Assembly (NCBI GenBank): GCA_900095095.1 | Contig: FMBT01000310.1 | Coordinates: 1-64,000 of the forward strand | Direction of reading: 5' to 3' | Source: Fragilariopsis cylindrus CCMP1102 | Taxonomy: Eukaryota; Bacillariophyta; Bacillariophyceae; Bacillariales; Bacillariaceae | DNA length: 64,000 nucleotides | Shown: positions 1 to 64,000 of the stretch, one piece after another | How the letters are laid out: every line of letters begins with the position of its first letter | How positions within the stretch are numbered: position 1 is the stretch's first letter | Translations under genes and position numbers: made by a program | Notes under the pieces: generated by a model | Told to the model about the DNA's origin: nothing | What the model saw: the letters and a program-made list of their open reading frames with translations, nothing else | The model's database searches: none

Positions 1-2820
1 AGTAGGTGCATCACTAGTAACAGTGTCATCTTTAGATGATATGCTGGATTGCATCATATCATCATCATCAAGATCATCTTCGATTAGATTGGTATCTTCT
101 TCAAGGATGGATCTCTTCTTTTTCTTCTTCTTATCCTTTCCACACTCCTGCTTCGACGTTGAGTTAGCTAGATTCATGCCGGATCGGGTGCGACTTTCAA
201 GGATAATAGGTTCATCTTCATCTTGAGTGTCCCTGTTGTGTTGTTGTATTGGGTTCTGAAAGAAGTCGATTTGCGAGTCAGGGACATCATTGTTGTTGCC
301 AAATCCTTTTGAGTCAGGATCCGATTCTTGAATCGTCTTGTCTTTCGCCTCGAGCTTCAACTCCTTTTGAAGTTCCTCTTGATATTCCTCATCCATTTTG
401 AAATCAGTATCAGAGGCATTACTGTCATCGTCATTGATCACATTAGCAGCAAAGTCATCTAACGTGACTCTTCCATTGATGTCGGCAAATTCGATTCCTT
501 CCGGTTGTTGTTCTTGCTCTCCAATGTTAGTGACAGTATTGACTAGTGCATCAGTCGTTGGGATGATTGTAACGCGATTAACGGATACAGGTTGCTTGGT
601 GTTCAATTTGAATACAACATGACCACTACCATTGTCAGCGCGACCGATGTACAGGGCATCGATAGATCTCTCTTCATCAGTGCTATTTGTTCCCCCAGTA
701 TGCCCTTGAACATACTGCCCTACCTTGATAGTGGGGCATCTAAACTTCTTTCCTGTTACTATTTCTCTTGGAGATAGTACTGAATGGATGCCATTCTGTT
801 TTGGTAATGAGTTGATTAGCATTGTAACTCGGAGGACCATTTCAACAGTGAAACGCTTTGGAAGTTTCTTATAAGGCATCATTAGCCTTACTGCTCTGAT
901 TCTTTCTTTGAGGAATCTAATTTGTCTTTCGACCGTCTCAACGTGCCTACCCGCATCACATGTTGATAGTGTGATGTTGTATGGCTTGTCTTGTAGCTCA
1001 TGCTTGATGCATTCAAATGCACCATCTGCTTCAATCGTTACAACCTTAAACACACTCCTACTTTTGTATGTTTGTGTTATCTTTAGGATGCATGCCAGTA
1101 TGGCATCGCGATTGTTCTTTCGAACGCAGTATGTTTGTATCAGCCCAATATGTTTGGAGTACGATATAAGAAACTTAATTCCATTGATATGCATGATATC
1201 AATTGCTAGGTGGACGTTGGAGTATTCTTTCATGATGAAAGATGGGATGTCTGTTACGTCATCCTCTCTTGGCATAATGCTCTTGTTCTTGACAGTCTTT
1301 CCTTTCATTGCTGGGACGTCAGGTCCGAATATCTTCTTGGCAATACGTACATCCCTTCTAGTAAAAGGGGTGTTACCAATAACATTATGTTCAATTGCAT
1401 TAGCCAGGTCGAAGTCACTAGGGCATGCTAGCGCTTCTTGGAGATCTCTGACTTTTGCTGCTCTTCTACAATCGATTGCAGAAAAGTGTGCACTCTCCCC
1501 CTTTACGGTTTGATGTGCCATGACAATATGGTGATCATCATCAGTAGTGATATCAATACAGTACATCCCATTGGATGTCTTACCAAATCTTATATATGAG
1601 CCATCATCATTGAATACATATATTGCATTGTCAATGGCGCTGTCCATAACAACTCGCTTGGTATCAGTTAGCATGGCCAGTGATAGCAAGTTAGCTACTC
1701 CATTAGGGTAGAAGTAGTAACCATCAGATGGGAGAGGCAAAGTATCAAGGTCATCGCATAGACGTCCGATATCTTTGATTTGGAACTTCGAATCTGTAGT
1801 GCGTACAGAAATAGAACTGTTTTCATCAGCTTGGATGTCAGCCAGAAGGAAGGCATCTTTGAAGATGTGAATAGTAGATCCACTATCAATAGCAATGGTG
1901 GTCCGTGGGCCGACATGCTTACCCCCACTCCTTGCTTTCGGTGTTTGAATTGTAGCAGACAATTCGTATGCCGGAAGTAAATCAGAAACAAAGATAGGAT
2001 CAGTTGTGACAGAGACAACTTGGTGATTAAGGACATAGGCGCCATCCCAAATCATACCACCTGTCCAGTAGGGAGAGATGGCATCATACCATGTGATATC
2101 TTGACATGATGGATCATCTATAGGATAGATGACAGACGTATTCGGAGGGGTAATAGGAATCTTGGTTTGGTTCTTGGATCGAGACTGGGTACCAGTATTG
2201 GTTCGATCCTTGGTTTGATTGTTATCAGTACGATTGTTATCATTCACCAATTTCGGAATTGGTCCTGAGATAACAGAGTGCCTCTTACGACTGCGCTTGC
2301 GTGCAAAGAAGACATGTAGATGGCTTCCTGAAGAGGTCTTGTTGTTCTTAGAGTTGTGTTTTCTGGAGATCGGTCTTGGGCGCATGCCAATGACTGGATG
2401 AGTGAAAATATTAAGTCGAGATAGCATGTGCTCAAATCGTTGAAACACGTTGTAGATTGGGTTGATATAGTTGATTTTATTGAATACAATGGAATCGATC
2501 TCCATGATTGTTTCACCTAAGGTTATAACAGCATTGCCAATTTCTTCGCACATGAATGCAATTATTTTGCAGTATGTGATCCAAACGTTGTTGTATAGTG
2601 AGTAGCATGTAAACCTGGGTAGTAGACCGGTGGAGAGTAGAAACCATCCCAAACATATGGAGGAATAGATTGTTTTGATCCATCCAGTATCATACGGGTG
2701 ATAGGGCATTCGTTCTTCCTTTAAGAACGGCCCTCGTGAAAATCCGATGTATTCAGAATCAAATGGAATCCGGAAACAGTCATTTGATGGAATTTTGGTA
2801 GTCCATGGCGATGGAGTATA
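1..2820 (-). CDS. Copia Pol, protease-integrase part (partial)
   Basis: A frame open from 2820 to the window edge (left codon positions 1, 4, 7 and so on) encodes about 940 residues with no stop. The aspartic protease active site is IDSGSTIHIF, near 1861-1895. About 150 codons later comes a His/Cys-poor linker, then the integrase core with three acidic residues: the Asp in LAIDIMHINGIKF (near 1190), the Asp in VVTIEADGAFE (near 1015) and the Glu in CDAGRHVETVERQ (near 930). The downstream tail (1-480) is acidic and Lys-rich, as is common between copia integrase and reverse transcriptase. There is no start codon of its own, so it is probably made as a Gag-Pol fusion across the -1 overlap. It continues outside the window. 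Confidence 0.85.
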
Positions 2821-5024
2821 TTATTCAATTGATGCCCTTTTAGTGCGGATTCAAGCAGTTCAACTGTGTTGATACCACAGTTGACCAGTTTACGAGTTAC
2901 CTTGTTGATCCAACGATTAGGCTTGCGTCGTCGTTGATTGATTGATACAGCCACCACTGTGTGGTGTAATAGAACATGGGCTTGTGGAAAGACCTCGCGT
3001 TCATCATCAGGACCAATTTCAGTGATCATCCGATCATACCGAGCTTTGTAGAACCTAAGATGATCGTCGTGTCGGTCTGTCTCCTCTTTGAGGTAACGCA
3101 CTGTATCACCATGTAGGGCAGTCTGATTGACATCGATAAGTTGCTGACGTAGTCTCCTAGCAGCTTCTGCAACACTGCATCCTTCAAAGAGTTCAACTAG
3201 TGCAGCAATATCGCGAATTCCCGAGAGTTTCAGTTTCTCGCGGATAACATCAGAGTAGTCAATGATGTGTTCCGGAGTAGGAGTATCGTATTCATAACTG
3301 ACGAGAGGGACGTCATCATCATCTACATCGTAGCTTTTGATTCGGACGGTGCCCGTATTTTTGACACGTTGTGCTGTGAGGTACACAACTGTTTCAAAAC
3401 AATGCGCCTTGTTGATTGTTATGGGAGATTTTCCAGTCCTAGGACGGTTACGGTTCTCATCAAGTTCACGGTTCCATTCATCTGTGTCCCAGTCACTTGA
3501 ATCACCATGTCGGTCTCCCGCATGGTCAATATCAGAGTTACTGTCGAAATCAGTTGAATCTCCTGCACGGCCAGCAACATGAGCACATGTTACAAAATCT
3601 GGCTCATTGTCATCGTAGATGTCGTCGACATCTTGCAGTTGTGCAAAGCTCGCCCCGAAGAATCGATCGTTATCAGCTTCTTTGGTGGCTTCAGCAATGA
3701 CTGTTGCCATAACTGATGCATTGAATTCAGCTGGACTGATGACATCCGGTGGCAGCTCTTCAATTGTTAGTTCTTGTTCTGGATCAGATAAATTTTCTTC
3801 AGCCTCCTCTTGAATAGATGACACTGGATCCGGTACGGATGATGCTTCATGATATGACACGACAGCATCTTCAGTAGGTGCATCCTTTGCGTCGGCAAAG
3901 GTTGACATTAACGCAAGTGCGTCATTGATTGTATTGGGGTAACAATCATCTTTAGCTGTAGAGTAAGTGGTCATTAAATGAGTTTTGAGTTTCTTATTTA
4001 ATGAATTCTTCACAATTAGTCTAGCGACAGTTCGCTCTTCAACAAGTTTATCAAAAGGTGTTTGATCTTCTGGTTTCATCACTAGATAGGCATCGAAAGT
4101 GATGGGTGGAAGAGCTGATGATAGAACCTTTTCAAACGCAGCCTGTCCAAATGCGAATTTTCCACATGTGAATATGGCTGACTTGTAACGATCCTGCACT
4201 TGTTTTGAGAATGTGGAGTTATCTACATTGCCTGCTTGTTTGAACGCAATAGCAGCATGTAAAGTGTGGAGGTTTTGGAATTCTTGATCGACTTTTACAA
4301 TGCCATTGGTTTGTGCACACACTGACCGGAGGATTTGTAGGAATCCTATTAAGTCTTTATTTGTTTCCACAAGAGCCATTCTCTTGTCGGCGCGACAGTA
4401 GGTGATGATAACATCTTCTACATTTCCAATTGCAGTTCGATAGTATGCTTCATAGCATCGTTTGTAATGATTCCAGTTGGCTTTCTGGATCTTCACATCT
4501 ATGAAGTAGTTTGTATCCAAACTTTCCTTGAGGATTGGATCAAAACATACTAGTCGTTTCTCTCCAGTTGGTGTAGTAGTAGCTGCACCCTTATCATCTT
4601 TTTCGTAGATGGTAATTAACTTTGAATGTTTCAAAGGATCTGGTTTTGTTTTGACAAAATCAGTTTCGACTTTAGCAACCAAGTCAAGTATGGATGAATC
4701 AAGTCCGTATGCTTTGTCATCAGCTGCGGATCCTGCCATTGTGTTTTGATACACTCGATATTGTCCCAGCAGATTCCCATTTGCTAACGCAATAACGATG
4801 TTCTTCATGGAACTGGATCCGGATGCTATGCCTTCAAACTTGGATTTCGTAACTTGTTTCTTCTTGTTTGATGCATTAGACGGATGATTCTTCTTCTTTT
4901 GGTTTGCTGTGTTCTTTGCAGCTGCAGCAGCAGCCTTCGCTTCCTTCTCTTTGGCAGAGAGGGCATTACCGGCGCCACCAGTTGTACTGGTGGTGTCAGC
5001 AGGTTTGTTGTCGGTGACAGCCAT
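2721..5024 (-). CDS. Copia-type Gag-like protein
   Basis: The product is 767 residues long and begins with an Ala/Lys/Asn-rich basic stretch (residues 1-60). A globular part follows (about 60-370), then an acidic Asp/Glu-rich part (about 370-520) and a C-terminal domain. I see no CCHC zinc knuckle. Gag proteins coat the element RNA in virus-like particles in the cytoplasm. The assignment rests mainly on position: it lies directly upstream of the protease-integrase frame and is read in the same direction. The next frame (pol) overlaps its 3' end at about 2724-2820 and is offset by -1. I find no clear X-XXY-YYZ slippery heptamer in the overlap, so the offset may be one missing base rather than programmed frameshifting. 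Confidence 0.75.
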   Translation of the reverse strand: MAVTDNKPADTTSTTGGAGNALSAKEKEAKAAAAAAKNTANQKKKNHPSNASNKKKQVTKSKFEGIASGSSSMKNIVIALANGNLLGQYRVYQNTMAGSAADDKAYGLDSSILDLVAKVETDFVKTKPDPLKHSKLITIYEKDDKGAATTTPTGEKRLVCFDPILKESLDTNYFIDVKIQKANWNHYKRCYEAYYRTAIGNVEDVIITYCRADKRMALVETNKDLIGFLQILRSVCAQTNGIVKVDQEFQNLHTLHAAIAFKQAGNVDNSTFSKQVQDRYKSAIFTCGKFAFGQAAFEKVLSSALPPITFDAYLVMKPEDQTPFDKLVEERTVARLIVKNSLNKKLKTHLMTTYSTAKDDCYPNTINDALALMSTFADAKDAPTEDAVVSYHEASSVPDPVSSIQEEAEENLSDPEQELTIEELPPDVISPAEFNASVMATVIAEATKEADNDRFFGASFAQLQDVDDIYDDNEPDFVTCAHVAGRAGDSTDFDSNSDIDHAGDRHGDSSDWDTDEWNRELDENRNRPRTGKSPITINKAHCFETVVYLTAQRVKNTGTVRIKSYDVDDDDVPLVSYEYDTPTPEHIIDYSDVIREKLKLSGIRDIAALVELFEGCSVAEAARRLRQQLIDVNQTALHGDTVRYLKEETDRHDDHLRFYKARYDRMITEIGPDDEREVFPQAHVLLHHTVVAVSINQRRRKPNRWINKVTRKLVNCGINTVELLESALKGHQLNNILHRHGLPKFHQMTVSGFHLILNTSDFHEGRS

Positions 5025-6037
5025 TCTTGCAAGGTGATAGTAATTGGAATACTAATAGGTATATCTTGTAAGGTGGTTGTTGTTGTTGATTCGATTAATC
5101 TAATCAATGACTGTGATTATTTATTATAAAATGTTGAAATACAGCAATCGCAACGCCTTGGATATCGGTATGTTGCTTATTGCGTAATGCTTGAAGATAC
5201 TAGGATGATATATAGGTTTGAATACTATGTATGGCTAGCTTATTAACTTGTTGTTATTATTTACCTATTGCATAAGTTTTATAATAAATAATGACTAACA
5301 TTGGTGATGGCAATCCGAGGTGCCGATGGAGGTGCTTACATTGAGTTACATTAACGCAATGTAAATACGACATATCTTTTCTCTTCAATTGCCAACCACA
5401 CGATAATGCGCAGCAAATATATATTTATTGTGAGGAAACAACATGCACAGACGTCACGACGTTCGTGACACATAATGACTGTTGTGAAAACCTCACAGGA
5501 CTCGTAATAATAATTGAATCCCCAACACATGGTGGAGAGAAAGCTCCTATACCAGAATGTTGAACAATGATAAGATATGGAGGAGCCTAAGCGCCCCAAT
5601 GTATCCATTGAAAGCAGTATCAACGACGTTGATATCATCTTTCTTTGAAGAAAATCACATGATATGATATATCGAAAAGAATTAGCAAACTCTAATCGAA
5701 TGAGTCAAATCAAAATTGAATCAATGTGCGCGCAAGCAAAGCACATCCAATAGAGCACGGCAGTCAAACATGCATGTGTCAACTCGAAACGCTTAAGTAA
5801 GATAAGTCGTTGAGAGTATTATACAAAAATACATAACAATGTATGGATATATTAAAAGAAATAATTAGAGGATTAGCAACATGTGTAAGGTACCCATCAC
5901 ACAAGCCTAACTAAGTAAATGTCACTTTAAATGAACTGACACTAACTGACAGGTGCCCAACGGGTTAAATATAGCGATCACTGTCTCAAGCACTGAGTAT
6001 TCAATATTGAAAATTCAATCGCACAAAATTATAGGTA
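5025..6037. other. Spacer between two head-to-head retroelements
   Basis: This should hold the leader and 5' LTR of the copia element (lower part) and the 5' LTR and leader of the gypsy element (upper part). With one LTR of each pair missing or unrecognised, the borders cannot be set. An interrupted palindrome lies at 5336-5364, with outer arms TTACATTG and CAATGTAA. No gene is supported. Confidence 0.5.
5952..5968 (+). promoter_or_regulatory. Candidate primer binding site of the gypsy element
   Basis: GGTGCCCAACGGGTTAA follows directly after ...CTGACA and resembles the tRNA-complementary primer sites that follow the terminal CA of a 5' LTR (G/C-rich TGGYGCCCAACG type). If right, the 5' LTR ends at 5951. 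No matching LTR end was found at the 3' side, so this is tentative. Confidence 0.4.
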
Positions 6038-6109
6038 ATGGAAATATTACAACCACAACCACACAACCACAAACACGTTCGATTTAATATTAGAAATATT
6101 GATTTGACC

Positions 6110-7438
6110 ATGGCAAAATCCAACCGTAACAACGCTGAAGAGCCAGCCAAGGAGGCAGCCAAGGCGAAGAGGGTCAATAGAATCAGCGGGTTCAAACCGT
6201 TCCTCTATGACGCAGAAGAGTGGGATACAAAATCTCCATCTCAGATCCTCAAGACAACTGAAAATGGAAATAGAATCGATAATAAGATGTACATTTTACA
6301 GGGTGATGAAACACCTGAACAGTTAATGTTATGGATCAAGAACTACAATGACAAGATCAATGTATCTCTTGCACCAGCAGCACGATTAACCTTCCTTAGA
6401 AGAATCGTGGACAAGGAAGCACAAACCATCGTAAGCAATGTGGAAACAGCTTTTGAAAGCTATTCCGATGCTGAAGATATTGACCTGATTGAAGATCAAA
6501 CTATCAGAGATGAGATCAGAGACGACTGTCCTGATGATGCTACCATTGATGTATACTTTAATGCTGGAACTGCAGCGCAGAAGAGAAAGAAGATAACACA
6601 TATCATTCGTGAATGTATGTATCATCTTAAGCTCAAGATTTTTGGTAATGAAACTCTTGGAAGATCAAGCTTCATTCAACTAAAGAGAACCATACGTAAT
6701 ATGAAGATCTCACCACAACTAGGAGTAGCAGCATGGAGTAAAAGGTTCGATACCTTCCAACTGTACCTTCCTATGTGTCTATGGGACGCAGGAGCCAAAA
6801 GAGGACTTTATCCTACTAGGTATGATGAAGAAAACTGCAGGGAGATACTAGAGTATGCTCTATCTCCTGTCTACCTCACCAAGCTTCACGATGATGGGTG
6901 ATGCTTGCAAAGCAACCCACATACCCAGTCAATCACCAAGCTCAAGGAAATTGAACCTGGTATTCTTAAACAATTAAAATTTGTAAAAGAACAGTTGCAA
7001 CAAGCAAAAGATATTGCTGAATTGCAAAAGGGAAAAGGAAAATCTTCCAGTGCTTCCGCTTCTCGCGATCGAAAGCAGAGTAGTGGAGACAAGCGCAAAC
7101 GCGAGTGTGCAACTTGTGGCAAGAACCACGCAGGTGAATGCTGGAAACTCCAGAATGGAGGAGGAAACAATAGTGGGCGTAAAGGCAACAACTATAATAC
7201 CTTCAACAAGGAAGCCAAGCAATACATGAAGAGCATGTTTGCAAGGCACAAATCGGGCGCAAGCTCCGATTCAAGTGATTCCGACGATGACTCTTGGAAG
7301 CAAGGCTTGAATCAAGCAGAGCAAATGCATGTGTTAGCATCAGCTGGTGTTGATCCTAACGAACGCGATATCAATTTCGATCCGTCAGATCTTAAAAGAT
7401 ACAAGAAGCAAGCTCGAAGGTTCTTCAAGAAGGGCTGA
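6110..7438 (+). CDS. Gypsy Gag with CCHC-like knuckle, interrupted by TGA
   Basis: The start at 6110 sits in a good initiation context (ACCATGG); the same frame is open from 6038. The first part (to 6898) is the capsid-like region. An in-frame TGA (6899-6901) is followed without frame change by the nucleocapsid part, which carries a short zinc knuckle, CATCGKNHAGEC (near 7100), in a Lys/Ser-rich context. A second in-frame TGA at 7436-7438 precedes the protease. At both stops the flanking codons read on in the same frame, so TGG to TGA substitution or stop read-through would each give a continuous Gag-Pol. A selenocysteine role is not suggested. Confidence 0.8.
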
Positions 7439-8980
7439 AGTACCAACAAGAAGCCAGGTAGGATCCTTCACAGGCCTACACCGGTACTAGTTGGTACTGT
7501 TGATGGTACATTATATCCAAGTCGGGCAAAGCTACTACATGGTGCAAGGCGCTTCTGCGAAGTGCTGCTCTCTATCAACGTCAATGGACGTGATACTATG
7601 GCTCGATGTCTCCTAGACACTGGATGTACCAAGTCAATGATACTAAAACAGTTTACAGACAAGAAGCGACGAACCAAGTTGTCAAAGGAAAATACTATAC
7701 GATATGAGACATATGGTAGTACATTCCACTCCTCAATGACAGCTAGCGTGGGCTTCAAGATGATTGAATTTGAAAACCAAAAGAATCAAACCATTGAATA
7801 CAAGTTCCAAGTGGATGAAACATCTAACCCAAGAAAAGAACAGTATGATGTTATTATTGGGAATGATCTCCTCTGGAACATGGGTATCAATATCTTATTC
7901 AAGGAAAAAGAAATTCATTGGAATAAAGATAAGATCCCTCTAAAGACTATTGGTCAGTTGCACAACCGTGCCACCTGTAACATGCTCTATAGCATGCACA
8001 CCGATAGCCCTCTCCTACAAGAAGCAGAAGAGAGACAAAACAAGATGCTGGAATGCAACTACTCCAAGGTTAACATCGATGCGATGGTCAATGACTTGGA
8101 AATTGATGCTACCAACAAGGAAAAGCTGAAAAAGACCCTTCGAAAATTCGAAACGGGTCTCTTTGGTGGAGGTTTGGGTACGCTCAAACACTGTAAGCCT
8201 GCACACATCAAGTTAAAAGATGGTGTGGTGCCGTATAAAGGAAGATACTTCAATCTTCCCAAGGCTTACGAATATATAGCTAAGAAAGAAGTGGAAAGAA
8301 TGGTCAGCATTGGTGTACTTGAAGAACTACCATGGCATGATGATAGCCCATGGCCTCACCGTCATTTGGTGTATCCAAGAAGACTGGTGATATTCGAATT
8401 GTAACAGACTTTCGAGAACTCAACAAATGGGTTGAAGTAGATCCATTTCCACTACCTCGTATCAACGAAACACTGCAGAAGCTTGAGAAATTCAAGTCTG
8501 CAACAGCACTGGACCTATCTCTTGGTTTTTATACAATTCCACTTGATGAAGAGAGTCAAAAGCTATGTGCAACTATACTACCCTGGGGGAAGTATAGATA
8601 TCTACGGATGCCTATGGGTGTTGCGTGTGCTCCATCTATGTTTCAGTCTATAATGACAGAGACACTTAGAGGTCTAGATGTACTCGTATACATCGATGAT
8701 ATACTGGTGATTCAACGAGTAAATGAATCAACAGAAAATCACTTACAAAAGGTAGAGCAAGTTCTGCAGCGTCTACAAGATGCCGGATTCAAAGCTAACC
8801 TTAGGAAGAGCTTCTTCATGCAGAAGAGTGTGGAGTATCTTGGATACCAACTCACTAGCGAAGGTATCGGTCCACAGCCAAAGAAAATTGAAGCAATGGA
8901 TCGAATATTACCACCAACTAGTGGAAAACAACTAAGAAGATTCTTAGGAATGATAAATTTCTATAGAGATCTCTTCAGAG
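7439..8980 (+). CDS. Gypsy protease and reverse transcriptase, frame-broken
   Basis: Directly after the TGA, the same frame encodes an aspartic protease with the active site LLDTGCTKSMIL (near 7610). A linker follows, and the RT N-terminus ends in DDSPW at 8350. The conserved continuation (ASPSFGVSKKTG, then FRELNKW and the YIDD catalytic motif near 8689-8700) is in the -1 frame. One missing base at the CCATGGCC site would explain this. RT runs on to FLGMINFYRDLF, where it meets the nested insert at 8981-8984. It copies element RNA into DNA in the cytoplasmic particle. Confidence 0.88.
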
Positions 8981-8984
8981 GAAG

Positions 8985-9976
8985 GGCGCGTTCCAGCTCA
9001 AGGTGGTATTTTGTGGGACACTCGCGACTAAAATTTTAAATGCGCGAGGCTCGCGACAGAAAATTCTTCAAAATTCTTAAGAATTGAAATGGAAAATTCC
9101 TTTATATCAACATGAAAATGGGAATGTATTGAAACGAACCTCCATGGATATTGATCTATTTAACAAAAGCTTATGACTCGAAATATAGATATTTGAACTC
9201 TTAACAAGGACAAAAAGTTTGGGTTGAATTTGGTCATTTGGGGAAAATTCTATGAGGTTATACATGGGTGGCAGGCGAATTTCGAATCGCCAGGAAGAGG
9301 TGCATAAGAGAGGGAAATTAAAAATCAAAGAATGGATTGATAGATAAAGTACTAATACAGAAGTCTCTATTTCTGTTATATTAGTTAATGCGATAATTCT
9401 TATACATATTGTTACATTAAGAGAGGACCCATTTTCAACGGGTATGTAGGACGTGTTTTTTCGGAAAATCCGATCATGTGTGTCTTTTACTAAGAGAGAG
9501 GTTAAGTAGTTAAAAATACATCAGATTAAATCGAAATTTTTTGTCCTTGTTAAGAGTACAGACATCTGTATTTCGTCTATAAAGTTTGTATTAAACAAAC
9601 CGATACCCATGGAGGTTCGATTCATTACATTCCCATTTTCATGTTGATACAAAGGAATTTTCCACTTATTACTGCATTGGTGCGCGATAAATAATAATTT
9701 TCAAACATTGATACCGTACACCATATGGGGGAAATTCTCCTTGGATGAGTACCAGGTCATTGGCTACACTACCTAGACCTGTCGATAATTTGGAATGTGT
9801 AGAATGCCCATGGATAGGTACTGGAGAAGGTTTGAGAAGCTACCATACAGTTAAAAATCCCCCCGATTGATGGTACTTCACTGCATAGCGCGTGTTAACC
9901 AATCCCGTGTGGCAGGCGTCTGTCCGCAGATTGTCACACAGTAGCGAAAAAGTATCACATCCGCGCGGAACACGCC
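8985..9976. mobile_element. 992-bp non-autonomous DNA-transposon-like insert inside gypsy pol
   Basis: The insert splits the gypsy RT from its RNase H. Its ends are GGCGCGTTCC (left) and GGAACACGCC (right), an imperfect terminal inverted repeat that extends weakly inward. GAAG flanks it at 8981-8984 and 9977-9980. Removing the insert plus one GAAG rejoins the Pol frame exactly (YRDLF to RSHILSPL), which confirms the borders and the duplication. There is no transposase. Inside are two long imperfect inverted arms. If the border is moved by one base, the duplication reads GAAGG. I cannot assign a superfamily. Confidence 0.85.
9090..9664. repeat. Long inverted repeat inside the insert
   Basis: The left arm (about 9090-9233) and right arm (about 9521-9664) are reverse complements with scattered mismatches. 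For example, GGAAAATTCCTTTATATCAA at 9091 pairs with the sequence at 9645-9664, and CTTAACAAGGACAAAAA near 9200 pairs with TTTTTGTCCTTGTTAAG near 9537. The loop is about 290 bp. Such a structure would fold into a long hairpin RNA if transcribed. Confidence 0.85.
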
Positions 9977-9980
9977 GAAG

Positions 9981-11886
9981 GAGTCATATCCTATCCCCCT
10001 TGAATGAACTAGCAGCAGCTTCAACAAAGAAAAAGAACAGTACCAAACGTCCGATTCCATTTCTAATGTTAGAAAAGCATCTAACTGCTTTTAACAAAGC
10101 CAAGGAAATGATCAAAACAGATGTACTGTTATCATTCCCAGACTTTGACAAGCCCTTTCATCTGTATACAGATGCGAGTGACATCCAACTGGGTGCAACT
10201 CTAGTACAAGATGGCAAACCACTTGGATTCTATACAAGAAAACTCAGCGATCCACAGCTAAACTATACAGTAGGAGAAAAAGAACTCCTTGGAATAGTAG
10301 AAGGTCTAAAAGCCTTTGCTGGTGTTATTAGAGGACAAGATCTTACGGTACATACCGATCACTTGAACCTCTTGTATGCCAAGCTGCCAAGTCAACGTAT
10401 GATGAGATGGAGAAATCTTGTAGAAGAATATAATCCTAAAGTGGTCCACATTGCAGGCATTGATAATGATGCTGCAGATGCTCTATCAAGATTAGATCTT
10501 AATGACAAGGCTGATGACTTGAGAGTGTGGGAACAGAAACAGAAGAGACTACAGTATGAAGATGTAAAGATGATGAATCTTTGCATGTTTATGTCAGAAT
10601 CAAACTTCACGGAAGATGGATTTGACTGTGATAGCAACATACTGATGACTACTTCAAACAACGTACCATCGTATCCATTAGATCTACAATCAATGCAAAC
10701 AGCACAGCTGAATGATGAAAGCTTAGTAAATATGGTCGACAGCCATATTAAAGCAAGTAACAGTACAAGTTCAACGACCTACACATACAAGTCTGTGGAA
10801 GGAATTGAACTGATACACAAGAATAATAGAATCCTGGTACCCCAATCAAAACAACAAGTTGTATTAGAGTGGTATCATAATATCTTAATTCATCCAGGTG
10901 AAAAACGCATGATTGAAACAATCAAGCTAGTATTCACTTGGAGCGGTCTCAACAAGCAGGTAAAACAGCTTGTCAAGACCTGTCATGAGTGCCAGATGTA
11001 CAAGAAAGCTGGCAAGAAAAAGTACTCACTACTACCACCCAAGACTGCAGAATCTATTCGATGGAATAGAGTTAATGTAGACCTATGGGGACCAAAGTCA
11101 GTAGTGAACTCAAATGGTTTTACATATGAAGTACACGTAATGACCATGGTCGATCCAGTTACTGGCTGGTTTGAACAACAGCAGTTATATGGTCCTCCAA
11201 CAGCATACAGATGCCAACAAATCCTTGACAGTGTGTGGTTATCAAGATACCCACGCCCAAATGAAATTGGATTTGATAATGGAACTGAATTTAAAGCAGA
11301 GTTTGCTGAACTCTGTGATAATATGGGTTTAAAACAAAGACCAAGCAATGCTTGGAACCCTCAATCAAATGCTATACTAGAACGTATACACCAAGTGTTG
11401 GGTGATGGTTTAGCAACATTTGATTTAGAAAATACACCAATCGATCCGGATAACGAAGATCCATTCGATGAGTACCTCTCTTCAGTAGCCTATGCAATTA
11501 GATCATCGTATCATCAATCGCACGGACACTCACCAGCACAGCTTGTGTTTGGAAGAGATATGTTTTCACCAGTATCAACTGAAATTGACTGGAATGAAAT
11601 CAGGAATAATAAACAAACAAGAATAAACAAAAATAATATTAGAGAAAACTCAAACAGAGTACCTCACATCTATCAGGAAGGTGATATCATCACACTGAAG
11701 AAACCAGGTATCCTCCGCAAGCTAGCAATACCTCGCGAAGGACCTTACAAAGTTATTAAACATAACAACAATGGATCAATATTAATTGAAAAATCCCCAA
11801 CAGACATCAAGAATGTGAACGTTAGGAGGGTTATTCCATACTATCGCAAAGCTGAAACTCCTACCATCATTAACAACAGTGAATGA
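9981..11886 (+). CDS. Gypsy RNase H and integrase
   Basis: The frame resumes after the insert with RRSHILSPLNELAAAS. RNase H follows: FHLYTDASDIQLGATL near 10155, the Glu in VGEKELLGIVEGL, HTDHLNL near 10350 and the terminal DADALSR-like DNDAADALSR near 10470. Next comes the integrase zinc-binding domain (His pair in WYHNILIHPG, Cys pair in CHECQMYK, 10870-11000). The catalytic core has Asp in VNVDLWGP, Asp in IGFDNGTEF and Glu in NAILERIHQ. A chromatin-binding-like C-terminal tail ends at 11886. This segment is uninterrupted over more than 630 codons. Confidence 0.92.
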
Positions 11887-11920
11887 CAATAGAAGACTAT
11901 TTGAATACTTAATATAGATC

Positions 11921-11929
11921 GGAGGAGAA
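11921..11929 (+). promoter_or_regulatory. Candidate polypurine tract
   Basis: GGAGGAGAA ends one base before a TG dinucleotide at 11930, the usual position of the plus-strand primer directly before a 3' LTR. No matching 5' LTR start was recognised. Confidence 0.4.
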
Positions 11930-13624
11930 TGCAGTGCGCACTTATTCACGGGATTAGTTACTAGTGATTCATCGCTAATAAGCAATCAATCGCTAATGGA
12001 ACTGCCTCCATTACGAATGGACGCAGCTCTCTAGAATAGAACTAATGCTTAATGCTTATAATATACATTATCTCACAATAGAAAGCCTCTTCCCTATATA
12101 CTAGTCTAGGGCATGGCATGGTCTTTACAACTGTGGCATTGAGCTATACAAGTCATGTGTGTAGGCAGTTGAATTTGATGTGGCTAAGGAGGGAAAAAGG
12201 AGAAAGTATCTTTTTCCTTTACATTTTGGTTGTCATGATGATATAATAATAATAGTAATAGCAGAAAATTCTAGGAGGGAAGATAATTTATTCTACTACT
12301 TGTTACCATGGTTGAAAGGAAAGGATGTCAATAATAGTGCTGCTGCTGTTGTTGCACCCTGATACTACCCTAAGAATATCTAGATCAAATTTGGTCTACA
12401 GGTAGTTTTCTTTGATTAATTGGTTTTGAACAGGTTTGACGTTTGATTACATCAGTCAAGACCATGCATGTTACAGGTGGAAAAAAATCCTGGCTGTTTT
12501 GTGTTAGTGGCAGGCCTGCTCCTATCTTGTGCACACAACACCAATTTGATGCTAGATAATTGAAGCTTAATTAGATGCACTTTTTGTTAACAAGTGTGAG
12601 GTTCAAAAAAATCACACCTTATATGTGTCATTCAAAGGGTCAAAGATACACGCACAGAGCATTTACACTACACACTAAACCCATCATTAATTAACAATAA
12701 TTTTGTTTGAGCACAGCTTATTAGTTAAATTGACTACACAAGTCCTGTGATGATGTGTTTAAAAATTTGTCTCTCAACAAATTCTATGCACCTCTACACA
12801 GAAAAAAAGAATAGTACTTATATTACATTCATTGTATCACTAGGTCATAACTGTAATGGAGATGATACAGCCAATAAGATGTTTCCATCATGGTCATGGT
12901 CATGGAATTAATTCAATTTTTGTGGAATCAATTTTGTCCAGCACATTTTTTTACAACTACTACTAGTATAGTGTTTAAATTTCCACATCCATCAGGTGGA
13001 ACGGAAAACATACCAAAAGCAATATATGCATAGGACTATATATATATATATATATATATATAAATGCATTATTTCTTAATAGTTTCAATATGCAGCTTAC
13101 AAACAAACAAAACTCGTGGTAGGTTATGCATCCACTCTTTGTCTCTGCCACTCCTCCGCTCCATCATACTACATTTTTTGTAGTAATAGTACATCTGTGA
13201 ATTATATGCATGTCTTTCCATTGGCTGTGTTTTGACCGTTTTGTGTTTTGACAGCTGGAGGGTGAAGAGGCGAACTTGTTCGCGCTATCACATACAGCCA
13301 ATCACATTAAAATCGTACGAATCTTTTCTATCGAAGAAGATAGAAGAAGCACGACAGAGAAAGAAAACGCATCACCATTCATTCAATCCATCATTCTCCA
13401 ATCCATCACAACATGATATCAATCAAGAAAAATAGTATGTTTGAACTCGATTGAGTAAAATGTGTCACTCACTCACTCGCTCATTTTTATTCCATACCCC
13501 TTCTCATACTGTTTCCAGCAAAACTTACTCGCGTCCACACAAACCTACACAGTAAGGATTGGTTGGTCTGATACTCTCGTGCTCATAATAATAAAACACA
13601 CAACATCAAATTCGTAACAGTAAT
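11930..13624. other. Non-coding AT-rich stretch
   Basis: The first part probably contains what remains of the gypsy 3' LTR. The rest has no supported gene. A (TA)n tract lies near 13041-13061. The last 200 bp form the likely promoter of the nucleotide transporter. Confidence 0.5.
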
Positions 13625-15708
13625 ATGAAGAAAATACTGAACATGCCTATCGTTGCCTCGACAATTTCCTGCTTGGTGTTGGTGTGCCTCATTGCCGAAC
13701 CGAGTTTGGGTTTTCAACAACAGAAGCAACCATCGTCCCACGTTTTTGCGGGATCCAAGTCGTCTTCCTCGGCATTCTTACCGTCCGTTCCATTGTCGAC
13801 ACGACGGAACGAAAAGTTGGCTTGGTGGCGTAATGATGAACAAAAACAGTACGGTTCCTTCATGGTCGATTCCTCTGCTGCTTCAGACGAGAAGGGAAAG
13901 GCTGGTCTATTCGACAAGGTACGCAAAAGCAGCTTTAATTACCACTATTATTCTATTTTGTAGTGGGAGGAAAAGAAATATTATTTTCTGTTCTTGTTGG
14001 TTCTATTCGTTTCTCACTCTTCGTTCTATTTCGACCGAATTATTTTACGACCAACTTGTGTTCAAAAACTATCCATAACAAACAAACAGATTAAATCAAT
14101 CGTCCCACCATTGGAAGAACGTAAAAAGTTGATTCCTCTAGCATTAATGTTTTTTGCGATCTTGTTTAATTACACTATCTTGCGAGATACGAAAGATGTC
14201 CTAATGGTCACCGCCCCGAAAAGTGGAGCCGAAGTCATCCCTTTCATCAAGACGTATGTTAACTTGCCCGCCGCAATCGGTTTTACAGCAATTTACTCTA
14301 ACCTATCAGACCGAATGGAACAAAAGGATGTGTTCTACACTTGCGTCTGGCCCTTTTTAGCGTTCTTTTCCATGTTCGCGTTAGTTATTTACCCAAATCG
14401 TACCTTTTTACACCCACACGCGCTTTGTGATGTGTTGGGTGCAGCTTTGCCAGCAGGCTTTGGAGCACCGTTGGCTATTGTCCGTAACTGGTCATTCGCT
14501 GTATTTTACGTTATGGCAGAAATGTGGGGAAGTGTAGTTGCTTCTTTATTGTTTTGGGGATTTGCTAATGAGGTAACAACCGTCGAAGAGGCAAAGAAGT
14601 ATTGTAAGTTTTATTTCTTTCATAGCTCACCTACTTATATATATATATATATATATATATAAATCATTTGATGTTTCGTCTTAATACTCACTGACCAAAC
14701 CTCCTCACATGTTCCATGGTACTATTTATTTGACGTCTAGATCCACTCTTTGGATTATTTGCTAACGTTGCCTTAATATTTTCGGGTCAGTATGTACGAT
14801 GGGTATCGGGCATGCGTGCTTCCTTAGCTCCTGGTGTTGATGCTTGGGCTGTTAGTTTGAGATACCTTATGGGAGCTGTTTTAGCTGGAGGTGGGGTCGT
14901 TTTAGCTACCTTCAACCACATGCAAAAGAACGTTGTCCCTACGCTTGCGAAGAACAAGGTTAAGGCACCGAAAAAGAAAAAGACCAAAATGACCATGAAA
15001 GAATCTGCCAAATTTCTAGTAAGTTCGCCTTACATACGTAACCTCGCAATGCTCGTCATTTCCTATGGAATGTGTATCAACATTGTCGAAGTTAGTTGGA
15101 AAGCCAAATTAAAGCTTGCCTTCCCCAATCCCAATGCGTATTCTGCATTCATGGGTAACTTTTCTTCTGCCACAGGCGTTGTTACGTTGGTCATGATGCT
15201 CCTTGGACGAACAATTTTTGCTAAATTTGGTTGGAGAGTTGCCGCATTGGTTACACCGATCAATTTGGGTATTACCGGACTTGGTTTCTTTGCTCTCAGT
15301 ATCTTTAGCGACTTCTTTGCTCCTATTACTGCTGCATTGGGGACTACGCCTTTGATGATGGCCGTTTTCGTAGGTGCCGCGCAAAACATATTAAGTAAGA
15401 GTGCCAAATATTCCCTCTTTGATCCGTGCAAGGAAATGGCTTATATTCCCCTTGATCAAGACTCAAAGACTAAGGGTAAAGCTGCCATTGATGTCATCGG
15501 TAACCCACTTGGAAAATCAGGTGGTGCATTGATCCAGCAGATTCTCATCTTCGGTGTGGGTAGTCTTGGGGCGGCAACACCATATCTTGCAGTGATTCTT
15601 ACTGCGTTGGTCATTTCGTGGATTAAATCAGCCAACAGTCTTGCTGGACAATTTAATACAGCAATGGAAGTGAACGATGCCGGTCCAGAAGCAACTGCTG
15701 CAGCTTAG
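13625..15708 (+). CDS. NTT: Plastid-type nucleotide transporter (NTT family)
   Basis: There are three exons: 13625-13918, 14090-14603 and 14741-15708. Both introns have GT-AG borders and join in frame, giving 591 residues. Residues 1-30 form a signal peptide ending in SLGFQQ, the Phe-centred site typical of diatom plastid precursors, followed by a Ser-rich transit region. The body matches the ATP/ADP carrier family of plastids and intracellular bacteria: many membrane helices, with RDTKDVLMVTAPKSGAEV near the first helices and LRYLMG and GKSGGALIQQ further on. Such carriers exchange nucleotides across plastid envelopes. Some diatom members import nucleotides or dNTPs, so the substrate cannot be read from sequence alone. 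The second intron carries a (TA)n run at about 14637-14660. No frame breaks are seen. Confidence 0.93.
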
Positions 15709-16362
15709 AATCTATTATTCTGTCAATAACTATTTCGATACATTGTGCCAAATTCAATAGTAACAAAATAGTTGCGAGTCAGAAAAAAGCCTTGTTTAGA
15801 TGTTTCGAATATGTTGGCAATTTTATTTGACAACAATTCGCTATAGCTTGAGAAAACTAAAAGTAGTATTAAAAAGATAATACCACGAGCTATGATAAAT
15901 TCCTTTTCTAGATCTGAAACTCTACGGCATTTGCTTACCTGTGATTGAAAACACATCATATCTAATATCTACTCTTAGGCATGAACCATGTGATGCAGCT
16001 ACTGTACTATCGCATCTTGAGTAGAGTAAATGCTATGAGAGACGATCGATCTTGTCCATGTTGTGCGTATAGTCGAGAGAGGTACAATTTACTGTACGAA
16101 TGAAATGGAATGCGAGTATCATCTGTCTATCTAATATGCTGGAAAGAAGCAGCAGCAATGTGTGAACGCCCAACTTACATCAACAATCACATACTCACAC
16201 ATCTGAAGAATTGAACTTATTGTTACGTCCGTAAATGAAAGGTTTGTGTTGATTTGTATCGCAAAGATCAACACACACACACACATTATAGAAATTAAAT
16301 AGACACACTATTCATACTGGTATTATATAAAATATTATATCCTATTATTTCTTCGTTTTTGA
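15709..16362. other. Convergent intergenic region
   Basis: This lies between the stop of the transporter and the stop of GUN4, so both 3' untranslated regions should be here. It is AT-rich, with a short (CA)n run near 16271-16285. No gene was recognised. Confidence 0.6.
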
Positions 16363-17570
16363 TTATTTCTTTTCTGGTTCCTTCTTCCAGTCATCGTTCT
16401 CAAAAACTGGATGGTCCAAAAGTTTTTTGAGTAGTGATGTCCCCCGAAGAGCACTAGTTAGTGGTAAGTGTCCCTTTGGTGCCTTCTTAACGTTGTAGAT
16501 AAATTCTGAATTACCGAACCAACGCCTTTTGCGTTCAACATCGTCGTCCATAGTCGTCCATCCAATCTTTGTGCAAAATGTTTCAAAGTCTCCTTTGGCG
16601 AGTCTCATTTGTTTCTGTATTGAGGTAAAAGAAATAAAGAACGTGATAGATCATTATTAGTATGATTTCGCAGGTCGTTGTGATGAAAAAGAAGAAGAAT
16701 AGAACCAACGACAGTGATACACAGAAAAGAGTGGTGGTGATGTAGAGTCGTAGTTCATCTGCTACCACTACGCTAGCTTTTTTTCTTTAGCAGAAAATTG
16801 CGGCGCGATTGTACACGATCTCTATTTTCCTGTATTCGACTCGATTCACTCGTTCTTGCTATTCTTTCTTCGTCTTTTGAATGACTTGACTTACCTTTTG
16901 TACGGTATATCCAAATTTACCTTTCGAAAATTTATTCCATAATCGTTCAATGGTAGCGAGATCTGTGTTTGGAATTCTCTTAACATCCGTAAAGTAAACA
17001 AACTCCCGTCCCAAATCTTTGGCACCAGAGATTGTTATCAAAGCATCTCGTGTGAACTGTTTTAAGAAAAAAAAGAATTACCGTAAAAAGTGAAAAACAA
17101 AAAATAAAAACAAGAATGAGAAAGGGACCAGTTTTCAAGAAATAGAAACGGCATCTATAAAACACTCTGCTCGCTAGACTAAATTTGATTTTTTTTTTTT
17201 CAACGTTATATTTGCTGCTGTTGCTATTGTTATAATTCAATATCTTCTCTTCTTTTTCTTCTTTTCATAATCATTTTCTCACCTGATCAGCTTCTTCAAA
17301 TTGTCCAGTTGCCAACATTGTAGCGAGTGGAATATAATCCATACCAACGTCACTAGGAAGATTGGTTGGGATCATTATATCGTCATCTGAGGAATCCTCC
17401 GTAGTAGATTCCGTTTCGGCAGCTTCAGCAGTAGAATACAAACACGACGAAGGGATGGCGGTAGCGACGGTCTTGGTCAACGACGAAAACGATCGTGATG
17501 ACGACGGCGAAGTCGAGAAAGCTGCAACTGAGCCAATCAACGCAACGAAAACTAATGCAGATACTCTCAT
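16363..17570 (-). CDS. GUN4: GUN4-domain protein, plastid-targeted
   Basis: There are three minus-strand exons: 17570-17283, 17056-16895 and 16614-16363, all joined in phase 0, giving 233 residues. The N-terminus is a signal peptide ending SVAAFSTSP (diatom plastid motif), then a Ser/Thr-rich transit part. The mature part is a GUN4 domain: YIPLATMLATGQFEEADQ, then IERLWNKFSKGKFGYTVQK and the C-terminal PKGHLPL segment, with a conserved Trp-rich stretch (RKRRWFGNS). GUN4 binds protoporphyrin IX and Mg-protoporphyrin and stimulates Mg chelatase at plastid membranes. All three splice sites fit consensus (GTGAGA, GTAAGT, TACAG). A SirB-like chelatase lies about 2 kb away on the same strand. Confidence 0.93.
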
Positions 17571-17781
17571 CTTTGTTTCTTAATTTATTATTCTATTGAT
17601 TTTCTATTTGTTCCTTCCCTTTCTTCTCGGATGGTGATGATAGATAATGTTGTTAGTGGGTTTTTTTTTAAAGCTTCAAAATTCACAACGTCGACTTTTT
17701 TTCTCTCACTCAGAATGATAAAGGTTCAACTTGGGTTCAACTTGCGTCCTAGAATGCTTCCACGAGGAATGATTGGAAGAT

Positions 17782-17842
17782 AGTACGGGACTGGATTTGA
17801 TCACGAGTATAAGTCGTGATTGTAAATCCAGTCCCGTAGTAC
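17782..17842. repeat. Inverted repeat (hairpin)
   Basis: The left arm AGTACGGGACTGGATTTG (17782-) and the right arm AAATCCAGTCCCGTAGTACT (to 17842) are nearly perfect complements, continuing through ATCACGA/TCGTGAT towards a 6-base loop. Arms are about 25-30 nt, resembling a small MITE, a precursor-like RNA hairpin, or a terminator for the downstream unit. Confidence 0.85.
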
Positions 17843-18254
17843 TGTACATTTTATCTTTCAATTTGAGGTTTTTTGAGTTTTTGAGTTTTGAGTTGTACTT
17901 TGTATGTGTAACGTTGTCCGTTATTAGGAAAGCACTTTCCTTAAGTCCGTTTCTAAAAGGAATAAAAAGTTTACTGTGGTGTTGGCCGTCTATGGCTAGG
18001 AAAGCTAGCATCGATCGCCAAGAATGTCGCGATTTTTGATGCCCGATGATGCCAATCATAATATTTTTTTCTTTGAGTTCCAAAAGAAAGTTCACCATTA
18101 TATATTTGATAAACTAGTAAGTTTAGTCCCCTGTGTTACTTTTGACTATGGCGACACATTTTATTGTTGTGCGTCTTCTCGTCGATCGGCTTTCTTCGGA
18201 TTATTATTCTAACTCTGGTATCGCACCTCTACAAGTACACATCATCGTCTCACA

Positions 18255-18340
18255 TTCTTCTTGATTCTTCTTGATTCTTCTTGATTCTTCTTGATTCTTC
18301 TTGATTCGATTCGATTTGATTCGATTTGATTCGATTTGAT
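18255..18340. repeat. Minisatellite, TTGATTCTTC then GATTCGATTT units
   Basis: Five copies of the 10-mer TTGATTCTTC are followed by about three copies of a related 10-mer, TTGATTCGAT/TCGATTTGAT. The array ends within 90 bp of the start codon at 18429. A pure GATTT array occurs again in an intron near 41125-41152. Confidence 0.9.
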
Positions 18341-18428
18341 CTGTTCATCCTCTCGTTTGATTTGCTTTGCCAGCATCAATTATTTTTCATTGTCGCTACC
18401 ATTACTATTTGCAATTTTCGGACTAAAC

Positions 18429-19409
18429 ATGGCAAAATCTACTACTAGAATCACGAAGGGGGTCAAGAAGAGTATCACAAAGAAGAAAACCTCAGCAAAG
18501 ACCAAGATCAAGAGCATTAGCAAAGCTCATCCTGTCGATAATTCGACTACCAACAGGCAGTTCAATTTACGATCTCTCTCCATGCTGAACATAGATCCCG
18601 AAGTAGTGAAGAACTTATGGGACGGCTGGAATTTCAGTCATCTTGAGGCAGTTTTAAAAGTACTCAGAACCGATAATCAGGGAAAGGATTTCTTCGTCGT
18701 CGTTGGCCCTGCATATGCTACCCTACTGGCGGGGAAAGTTGTGCATATTCCGTCTATTGTTATCTTGATTGTACCATCTGGCGAAGAACCACCAACATAT
18801 GTCCTGCGTAAGAAGCCAGCAGATAATCAAGATGATGAAGTTATTGACTTTCAGAGTGTTGGATTAGGTTGGAAATCATTCGGTAATCGTATACTTGGCG
18901 AAGGTGTGTTTGCCCTTAAAAATACGAACAACAAGAACACAGATAAAATTGCTACCGCCATACTTTGGACTATTCCCCAAGAGAGTATGAAACGCAAGGA
19001 AAATGGAGACTTGGAGATCGAGATTGCAAATTTTCGTTACGCCGGTGAAAACGAGACAGGTGAAGTAGTCGAAATCGATGAAGCATATTCTAAAGGATTC
19101 AGCACATATTCTGATATCTTGGGCATGCATGATATGGACTACACGACCCACGTTGAGCCATTCAAAGCTGCAGTCGGGAGAGGGTTCAATGCATCTCGTG
19201 ATAAACTGGAAGGTCGTTTGACTATACTTCAGAATCAATTCCCCAATCATCTCGACTATAAAATGGTCAAGATCTTTCCTCAAAATGCATTCGAAACAGT
19301 TCCGACCGAAAACTCCCTTTCCTACTTAAATGAGTTTTACGGCAAAGCAGACAAGACTTATCTAAAAATCGATTCAGATGGTCAATTGATTAAGCTTGGT
19401 GGAAATTGA
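18429..19409 (+). CDS. Hypothetical protein, basic N-terminus
   Basis: A single-exon frame of 326 residues starts at 18429 in the context AAACATGG. The frame is open upstream to 18336, but that extension is Leu/Phe-rich and overlaps the minisatellite. Residues 2-40 are Lys/Ser/Thr-rich, like a nuclear or nucleic-acid-binding tail. The rest is a mixed globular protein with a hydrophobic beta-strand-like core (KDFFVVVGPAYATLLAG, IVILIVPSGEE) and an acidic middle (about 190-230). I do not recognise a family. No signal peptide or membrane helix is expected from the 18429 start. Confidence 0.75.
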   Translation: MAKSTTRITKGVKKSITKKKTSAKTKIKSISKAHPVDNSTTNRQFNLRSLSMLNIDPEVVKNLWDGWNFSHLEAVLKVLRTDNQGKDFFVVVGPAYATLLAGKVVHIPSIVILIVPSGEEPPTYVLRKKPADNQDDEVIDFQSVGLGWKSFGNRILGEGVFALKNTNNKNTDKIATAILWTIPQESMKRKENGDLEIEIANFRYAGENETGEVVEIDEAYSKGFSTYSDILGMHDMDYTTHVEPFKAAVGRGFNASRDKLEGRLTILQNQFPNHLDYKMVKIFPQNAFETVPTENSLSYLNEFYGKADKTYLKIDSDGQLIKLGGN

Positions 19410-19568
19410 TAATGCGACTGATTTTCGTCGTTCTTTACTTATCGTTATCGCAGAATCTAACTAAACTAATGGAAAACATAATACAATACAGCAAATTATT
19501 ATTAAATAGTATGGAAAATCGAAAATTTATATATACATTTATTAAAAATTAGTTCCTTCTGATTAAAA

Positions 19569-20699
19569 TTAGTTAGATGTTGTCTTGAGGTATTGTGAAT
19601 TCTCACGAACTAACGAATGAATAGCTCCTAACATCAATTGTGTGTTGGATCCAACTGGTGCTGTTGTGACGATTGGAATCGGTGCTGAACCGGAATTTTC
19701 CCCCCATAAATCTTCAATCGCTTCCCCAATGATTCTAGGGATATCTTCCTTCACGTGACGTCCATCGGCGCTGAGAAAAAATGGATGGCAGATGATTTCG
19801 TCGACACCCATATATTTCAATGCTGTTAATCCATCGTGGATGGATGGAGTACCAATTTCCATATGAGCTGCTAGAACAATAATAGTTGGTTCTGTTGATT
19901 CACTATCGTCATCATCATCATCATCCACACCATTACTAGTCAGCTGGTACAAGTTTGCCATTGCTTGGAGTCGGGCATTACTTTTTTCCTTCTTAGAACC
20001 GTGATCCATGAGAAGAACACCAATTTTCTTCCTACGATTGTTGCTGTTACTACTACTACTACTATTGCTGCTGGAAGAATCTTCGTTGCCGACAACTTCG
20101 AGGGGAGATGGTGTCGCTGTCGTCGACATAGTACTAGGTTTAACACCATCGGGATAAGCATGAGGACTCATCAACGGATCAAAGTAATCAAACAAGTCAT
20201 CCTTCTGCTCGTCGGCGCTGGTATTTTTTTCACTTGCGCTTGTACTTGTTGTGGTATCGGGAGGGGAAGGCAGTTGAATTCCAAACATTTTTTTCGTCTC
20301 TTGTTGCGTTTGTTCGATGTCCTTTCGAAATTGTTGTTGTTGCTGCATTTGGATTTCGTCGTTGTTTTGAGCTATCGGTTTCTTTTCAGGAGAAACCCCC
20401 TCCGGGTAGGCATGTGGACTTAACAAAGGATCGAAAAATTCGAACAGATCGGGGCCATCTTTTTTCTTTGCGGTATTATTGCTTGTACTATCGTCGTCTG
20501 ACTGCTGGTTTTGAGTGTTAGACAGGGACATAAAAGTTCTCGGTGCCATCGACGACAATAAGTCAGTGGTAGTAGCGGCGTTCTGGATGAAAGCGAAAGC
20601 CATCGTCGTGGTATCAAAATTAGTACCGATTGCGCAAACAACTACGGCAAGCCAAAGAACTAGCGGCATACTCGCATTTTTCCTCCTCGTTATCATCAT
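19569..20699 (-). CDS. sirB: SirB/CbiX-like sirohydrochlorin chelatase, plastid-targeted
   Basis: This is a single exon of 376 residues. Residues 12-40 form a signal segment ending MAFAFIQN, a diatom plastid-type motif. Two copies of an Asp/Pro-rich motif (about 84-102 and 168-186) precede a Ser/Asn linker. The C-terminal CbiX-type domain (about 225-365) has LLMDHGSKKEKSN (metal-binding His-Gly-Ser) and VLAAHMEIGTPSIHDG, followed by ICHPFFLSADGRHVKEDIP, where the second His of the active site lies. The family inserts Fe into sirohydrochlorin to make siroheme for nitrite and sulfite reductases in the plastid. A run of Asp (about residues 262-268) comes from (ATC)n. The chelatase domain is near half of a normal bacterial CbiX/CbiK, as expected for the short SirB form. 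Confidence 0.88.
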   Translation of the reverse strand: MMITRRKNASMPLVLWLAVVVCAIGTNFDTTTMAFAFIQNAATTTDLLSSMAPRTFMSLSNTQNQQSDDDSTSNNTAKKKDGPDLFEFFDPLLSPHAYPEGVSPEKKPIAQNNDEIQMQQQQQFRKDIEQTQQETKKMFGIQLPSPPDTTTSTSASEKNTSADEQKDDLFDYFDPLMSPHAYPDGVKPSTMSTTATPSPLEVVGNEDSSSSNSSSSSNSNNRRKKIGVLLMDHGSKKEKSNARLQAMANLYQLTSNGVDDDDDDDSESTEPTIIVLAAHMEIGTPSIHDGLTALKYMGVDEIICHPFFLSADGRHVKEDIPRIIGEAIEDLWGENSGSAPIPIVTTAPVGSNTQLMLGAIHSLVRENSQYLKTTSN

Positions 20700-21853
20700 C
20701 GTTGCAATGGCGTGCCGTTAAGAGAAAGGAACAATAATAAGGGAGAACAATGTAAAGCTGAAACTGCTTCAGGAAGGGAAAAGTGAAAGGTGAGAGATGA
20801 TAGATGATAGATGAAACAGTTTGGGTAAAATGAATTTATCGTGTGACAGCGCATTATGTGAAGAAGATCGAAAGTGGGTAATATTTGTGGGGTACTGTAC
20901 TTCAGGGGTCAAAAAATTTAATACCCCTGGGGTACTTATCAGCAAAAGGGAATTCATTCAAGCAGACCTGGACTTACTTGTATTGTTCAACCATCCATCA
21001 ATGTATGGATGGATGTTGTCAATTAATTTAACGAACTTTCCATTTATGTTTGTAAAGGTGATATCCAGCACAACTGATATGGAAAGAATATGTTACCTGT
21101 AGTCTTACCTGCAGTTGTATTGGTATTCTTTATAGACAACATCAGATATACAACCCCTTTTCCTCTCTCTCTCTCATTATAATCATGTGTTTCTTGTTGA
21201 TGATGACAGAAGGCAATCTGAGAAAGGTGCAGAATATGATCCTCCAAATGAAAGTCTCTGGCAGCAATATCTTCTAAGCCTGTTCCTTTTACCAAATTTA
21301 AAGAGATTATAAAATCTTGTATATACTAATTATTCAAGATTTTTATCAACTAGATCTGGTACTATTAAATAATATTAGGTTGTTAAGAAAATTATTTAGA
21401 TTAAGGAAAACTTGGATGCACAAAGTTCTTGCGGCCCAAGGAGAACTATCATGATATGTAAGTTTATTGGGGTACCAACTTGGTATAAGCTTAACGGCCT
21501 CTTAAAGCAACTCAAATATATATATATATATATATACAGTATATATACATCTTTTTCTTCTTCAAAAAATGTTTACTCACAATCGACCAAACTACTCATC
21601 TATAGCGCACTCGACACAATGAACACCAAGAATCTTGGCACCAACTTGAAAACAATGGTGACATACATCATATATAATTTAGATAAGATGGACAATAATT
21701 ATAATGTCGAACACAAGTTCTTATCAAAAGTGTATTACCTAGTAATGTGTATATAGATTCCAACCAAGCATTACGTAATGCTGCCTACTCCTGGTGTGCA
21801 TCACCACGGAGAGGGAGAAATTTATGACAATAATAATGGGTGATCCATTATCT
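20700..21853. other. Intergenic region
   Basis: No supported gene. It includes a small inverted repeat near 20889-20935 (AGGGGTC...ATACCCCT within GGGGTAC repeats), a (TC)n run near 21161-21175 and a (TA)n run at 21508-21535. An open frame across 21412-21756 is AT-repeat driven and has no protein-like composition. Confidence 0.55.
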
Positions 21854-23023
21854 CTAAAGGGCTCCGTCATCTCCGTCGTATTCTTCAATGAGCTCATTCA
21901 ATCTTGGTTGGACCTTTTCTCTAGTCTCATCTGCCAACCTATCGATGTAAACTACACCATCTAAATGATCGTACTCATGTTGGAAAATCACAGCTTCCCA
22001 TCCCTTGAATTTTTTCTTTACTTTCTTCCCTCTTGGTGTCATGGCTACAGTTAGATGAAAGATGATGTCGTAATAAAGTATATAACATAGAATATAACGG
22101 ATTAGAGCAAGATTCATTCGATACAAATGGGTAAACAATATAAATGCATTTTTTGTACATCGGATGGGATACATTCCTCTTCCAACACAACAACAACAAA
22201 TGAACTAGCCCTCAGTAAATACAGTTTGACCTCAATAAGGTGGTAACAAATTCGGAAAACTAAGACGGATAACGTGAAACGAAATAGTATATATTCTAAA
22301 AGTGAAACCTCCCGTTCAGATTTCAGCGATGGTATAAAACCATCGATCATTGGACTATATGTTGTTCATGTTGTTGTAGTTGTCGTAGAAAATCAATCAT
22401 CGCATCGTATCATTTTCGTTTCACTTAACGTACCTTCTACCTTAATCCATTTCGATCGATTAACTTCACCATTCATTTGAGGAAAACTAAGACATCCTTC
22501 CATTTCTTCATCTTTTGCTTCACTAAATTCCACAATTTTTGGATTCACAAGGATTTTTTCTTCTAACCATTTTTTAGAATCACCAGTTGGATTATATACC
22601 ATCAGTCGTTTATTAACACCCACTTGTGGTGCAGCTAAACCAACACCTTCCGCTGCGTACATCACCTTCAGCATTTCCTTTCCAAGTTTCGATATATGTT
22701 CTTGTTCGTCTGGAAGTATCACCTCATCGTTTTTAGCACGCAAGCATGGATGGGGATACTTTACAATCCTTAAATCTGTTCCTTCTACAACTCCAGGATC
22801 AATTTCTTCCTTTGACGGAGGAGATGAAAAGAGAGATGTAAAAGTCCCAGTATCATAGTTATTTCGTTGTTGCTCATCATAGTTATTGTTATTGTTATGT
22901 TAGTGTTGCTGCTGCTGCTTGGTATAGAGTCTTCTGAATCGTTGTAGTAATTGAGCGTGTGGTATGCCTACGTTGATGGGGATTATTTACAAATAATGCG
23001 AAAGCAGTAGAAATCACGGACAT
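21854..23023 (-). CDS. def: Peptide deformylase, probably plastid
   Basis: Firm exons are 22872-22434 and 22044-21854. They split a Val-Glu-Ala segment with GT-AG borders. All three metal-enzyme motifs are present: GVGLAAPQV (motif 1), EGCLSFP (motif 2, Cys ligand) and QHEYDHLDG (motif 3, two His ligands and catalytic Glu). The N-terminal LRIVKYPHPCLR is typical. The enzyme removes the formyl group from organelle-made proteins. The 5' end is inferred: exon 23023-22991 (MSVISTAFALF, plastid-like) joined across a 118-bp intron (GTAAAT to GATGAG) keeps frame. The short signal is unusual, so an alternative first exon is possible. Confidence 0.88.
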
Positions 23024-24087
23024 GATGATGATACAATAAATAATAAGAGGAATGATAATGATAACGGCGTCGTTCTTGTTATCGTTTGTTGATTGGATTT
23101 CCTTGTCATGACGATGACAATAACAAAACGAAACGACCGACGAGGAATGAATGGAATTGAATGTAAGAATGTAGGTTGAGAAAACAACAGGTAAAAAAGT
23201 TCCAAGATAGGACGTCAATGCCGTCGAATGTTTTTAATTGTGCGAGTCGATGACGAGGATGTGTTGATTAATTAATGTGATAACGTTGAGAGTTCTTGCT
23301 ATTTTCTGTTGTTGTGATGATGTGATCGTGAGATGCTGACATGACAGGAGGCTTTTTTATTTCACATACACATCATAATATTCTGAATATTTTTACGGAC
23401 GACGAATGAGCGCCCATTCATTTTCGATTTTTTTTTGTTTACTAGCGCGTTCGTTGTGCGTGAACCATAAAGGCACTGCTAAAAAGAAACGAATTTTGCT
23501 GACTGACGGTCAGGAATTTTGAGATCTCTGTTTCATTATTGTGTTTTTGACATCTGTATTAAACACGAAAAAATTTACAGCAACCCGTCATACAAACCAA
23601 TAAAATTTGAGTAATAGGAAGGGAATAAATAAATTGTAAGTCTAATAATAATCTTGCTAGTGTATTCAACATTCTGATTTGGAGAGAAGAAAAGAAAGGT
23701 TTATATCTGTAAGAACATCAATCCTGCCGCCGACGACAGTGCTTTTATTGATTTCTTTTGTTCGGGACTGAATGTATATTACGTACTGTAGTCTCTGTGA
23801 AGTCTTAGTACTGTGAAAAGATGTTGATGTGTCTGTTGATGATGCTTTATTATTCTGTCATTATGTGTATCAATTGTAAGTTTTCTTTACTCACTCAATT
23901 CTAATTTTATCTTTCTTTCACTTTCAGACTTTCCAATTTCCGTATTGCTTTTTTTGCTGTGCTGCGACGCCTTTACAATACCGGAGGCACTTGACTACTC
24001 GATTAAATAGGTAAATAAATAGAAACGGAAGCAATAGAAATAGCAATAGCGCAAAGAAAGCACAACGCAACAATACTCACAACAAAG
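23024..24087. other. Divergent promoter region
   Basis: This lies between deformylase (minus) and the MATH-ankyrin gene (plus). A hydrophobic minus-strand open stretch (23024-23218) directly upstream of the deformylase start lacks an ATG. No other gene is seen. Confidence 0.55.
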
Positions 24088-27000
24088 ATGAGACTAGGTT
24101 GGCGATCAACGGATGATCAAAGTCAAATTATCATCGCCGATGATGAATCAACTTCCTCGACTCCATCGCAGTTGATGGGGAATGAACGTAGTAGCAGAAA
24201 GTATGGTCAAAGTCAACAGCAGCAACAACAATCTCCTTGCGAGGCGTCTTCAACTAGTAGTAATAGTAGTACTAATTCTCCATTGAGCGATGACAATTTT
24301 TCTCCAATGGGAGCTGAAGACGACGATTCGTCTTCGTCTATTCCTCCTCAGGCGCAACAGCAGCAACAACTTTCCCAAGCCTTTTTAACAACAGCATCAA
24401 CATCATCGCTTGAGGACATGGTTATATCAACTGGCATTTGTGATATAAAAGGAGACCCCCCTTACGAGAACAACAATATAAACAATAGCTATGGGAATAG
24501 TAGTGACGGTAAAGGAAGATCCGATGGTAGAAGCAACAATAAGAACAAGGTATCACAGCGACAACACCGACGTAAACACCGTCGCATTTCGGCATCAGGT
24601 ATGGTCGAAGACGAGGATGATGATGAAGGATCTGAAAATGACGTCCAAACGAATAATTTCAAAGAATCACAGTCACAATTACAACACCAACAGCAACCAC
24701 AGCGAACGCAACAACAACCGATGTCACAGCAAGAGCACGAGTATTACAACAGTCAAAGAAGTAACCAAATTCAGAGCGATAATATAAATGGGAGCATGCA
24801 TCCCTTGAAACATACGACAGACGGCAGACATGGCGGAGGGACGACAGTATCAAAAGAGCCTGTAGATGATGAATACGAAGAAGAGAAACAACGCCAACAA
24901 ACAACGGGGAAGAAACCTTCCAAAGGCTCCAATAACAGCAACGAGGCTGGCAGCAACAACAGTACCAAGAACAACGATCAAAAAATAATCGACGATCATG
25001 GTACTGTATCAGACGTAGAAGACGATGATGAAGAAGAAGATGATGACGATGATGATGGATCGGACCACGAGGTTCCTATCTGGAAACCGCAAGACACACA
25101 GTCTGTATGCGAATTCACCCATACCATTAAAGATTATAGCGCCAAACGAGATTCGGGATGTAAAAAGGCAGAATATTCCACCACGACGGTTGATAACTTG
25201 GGAAACAAATGGAGGTTAATTGTTTACGTAAACGGGAACGGACGAGCCTCTAACAATCATTTGAGTTTGTTCTTACAAGTTGCTGACGCCGATGATTTGC
25301 CCTTCGGATGGAAAAAAGCAGTGTCGTACGTACTAACGTTAGAACATCCACAAGCGGGGGCCGGTCTATCCTACGCTAAACGAAATCCAGATAAAACCTT
25401 CAAACTCTGTCCGAAGGCGATCGATTGGGGTTGGTCGCAATTTATCACCTCCGACCGGATCCAGCAGGAATCATTCGTTAGCAACGATACGTTAGTGGTA
25501 CGAGCTTCTGTGACCGTCAAAAGTAGTTCGGTCGACATCGACCTAGACGATGCAGAATTGTACCTAAAATGTGCAGTAGAAGAAGGACGACCCGAGGCAG
25601 TCCAGTTGTGTCTGGCCCAAGGTGCATCGGTTAATTGCCAATTCAAGGACGACTTGTACACACCTTTACATACGGCTTGTAGCACGTCACCAAATGAAGA
25701 TGGTGGTGTCAATTCACCTCTAGGTAGTGGCGGTGGTGGTGAACATACCAAGCAAAACGTCCCTCAATCCAATAAGAACAATAATAATAATAACATGAAT
25801 CCGATTGCTACCCACGAGGGAAGTATGAAAGTACTTGAGCTATTATTAGAAAAGGGAGCGGACGGAAATGCATGTAACAAATGGAGAGAAACACCGCTCT
25901 TAATTGCGGCAAACAACGGTCACAAAGCTGCTGTCGAAGCATTGTTAAAGCATGGAGCAGATCCATCCCTATGTAGCGAAGCTGGATGGTCTGCGTTGAC
26001 ATTTGCAGCACACAAGGTATGTATTTTGGTATTTGATATGTATGGATCTTTTCCTCTTAGCCTTTTTCTTTCATGTTGGGTTGTTACTTGCACACATAGT
26101 AATTATATCGACTCAACTAATTTTTCTAAATCATTCAAACCAACTATCGTTTCTTTAGGGATACGGTGATATTGTTGAACTTCTTCTAGACGATGGTGCA
26201 CCAGTGAACTGCCGTGTGACGGAAGATTCTTCCACACCATTACACAAAGCATGTGCCGGTTCCAAATCTGGTCATCTGGAAGCTGTTAAACTTTTACTGG
26301 AGAGTAATGCAGACGTTCACGCCCTCAACAAATGGCGTGAAACTCCTTTGCTCACCGCAGCTAATCACGGTCAAGCGGGTGCGGTGGAACAATTGTTGCG
26401 GGCAGGTGCCGATCCTTGCAAATGTACAGATACGGGTTGGTCTCCATTGAGCATCGCGGCGTACAAGGGCCACGACGAAGTTGTGAAACTTCTATTGGAG
26501 GAAGGAGCTCCCACCGAAGAAGCGGATCCAACCCTAAGCGCGTTACTACAGGCGGCTACGAAAGGGTTGCCCGATACTGTAGAATTGCTTCTCCGACACG
26601 GGGCTGACCATACGGTTACAACGAAGAAAGGAGACACAGCACTCAGCATCCTAGTGGAACAAAATCTCATCGACGCGGCTGTTGAAATGGTAACCGAATA
26701 CAAAGCGAGTATCCCCCGGTGCTCGAGGGATCGAAAAAAGGTACAACGTGCGAGGTTGCTAATAAACCTACGAGTGAAACAACAGCAACGCGAAAGTGGA
26801 TCTGGTGACGACGACGGGGATTCTACCATGGCGTCGGGAAACCAAACGAATAACTCTAATTCCAGAAAGAAGAAAAAGAAGAAGAAAAACTCTGCTGAGC
26901 TGGAAGCTAAGGCAGCGGAAGAGGCGCTACTGTTGGAACTCGAACAAGAAGATGCTGATCGTCATAAGCAAGAACAAGACGCTAGTAAGAAATCGGCGAA

Positions 27001-29520
27001 GAAACGGAAAAAGAAAGAACGAGAGAGGCAGCTTAAGAAGGAACAGGAGGACAAGATTATAGCAGAGGAGATGAAAAAGGAAGAAAAACGCAGAAAAGAG
27101 GAAGAAGCAAAGGATGCCGCAGAAAGAGAAGAGCAGCAACGTCTAGCTATGGCACGAAAGAAGGAAGAGGATGATACTCGTCGAAAGCAAGAAAAATCTA
27201 TTCGGCAACAACAACAAAAGGAGCAGCAGATGCACCGCAAAAAACTTCGAAAGGAAGAAGACGAGCGAAAGAAGCTTTTACAACAACAAAAAGAATCCGA
27301 GAAGGGTAAAACGGCAATGGAAAGAATGGGCAAATGTCGGTCGTTCAATCGGTTGAGGGCCCGAAAGAAACTCCACAATCCTCTTCTACGAATCAAACGA
27401 ATGCGGTTGTTGCAAAAAATGGTGTTCCGAAAAAGGCAAATTCTTCCAATAGTGGGGGGAACAAAAGAGGGTGGGAGTCTATTCCAGCTGTTAAGAAATC
27501 TCTACCCGAAACTTCCAACACGACGAGTACTACCAATGGATCGAAAGAACAAGCTGCGACATCGTCAAAACCTGATACAACGAACGATAAAACAACCTCA
27601 GACCAGGAATCATACGCTTCATCTCGGAATTCAAATGAAACTATTGTAGGAACCGAATCTGCCGTTACTTCTATTGTTAACCAGAAACACGTAAACTCAA
27701 TGGATTCATCATCAACAACAACGGCAAGTTCTGGAGACTATGCCATCTCTGTGAGTTCTCAGAATCAGGGTGTTGCACCGAATCCAATTCATATTGCTGC
27801 CGTGCGAATCGAACCACCAGCCGTTTCTGTATTTCGTCGTGATAAGATCTCCGAGCTGTTGAATAGATGTTTCGCTGCGAAAGCTACTACCGATCCTTTA
27901 GGCTCTGTAGATTCAATTGTAGTGAAGAAGGTTTTGTTCCGTTGGATAATGCGAGCAGCACATGAGTCCTCTGCATACGTGGATTTCATTATTCCAAGCT
28001 GGAATGACCTCAACAAGCTTAGCACGTTTTTTCAACGCCAATTCATTTCGGAGACCCGAAAATTGGTTCCGACTACTGGTATTTCGATACGCATGGAGAC
28101 TTTGAAGGAAGCCGGGACCGTTTTAGCCCATTTGTGCCATAGTTTCGCTAAGGATGTCGCCGAATTTCACCGCCGGGTTGTTGGTCAACTCCCCCCAGAT
28201 TGGAATGACGCAATCATCGGAGTAAGCGTTTCCGGAGTTCCTTCAAACCTTGAAAACTCTTCCGTTGTTATTAATTGGGCTAATCAATCTCAAGTTACTA
28301 TGCCTACTTCTGTATTCATGACATTGAAAGAACGGTTCAAAGGTGCGACGCCTCAACTTTTGAGTTCCATTTTTGTTTGTAAGACATGCTATGATACAAA
28401 GCTACTGTTGATTGAGGACACCTCAATGGATTATAGTTTGACGGCGAACACACGGTCGAATATCTCATCAGAGTTGTCCGTGAGCGCGGAGGCTTGGTCG
28501 GATCCCTTTTCAGCCTTGAGTAGTAATTTATTCTGGGGACAATTTGCGGAAATTGATCGTATGTTCGGCGGGCTCGAGCCATTTGGTGCGTGTGATTTAA
28601 ATGATGATTTACTGTGCAAGCATGGTGGTTCCATTTCAGTGCTTACACCACCAGATAATATGCTTGCATCGAGATACTTAAACCGCATGATTGACATTCT
28701 GGATTCCTGTGAGCAAACAAACCTGCCAGTTTCATTTGCTGTTTTCATTCGCTCTGAATGTCTCGTGAATCAGAATTCCCTACCGTGTACAGATGATCTC
28801 TACACACTAGAGCCACGACTACGCAACCGCGTAAATTACATGAGTCGCGTTGAAACTCTGGGTGAGGGTCGTCATTTCTACTTCAGTGAAAAACTAGGTG
28901 GGCCTGAAGCCAGTACAACTACCAGCTTGTTCGTTCTCTTACAGAATTCATCGGGTAAAGACCGATTCCCACTCCGTAATGTTGGTATACTCGAAATTAT
29001 GAACTACATTAAGCCCGAGATCAAAAGAGTCGACGAATGTGCAGTAGATAGTGCTCCTACGTACGCACCCGAAATGACACAGAGAAACGACGACAATGCA
29101 TACATTTCTCATGCTGCACACTTTACTCAACCACAGCAATCTATAAACCTACCTGCTTCCCCTATTCCTCCCCACAGTACACTTCCTACCGATTTTAACT
29201 TCGCGTCAATTGGAAGATCTGATTCCACCTTTCCTAGCTCCTTTGGTCAAGATTCTTTGTCTGGCGTGCGTACAAGTAGAACCGGTACGAGACGCGGTCG
29301 TTTGTTCGATCTTGTTGACAATGGCGAAGAGGACAATACCATGAATGACGTGGACGTCGTGTCTGGTATGCTAGGAACATTAAATGTTGACCTCTTCCAG
29401 AATAGTGGTGCACAAGATGTTGATATTGAAGCAATCAGCTTGATGGGCATCGGAGACCCATCACATGCATCAACCGCTTTTCACCCTAGGAGTAATAAAA
29501 CTCAAGGACGATTCGGATAA
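24088..29520 (+). CDS. MATH-ankyrin repeat protein with PCIF1-like C-terminal region
   Basis: Exon 1 is 24088-26016 and exon 2 starts at 26159 (phase 0). Residues 1-330 are low-complexity Gln/Ser/Asn/Asp. About 332-481 is a MATH domain (CEFTHTIKDYS, GNKWRLIVYVNG, LSLFLQV, DWGWSQFI, DTLVVRASVTV). Ankyrin repeats run from about 490 across the intron to about 26700 (GGWSPLSIAAYKGHDEVVKL-like units). A Lys/Glu coiled-coil-like tract follows (26780-27330). The frame then shifts -1 near 27332, within CAAATG, and a 700-residue region continues to 29520. Part of that region (27840-28760) resembles the PCIF1 methyltransferase core, but the NPPF catalytic motif position reads LTPPD. A 62-bp intron (27306-27367) would be an alternative to the frame break. 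MATH-ankyrin proteins are usually adaptors; any enzymatic role is inference. Confidence 0.8.
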
Positions 29521-29820
29521 TAGCAATTTTCAATTTTCATCAATCAACTTTCTTCGTAAATACCTAAAACAAATCCTAATTTACTGATACTTATTACTAC
29601 TAGTTTTCTACAAGTACATCTAATTATTAACCTAGTGGAAGAGTCTACTGAGTAAAAGTGCATTGTATTAATAATATTATTATTTTATGAAGCACCAGAG
29701 ATGTGCTCCAACGATTCACCGATGAAAATAGGGTACGAGAAGTAGGAACTTGATCCTCTTTTGTACAAGTACGCGTGAAAGGTTGATTATTTTTCTTATT
29801 TATCAACGTCTGATATTTAC
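29521..29820. other. Convergent 3' region
   Basis: This lies between the stop of the MATH-ankyrin gene and the last terminal exon of syntaxin. AT-rich, no gene seen. Confidence 0.55.
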
Positions 29821-30165
29821 TTATTTTACAATAAAAAATATAACTATAGCAGCGGCTACAGCCACAATGAGGAGGATCCAACTATATGACAAAGAAAACA
29901 AACATACAAGGCGAGATTAAGTGATTCATTTATTCCAGGGTTTAATTACAATGAGAATGACCACAGTAGCGGCGACAGCCACAATGATAAGAAGCCAACT
30001 GTTGGCAAAACATGACAAGGAAAACAAGCAACATTCGATTCCAACAAATTAGATGAGATTTGTTTACTCATTTATTTCAGGTTTTAATTACAATGAGAAT
30101 GACAACAGTAGCGGCGACAGCCACAATGATAAGAAGTCAACTGTTGGCAAAACATGACAAGGAAA
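29821..30165 (-). repeat. Three tandem copies of the syntaxin membrane-anchor exon
   Basis: Copies begin after AG at 30140, 29998 and 29881, all entering in phase 2 so that the split Cys codon TG-T is completed. The first (nearest) copy has TGA at 30139-30137, where the second has TGG (CTGTTGGCTTCTTATC). Copies 1 and 2 are almost identical over about 110 bp including the intron. Copy 2 encodes WLLIIVAVAATVVILIVIKP and ends at 29926. Copy 3 is diverged, encodes WILLIVAVAAAIVIFFIVK and ends at 29821. Copies 2 and 3 are both complete tail anchors. Confidence 0.9.
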
Positions 30166-31552
30166 ACAAGCACCATTCGATTCAGATCAAATGCAGCCCA
30201 GCCAAATAGTGGCGAGTACACATACCATTGCTTTTTCCGAATCGATTTTTGATATTCGATAGCTGTGTGGGTCTCGACATTAGCTTCCTCGACGTAGTCT
30301 GTTGCCTGCGTTACGTTGAATTCAATTTGATCTAACAGTTCTCCTTGTTGTTCTGTTAGTAATGCAAAATCTAAAAACATTTGATGTAGTTCTGCAACCG
30401 ATTGTTCTAACGTTAAAACATCTTGATACTTTCCAGCCACTTTGGCGTATGTAGTTCTAGAGTAAAGGCAAAATAAATATGAATATGAATAAGGGAAGGT
30501 GTATGTGTGATTCAATCAATCATATAACACGATACCGTGTGTTCATGTATGTGTGTGCTGTATGACATGTAAATACTGCTATGCAAGAGATAGATATACA
30601 GAATCGTTTTTCATGTAACTTACTTTATTTGATCGTTAACACCTCCAGCAAGAATACTTTGTTTGTACAACGCATCTCGTCCACCTTCACTTTTCATAAC
30701 ATCATCGATCTCCTCGTCGGTCGCATCCGGTTTGATCACCTGTACCTGTCGCTTTACTTTCTTTTTAATATCAGTCTTATATTTTTGTTGTGACTGTTGA
30801 TAGATTTTCATCTCATCAATAAATTTTTTCGTCAATGTTGTGTTCATGTTTTCTCGGACACTATTTAATTTGAATTTTTATATTTTTTTGTTGAATCGAA
30901 AATTATTATTATTTTCATCGCATTGTTTATTAATTAATTGAAATAGTATAATAATAGTAACAGTAGAAGAACAACAACGATAACAAATACAAATATAATA
31001 AGAAACTGGTATATTCGTTCGCTTTCAAAGACGTAAACGTGCAAAATTGGCAGTACAGTATTGCAAAATTGGCACAGCGGAGCAAGAGCAAGAACAAGAA
31101 TAGAACAAAAATATAGTACAAAACAAGTACATACCGCACGTTGAAGCATTCAGTTTACCCTCATCCTTGAGTTTGTCTGTCTCTTGTTTGAGCAGTCCCA
31201 GTACATCTTTTGTACGTTTGGCGCTTTTATTAGTCGTGCCGATGAGTGGTCCGAGTTTCTTTGAAAGTTTTTGTTCCTCTGCAGTGGTTGTTGATCTCAT
31301 AGATTGTTCGTTGATACTGTCAATTTCTTTCGAGGCTTTTGCTATGGCTTTAATATCAGCATTACACGATCCACCTCGCTGAAGAAGGATGACATGTACT
31401 GATTGTCATCGTCTTTACTTTTCTGCATCTCAATGTCACCTCCACCACCACCGTTGCCGTTATTATTCCATTGAGCGTTTGTCATCCCCACCGCCGTCAT
31501 CAGAATCTGAGTCTGCCGCCCAAGCGGGTATATCTCCCATAAGATTATTCAT
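29821..31552 (-). CDS. Syntaxin-type Qa-SNARE with alternative terminal exons
   Basis: Exons on the minus strand are 31552-31140, 30860-30624 and 30456-30226, then one of three terminal exons (starts 30140, 29998, 29881). The first exon has the Habc-type segment, with acidic Met-rich IEMQKSKDDDNQYM and FFSEVDR before NADIKAIAKASKEID. The third exon is the SNARE motif: the Gln-layer part LHQMFLDFALLTEQQGELLD, then VEEANVETHTAI and the basic stretch IRKKQ. The membrane anchor follows in the terminal exon. Syntaxins drive fusion at target membranes with other SNAREs. Exon 1 changes frame twice (+1 or -2 near 31470, -1 near 31366) inside conserved sequence, which looks like sequence error. Splice phases of all other junctions fit. 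Confidence 0.88.
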
Positions 31553-32501
31553 GATGAGTTTTCAAGGTTAAAAAATCACTGGTTATCCGAAAGGCTAATA
31601 GCAAACGATTTAGCTTTTTGTGAAGTCGAAGTAAGTTAGATATATCTACAAATTAAATGTTACACGATCGTCCAGATTTAAGATTGTACGTGTAGGCATA
31701 ACCTCACATCCACAAAATGCATATGTAGCAAAACTGGAAGCACCATCAGATTCGCAAAAATTAAGACTCGGTCATATTATCGTCACATGATACCGGTAGC
31801 GGAGCGATTATTGTTTGTGGCGCGATTTTTTACGACTCATTAAGTCTTGCATACAACATATATTAGCAAACAAATTGTACGTATGGTGCTGTAGATCATA
31901 GTAATAGGTTCAGTCAATCAAAGTAATAACTACTGTCAGAGCATATAGTACTACAATTGACAGGATCCGATCCAATGTACAGGTCATGACTGTCTGAATG
32001 CAATATGACATTTTCGAAAATTTAGACACGAGCAAGCCTACTGGACGAGAAGTTGTGTGTGGGTGACTGCCATTGCCAGAGCAATAATATTTGTGGTCTA
32101 AGTCACTTAGATTAGTTGACCAACACTGTTAAAGTGCAGTGGGTCCCATCATGTACAATGCACCTATGATTCAAGATTATGATACACCAATAACAACCAA
32201 TTCAGTTCATATATTGTTGGCTGCTGTACAGAATAAAAATGATCCATTTCTAGAGAAGAATGATTATCACACCTAGCTAGATTCAGATATGACTGTCACT
32301 CGACTCAAAAATTAATATGAAGCCCAATTTTTTGTAAAGTGGTGAGCGTATGATATATGGTTGAGCAAAGAGTAGTAGTCGCAATTATTTTTAGATCGAT
32401 CATAGAGTAAGTAATTCACTATTGAATCTGCTGCCAGCACCGACCTCCCAATGAATCTGCTCTACATTCAATTTTATTTTTCCTTTTCATTTATCAGTTT
32501 T
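31553..32501. other. Intergenic region
   Basis: Upstream of syntaxin and downstream of the FKBP gene. No coding or repeat structure was recognised. Confidence 0.5.
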
Positions 32502-32948
32502 TTACAACTCAGTCTCACCGACTATACCCAATATTTCAATATCAAATAATAAATTTGAATTTGCTGGTATATAAAAAGCACCACCCTGACTACCCATAGG
32601 ATTAGAACCATACCCAAGCGCGGACGGTACATGCAAGTAGGCACGTTCTCCTATATTCATTTGTAGTACACCATCCGTCCATCCTTGAATAAGACCAACT
32701 CCTGGTTGAAATTCAAAAGGTTGATCAACAGCAGCACCATCTTCCTTACGTGTCGACCAACCGGATTTTTTTTTTATACCATTATCATCTTCAATGTATA
32801 AAGTAACCATACTTGAATAACGATCATCGCGTGTAACAGGCGGTCCCGATCCTTTCGAAATCACATCGACTTTGACAATCGACATACCTTGAACGACGGG
32901 CGCAGAAAGCGACACGAGGATAGCACAAAAGAGAAAAATCGTCAACAT
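32502..32948 (-). CDS. FKBP-type peptidyl-prolyl isomerase, secretory
   Basis: A single exon of 148 residues; the ATG at 32948 is the first in frame. Residues 1-21 are a signal peptide (LTIFLFCAILVSLSAPVVQG). The rest is an FKBP fold: VDVISKGSG near the start, then FEFQPGVGLIQGWTDGV, MNIGERAYLHVPSALGYGS and the closing PANSNLLFDIEILGI. This domain catalyses cis-trans isomerisation of prolyl bonds. No Phe-centred plastid motif or retention signal is visible, so ER lumen or secreted is likely. The mature domain has an extra Lys/Asp loop. Confidence 0.93.
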   Translation of the reverse strand: MLTIFLFCAILVSLSAPVVQGMSIVKVDVISKGSGPPVTRDDRYSSMVTLYIEDDNGIKKKSGWSTRKEDGAAVDQPFEFQPGVGLIQGWTDGVLQMNIGERAYLHVPSALGYGSNPMGSQGGAFYIPANSNLLFDIEILGIVGETEL

Positions 32949-33568
32949 CGTCAATACAGTACAGTATTATATTATTATATTATTTATTTATCTTGTGTGT
33001 CTCAAACAAGCAACAAAATAAAATGATACACAGTAACTTAGAGTTAAGTGTAAATCTTTTTGTAACGTAGTAAACGATTTGTTTTTAAAGTTATTGAGCT
33101 TTTGACTTTCACGTACAGTACAAACGTAGTCCGACGCAAGATTTGGCGAAAAAAACCGCGCGCGCCTATGTAATTTCGGTGACACGTGCTGATTTTCCTA
33201 AGTAATTGTTCGGAGCGTCAAAAGTATTATTGTACATTTGACTCTCCGAACGTATTTTCGACTCTTAAAACCGACTCAACTGACAAAATTGTACTAAGTA
33301 AAAAAACTACTAGTTAATATACAGTGTAAATTTTGAAAAAACAAGCTCTAATTAAAATTAATTAATCTAGGTGTACGTACGTCGTACAGTGCTTATAAAA
33401 AGCATGGAAACGTACTAGTTAAACAAGGGTGATGGCAATGGGCTCATAACCTGTAGAGACGAAAAAAAATGAAATTCGTCGACTTGCATGAAAAATACAG
33501 TATTTACACACATTCATGGGCTTGAAGGATGAATGTACTCGCTTGTACAACATATAATGAAGAACATA
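32949..33568. other. Intergenic region with a hairpin
   Basis: This is the 5' region of the FKBP gene and the 3' end of the unknown multi-exon gene. An 18-bp-arm inverted repeat lies at 33208-33251. No gene is supported. Confidence 0.55.
33208..33251. repeat. Inverted repeat GTTCGGAG-N-GTCAAA
   Basis: The left arm GTTCGGAGCGTCAAAAGT (33208-33225) and right arm ACATTTGACTCTCCGAAC (33234-33251) pair with two to three mismatches around an 8-base loop. GGAGCGTCAAAAAT recurs at about 38976 next to the tandem repeat, suggesting a shared repeat family. Confidence 0.8.
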
Positions 33569-36500
33569 TTATGAATGACGCCGACGATAGTGTGTAGTAG
33601 AACGTGGTTGAGGTTGATTCGGTTCATACTGTAGTCGTTGTTGATGATACGATCCAGATCTTGGTAGACGAGCAAACTGTTGAGGAGGTTGTTGAGTAAC
33701 CCGATTAGAATGAGATACTGAATATTCCATTTGATTGCCATGATCAGGTGAATAAGACATGCGAGCAACCCGTTCAGTTCTCTGTTCATAGATTGGTTCC
33801 TGTTGTGGAGGAGGATATGATCGACGGACAGCTTGTTGAGGAGGGGCATCATATGGATCGAAATGACTGTGCTGTTGCCGATGATACGACTGATCTTCAC
33901 GCTGTTGTAGTAGAGATTCAATTCGGTCGTCAATAGACCTTTCGACCACAGGTGCACGATGATACTGTTGTGGCGGAGGAGGTGGTGGAGGATACATCTG
34001 ATCTCTTTGATGATACAGTGATTCAATTCTGTCATCAAGTGAGAATTCAGCATCACGTGGACGTTGATAGGACTGACGACGATGATACTGTTGCTGTTCA
34101 GGAGAGCGTTGAACAGGTGCGCGCTGACGATGTACTACCTGTTGATGTTGCCTAGGAGACTCAATACGGGGTTGATAAACCTGTTCTTGTTGCTGTCGAA
34201 GAGATTGAATTTGGTCTTCAATAGCATCATGAGCACGTGCAGAACGATTGGGTAGATGATGATGACGTTGAGTAGGCTTGATAGGAGCAGGTCGTTGTAG
34301 CTGTTTTCGTTGCTCCATCCATCGATTAAGTTCCTCATCAGTCATATCATCAGTAAGGCTAGGAGGTGGATCCAAAACTGACTCGCTCCGACCTGGAAGA
34401 TTGATTGCAATTAAAGAGATGACAGATAGAAAAAGTGAGTTAGAAATATGATGTGGAAGAGTTATAAATGGATACGCACCTCGTGCCTCAAAGAGACGGC
34501 ACTTCGGAATACAGTGAATGATACATAGGAGAGCGTACCTCGGTTGATTATCGGACCATTTGGAGAGTTTTGTCTCTGGAAGCGTGTAGGTCGTGTATTA
34601 GAATCAATGGTATCGAAGGACCCGGTTCGGTTGAATGGTGTTGTTGAGTAGAGGATCATCGTTGGCACATGAAGCCGGGCGAGGTTCAAAAACAATTGGA
34701 TCAGAATCAGTATTTGGTGGAGGCACCGACTGAGATCTAGGTTCAGCTTCTATAATATAGCAATAACAACAATAACATAACATGTTAGAAACAGTACTGA
34801 TAACATAGTCACAAATAAACAAAACAAGTACTGATAACACATACAAAGTAAACAAAAAAAATAGAACTTACTTGGAAGTGAAACATTCATTAGAGCAGCA
34901 GAGGCTCTATCTCTAGCCATTTGGGTGGACGCATCGTATCCAGATGTGACAACTTCACCCTTGTGACGACACATACTCAATTTGAGACCTGCTCAAATAC
35001 CCTCCGTGTTTTGGATGACAGTAACACCAGCCTTACGATTGCTATGACCAGTGTTAGTATCAGGGTTGTCATAGTGTAATAAGTGAGCAAGCTTCTTTGA
35101 GCTCTGAGTAAAGTGCTTGGGTCCCCAACATTGACCGACTTTGGGACCAGCCATCCATGGCTTAGATGGAGTTTCTTCCCGCCATTCCTGTTGATGAAGG
35201 ATAGAGATGAAATGTATAACAATACAATATGAGGTGAGACAAATGAAGGAAAAAATTCGATAATAACAACAGCATCAACAACACCAACCAAGACACTCAA
35301 CGGAAACGACGACGACATTACTCAATAACAACAACAACAAGATTAGACTTACTTTACGTTGTTTTTTGGAAGCGATATACCGGAAGATGCGAGCAGGACC
35401 AATAATACGGTCTTTCGGTGGTAACACTTTATGAAAGTATGTATAAACAAGATTGTATTCACTCATAAGATCATCATCGACTTTATACAAAGGAACGTAT
35501 TGTCGGTCATCTTCACGATCACGATGAGTGTGATTAGAAAGAGTGATATCAGCATTCTTCTGACCATTGTGATTGGATTGAGAATGAAAGCAGGGCAATC
35601 AACAAAATATCCTTCGGTTTGAGTAAAGAAAATGAAATCATCAATCACCATCTCGGATGGTTCCTTGGAGGATCGTGACATGAAGTGGGTTTTAATGATC
35701 TCTGCAATCACCCAAGTAAATATTCGTAGTTGATTACATTGCCATCCGCGTCCATGAGTTTGAATACATGGTTGGGATCAGCATGACATGCTTCTCGCTT
35801 CTCCTATACTTGGAATCATGAGTAGCGGCATTCGGAGTAGTGCCAAAGTTAGGAATAAGCTTGGAGGTATCAGCAAAGACGTCCTTCCAGTAGGCACTAA
35901 CACCACCTGATATAATAGAAAATATGTGGAGGAGGGCATGATAAAGTGAGCAAAGGAAAAATCAAATAGTCGACCGGCTGACACACATATAACAATGATT
36001 ATGCTGAAAACAAACCCCAAACCTTTGACAGGCGGGATGGTCGGATGGCTTGTTTCTAACTCCAGCCACTTATTCAGCTTGGTAGCTGACCCTTAATAGC
36101 ATTGAAGCCTAGGGGGGCACAGGTCGAATAGAAACAAGTTGTAGTAGCAACGACGTACACACGCATACATAGACACACATACATAGACACAACGACACAT
36201 ACATAATCACAACGACGACGATAACAACATATATGTATTGACATACCTTTTCCATTGAAATGTTGGCTAATGAAAGCAGTTGACTCCTCTGGTCTTGAAG
36301 AAGAAAAATGTCGATAGTTAGTGGCAACCACATTTGGTTGATACTGGGCCTTGGCAAATTCCATGGCGTCTTGAATTCTTTGCCAACACACTTGAGTTGA
36401 ACGAAGTTGACAGACAGTTGAAGCAGAGCACTATTCATATCTCTTGTTTGTTGGTGGTAAGCACCACACATTCAACATAAGACGTCGCTTGAGTAGGTTA

Positions 36501-38465
36501 GGATTATCAGGATCTTGAACCATATCAGCAAGTGCTTCAACTTGGGATTGGTATCCGATACTGGAGAACAGACGGTGTTCTAGTTGCAACTTGAGGTTAT
36601 CATATGCACAAGTATTAGTAGAAAGTTGTTTGATGCGAGCAGTCTTGTTCCCAAACAGAGTGGAATCGGTCCGGATAGTTTTAAGAAGATTATGGATACA
36701 GAACTGACCAGTCGACTCTCCACCAGTGAAAAATACTTTATCCGGATTCAAATGAACAGGGATGGTATCAACAGGAATGATGGCACAGGCTGTATTTGGA
36801 TTAGCTGCAGAAGGAACAAAGGCTTCAGAAGAAGCAATAGAGGCTTGACCAGTATACGGAAGGTAGTTGGTAGGTGGAAGAATCGGAGGTGGAGGAGGGG
36901 GGACGGTTGTTGTTGTTGTTGGAACAGATGTAGTAGTAGTAGAAACGGACGGAGCTGTTGTAGTAGTATGAACGGATGTAGTAATAGGAACAGATGCGCC
37001 GACTGTTGTTGAAACGGAAGCGCCGACTGTTGCTGAAACGGATGCGCCGACTGTTGTTGAAACGGATGCTCCAACTGTGGAAGCAGCTGGAATGGAGCCG
37101 GTGGTTGAATCAAGAGTAGATGCGGTGGCAGTAGAAGGAAAATAAGTTGTGGCAACAGATATTGTTGTTGTCATTGGAATGGATGATGTAGGATTGTAGG
37201 CGGTCGATGTATTGGAGAAGGATGATGCAGTATCAATACCGGTAGCAGATCATGAATCAGATGCAATATCCAAAGATTGATTATGGAATTATGAAAAAAA
37301 AAAACTGAAAATAGGGGAAGAATCGAAGCAAAATGTGAGCAAATAGAAATAACAAAATCAAAATGAAGGTTCGGTTTGCTCGACACATGATAATATGACA
37401 GTAATGCACCATTTGTGAGTATGGATGACAGTAACGCACCATTCGGGAGGAGCGTGAGAGGTAGATGAGGAGCAGGGCTTGCGATGGAAGGGGCAGTCGA
37501 TGATTTCCCGATTGATGATGATTTACGTGTTCTTTTCTTGGTTGGGCTATTATCATTCTGATTCGTACGATTGGATGTGACCAATGGTGCAGTCGTCTTC
37601 TTGGTCTTCTTCTTCTTCGTATTCTTCTTCTTCGACGCAAGAGGTGGAGTAGGTGAAGCACAATGGCGTTGAGGCTTATTCCGAATGCGAGGAGGCAGTG
37701 TAGTCGCACCACGGAAGATATTGTTGAACGTATCTTCGTTGGTTGGAGGTAGAGGCTTGTCATAATCAATATCATCAAGCTCATCAAACTCATCTTGATA
37801 ATCAGAATCGATATCAGAATCATTCTTGTTAGATCGCGCCATGGTTGGTCGAATTCTTTTATTAAATTAAATAGAGTAATGAGATGAAGAATGTATGTTA
37901 GATATTGCAGAAACAGATTTGAAATAATGACGATGAAGACGACGACGACACAACAGCAACAAATAATTACCTTTTTCTATTACGAATTGATTGAAAAAAA
38001 TCACAAGAATCTAGATCTTGATTGGTATCAATTCCAGTACAATCGCTGTCAATAAAAAATGAACGAATGAATGAAGAGGTGTGTGGGTAATATGATGAGG
38101 ATAATAGTATCGAATCGAAACAATGACAATACAGAAGCGATCATCAAAACAATTAAATTAACTTACTCGTATATGACTGATCCGATTGAGGGTGGAGTGA
38201 CTTGAACGAATTCAACTGAAGATGATGGAGATGGAGGAGGAGAGTTGGTGAGATCGCAATGAATTGGTTTCCCATTGTGGAAAGAACAACCACTATTTTT
38301 CCTAACTTGTTTTGTTTTTTTATCAGTAATAACAATATCGAAGTTGCCAGTCATAATAGAACCTTTCCAGCTAACGTCAGTGGTGCTAGCACTACTACAA
38401 GTACTACAAGTACAACAGCTAATGCATATAGAGCAGTCGTCGTCATCGTCGTCGTCGAGAACCAT
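33569..38465 (-). CDS. Multi-exon gene(s) of unknown function, many frame breaks
   Basis: The minus-strand start is at 38465, followed by an acidic Asp run and a Cys-rich stretch (CISCCTCSTCSSAS). Traceable joins include 38465-38172 to 38034-37977 to about 37859 (phase 2 each), giving MARSNKNDSDID and a Lys-rich part. Later exons cover a Thr/Val repeat (37100-36900) and TGQFCIHNLLKTIRTDS (36700). They continue with CWQRIQDAMEFAK (36370), GVSAYWKDVFADTSK (35900), FIFFTQTEGYFVD (35610), PWMAGPKVGQCWGPKHF (35150) and a Gln/Pro/Tyr-rich end (34392-33569). Several exons switch frame by -1 within conserved-looking sequence. I do not recognise any family. The region may be one gene or two. Confidence 0.6.
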
Positions 38466-38850
38466 GGTTCAATTCACTAACCAATTGTAATAAAACGTAC
38501 CAGTGTTACAGTAGAATTGCTTTTGGTGTGTGGAAATATATTTTTTATGAGCCTACAACTAGCAGTATCTAGTAAAAAAAAATCACTGCAAGAAACACTG
38601 CATAAACGAATATTTGGAAAATAAGACTAGCATTTACACGGTGAGAGAGGATGACAGGTCAAAAAAATTCAATCGTGATCATTTATATAGGAAAACTTTG
38701 GCGTGAATGAATTTTTGAAAATATGCTTAAGTATTGGGAACTGTCCACGGTTTGAAACACGAATTGAATTTTGAGTTCAACCTGTCAATCAACGGTAGCA
38801 TCTAAGTACCAAATTTTCAGCGCGACTAAAATCATCTAAATAAATTGAAT

Positions 38851-38974
38851 GAGGCATCATACAATTCTAAGTAATCAGAAGAGGCTTCATACATTTATCT
38901 AACTAATCAGGAGAGGCATCATACAATTATCTAAGTAATCAGGAGAGGCGTCATACAATTATCTAATTAAGAAT
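38851..38974. repeat. Tandem repeat, about 32 bp, four copies
   Basis: Units begin GAGGCATCATACAATT, with starts at 38851, 38881, 38913 and 38945. The second and fourth copies vary at a few bases. Units abut directly, without spacers. Confidence 0.9.
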
Positions 38975-39213
38975 GGAGCGTCAAAAATACATTTTATAGT
39001 ACTTAGCAATTCTATGTCGCAGATCAATATTTTTTATGTGCTTCGATTGAATGATCAAAAGTATTATTTTCGGCACGCGCGCATTGATGTGCGTTTTTTC
39101 ACAAAAATCCTAGCCGGTAACTGAGAATTCAATTTTGCGACACTGTTGTAACACACCTCATCTTGACGACAGACTACATTTCCATCCCATCTTTCCTAAT
39201 CTGTTCACAACTC

Positions 39214-39332
39214 GTAACAAAGGAAAGACTCGTGATCATACTGTAATTTTCCTCATCTTCAGGGGGCGAAAACAAGCCGCCCTGAAGACTTGAAAAACAA
39301 CAGTATGATCACTCTTCTTTTCCTTTTGTTAC
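39214..39332. repeat. Long imperfect hairpin, about 55-bp arms
   Basis: The left arm starts GTAACAAAGGAAAGACTC and includes GTGATCATACTGT and CTTCAGGGGGCG. The right arm is its reverse complement in order (CGCCCTGAAGAC, ACAGTATGATCAC, TTCCTTTTGTTAC). The loop is about 9 bases. There is no coding potential. It could fold as a hairpin RNA or be a foldback element. Confidence 0.85.
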
Positions 39333-39970
39333 TCGTCGTTCGGCGCAACTCGTTTTTTGCGCACGCACTCGTCTCCGACTCGCACGTGCTCAAAACTCGT
39401 CGCGCGGATCAGTAAAGACGTAATACATATAGTAACGTTACCACTTAGCTAGTATCCTCGTCTTCCAAGATGATCGATCGACTTCATCAAAACGCGCGCG
39501 CCGAAAAGTTGACACACTCGCTGCTGACACACTGACACCGAACTACGACTACTAACTTTTACGTACAAACAAACGACTCCGCGGATTTTAAGTTCAATTG
39601 TACACTTCACAATTTGAAGAATTACTTTTTTCCAATCTAAACTAAAACAAATACATTTTACAGCGTAAATGCACGTAGAAAGTACATTTTACCGTGTAAA
39701 TGTACGTAAAATAAAAAACTAACTTTTTTTTGGTTTTCGTTCACGCGTCTCATCGTCTAAAAATAATTGAAAAGACAATCAAATTCGACATTATTTGATC
39801 TCGATGAGCACACATTTCAAGTTTTTTTTTCACGTGTATTTCTCGCCCCCAAAATCTTGCTTTCTCGTTCGCAAGCAGTCACGCTTTGCTAGCGACCAAC
39901 ATATCTTGAAAGAATTCACACATCAAATTTTAAATTTTCCTTCCTTTCTTCTTGACACATACCGTATCTG

Positions 39971-42900
39971 ATGAATACTAACAGTAGCTCTGCCTACAAC
40001 ACAAACAGCATAGTAACCGACGAGAATCCTATCATTACAGGGTTGTCACGAAATAATACTAGAACTGGAACTACAACTGCAACTCTACTCTCCTCCACTG
40101 ATATGCATGCCAATGAGATAGCAGCAGTGACAGCTGCTTCCACTACTACTTCCTATAACAAAGGTGACTGTGTGATGATGGACGTAACGGAGTCAGATCA
40201 CAATAGCAACGGCGATGATACGGCGGTTGAGAATAACAACAATCACGCCCAGATTACTACTACTACTGCCGGAGCGGCCGGAGCAAATCGTGATCATTCG
40301 TCTCCACCGCCTATGTTCTTCGTAGAAAAAGATATTTCCGCTGCCGTTGCCTTTCAAGTTCAAGTTGATTTGTCCGGGGAAGAAGGAAGGGCCACGATGA
40401 TGGAAGGTACTGATGCTATCGCAGAAGTATCCGTCGTCTATGAAGGAGAAGGTGATGGTGGAGGAGGAGGAGGCGGGAATGCTGTTGGTGTCAACAGTAA
40501 TAGTACTGGAAATAACACTTCTATTACAAGTTGCACTACCGGTCTCTCTACTACTGAAGCCTACAATGGTGACACTTCTACTACTGTCACAGCTACTACT
40601 GGTGTTGCTGCTAATATAAAGAGATCATCGGATGAAGCTTTCTCTATTTCTTCCGAGTCCGTTATGGGTACTATCCCTGCTAACACTTCTTTTGTTGCGG
40701 GCACGGCTACTGTCCACAACGATAACAACGGCAATTGCAATTACAGTGGAGCTTTGTTTCTTTACCGGTACCGACAATCATAGTTCCACCACTTGTTGCA
40801 CTGGCACCGACACAACAGGAGGAGGAGCACCAGCTTCATCATCATCGTCATCATCTTTTGCTCCAACAAAATGCTTCTGAAGATGAAACTCATCTGTTTG
40901 AACCAGCATCAGTACCAGCACCAGCACCAGTACTAGTTTTACCTAATGATAATATTGCGAACAAGAAACGGAAAACGATGACAAATAGTACTTCCATCGC
41001 TAAGAACAGTGTCAATAATGAGCAGTGGGATGCTATGTATGAACGCCTTAAATCGTAAGTACTATATATACTCTGGAAGAGCCCTTTCTCTGAACTGATT
41101 AACATACAGCTACATTATTGATTTGATTTGATTTGATTTGATTTGATTTGATTCATCCAAAGAATTACTAGACTCTAACAATATTTATTCGCCTTTCTTT
41201 CTGTATTCTTACTATTCTGCTTCTGACCTATGTGTTTGTGTCAAATCTATAATAATTTTTGGTTACAAATAATGGTAATAATTATGTTGTTGTTGTCATC
41301 AGTTACAAGCAACGCTACGGGATTGTTTAGTCCCCAAACGATACGCTGCCGATCCCAAACTTGGAACCTGGGTGGAGACTCAACGAGTTCAATACAGGAA
41401 ATTACCTCGTTGTGATGCCGTCATCAGCACCAATAACAATAACGACACCGCGAACGGCCATACTGTTACTACTGCTGCTGTTGCTACTACTATCAACTCT
41501 CCAGGAAATGAATTTGGGGTCACGCCTAATAAGCGGCTTACCGCGGAAAGGTTGCGAAGACTCACATCGATTGGTTTTATCTGGTCAGCAAAGCATGTCC
41601 GAAAAAACCACTACGGTAACAACAAAAATTCATCGTCGTCGAATAATAATAACAATAATAATAATGCGACGGAAATGTTAAGCCAGGTACAAGTACTACA
41701 AGCGACGACCACTACTATGGATTCGTCAATGACGAATTCTCCACCTAATTTCCCCCTTCGTAGCGATGTTCACAACGCTATAGCTAATTTCACTACGAAC
41801 GCAGCATTCGCCGCTGCTCCCGGCCACATCATCATTGATACATCATTAACGATAACCGAACCTACGACGATGATGACGACGACGACGACGACTACTGGCG
41901 AGACGAACATCCCTCAGTCGTTGTCGCTGATGCAGACGCAGCAAATGGAGTTTCAAGTCCTCCAAGTTCATTTGCAAGCTGGAAGACACAGTCAGAATTA
42001 TCCGTTGCAACAGCAATACTATCCGCAACAGCGCCGTCATCGATTGAACGATGCTCAATGGGATGATGTGTATCAACGTCTAGTCCAGTACAAGAGTGAG
42101 TTTGGCGATTGCCTGGTTCCTAGGAAATATGAAAAGGATCCCAAACTTAGTAGATGGGTTGAAACACAACGAGTTTTATGGAACCGTGACAATAACAAGA
42201 GCAAAAACAACAATCGAAAGCAAATTCAACATAATGACAACTTCAATGAGGCAGCCGCGACGATGATGGAAATTTCGAACAACCCAGTCTAACGGGTCCA
42301 TCATCCTCGGAAGGATTTACTACACTACCGATAGATCCTTCCGTTTCCATTGAGTTGGTAGGGAACGATCCTGAGATCAATACCGATCATCTTGAACTTT
42401 TGGCGGCGATTGACGACACCAAAGCTAAGCGGCTCACCCCCGAACGCAAACTGAAGCTCGATAATTTGGGATTTGTGTGGTCCCTTCGCTCGAAACGTAT
42501 CGAAGATCATTGGGATGAAATGTTCAAGCAATTGTTGGCCTATAATGAACAACACGGTGATTGTTTGGTCCCCTCCCGGTACGAAGATAATTTGAAACTT
42601 GGAAAATGGGTGGAGACTCAACGATACGAATTTACGAAATTACAGCGCGCTCTGCCACCACCACGGCAGCTAAACAAGACCAGACGCAGTCTTGTTGAAT
42701 AGCGATGATGGTGATAATAGTAAAGCTAGTGATGCATTGATAATACTGCTTTTAGGGATAATTTCACAAAAGCTGTTGCTACGAGTGCCAAATCCACCGC
42801 CGGCTCACCGCGACCACACAATCCTCGCTTAACCGAGGATAGATTACACCGCTTGGAATCGATAGGGTTTCAATGGAAGGTCAAAAACAAGATGAAACGG

Positions 42901-44249
42901 TTTTACGATAAACAATGGGATAATATGTTTGAAAAGCTGAGCGCTTTTAAAATGGACAAGGGACATTGTATGGTTCCGAAACGTTATCCTGTTGATATAA
43001 AACTCGGAACGTGGGTCCACACACAACGGATTCAATATCGCAAGCTCACTGCAGGAACAAAGAAGGAAGCCCTCACTGAAGAAGAAGTTACAGCACTAAA
43101 GTCTTGCGGTGACGAAATTAGTTATAGACTAACGGAAGAAAGGCGTCTACGCCTGGAGGGCATTGGATTCGTTTGGTCGGCTAGGGAAGGGGAGAAGGCA
43201 GGAGACAAGGGACGGACGACTCGCAACTCGTATGACGACCAATGGGATAATATGGTCGTTCAACTCAAACAGTATCAAGAGATGAATGGTAACTGTCTCG
43301 TTCCCAAAAGATACCAAGACAATCCAAAACTTGGAACTTGGGTTGACACTCAGGTACGTCGTTATTGTTTTTCAACGCTACCTTTATCATCATCATCGTC
43401 GTCATCATCGTCTTGTTCTTTTAATTGTTCTGTGGTAGGGCTAACTTTTAGCTTCTTCGTTGTCGTCGTTAACTCTCTGATGACACGCAGCGAGTCCAAT
43501 ATAAAAAATTACAGAAGATGTTGGCAGAACAAGGCAAGGCAGAAAATGTGAAATATGGTGAAGAGGGAGGGAAAATCATAGACCTCAATGCTAGTGATAA
43601 TAGTAAAATCTCGCAGAAGCCGCTTGTTGGGAGACTAACAGATAATAGGATCCAGCGTCTTGAACAACTTGGATTTGTATGGACATTGCGTGATGACTGG
43701 CAAAAGCATTACGAAGAATTAAAGGCATACAAGACACAGTATCATAACTGTAATGTGCCTGCTAGGTATACCACTAATCGGCGTCTAGGGATTTGGGTGT
43801 CTGCGCAACGCCAGCAATACAAGGCGATGAACCAGCAAAAATTAGATCCAAAATCTCGAAAATCTGCACCGCTCACACAGGAACGTATCAAACTGTTGAA
43901 CGACATTGGTTTCACGTGGACTATCCGATCCCGAGATAGCCTTGGAGAGTCATGGAACGCTCGGCTAATTGAATTGAAAACGTTCAAGGCCAAATATGGC
44001 CACTGTCTCGTTCCATCTCGCTATGCAGAATCCCCGGAATTAGGAATCTGGGTAGGTACCCAGAGGACACAGTTTCGTCTCTATGTGAAATCAAAGGAGT
44101 CAGGTACCGCCGATGTGTCCGGATCTATTGCCATGAGCGAGCAACGCATCCATGAATTAGAAGCACTTGATTTTGTTTGGGCACTCCGATCTGCTAGCAA
44201 GGAGGGCTCGGCAACAACCGTGACTGCAACAGGAACAACAAGTGTTTAG
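39971..44249 (+). CDS. Helicase-associated (HA) repeat protein
   Basis: Introns are visible at 41055-41302 and 43354-43490. The N-terminal 330 residues are Thr/Asn/Ser low complexity. At least seven HA modules follow, each of the form W-x3-L..YK..-G-x-C-hVPxRY...LGxWVxTQR. Examples are DCLVPSRYEDNLKLGKWVET (42560), GHCMVPKRYPVDIKLGTWVH (42960) and GHCLVPSRYAESPELGIWVG (44000). Between them are linkers of the type LTEERRLRLEGIGFVWSAR. HA domains occur on some bacterial and algal helicases and alone in large diatom families; their role is thought to be nucleic-acid binding. No helicase domain is seen. Frame breaks occur at about 40750, 41320 (GGGATTG), 42290, 42690 and 42744, all within or next to conserved modules. 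Confidence 0.88.
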
Positions 44250-44788
44250 TTTAACTATCAGAAAAAGGAAGAAAAAAACGACACTTAGAGAATAAGATCA
44301 GAAGGCATTAATAGATAAAGATGATGTACAATAAAGAAGTCAAAACTATAGTTGATGATGTACAGTAAAGAAGTAAAAAGTATAATTTATATTATTCAAT
44401 TTCACTACTTCAGTACTACTGTATCACAAAAATTCCTATTGTTTGACTGAAATATATTGTTTGAATATACTAGTTTCTTTTTTGATTTATTCGACCCGTT
44501 CGACTCATTATCAACCATTGACTTTTTAGGTTTTGGTGCGAGCAAAATCAAATCAGTTTGCCAATCAGATCTACATTCTTTCGAACATATATTACAGTCC
44601 TCCACATCATTGTAAAAGAGAGAGAAATAATACCAACTTTGAACGACGTCGAAGGTAATGAATGACAAAGCATCAACAAAGGAAAAGAATAACTCTTTTT
44701 ATCCTGCAAATCTGCATATGATATAGACGCTAAAAAAGAAAAGAAAATTAGAGGGAACTTACAAACATAATCACACAAACATTAAAAC
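44250..44788. other. Intergenic region
   Basis: Between the HA-repeat gene stop and the first possible start of the aminotransferase gene. AT-rich, with repeated GATGATGTACA(A/G)TAAAGAAGT near 44320 and 44353. No gene. Confidence 0.5.
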
Positions 44789-47700
44789 ATGGACTACAAC
44801 AAGTACGATGATACATCTTCGTCACTTCGCGAAAAAGCTCACGAAGAAGACTTTGAACGTATGAAACAGAAAGAAGATAACAATAACGATATAGTAACAC
44901 TTATAATTCCCTAGCAGCATGTCTGGATTAAGAAAAATGATCCTCGTGATATGACGTTTATTAATGATGTTACTACCGCCAATTGCAACGACGGAAACGG
45001 AGGAAAAAACTATGGAAATGGAAATGAAAACGACGGTAATGGATTTTTCTTTTTTAATTCACCATTAGAATGGAGGACGAATGTACCATTGCAAGTGCCG
45101 ATGGTATATTGTGACTTTACAGCAAGTCATCGACCATTGAAGAGTATTGAAAGGTATATTAGTGAAACTTGTTTACCGTTTTATGGTAATACACATACGA
45201 ATACATCTGTCACTGGTGGACAATCATCGGCATTCGTATCAGAAGCAAGACAAATTATAGCGGAAGTATGTAATGCAAAAATTACTGGTAAAGCATCTGA
45301 GGATGTTGTTTTGTTTGCTGGCAATGGAACGACTGGTGCTGTGCGGTTACTCATTGACTGTCTCGGACTTCAACACTACAATAGCAACAACAACAACAAT
45401 AAAAACAATAATAATAAAAAAGAACAAAAAGCATTAATTGTGTTGGGTCCATTTGAACATCATTCAAATCTACTACCATGGAGAGAACTTGGTGGAGATA
45501 AATTTGTTATAGAAACAGCCAAACTGACAAAAGATGGATCAACAGTTGATATGATTGATCTTGAACGAATACTAATCCAACATCGTAAAAAGTATCCAGA
45601 TTGCCCATTTATTATAGGAACCTTTTCTGCCGCATCTAACGTAACTGGTGCAATTGTCGATGATATTGCTATTACAAAATTACTACACAAATATGATGCA
45701 TTATCATTTTGGGATTATGCAACCGGAGCGTCCTACTTAAATATGAACATGAATCCAAATCCTTCGTCCTTATTGTCTTCCGATGACAATAGTAATAATG
45801 ATGATGATAATAATATTAAGGCAGCGGACATTGCAAAGGATGCAATATTCTTTAGTGGTCACAAACTCTTGGGAGGAGGAGGTGGAACACCTGGTGTATT
45901 GATTGTAAGAAACGATAGTTTCATCGTTGAATCCACCAGGACAAGCATGTGGAGGTGGTACTGTTTTTTATGTCACAAAAGATCGTCATAGTTTTTATCT
46001 GATCGAATTGAAAGATACGAAGGTGGTACACCAAATGTAGTTGGTATTTGGAGACTCGGTTTGGTATGGAGATTAAAATTGAATCTAAAAGTTGCAGCGG
46101 GGAAGATATTATTGAAAAGCAAAAACGACGACAAGAACCAAAAAGATTCTTCGACGTCGTTATCTTCGTTATTATTGGAATACGATTTAAAACGTGCCAA
46201 AACCATTCAACAGCGACTTACGGAAGTACCCAATTTAGTTCTTCTCGATGGTAAATTTTCAGCTGACGCAGCGAAACTTCCTATCTATTCATTTTTGATC
46301 CGCTGTGGGAAGAGATTTCTTCATTATAACTACGTCTGTGCTATCCTGAATGATGTATTTGGAATCCAATCTCGTGGTGGGTGTCAATGTGCAGGTCCGT
46401 ATTCTCAGTATCTATTAGGAATGAATAGTAATAATAGTGATATCAACAACAACAACAGCAATGCCTCGAATCAAAATGACTCCACTGGTGGTTGTGGTAG
46501 TAATGAGGCCGTCGAAGACTGGCTAGTACACACCAAAGACGAATTGATGCGACCAGGTGCGACTCGATTAAGTTTACCTAGCATGGGGACGTCAATCGAA
46601 ACAGAAGATTACGTCGTAGAGGCTATTCGATGGGTAGCGACGCACGGATGGAAACTTCTTCACGTGTACCGATGTAATCATCGAAGTGGAGAGTGGAGGC
46701 ATAAATCCCGGCCAGGGTCACCGTTGGGCACACGTGATCGACTATGGTTATCTCATTATCGGATGATGGATGGAAGAAATAAAAGCGCAATTGAGGTCGT
46801 ACACGAAAATGGTAATCAAGGAGGTTTGTCATTAGCAGATGCGATTGACAATGCTAATAAAATGTTGCTTCTTGTGATGAAAGATCATTCTAGTATCTCG
46901 CAAACTTTGAAAATGGTTGAGGAGGAAGAATCTTCGTCGTCATTGCGATGGTATGTCTATCCAAAGGTAAGATAAGGGGGATTCGAATGCAAATTTTGGT
47001 GGCATATTCACGCGGTCGATTTTCATCGCTAACACTAGTGTTCATGGAAATTTCTATATTATCATATAGGATGTTGCGAAATATATCAGAGATGGTCTAG
47101 ACGTACCAGGCACGGATGATCCATCGAATGTTCTAGGAGCCCTGCAACCGCTCGCTCTACGTACCGGTGAAGTCGAATCTGTTGTGATGGAAGCGAGCAA
47201 TGCAGCCACCGTCATCGATGTAGACTCGAGTACTGTTCTGGATAGAAAAGAAGTTGGTACACTTTCAACGAAATTACATTTTCGTGACGGTGAATATCAT
47301 AGCGGGGAAGCATCGTTAGAAGAGATAATCGAAGGCCGAGATGATGGAGAACTTTCTGATCGTTGTCAAATTATGATCAAACCATCGACGAATGGCGATA
47401 TATTGACTCGTTTCTTAAGGAAGACACATCCGGCAGCATCGAAGTAAACTCCATCGATAACGACGATCCAATCCCAACTTCAGAAGAAAAGCCCACATCA
47501 ATGGAAGTAGAGCCAGACGAAGATTTCCAAGTTTTTAAGAACGACCGAAAGAAGCCACAAAGAGACGTGTTAACTTGGGGAAAAGGGCATGTTCAGCCTC
47601 TGCACTCTCTTGCCAAAAAAGAGGACAGTAATGAGAACGGTATAGATCTACAATCATCCGGCATCGGAAAAAGTCTAGGCACAAAAGCCCCCGGCAAAGC

Positions 47701-48779
47701 TTATGCGCATTTGTACTCAGGCAATGATTCAATGGGATATGCTAGAGGATGGTGATAAACTCCTGCTTGGCCTTTCAGGTGGAAAAGATTCAATGAGTCT
47801 CTTGCATGTCCTGCTTGAATTCCAGAAAAAACTTCCTGTTCGATTTGAAATTGAAGTTTGTACGATTGATCCGATGACTCCATCATTTGATCCGTCCCCT
47901 CTTATACCATACGTAGAATCACTGGGTCTGAAACATCACTACATTCGAAGTGATATAGTTGAGCGTGCTGGAAGTGCAGGGAAGGATGGAAAGCAAGCGT
48001 CTTCGCTTTGTGCTTTCTGTGCTCGTATGAAACGTGGGAATTTATATGCATGTGCACGAAAAAATAATTGCAACAAACTGGTTCTCGCACAACATCTAGA
48101 TGACTTGGCAGAATCTTTCATGATGAGCGTCATGCACAATGGTTTTCTTAGAACTATGAAAGCTAATTATAAAATCAACTCAGGGGACTTTTCTGTGATC
48201 CGTCCATTTGCTTACGCTAGAGAATCAATGATGACCGAGTTTGCGACGTCCGCAAACTTGCCAATTATCAATGAGAACTGTCCTGCTTGCTTTGAAGAAC
48301 CGAAGGAAAGAGCCCGTATGAAAAAACTCTTGTCGAAAGAAGAAACACTATACCCAAGCTTTTATGACAACATCAAACGAGCTATGATGCCTCTAATGCA
48401 TGACGATTCCACAGCCATTATGCGCTCATACACAGAAGAAGCGCTTGCTAAGTCGCGGAAGGGTGTTAAGAAGAAGCCTTCTGAGTTTAAGAGAGCTATC
48501 GGAAGCCATCCCTCCGTGAAAAATAGCGCTAGTGACGTCCAAGAGATATCTTCCCTCACTGACGAACTTACTGAGAATTTTAGTGGTACGACAGCGTTAG
48601 AAGATGCTAGCGAAGAAGCTCTAATTCGAGAGCTAGCACGTAGGAGGGCTACTAAGTTCAAACTTGCCGGTTCAATGGCAAGAGATGCACGTGGTAACCA
48701 AAATAATGATCCAGCAGGCCAAGTTTGTACTCTAAATGGTGGAAATGATAGTATACCGTGTAGCGAGTTAATGGAATAA
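44789..48779 (+). CDS. Class V aminotransferase fused to TtcA-type tRNA thiolase
   Basis: Start candidates are 44789, whose frame meets an in-frame TAG at 44912, and 44951. The N-terminal half is a class V aminotransferase/cysteine desulfurase: VLFAGNGTTGAVRLL, FSGHKLLGGGGG (PLP Lys) and SRGGCQCAGPY (Cys loop). The C-terminal half (from 47703) is a TtcA-like enzyme: the PP-loop SGGKDSMSLL, CAFCARMKRG, AQHLDDLAESF and NENCPACF, the Cys set that holds the Fe-S cluster in tRNA 2-thiolation enzymes. An intron (46967-47069) joins in phase 0. Frame breaks lie near 45930, 45995, 47368 and 47703, each at a short homopolymer or in conserved sequence. If joined as read, the desulfurase half could feed sulfur to the thiolase half. 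That the two are one protein is inferred from frame continuity and the absence of an intervening stop in the corrected frame. Confidence 0.8.
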
Positions 48780-48889
48780 TGATGCGCATTTTTCTAACAT
48801 TTCATTAAATAACCCCAATAACCTACCTTTCTATAGATCTAATATTTTACTTATGAAAGGGTATGTTTTACGTAGCAAATACTATTTCT

Positions 48890-50842
48890 TCACTGAACTA
48901 TCATAACAAGAACTAAAACGACGAATATTAAAGACAACGCAGCCATAGCACTGATGACGAGTTGTTCGTTCCTGGGCCTTTTTTCGAATTCTTCTCTTTC
49001 TTGCACGAAACGGAGCAGCAAGGATTCGTACACCGCTTTTGCCTTTATTTTACCACTGTCGAGAAGGATCTTTGTTCGGTCAGATATAGTACCGATCTTA
49101 TTTTTCTCTTCTCTGTACGTCGACGGACAAAATGAAACTTCAGCACTGTTTTCAATAGATCCACCCAATAAATGTTGACCAGTTTCAATATCTAATTCTA
49201 TATCAACAACAGACTTGACATCACATTCCATGACAGAAATTTCTTCTCTGTCAACAATAGGGATTATCAGAGGAATATGACTAGTTCGTTGTTCTAAGCT
49301 GCGATGAACTTTACCTTTAGCTAACATTGCTTTGTTTATGTGTTGCAATTGTTTAGGATCGCATATGTTTATCAAGGGCATGGTCGTATCTGTGTTGCAA
49401 TAGCTCAATACATCGTTCCGTTCAACATTTTTTTCCTCGTCATTAATTTGTCTTAATGGCAAGGACAACGAAAGAGTACTATTGATTTCAGTTGAAAAAT
49501 TGCCTTTCGAAATATCTGCCGGTCGGTTTGGTAAGTCGAGAAAAGATTCCTGTTGCATGTTCTTAATCTTTGCTTTTAGTTCTTTGATCCTTTCATCCCT
49601 TGTCAAGTCTGATTGCTGCTGCTGCTCTAACTTTTGCTTTATCATATGCCCCTTACTGTCAATTCGAAGGGACGTGACTGACTTCAGATGCTGTACTTTG
49701 CTGCTATCTTCGCTTGACTGTCGTTTGGGAATTTCGTGTTGATGCAAAGTATTTTGATCTTGCTGCAAGTTAGGATTGTTGGCAATATCATCTCCATCCG
49801 CGCAAATATCGCTGCCAAGTGATAAATCATCCCATGATGACATTGATTCAAATGAAGATACCGTCTCTTGACAGGCAATGGCGATAACATCCATCAGGTT
49901 CTTATCTGTCCTTGAGCATGCTGTATGATTGCTGATGCGCGAAGACGTTGTTCTTGCTGATGGAAATTCATCTTTTTCTGTATCCTGACTCATGATTGAT
50001 GGGGATTCAGTCCCAGATTCCCACGAGTTGAGAGGCCTTTCTCTGTGAAAGTGGTGGTGGCGGATCGCTATGTCGCTCTTCGAGCAATCAGCTGTAATAC
50101 AAGATTCATCATCTGACAATGAAGTAGAAATAGCGGAGATCACGAAAGACAACTCATTTTCAGCCATCACTTCAAATGGAACGATTCTTGTACAAAAAAC
50201 ATCTGCCGTATCTTCTGTTGTCAAGAAGTGCGTGGTAGACAAATCTTCGCTGCTAGTTGCAAGTTCTATTTCAGAGAAAATATCAACATTCTTCAATAGT
50301 GATTTTGTTTTGTTCTTCGAAGCTGTTACTGATGTCGCTATATGTCGTTTTTGGTTGCCAATCTTATTCTTGTCTATCACGCTTCTTTTTGTAATCTTTT
50401 GGGTACGAACATCCCCATCTTGAGTCGTCGATTGCAACGAGAGACTTTGACTGGTGCTCCGACTCGGATCCCTTCTATTATCAGTGCGACTACCCCCAGT
50501 CTTTGAATTATTTGATCTATCATTTTCTTTCGGACGAGAAATAGGTCTTGGACGCGAATTAGACCTTTTTCGCTGCCGCAACGATACTTCATCGGCTTCA
50601 TCTTCAGAATAGTACGTCGATCCTTCTGAAGAGCTCCACGATACTTCTTCTCTGCTGTTGGAAGTCGGTGACAACGACAGAGTAATATCAAGACTTTCCG
50701 ACGGAGATTCGACATTCTTTGGATAAGTAGTTGTACCGAAAGTATCGAATTTATGATCCAACATGCTGCGCTTTGTATTCGTATTCGTATTCTTATTTTT
50801 ATTAGTTCTCATTATCCTTCTATTATTCAGGACGGATGTCAT
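48890..50842 (-). CDS. Ser-rich tail-anchored protein, unknown function
   Basis: A single intact exon of 650 residues. The N-terminal region is basic with Asn/Ser/Arg (1-150). The middle is acidic and Ser-rich with patches such as SWSSSEGSTYYSEDEADE. The last 22 residues (NEQLVISAMAALSLIFVVLVLVM..) form a single hydrophobic helix before two or three final residues, so it should be tail-anchored in an ER or outer organelle membrane. There is a predicted coiled part near residues 410-440 (LEQQQQSDLTRDERIKELKA). No named domain. No frame break is seen, unlike the genes around it. Confidence 0.78.
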   Translation of the reverse strand: MTSVLNNRRIMRTNKNKNTNTNTKRSMLDHKFDTFGTTTYPKNVESPSESLDITLSLSPTSNSREEVSWSSSEGSTYYSEDEADEVSLRQRKRSNSRPRPISRPKENDRSNNSKTGGSRTDNRRDPSRSTSQSLSLQSTTQDGDVRTQKITKRSVIDKNKIGNQKRHIATSVTASKNKTKSLLKNVDIFSEIELATSSEDLSTTHFLTTEDTADVFCTRIVPFEVMAENELSFVISAISTSLSDDESCITADCSKSDIAIRHHHFHRERPLNSWESGTESPSIMSQDTEKDEFPSARTTSSRISNHTACSRTDKNLMDVIAIACQETVSSFESMSSWDDLSLGSDICADGDDIANNPNLQQDQNTLHQHEIPKRQSSEDSSKVQHLKSVTSLRIDSKGHMIKQKLEQQQQSDLTRDERIKELKAKIKNMQQESFLDLPNRPADISKGNFSTEINSTLSLSLPLRQINDEEKNVERNDVLSYCNTDTTMPLINICDPKQLQHINKAMLAKGKVHRSLEQRTSHIPLIIPIVDREEISVMECDVKSVVDIELDIETGQHLLGGSIENSAEVSFCPSTYREEKNKIGTISDRTKILLDSGKIKAKAVYESLLLRFVQEREEFEKRPRNEQLVISAMAALSLIFVVLVLVMIVQ

Positions 50843-51476
50843 CTTGGAAATAAATAGTAGTTGGTCTCATTAATTTAAAATACCTCGTCGTCACTCGTCA
50901 ACACCGTTGTAATCCTTAACTTTGTTACTGCGATGTTACGGTAGATGTTTTTGGAATGAACGGTTAAAGAAGTGATTTTCTTAGCCAGAGAAATAACTTG
51001 TATGACGCATATCCAATTCCATACGGTAGGAGGACGAGGAATGCAAAAATCTGGATGACTTTCAAAATCAGCCCCTAAGCGTTGGGTATTGTTAAACGAA
51101 AATTCTGAAGTGTGATTCGTGTTGTAAATCGTAAGTACATACGACTAACTGATAAATCTGTAAAACCGCGTGTGTGAATAGAAAAATTTATCAGCCAGCC
51201 GAACACAAAATAAGAGACTTAGTTAGTACCATTCATCCAATAATAATTAATGACCTTCTAATTGCTTGTCCTTGACAATAATAAGGTTGACACGCAAAAG
51301 AGTGCAGCCATCTCATCGCCAACATGCTGCAAGTCAAATCTTTACAGAAAATATTGATCGAGAATAAAGAGACAAGAGATGGAGCGAATGAATCTGTGTT
51401 GGAGGATATATGAAAATTATAGCATCATCACTTCATCAGTTAGTTCATTGTTATCTATCAGAGCAATTAACCTACT
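50843..51476. other. Divergent promoter region
   Basis: Between the tail-anchored protein (minus) and the NIPA-like gene (plus). No coding or repeat feature is clear. Confidence 0.55.
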
Positions 51477-52979
51477 GTGGATGAAGGAGTAGTAGGAATA
51501 ACTGCATCGGATTGGGCTAAAGGAATATTCCTGTCGATAATTGCATCAATAATTGGTGGAGCAAGCAAGTTATCAATTCGAAAGTCATGGCTAATACAGG
51601 CAGAACAAGTAAATCAGTACCATCAGCACGAGGAGGAAGAACAAGGTTCTATGTCTACCAGCAACGATAATCTCCTTAGTAACGATAACACTACCGTCGA
51701 ACAACCAGATCTAGTAACACCACCACTAGCAACAGCAGACGCTACAGACCATGATGAACAACGACAACAACGACAGCGACGACCTTCACCCGTATGGTTT
51801 TATTTTCTTCGTGGATGTGGAATGTTTGGAATGTCAGTATTGAATCCTATCTGTTGTGTATTAGCAATGAATTATGCTTCTCCAAGTATATTGGCACCCT
51901 TTAGTGGATTGACTCTCGTGTGGGTGATTTTATTTTCACCTTTAGTAAATAACGAACAACCATCGAGTCGGCAAATTTTAGCATGTTGTTTCATTATTGC
52001 TGGAGAAGTTATTGTAGCAATATTTGGTGACCATACAAACGATGAGGGAATTTCAGTGGCCGAGGTTGTGTTGTCGTATAAGAAACCAGCCTTTATTATA
52101 TACTTTGTCGGATTGATAATATATCTTATTGTGATGACATACTGGATTAATTACTCTGAATCGTACCTATTACGACGCTTTGCATGGGGATGCAGTGGTG
52201 GTGCAATTACAGGAACACAAAATTTCTTAAAGGATAGTTTAACAATTGTCAAGGCTGTTGCGGTCGACGATCAACAACAGCATCATCATCTTCCGTGGGT
52301 ATTTTATGTTCTATTTTTGTCAGCAGCCAGTACTGCCTTTATTGGTTTACTTATTTTGACAGCCTGTATGAAGCGATACGATACGACTTATTCCGCAGCA
52401 AGTTTTGTCGGTAGTTTCGTCGTTTCAGCAAGTATAATGGCAGCCGTGCATTATAATACCTTTGCTGGTTTGGAGGGTGTCCTGAATTATATTTTGTACC
52501 CGTTGGGAATTGCTGTCCTTATGATTGGTGTGTACATACTGGTAAGAGAGAGTAATGAGTCCTATGAAGAGGACGAATCAGTCGATCAACAAAGAAGACA
52601 ACAAGACACAAGCAGTAACGATGAGGATAGTTTTGATTCAGAGGTAAGTAACTTTTCTTGAAATTATATGTTAATATTGGATTGAAAAAGAAGGAAAAAA
52701 GATTGGATATTGCTAACCGATTTTCCTCATCTCATAATGTGTAGCATCGTATGTTTGATTATACTGAAGTGGGCGAAACGGCGAGAGAAGAAACAATGGT
52801 ATGATATTTTCTACAGATTAGCTTATTCATACGATTCCATAGGCAGAATTTGCGCTAGTTCCTCTCTATCTACCTCTACCACTACTCGCCTTTTTTCATT
52901 GATGATTCCGAAAACGTCGCACCTTTCGTGACTTCTTTGTTTTTTTCAGAATATCGTGGGATATTCTGAATTCAAGTAG
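51477..52979 (+). CDS. NIPA-like divalent cation transporter (DMT superfamily)
   Basis: Exon 1 runs to 52643 and exon 2 is 52950-52979 (GAG then AAT, GT-AG, phase 0). The protein has about nine membrane helices. The first pair is split by a Gln/Asp/Thr-rich insert (residues 42-100). Family-like segments are SDWAKGIFLSIIASIIGG, YASPSILAPFSGLTLVW, GAITGTQNFLKDSL and YPLGIAVLMIGVYILV. The NIPA family moves Mg2+ and other divalent ions at plasma or endosomal membranes. The start is not firm: the frame begins GTG at 51477 after a TAA, and no in-frame ATG precedes it. A short upstream exon or a missing base is likely. The C-terminal tail is acidic. Confidence 0.82.
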
Positions 52980-53632
52980 ATGTACTGTAGCAGCAACATG
53001 TCGGACTCGACGCGGCTTTATTAATGAAGCAAATGTTCCACTATGAACGGCTTCTTAAATCACGACATCTCTCTGAATCCGAATATGAGAAAAGAATTGA
53101 TAATTGTAACACAAGGACTTCTCCACTTTTTCTATAATAATAAAGCAAAGAGAAGTAATTTGTTCAATGCAAAATAGCTAGACTGATACAATGCACGAAA
53201 TAAATAATAGGGGATTCGTTCAATTGTATATTTTAAAGATTTTGTATTCACCATAGTATAACTCTAGTAGTATAGTGTTGTCGATTCCTTGTAATTTATA
53301 TTGGATAGTCATCATTGGTTTTTTGTATTGCCGAATGACAGTCATGATCAGTACTTTTGCATATTAAACGGTAAGTGATACTGCTGTCATTTATTTATAT
53401 TTTATAGATAATTTACTTCTTTTGCACTTTAACTGTGGCAGATTTGTGATGTGGCATGGTGCTTTATGACCGCCACCGCTGCTATTGTAACTGAAATTAT
53501 GATAATCAACTAACACTCCCATATAAGGTAGGTTACGTCTCCCAAACATCTGGTGCTGATGGTCCTCATCACTCATTATCTCCTCATTCGATACTACAAT
53601 ACCTTCCTCTTTATTGTTTCCCCCCTATTGAT
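52980..53632. other. Intergenic region
   Basis: Between the NIPA-like gene stop and the stop of the LRR-like gene (convergent). A 61-codon minus-strand frame near 53391-53576 is too short and uncharacteristic to support. AT-rich otherwise. Confidence 0.5.
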
Positions 53633-54832
53633 TTAATATTTACCTCCCGGTGCTGCGATACGCCGCTTTTTAAATAGACGTCCACTTCGTCGTCGAGTGC
53701 TATGTAATGGACGATTGTATAATGTACCAAATAGTTGTGTATGATCTTCCTCTCGTATAAAGGTATATAGAAGCAAAGGTTTCTTTGCTAAAATTTCTAA
53801 AATATCAGGTAGAATTTCCATTGAAATGGATCGTCTACCTAAATATTTCTCGTCATCGTCATTGTCATTGTCATTGTCATTGTCATTGTCGCTATCACCA
53901 TCATTATTTTTATCGATATTATCCCTCTTTTTCAATCTCTTCCAAAATCGATTTAATTTCATGTGACGATCGAAACGAGATTGCAATAATCTTCCTTCAA
54001 TTCCACCTTCTTTCAGAAGTACTTCGTCTTCGTTCACATCATCGTCTGGAGATATTGCCATAGGTACTGCTCTCGTATCTAGTTTTAATAGAGTAGTGTT
54101 GTCACGTAAACTTTCCAATAGATGTATACGTCCAGCGTTCGTCATCATTCCCCTTGTGATAATAATTTCCTCAAGACATCGATTACTCTTCAGAGCGTTC
54201 GCAAGCTGTTCAATTCCTTCGTCCGCTACAAACATATCATCTTCCCAGAGCTCAAGACTAAATTTTTCTAGTGCTGTGTTATTGGCAAGGTTAGATCTCC
54301 CAATACAACCAAGTTTTAAATCGGGAAAAGATTCTGCCTGCCCAACAAATTCATTTATGGTCCCTCCATCAATAACGGCATTAAAAACACATTCGAATGT
54401 TCCTTTGACGGCGAAAAGATCGCCCGACAAAGTCAATTCAGTGCTGCCGTTATTACTACGCGTGATAATCGCGGCTGCTTTCTGGGCTTCTACCAATGTC
54501 CAGGGCCTGAGATCCGTGTAGCTTGCGGTAAACGCGGTGCCAAGCTCTAATTGTCGGAGAAAGAAATCCAAACATTGTTTTTTTTTTTCTCGATTGTGGC
54601 AACTATTGAATATTCTAAGAGACATGAATAAAAGAGGATGCGAATCCAAGCTATTCGTGATAGCCTCCTGTAACTCCTGTGATGTATTCATTGTTTCGTC
54701 GTCAAAATCACAGGTCAATCTGATGTCTGCTTTCTTTCCATCATAATTTCTCAACGCGGTCACGACCTCTTCCATTGAATGTTCATCTGGCCAATCTAGA
54801 TCACTACTTTCATAATCTTCGAACTCCGCCAT
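53633..54832 (-). CDS. Leucine-rich-repeat-like protein
   Basis: The ATG at 54832 is the first in frame (a few earlier codons lack ATG), giving 399 residues. Residues 1-200 are mixed. About 200-270 has Leu-rich repeat units of the RNI/LRR kind: LEKFSLELWEDD, GIEQLANALKSNRCLEEIII and GRIHLLESLRDNTTLLKL. A (CATTGT)n tract encodes an Asp-Asn repeat (about residues 315-335). The C-terminus is basic (STRRRSGRLFKKRRIAAPGG), a possible nuclear signal. It probably acts as a binding scaffold. No frame break is seen. Confidence 0.72.
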   Translation of the reverse strand: MAEFEDYESSDLDWPDEHSMEEVVTALRNYDGKKADIRLTCDFDDETMNTSQELQEAITNSLDSHPLLFMSLRIFNSCHNREKKKQCLDFFLRQLELGTAFTASYTDLRPWTLVEAQKAAAIITRSNNGSTELTLSGDLFAVKGTFECVFNAVIDGGTINEFVGQAESFPDLKLGCIGRSNLANNTALEKFSLELWEDDMFVADEGIEQLANALKSNRCLEEIIITRGMMTNAGRIHLLESLRDNTTLLKLDTRAVPMAISPDDDVNEDEVLLKEGGIEGRLLQSRFDRHMKLNRFWKRLKKRDNIDKNNDGDSDNDNDNDNDNDDDEKYLGRRSISMEILPDILEILAKKPLLLYTFIREEDHTQLFGTLYNRPLHSTRRRSGRLFKKRRIAAPGGKY

Positions 54833-54844
54833 ATTTACATTCAA

Positions 54845-55320
54845 ACAGATAAATATTGGTGCGGATTGCTGGTCTGGGGTTATGAATTTGTGAATGTATG
54901 AATCCTCATTCTGTTCTTCGTAACGAACGGAATGGTTTTCGATTTTAATTCTTTACTAAAACAAAACAAAGGCAAGAAAAGAAAGGTGAAAAAACTTTTC
55001 CGGCGTTCAAAGATCCTCTCATCCATATTACAGTACTACTATGATGGGTTAATTTGAATCACGAATTTGAGACAAACCGTGACTAACGGGAACAGCGCAG
55101 AATATCACCAGCAAAAAAAAAAAGCGAACAGAGAAAGAATCAATCGGTTACAATCGCAAAAAATACTATCATCGGTAGTAACAATACTGAGACCGAACTT
55201 GCATCAAGGGTTGGGAATATCGAAATAACAATTGCTACAAACTCTTTATCTGTTTCTAAAAGTCGAGGTTGCGTTTCCATCCAATCTTTCGGGCTGGTTT
55301 ACTCGTCTGAATATCTTCAG
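54845..55320. other. Divergent promoter region
   Basis: Between the LRR-like gene (minus) and the CDIN1-type gene (plus). No feature is seen. Confidence 0.5.
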
Positions 55321-56796
55321 ATGGAAAGAACATGCCAGCAATGTGAAAGAACGTTGAACAAAAATTCATTTGGAAAAAATCAATGGAAAAGAAAAGACAA
55401 AATCTCGATTCGGTGTAAAGATTGCACATCGTTAACCAATAGTACTCCCCGAAAGAAATTAAAATCCGGCATTTTAATTAAAGCGAGTAATATAATGATT
55501 GATACCAACGTCAAAATCAATTCAAATAATAATGTAGGCGAAGGTGGTAAAGGTAAAACATCGTCGTCAAATTCCAATTCCAATTCCGATTCCATTTCGA
55601 GAGAAGCCCAAAACGAAAAAGATTCAAGATTAAAAGTAACAAAGAAAATACAAAAAAAGAAGGACGAAAAGAAGAAATGCAAGAAAGAAGAATTGGGTCC
55701 AGAATTAATCAAGATTAAACTGATGGAAAGAATCAATGTCTTGTCCGATTCTGAGCGAAAATATTTCAACTCGAATGGACCTCGTTGGCTATTTCGGAAA
55801 GCGATGAGAAGATTGTTGCAGATAAAGTTATTGTTAATGGCTGGTATGGACCAATGGATGCAAATGAATTGCTTCAGCTGCGGGATCATGTCAAATCAAC
55901 ACAAATGACTGTTCGCAGGCTATTTCTCTTCGTTCTGCATATCTACAACAAAAGGGGATGGTGAGTGTAAAAAAAATGGTCTGCAACAAATTTACTTTAT
56001 ATGACGGGGCCGAAATTACTTTTTGTTTTGTTTCTACACCCTTTCTACCAGTAAAATCTCACATCTATTGGTTTCAATCGTGTTCATTATTTGTTTGATG
56101 GTAGTACCGACACGGAGTTCTTCGAAAACAAGCAAAGAATTTGTACAAAGATTACAAACAGGGATGCAATATACTGGATTTGGCAAAGAAGTGTGATAAT
56201 CCTCCTATGAATGTATTTCGTACCATGCTCGCGGAGATGAAATTAAGTAAGATTCAAATTAAAGCTTATCTTCGAGATCCACAGAAATTTCACAAACGAG
56301 AAAGAGAAGAGTTCCTAGCTGCTGAGTCTTCTGATGTAGTTTCGATGGTAAATCAGGTGGAAATACACAAAAACGCAGAAGTATTCGAAGATGTTCTTTC
56401 TGATTGGCTAGAGAAGAGGGGGATCCGATTTGTCCGTCAAAAGCAATTGGAAATAGAACAGAAAGAAGAATTCGGCTCGCCGGTTTTGACTCCTGATTTC
56501 TTACTACTGGATTCGGTTATTATAGACGGTATATCAGTTCATTGGATCGACTGTAAGGCATTTTATGGGTGCAATCTTCAATTTAGTATTAAAAGACCAA
56601 AAAGCAAATGACACGATATATCAATCACTGGGGTTCTGGGGCTATAGTTTACCTACAAGGATTTAGCGAAGCGATTAAAATTCCAAATTGTGTATTGCTG
56701 AACGCATACGGGGCCCTTGACGTCGACATCTTGTCCGATCTCGAAGGAAAAAATTGTCTTGGACTTAATCAAGTTGCGACGACTGTATTTGAATGA
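55321..56796 (+). CDS. CDIN1: CDIN1 (C15orf41)-type PD-(D/E)XK nuclease
   Basis: Exon 1 is 55321-55960 and exon 2 starts at 56105 (AG before TAC, phase 0). Residues 1-38 form a small Cys module, CQQC...CKDC, reminiscent of the Stc1-type treble clef. A Lys-rich linker follows. The core matches the CDAN1-interacting nuclease: SLRSAYLQQKGM, YRHGVLRKQAKNLYKDYKQG, NPPMNVFRTML, then SPVLTPDFLLLD (catalytic Asp), VHWIDCKAFYG (Asp-Cys-Lys in place of the family's E-x-K) and INHWGSGAIVYLQGF. Frame breaks (-1) lie near 55800, 55914 and 56594 (AAAAGACC). In animals it works with codanin-1 in chromatin assembly. Whether codanin-1 exists here is unknown. Confidence 0.85.
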
Positions 56797-57219
56797 GAAC
56801 ACACGAAAGACAAACATAAAGCAACGATAAATCCAAGAAGCACGACTTCTTCTCTCTTTTTTTTCTTTAGCTAAGAGATCTTATCTTATCATATCAGTTT
56901 ATCGACGCTTAGCGTATTCAATAAACTATTGAAGGAACAGCTTTTTTAGTCTTCGGACGAGGGACCCCGGATCGCTTGGATCATGGATACTTCCCGAAAG
57001 CTCATGGGTTTTCATATAATTAGGGGAACGTAATATGGAAAATAGCTGATGCGACTATTATTTACAATAAATAACTTACTGGCAATCCATAAACTCAAAA
57101 ACGCTGCACAAGTACTATACAATTTCTATGAACCGATATTTGATTTACAAAGTATTTTCTTCATTTTCTAGAATATCGCCGTAACTGATTTTTTCTAAGA
57201 TCATGGTTAACTAAATTGA
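56797..57219. other. Convergent intergenic region
   Basis: 3' regions of the CDIN1-type gene and deoxyhypusine hydroxylase. No gene recognised. Confidence 0.5.
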
Positions 57220-58471
57220 TTATGCTGCTGTCTGAACGACGTTGAAATGTTGGGCGAGTATATGCTTCCGGATTTCAGATGTGGCTACTGTTGATGCGTG
57301 TTTTTGTTTACCAAATGATACTCCCGCAGATTCTGATTCGGAACATTCTTCAAATTCAATGGAGGCATTATTATCGTTACTACCCCAATAATCAGCAGCG
57401 TCCAATGCAACGATGCAGATTCCGCTACGGCTGGATCGAAATCTTTCTGATATTTAGTCAATATCGATTCGATCCGTTCCCAATCTTCAGAAGATCCTTC
57501 TATGGCACCTAATGCCTCAGCTGATTCATGTCGTACCATCGCGTGTTCATCCAGTCTTGACAACGATTCTTCCAGAGCAGATATACTACACGGATGCTGT
57601 AGTTGACCTAGGACGAATGCTACCTCATGTCTTAATAATGGTGACGATGTATCGTCGACTAAGGCCCGACATAGTTGTCGTACCGATTCCTCTCCACCAC
57701 GATTCCGTAAAGAAAACATAGCCCGATATCGTTCAATTAAATCTCCTCGACGCTGGTATCCAATGCTGTTATTCTTACTACTATTGTCATAGTCGTCATT
57801 AACACTCGTATCATCTTCTTGTATGCTGTTGATAAGAATATCTCCCAATTGGGTCGTTGATAAAGAAATATGTGCTGGATCGACTTCGACTGGATCAATC
57901 GAATTATAAGGAGCTAACATACAAGCACATCCAACGACTAGCGAGTTATCATTTTCGGACGTTACATGATTCAATCGATTCAATGCTAACAAACACGTAT
58001 CTGACAATTCATCTAAAGTCCCTTCATTTTTTACTCGAGTTATTTCTAAAACGGACCTGGATTTCAACGATGCAATCGCACCCAAGGCTTCGGCTGCCTC
58101 GTGACGAACCATAACACAATCATCTTCCTTCAACAATAATTTTCAAGTGTCGTACATGCTCGTTCGGTTTTCATTTGTCCTAGAACGTATGCAAATTCGT
58201 GACGTAATAAACTCCCATGTTCTTTCACAAAAACTTGTTCACATAATACGGTAACAATATCTTCCATTTTTTGTGTTCGAGACAATAACCCCTTCCCCTC
58301 ATTTTTGTTGTTGTTGTTGCTGGTATTATCGTGTGATTTTTCTTCTTCTTCTTTTTGAAGATCGACGAAAAGTTGTTTAGCATAATACGCCGCTCTCATT
58401 CGCATTCCTATTAGAGATGTTGGATCTCTCAGCGTCGTCTGGATATCTTCCAATTCTGGTGTTTTCCACAT
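57220..58471 (-). CDS. DOHH: Deoxyhypusine hydroxylase (HEAT-repeat metalloenzyme)
   Basis: The start ATG is at 58471. Frame breaks (-1) occur at about 58128 (GAAAATTATTG) and about 57430. All four His-Glu iron-ligand pairs are present: LLRHEFAYVLGQ, MVRHEAAEALGA, LLRHEVAFVLGQL and MVRHESAEALGA, in two blocks of HEAT repeats. The enzyme hydroxylates deoxyhypusine on eIF5A in the cytoplasm using a di-iron site. The protein is longer than the usual about 300 residues because of Asn/Asp/Ser inserts between the blocks. The last segment (DAADYWGSN onward) is an extra tail. Confidence 0.93.
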
Positions 58472-59051
58472 GATGATTAATGATTTATTCTATTTTAAAG
58501 AGAATGACTACGATGAACGTTTTCAACGTTTTCCTTATTTACTTCTCTTCCCGGTCCTTTTCTTTAAGCTGTCGACTGCTGTACAAAATGTTGTGTTCTC
58601 TTCATATCTCTCATTTATTCTTGATCTCTCTCACATTATTTCTCTCTCTCTTGAGATTTGAGTCAGATGAGTGGAAGCGAGTGTGCATGTTATGTACTAT
58701 TAGCTATTGCTTACTTAAGTAGTAAATAAAAATTGAGCAAAATTTGCTTAGATTTTACCCTCCCCCCGCGCTCAATCGTGAACCAACTAAACTATTTTAG
58801 CGTTCGCATTATAATGCGAACGTTCCAACTAAAAAACACGATCAAAAGATCTCACAACCTTCTTTAATAAAGATTCGATCCTATTGTACACATGAAATCA
58901 AGGTGAACAATAACCGAATATTAGAGCTAGCACATATGTAAGCTCACAATCTTACAGTCTAATACAAACTAAACTAATTCCGTTCGTGTCAGCAAAATAT
59001 TGTTCTTAATTCTTTGAAAAAAAGTTTCTTTCGTTAACAAATATAAGGAAC
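58472..59051. other. Divergent promoter region with perfect palindrome
   Basis: Between DOHH (minus) and the ThDP enzyme gene (plus). A 22-bp palindrome lies at 58801-58822. No other feature. Confidence 0.6.
58801..58822. promoter_or_regulatory. 22-bp perfect palindrome, possible protein-binding site
   Basis: The palindrome is CGTTCGCATT-AT-AATGCGAACG. It sits 230 bp before the ThDP enzyme start and 330 bp from the DOHH start. The role is unknown; a perfect dyad of this length in a divergent promoter suits a dimeric regulator, but a chance hairpin is not excluded. Confidence 0.5.
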
Positions 59052-61354
59052 ATGACAAATAACAACCAGCATAACGATGACGACGTATTGGTCGTGACAG
59101 AAAGGCAGAAGTTGTCTCAAACCTTTAATGGTGCTGAATGGTTAGTCCATGCTTTGGTTTCAGCTGGTGTTACTCATGTTTTCGGTGGTCATGGTGGAGC
59201 TGTTGTGACATTAATCGATGCTATTGTAGCTCACCCGAACATCGAATGGGTGTACATGAGATGCGAAGTGAACGCGTCGCAGGCGGCATCCGCATACGCA
59301 AAGTTAAGTCCAGGCAAGTTAGGATGCTGTATCGCCACAAGCGGTCCAGGGGCTTCTCACTTGCTAAGTGGCTTAATCGACGCTGATCAGGTACATTTTT
59401 GCATCTGTGTTTGAGTTTATTTTATTTTATTTTGTGTTTATTTTTGTATTTGCGTAATTTAATTGAATGGTTTCGTCCCTAATCATTGTTATTGCTCCAC
59501 GTAACACTTCTATTGTAGGACCGTGTCCCCGTACTTTGCATTACTGGTATGAAAAATTCCGAACAAATTCGTTTCGCCGACTTCCAAGATATCGACCAAG
59601 CTAGTATATTCAAAATGGCAGGGTTAGCTTACAGCGAAAGTGTTACCAATATCAATCAATTGCTACCTTTAGCTAGGAATGCCTTCACTGCCGCTTTAGC
59701 TCAACACAGATGCGCACATTTGGCAGTTCCAACAAACGTTCAGAGTGCTGAAATTCAAGCCCGTGATTATTTCTGTTTGGGAACGGCTCATCAAAATGCC
59801 ACCATTCCTGCAACTGCATTGCAGATAGAAACATTAACGATGGCTCTTCGAAAGGAGCTAGAGTCAAAACGTCACGTAGTAATCGCATGTGGATATAGAG
59901 CTCAAAAGTATGGGAGGGTAATTGAAAAATTAGCTGAGTTACTGCACGCTCCCATTGTCACATCGTTTGACGGGAAGGGTACAGTCAATGAGCAGCATCC
60001 GCTATCATTTGGTGTTGTGGGAGTCTACGGGAACGTCGGCACGCCTGGGGCGTTCGATTTGTTTCAGCATTGTGATACTGTTATCGGGATATGTGTAAAT
60101 GATTGGACGGAATTTATCACGAACGATTCCGGTTTGCAAATCCGACGATCGATCCAGATCGATGAGACTCTCGTAGCTGGAGATTCATTTCGATTCAAGC
60201 CATCGACTGTCTTTGTAAGTGGTTACTTGGAAAAATCATTGGATCGTGTTGCTTCTGTTTTGAAGCACAGCCTTTTTGAAGTCCCAAAACGTCTTGAAGG
60301 GCTTGGAAAGTTAGAATTTTCCAAGCTTGAAACACACCAACCCCTATCTTCGTCGGATGTATGGGATGAAGTCAGGAAGAAAACTTTTGTCAAACCGATC
60401 GGGACGCCGTCTACATTCTTAGAATGCTTATCTGGCTCCCCAGATATTACGAGCGTCGACTTCTGTCATCCCGCCATTTTCTTCAGTATCATGGGAGAAC
60501 AATTTTTAGATGATCATAGCGTCATCTGTGCCGATATCGGGGACAATGCCCTATGGATGGCATCGAGTCTACCAGCAATGCGTGGACAACGATTTTTGAC
60601 ATCGGAGCATCTTGGAATCATGGGATTCGCCCTCAACTCGGGAATTGCCTCGGCCTTGTCGTCCAAAGGAAAACACCAGACGCTGGTAGTTGCCGGTGAT
60701 GGCGCTTTCCAGATGTCTCTCAACGAGCTAGCAACTTTGCATGACCATGATGGGTCTAATGTACTGGTCGTTGTTGTGGTCAATGGAAGACTTGGTAGAG
60801 TTCAAAACGAAAGTTGGGGTCCGGGTTTGAAAGCTGATGGATGTCACATCGGTAGTCCAGACTTTGTCAAGCTATTCGAGGCGTATGGATACCCGAATGG
60901 TATTCGTCTTTCGACGTCCAACAAGGATACGATAGTTGAAAAAATCGGGGAGGGTTGGAAGTCAGCCAAAGAACATGGATGCTGCGTCATTGAGCTTATA
61001 CAGGACGAGAACGTCCATCCCATCATGCACAAAATGAAATATGATGAAAGGACTAGCTACGAGAATTTCTGTGAGCGAACAAGAAATCCGCTTGATGTTG
61101 ACCTACACCCTTCCATCGACGTCAGCTTTTTGAGCCATTCAGCTGAATCTGCGATCCTTGAATATCTCAACGATCTCACAGCAGTCGAAACATCGGACTC
61201 TTTCTGGTTGAGTCGGGGAGATTTCTTCGCAGATCCTGTGGCAAAGACAACTCAAAAGCTCCTCGCTTCATTATCATTCAATGGAGAGATCGAACTCTTC
61301 CCAACGGCTGAATCACGTGAAGACTTCGATTCACAGCTAAAGGCAACGTTTTGA
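59052..61354 (+). CDS. Thiamine-diphosphate-dependent enzyme, acetolactate synthase-like
   Basis: Exons 59052-59390 and 59519-61354 (GT-AG, phase 0) encode 724 residues. The N-terminal PYR domain has VFGGHGGAVVTLIDAI and the catalytic Glu in YMRCEVNASQAASAYA. The middle is the TPP fold's central domain (60000-60230). The PP domain (from about 60470) includes ADIGDNALWMAS and the TPP-binding GDGAFQMSLNELATL...VVNGRL, with Asp and Asn at the usual GDG-x26-N spacing. An extra C-terminal segment of about 90 residues (61070-61350) is Asp/Phe/Ser-rich. The family covers acetolactate synthase, pyruvate oxidase and related decarboxylases; the substrate is not deducible. At the end, one missing T would fuse it to the following cupin. 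Confidence 0.9.
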
Positions 61355-61812
61355 ACGTTGTACCAGTGACAATGCTTCGGGAGGAAATCGATAAAATGGG
61401 AACAAGCAACACGCATCATCTTAAGATGCAATTCATAGCCTGTCCAAAGGGCTTCGACTTTGACCTTCATGGGCACCCAAATATTGAGATTTGTATCCCC
61501 ATCGTGGGAAAACTTCACGAACGTCGATTGATTGGAGCACATATTGCACCATCAGCTTTGCGTCAACCAGAAGGGGACGCTACTTTTTGTGATCCTAGAT
61601 CGAGTCCACTCACGCCCGAACACCTTTCCTCTATCATGGACGAAAATGACGACCTCGCCTTTGTCGATCGCAGTGTAAAGAATGGGAAGGTCCTATTTAA
61701 TCCCATCGGAAGCATTCACAAATCCTACACCCGACCAGAAGTAGGATGTCTTTTGTTGACCCTATGGTCAGGTATACATTCTAATTTTGACAAGAGCGAT
61801 TGTATACCCTAA
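61351..61812 (+). CDS. Cupin-fold protein, possibly C-terminal part of the ThDP enzyme
   Basis: This short frame (from ATG 61351 or 61369) overlaps the end of the ThDP gene by four bases. It contains FDLHGHPNIEICIPIVGKL, a His-rich cupin motif, and later GSIHKSYTRPEVGCLLLTLW, the second cupin motif. With the single-base offset corrected (TTTTGA to TTTTTGA), it reads on from the ThDP frame directly, so a fused enzyme is likely. Cupin domains often bind a metal or act in dioxygenase-like chemistry. Confidence 0.72.
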   Translation: MNVVPVTMLREEIDKMGTSNTHHLKMQFIACPKGFDFDLHGHPNIEICIPIVGKLHERRLIGAHIAPSALRQPEGDATFCDPRSSPLTPEHLSSIMDENDDLAFVDRSVKNGKVLFNPIGSIHKSYTRPEVGCLLLTLWSGIHSNFDKSDCIP

Positions 61813-62429
61813 TTCCGATTAAAATATAGAATGAGATAAATTGGAATCAACATACTTAACCTTACTCTTATTTCAATTAAGATATTCCTGTTCTCATACA
61901 GAATTTTACACTAATGATATAGTCATAGTATAAAATCACATGGAAACAAAAAGTAGTTTTTAGTTAATATCATCTGAAAAACCGTCATCAGAATCAGAGA
62001 AACCATATAATATAGCTGTAACAAGTGGAGTTTTATTCCTTCACATTGTAAATAACAAATAGAAAGAAAGTATGTCATATCAAATTCCAAATTGAATATA
62101 TTAATAGTTTACTCTATGTAGGTTTTATGTTGTGAATTTTTTCAGATCTAGACTGAAAATCGCTGGTCTGTCCGTCTTAAGACGAGATTCTGACATCGAC
62201 TTCCAAAAAGTCCTCTTTTCGTGTACTGTATTGTACTAGTCGATATATCAGCGGAACAAAGACATGCCATCAAAGCATCTAAGCATCTAAGCAACAAAGC
62301 AACACTCCAACGACGTCTCACTGTTGTAATAGATATTATAGATAATCGATCGATCACGCAGCTAAATCAAAAAGCAAGAATAGAACAAGAAACGACAATT
62401 TACAATACAATACAATACAGCAGCTCAAC
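61813..62429. other. Intergenic region
   Basis: 3' end of the cupin frame and promoter of the FTR gene. AT-rich, with a short direct repeat CATCTAAGCATCTAAGCA near 62276-62292. No gene supported. Confidence 0.5.
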
Positions 62430-63315
62430 ATGCTTTATTTTGGAAGGATAACGTTAGTAGTAAGAATGGCACTGATGTTATTATTATTTGCGACTACGTC
62501 GTGTCTCGGATTTAGTACGGGTTTCCGTCGTCGTTGACGTCTTATTCAAGATATTTAAATTCAGATTCAATTCTTCATTTAAAAAGTGATGGATTAACCG
62601 CAGAGGAACGTGATGCAAAAATTGTGAAGGCAACAAAGGCTATGACAGCATTCACGAACAAATATCTAGTAAATACAGAGACAACATTATGCACTGAGTT
62701 ATCAATTCCAGCTGTTGTTATCAAGGGATTAGCGGAACATAAAGTCGATTTAGGTGCACCATTATGCCCATGTCGTTTTTATGAAGATAAAGAAAAGGAA
62801 GTTAAGGACGGATACTGGAATTGTCCATGTGTCCCCATGAGAGAAGAAAAGAAGTGTCATTGCATGTTATTCCTTACAGAAGATAGTGCCTTCGCTGGAG
62901 ATTCTCAGGTTCGTTTATATATATATAAAGTAAACTGATGATGCTGCTATTCTCGTTGTTGTTTCTATATGCGCCATTTGTGTGTGTGTGTGGTGTGTGT
63001 ATTTGTAATATCGAATAGTACCTCTTTGCCTGGAAAGCATGTATCATCTTAAAATGGCGATTCGGTGTACACATAAAAGTACAGATACAAATGCAAGCAC
63101 AAGTGAAAGTACAATTTATGATGGCAAATACCACACAAAAAATCGTCGATGGCTTACTTTTTCATTCACTAAGAATGCTCTGTTTTCAATCTCGTTCCAC
63201 TCACAAATTGCTATACTTTTGTACTATGTGTTTGTGTGTGTGTGATATTTTACTGTTATTTTTGAAGATTATAACCGTTGATGAAGTGTCCAAACTTAGT
63301 GATAGTATAAAATAG
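62430..63315 (+). CDS. ftrC: Ferredoxin-thioredoxin reductase catalytic subunit, plastid
   Basis: The start ATG is at 62430 (or 62466), then a signal peptide (LLLFATTSCLGFSTG), one base missing near 62523, then the frame continuing SLTSYSRYLN. The catalytic core has CPCRFYEDKEKEV, GYWNCPCVPMREEKKCHCML, the Cys-x-Cys pairs and His that bind the 4Fe-4S cluster and the active disulfide. The second exon (63268-63315) supplies the C-terminal helix; splice GT-AG, phase 0. The enzyme passes electrons from ferredoxin to plastid thioredoxins. The variable subunit is not in the window. Confidence 0.92.
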
Positions 63316-64000
63316 TCCTAATATATAATGATAATGATAACAAATAATTTTCATTCTTCTCTCGTTTGTTTCATTAGAAACTATCTCAGTGTTGAAAAAC
63401 TTCAAGAAAACTACCATAGAAAATTAGCACATGACATACGAAAAAAAGATGGTACAAACAAGAAATGCAGTAAAACTGTCTTTTTCTACTGTATTACTAT
63501 CTTATCAATCATCTATTTGATCTAATAGAGAATATAATCTAATTATTGTATCTTTACTCTTGCGTGCAATGATCAGCATTGTGCGTATCACTGCTTTGTA
63601 CGAAAAAACATAGCTTTGCATGTATTCCCATCAATAGTAAGCACCCTTCTACTCTGTTCATTATCGAGTATGATACTAAAGTTCTGTCGTAAACATAAAA
63701 TTGAATAAGAATAAATAGTTAGATAGATTTATTTTTAGGTCAGTATTCCCAATCGTGCGTGTTCTTTCATGCGTCATTTAAGATTTTTGATTCGTGGTTG
63801 CTCTTCCATTTCCTTCTTCTTCATTCTCATGGGCCACACAATGATGTGGTCGAGTGCGTTCGACATTGAGATGTGTGTGTGTCGTTACAACTGTCACGTC
63901 TCGTTGATCTTATTTGAAGCCAATGAATTCAATTCTCTTCACATCGTGTCAACACTTTCCATCCTCAACGAGAACCAAAGAATGCCAATCATCACAATTT
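63316..64000. other. Intergenic region to the window end
   Basis: Nothing recognised. AT-rich, with no repeat or gene. Confidence 0.5.

Follow-up and report, generated by a model that had tools for sequence, protein, structure and literature searches.

Can a single syntaxin gene supply one and the same SNARE body with more than one membrane anchor? The question is raised by a gene on the minus strand (31552-29821, three introns) of the window, the 64,000-nt stretch of Fragilariopsis cylindrus CCMP1102 DNA that was analysed. Downstream of the exon for the SNARE motif, the exon for the C-terminal tail is present in three tandem copies, designated A, B and C in order of distance from the shared donor. 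The features of the gene are as follows.

31135 to 31552, minus strand: exon 1, N-terminal peptide and part of the Habc domain (boundaries taken from motif positions)
30624 to 30860, minus strand: exon 2 (boundaries taken from motif positions)
30226 to 30456, minus strand: exon 3, SNARE motif (by SNARE match), ending in ...IRKKQ and the TG of a Cys codon
30141 to 30225, minus strand: intron 3 if spliced to copy A, with donor GTATGT; the frame is open when the intron is retained
30068 to 30140, minus strand: copy A, with TGA right after the Cys codon and TGA also at the second Trp position
30042 to 30067, minus strand: spacer 3' of copy A, equal at 15 of 26 nt to the spacer after copy B
29926 to 29998, minus strand: copy B, intact anchor CWLLIIVAVAATVVILIVIKPWNK, with a near-identical tail on the relative P0001
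29821 to 29881, minus strand: copy C, intact anchor CWILLIVAVAAAIVIFFIVK, with an identical tail on the relatives P0002, P0003 and P0009

The Habc domain was recognized by the Pfam Syntaxin model (PF00804) both in the read-through protein of the window (E 3e-15) and in P0001 (7.5e-18), and the SNARE motif matched PF05739 above the cut-off. The central Gln of the SNARE motif aligns with that of syntaxin-1A (EQQGE versus ESQGE), and we take this residue to be the zero layer. The top PDB match of P0002 was to syntaxin-1A chains (E 2.6e-35), with Sso2 and Sso1 further down. Copies B and C supply a C-terminal tail anchor, which copy A lacks. Judged by these matches, the gene is a plasma-membrane-type Qa-SNARE of the syntaxin-1/Sso type from a Fragilariopsis-like diatom. 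The Pfam Syntaxin and SNARE domains are common to syntaxin-1A/Sso Qa-SNAREs and the diatom protein, while the tandem tail exons belong to the diatom gene.

Exon 3 ends at 30226 with ...AAA AAG CAA TG, and the only donor, GTATGT, starts at 30225. Three in-phase acceptors follow, at 30140 (copy A, AG/TTGA), 29998 (copy B, AG/TTGG) and 29881 (copy C, AG/TTGG), each of which completes the Cys codon; the corresponding predicted introns are 85, 227 and 344 nt long. Splicing to copy B is predicted to yield a protein ending in ...IRKKQCWLLIIVAVAATVVILIVIKPWNK (stop at 29926) and splicing to copy C one ending in ...IRKKQCWILLIVAVAAAIVIFFIVK (stop at 29821), while the predicted product of copy A ends in ...IRKKQC. 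The sequence-only reading of this DNA had described three tandem copies of the tail exon with in-phase acceptors behind the donor at 30225, and both its coordinates and its products were confirmed from the sequence. Its observation that the nearest copy has TGA where the others have TGG, so that the product would end in KKQC, also proved correct; in fact, both Trp codons (TGG) of copy B read TGA in copy A. Decoding of the TGA of copy A as Trp was considered and ruled out, since the stop of copy B itself, at the homologous place, is TGA. Assembly accuracy permitting, copies B and C provide at least two tail exons in cis, in the same phase and each encoding a full anchor. The two anchors are of equal length and have mean hydropathies of 3.26 and 3.27; they differ in their packing residues and in the short KPWNK end. 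A role of the tail in setting the location of the protein, as the sequence-only reading had suggested, is hypothetical; in the worm precedent described below, the two isoforms share the plasma membrane as destination.

The copies had been described as tandem terminal exons. That there are three copies holds, but since their acceptors lie 117-142 nt apart, the array is better described in terms of alternative tandem 3' splice sites than as separate terminal exons. Likewise, with all copies located within 344 nt of the donor, the simplest mechanism would be tandem 3' splice-site choice with a shared 3' end. The 25 nt upstream of the acceptor are identical in copies A and B. By eye, a TTGTTTTCxTTGTCAT stretch precedes the acceptors of A, B and C, lying 9 nt nearer the AG in C; it is possibly a branch-point or pyrimidine element. 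RNA structure was considered as a means of selecting the acceptor and rejected, as the predicted fold of 29820-30240 was unremarkable (z -0.61), with 27 of 100 shuffled sequences folding as well.

A search over approximately 5.8 billion proteins retrieved 736 relatives, of which the best 120 were examined. The top two of these, P0001 and P0002, carry different tails. P0001 (315 aa, intron-free, jgi, one contig of 1301 bases) ends in the B-type tail CWLLLIVAVAATVVILIVIKPWNQ, which is two residues off copy B of the window (LLL for LLI and a final Q for K), while P0002 (312 aa, intron-free, jgi and lgn, one contig of 1174 bases) ends in a tail identical to copy C. Their bodies are equal at 291 of 291 aligned residues and are set apart by one Asn indel. 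Since the gene in the window has three introns, the contigs encoding these intron-free proteins are probably cDNA-like. The Asn indel implies different alleles or individuals, so that tail use could be allele-specific. The exact C tail was also found on P0003, which differs from P0002 at 16 of 289 body residues, and on P0009, a Fragilariopsis cylindrus CCMP1102 gene model with one Asp/Glu difference from the window. A search with the B-tail region returned 16 proteins, with P0001 first and the sole one at 95% identity across the whole region; the three C-tail proteins came after it.

To judge the difference between the tails, 115 full-length proteins were compared, which gave, among the matches listed, 109 pairs with body identity of at least 0.90. 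In the 35 pairs with 1.5-6% body divergence, which are not independent of one another, the ratio of tail to body change was 6.2. P0001 and P0002 differ at 7 of 20 tail residues and at 0 of 291 body residues, for which P is about 1e-9 if half a body change is assumed, again with the pairs not independent. The claim that two of the copies encode different complete anchors was borne out, with a B-type tail (P0001) and a C tail (P0002) found on the same body. These records, from the same or a very close species, indicate that one body occurs in nature with either type of anchor, be it via splice choice or via allele.

We consider it fairly probable that the single donor is joined to more than one acceptor and that one SNARE body is thereby equipped with one or the other of two tail anchors. 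According to this explanation, the last exon lies in a tandem array, and the donor after the SNARE exon would join alternative acceptors in it, giving the body either a B-type tail (ending in IKPWNK or IKPWNQ) or a C-type tail (ending in FFIVK). Both B and C keep in-phase AG acceptors, which argues for such use; P0001 and P0002 rest on a single contig each. The explanation further supposes that the P0001 and P0002 sequences derive from cDNA, that one allele would make both tails and that the choice between them would be regulated. By analogy with UNC-64 in C. elegans, the B and C anchors may be functionally non-equivalent.

The comparison of the copies bears on how long the anchors have been maintained. 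Between copies B and C, 17 of 57 nt and 8 of 19 residues have changed, without any charged residue being introduced, and 18 of 18 anchor positions are apolar in both (Thr counted as apolar). When either copy was allowed to change neutrally in a simulation, 0.5-2.8% of the trials, according to the transition rate used, kept all of the 18 positions apolar and acquired no stop. Since such apolarity is rare under neutral change, selection has probably acted on both copies over much of the period since they separated. Copies A and B, on the other hand, are identical at 111 of 116 nt (Tandem Repeats Finder score of the pair, 481), so that a repeat by chance can be dismissed, and two of the five substitutions convert the only two TGG codons of the exon to TGA (P of about 0.003 for at least two premature stops out of five random changes). 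Their identity ends sharply: 10 of the 25 nt beyond the 116-nt block differ (Fisher P = 9e-6), and upstream of the blocks merely 10 of 42 nt match. The 26-nt spacers that follow A and B have 15 positions in common, where shuffled sequences have 7.6 on average (P = 0.002). The near-identity, previously taken as the mark of a recent duplication, is real, but its sharp edges fit an older, gene-converted array equally well; a recent duplication with filler and an older array with gene conversion limited to the exon block both fit.

The quality of the sequence has to be considered here. Compared with P0001, the frame of exon 1 is broken three times, by a single base each (near 31480, 31365 and 31140), while the remaining body matches closely. 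It follows that base-level claims need re-sequencing, and that we may be dealing with a pseudogene allele or with a poor assembly. At 27330-27650, too, ORFs overlap in different frames, in a gene that looks ankyrin-like by eye. The overlap at 27.3-27.6 kb suggests another frame break, and the breaks in the two regions (31140-31480 and 27330-27650) together suggest uneven base accuracy of the assembly. In a search of the genome (67.9 Mb, 818 contigs), queries of 761, 921 and 2001 bases each found the syntaxin locus once, with no second allele; the 921-base query had one short extra match elsewhere (48 query bases, 90%). With the locus found once, these searches gave no haplotype copy to compare. 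Two other SNARE genes were each matched on two contigs with equal scores. The published long-read assembly of F. cylindrus is described, in the sections available, as 745 primary contigs (59.7 Mb) and 288 alternate contigs (9.1 Mb) (PMC5634323).

For copy A, a second search was performed with the intron-3-retained frame as the query, and the best 120 of its 589 matches were examined. Together with the best 120 of 736 from the first search, this gave 240 fetched relatives, which were clustered at 90% identity. A KKQC terminus was found in none of these 240 proteins. The unspliced frame of the window is open across intron 3 into copy A (30226-30080), where it ends in a Cys-rich peptide. The signature of such reading into intron 3, RKKxW[YCSG], is present in 53 of the 240 proteins from the best 120 of each list. 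One relative, P0121, represents nine member sequences (118 aa; contig of 4784 bases); its frame passes through the same intron into the near copy and differs from that of the window at three residues. At one of these it has Ala for a Thr of the window, and this Ala requires a G at the position where the TGA of the window has its third base; the codon in its near copy therefore cannot be TGA, and is TGG if the neighbouring base is unchanged. P0121 and P0122 carry other versions of intron 3. Two full-length proteins among the best 120 of the first search, P0013 and P0008, end no more than 24 residues past KKQ, with apparent retention of intron 3. Anchor-less forms may therefore arise through intron-3 retention in related species, as exemplified by P0013 and P0008.

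If copy A is real, its acceptor, which is nearer the donor and preceded by the same 25 nt as that of B, should compete well, and this allele should then make anchor-less mRNA. A purposeful use of copy A, yielding a syntaxin without anchor that would serve to regulate fusion or have a role elsewhere, would agree with this likeness and position of its acceptor, with an 85-nt intron close to the ca. 91-124 nt estimated in four relatives, and with the short ends of P0013 and P0008. Nevertheless, we regard it as very unlikely, since no protein among the 240 (the best 120 of each list) ends in KKQC, P0121 is without the TGA, and a stop in the UNC-64A anchor of C. elegans caused complete loss of function, as stated in the available text of PMC4946901. 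The soluble form via copy A that had been proposed earlier found no support on the first two of these points. Copy A as written most probably represents a minor allele, a copy that has decayed or is not used, or an error in the consensus, rather than a regulated soluble form. An error of this kind is part of another explanation, by which the near-identical A/B pair, though not copy C, is an assembly artefact, produced by haplotype versions placed in tandem or by consensus errors at the TGA sites. The frame breaks in exon 1, the single syntaxin locus beside two contigs for each of the other SNARE genes, the near copy of P0121 without TGA and the uneven accuracy of the published assembly, whose fosmid alignments ranged from 0 indels in 43 kb to 135 in 29 kb in the sections available (PMC5634323), all speak for it. 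We still hold it to be rather improbable, because a 26-nt spacer separates A from B, the sequences upstream of the blocks hardly match, P0121 has the same intron sequence ahead of its near copy, and the five differences between A and B are substitutions, unlike the known breaks in the gene, which are single-base indels. Such an artefact and a choice between the B and C acceptors can be compatible, and the likelihoods of the alternatives are not mutually exclusive.

Tail choice could also be allelic, with diverged haplotypes using one tail each and the array being a by-product of exon turnover by duplication, switch and decay. The extra Asn that sets P0001 and P0002 apart as different alleles, the decayed look of copy A, the intron-3 variants in the close relatives P0121 and P0122 and the high divergence of F. 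cylindrus haplotypes, as given in the accessible part of PMC5634323, are all consistent with this. It is, however, unlikely, given that a single contig carries both B and C, each intact and with its acceptor in phase, and that their divergence looks constrained. Splicing of one donor to either B or C remains the explanation that we prefer.

The closest precedent for such splicing is unc-64 of C. elegans, whose alternative last exons 8a and 8b encode anchors that are equally long yet not equivalent in function; both UNC-64 isoforms reach the plasma membrane, and the choice between them is controlled by UNC-75/CELF (PMC4946901, available sections). The diatom array is alike in anatomy and differs in its third copy, which bears a stop, and in that a tandem repeat can be recognised. 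In unc-64, the regulator and the non-equivalence of the isoforms have been demonstrated; for the diatom array both are hypothetical. Splicing also alters the anchor in mammalian syntaxin 2 and syntaxin 3A/3B, in STX3 together with the sequence of the SNARE domain (PMC11119284 and PMC4946901, as excerpted). Compared with STX2 and STX3, which are animal genes, the gene of the single-celled diatom would change only the anchor, at one conserved intron. In Phaeodactylum, ca. 24% of genes were reported to show intron retention and 20% exon skipping in the portion of PMC5859163 consulted, so that at least one diatom makes common use of alternative splicing. Among the open-licence PMC papers listed, there was no report of syntaxin tail splicing in diatoms, and the alternative syntaxin anchors in the cited portions of these papers come from animals (worm and mouse). 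If the preferred explanation is true, the information content of the anchor itself could be tested in a simple cell, where two tails of one gene could be exchanged cleanly for each other.

Other diatom pairs were inspected for the same pattern. P0032 and P0037, a moderate outlier, differ at 2 of 286 body and 6 of 20 tail residues (P = 1.5e-4, pairs not independent), which hints at one body with two tails and at wider use. Among the 24 closest pairs listed, P0001/P0002 and P0001/P0009 are strong outliers and P0004/P0005, P0034/P0035 and P0018/P0027 weak ones, while 12 of the 24 have zero differences over the compared tail residues. Near-identical bodies with different tails were also seen in P0007/P0014, both full-length diatom syntaxins. 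Like P0032/P0037, the pairs P0004/P0005, P0034/P0035 and P0007/P0014 suggest alternative tail exons in other species. With tails changing about six times as fast as bodies, and with pairs that are not independent of one another, widespread alternative tails are a lead only. It is possible, though doubtful, that interchangeable anchor exons form a general, conserved membrane-sorting code in the plasma-membrane syntaxins of pennate diatoms, by which several species would join one SNARE body to two or more anchors; the arrays would be subject to turnover through duplication, decay and gene conversion. No comparable repeat of at least 35 nt was found at two other SNARE loci, L001 (from base 1500) and L004 (whole), to which this check was confined, their probable haplotype partners L002 and L005 being left out; L004 has one 37-nt repeat pair, 39 nt apart.

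Elsewhere in the window, ORFs at 6038-11886 resemble an LTR retrotransposon by eye, with reverse transcriptase- and integrase-like frames that are broken in places. The region at 32450-34400 has 26 further matches in the genome (68-90% identity), including three of similar score, ca. 6.35 kb apart, on contig C306. An ORF named FKBP-like by eye is located at 32502-32954.
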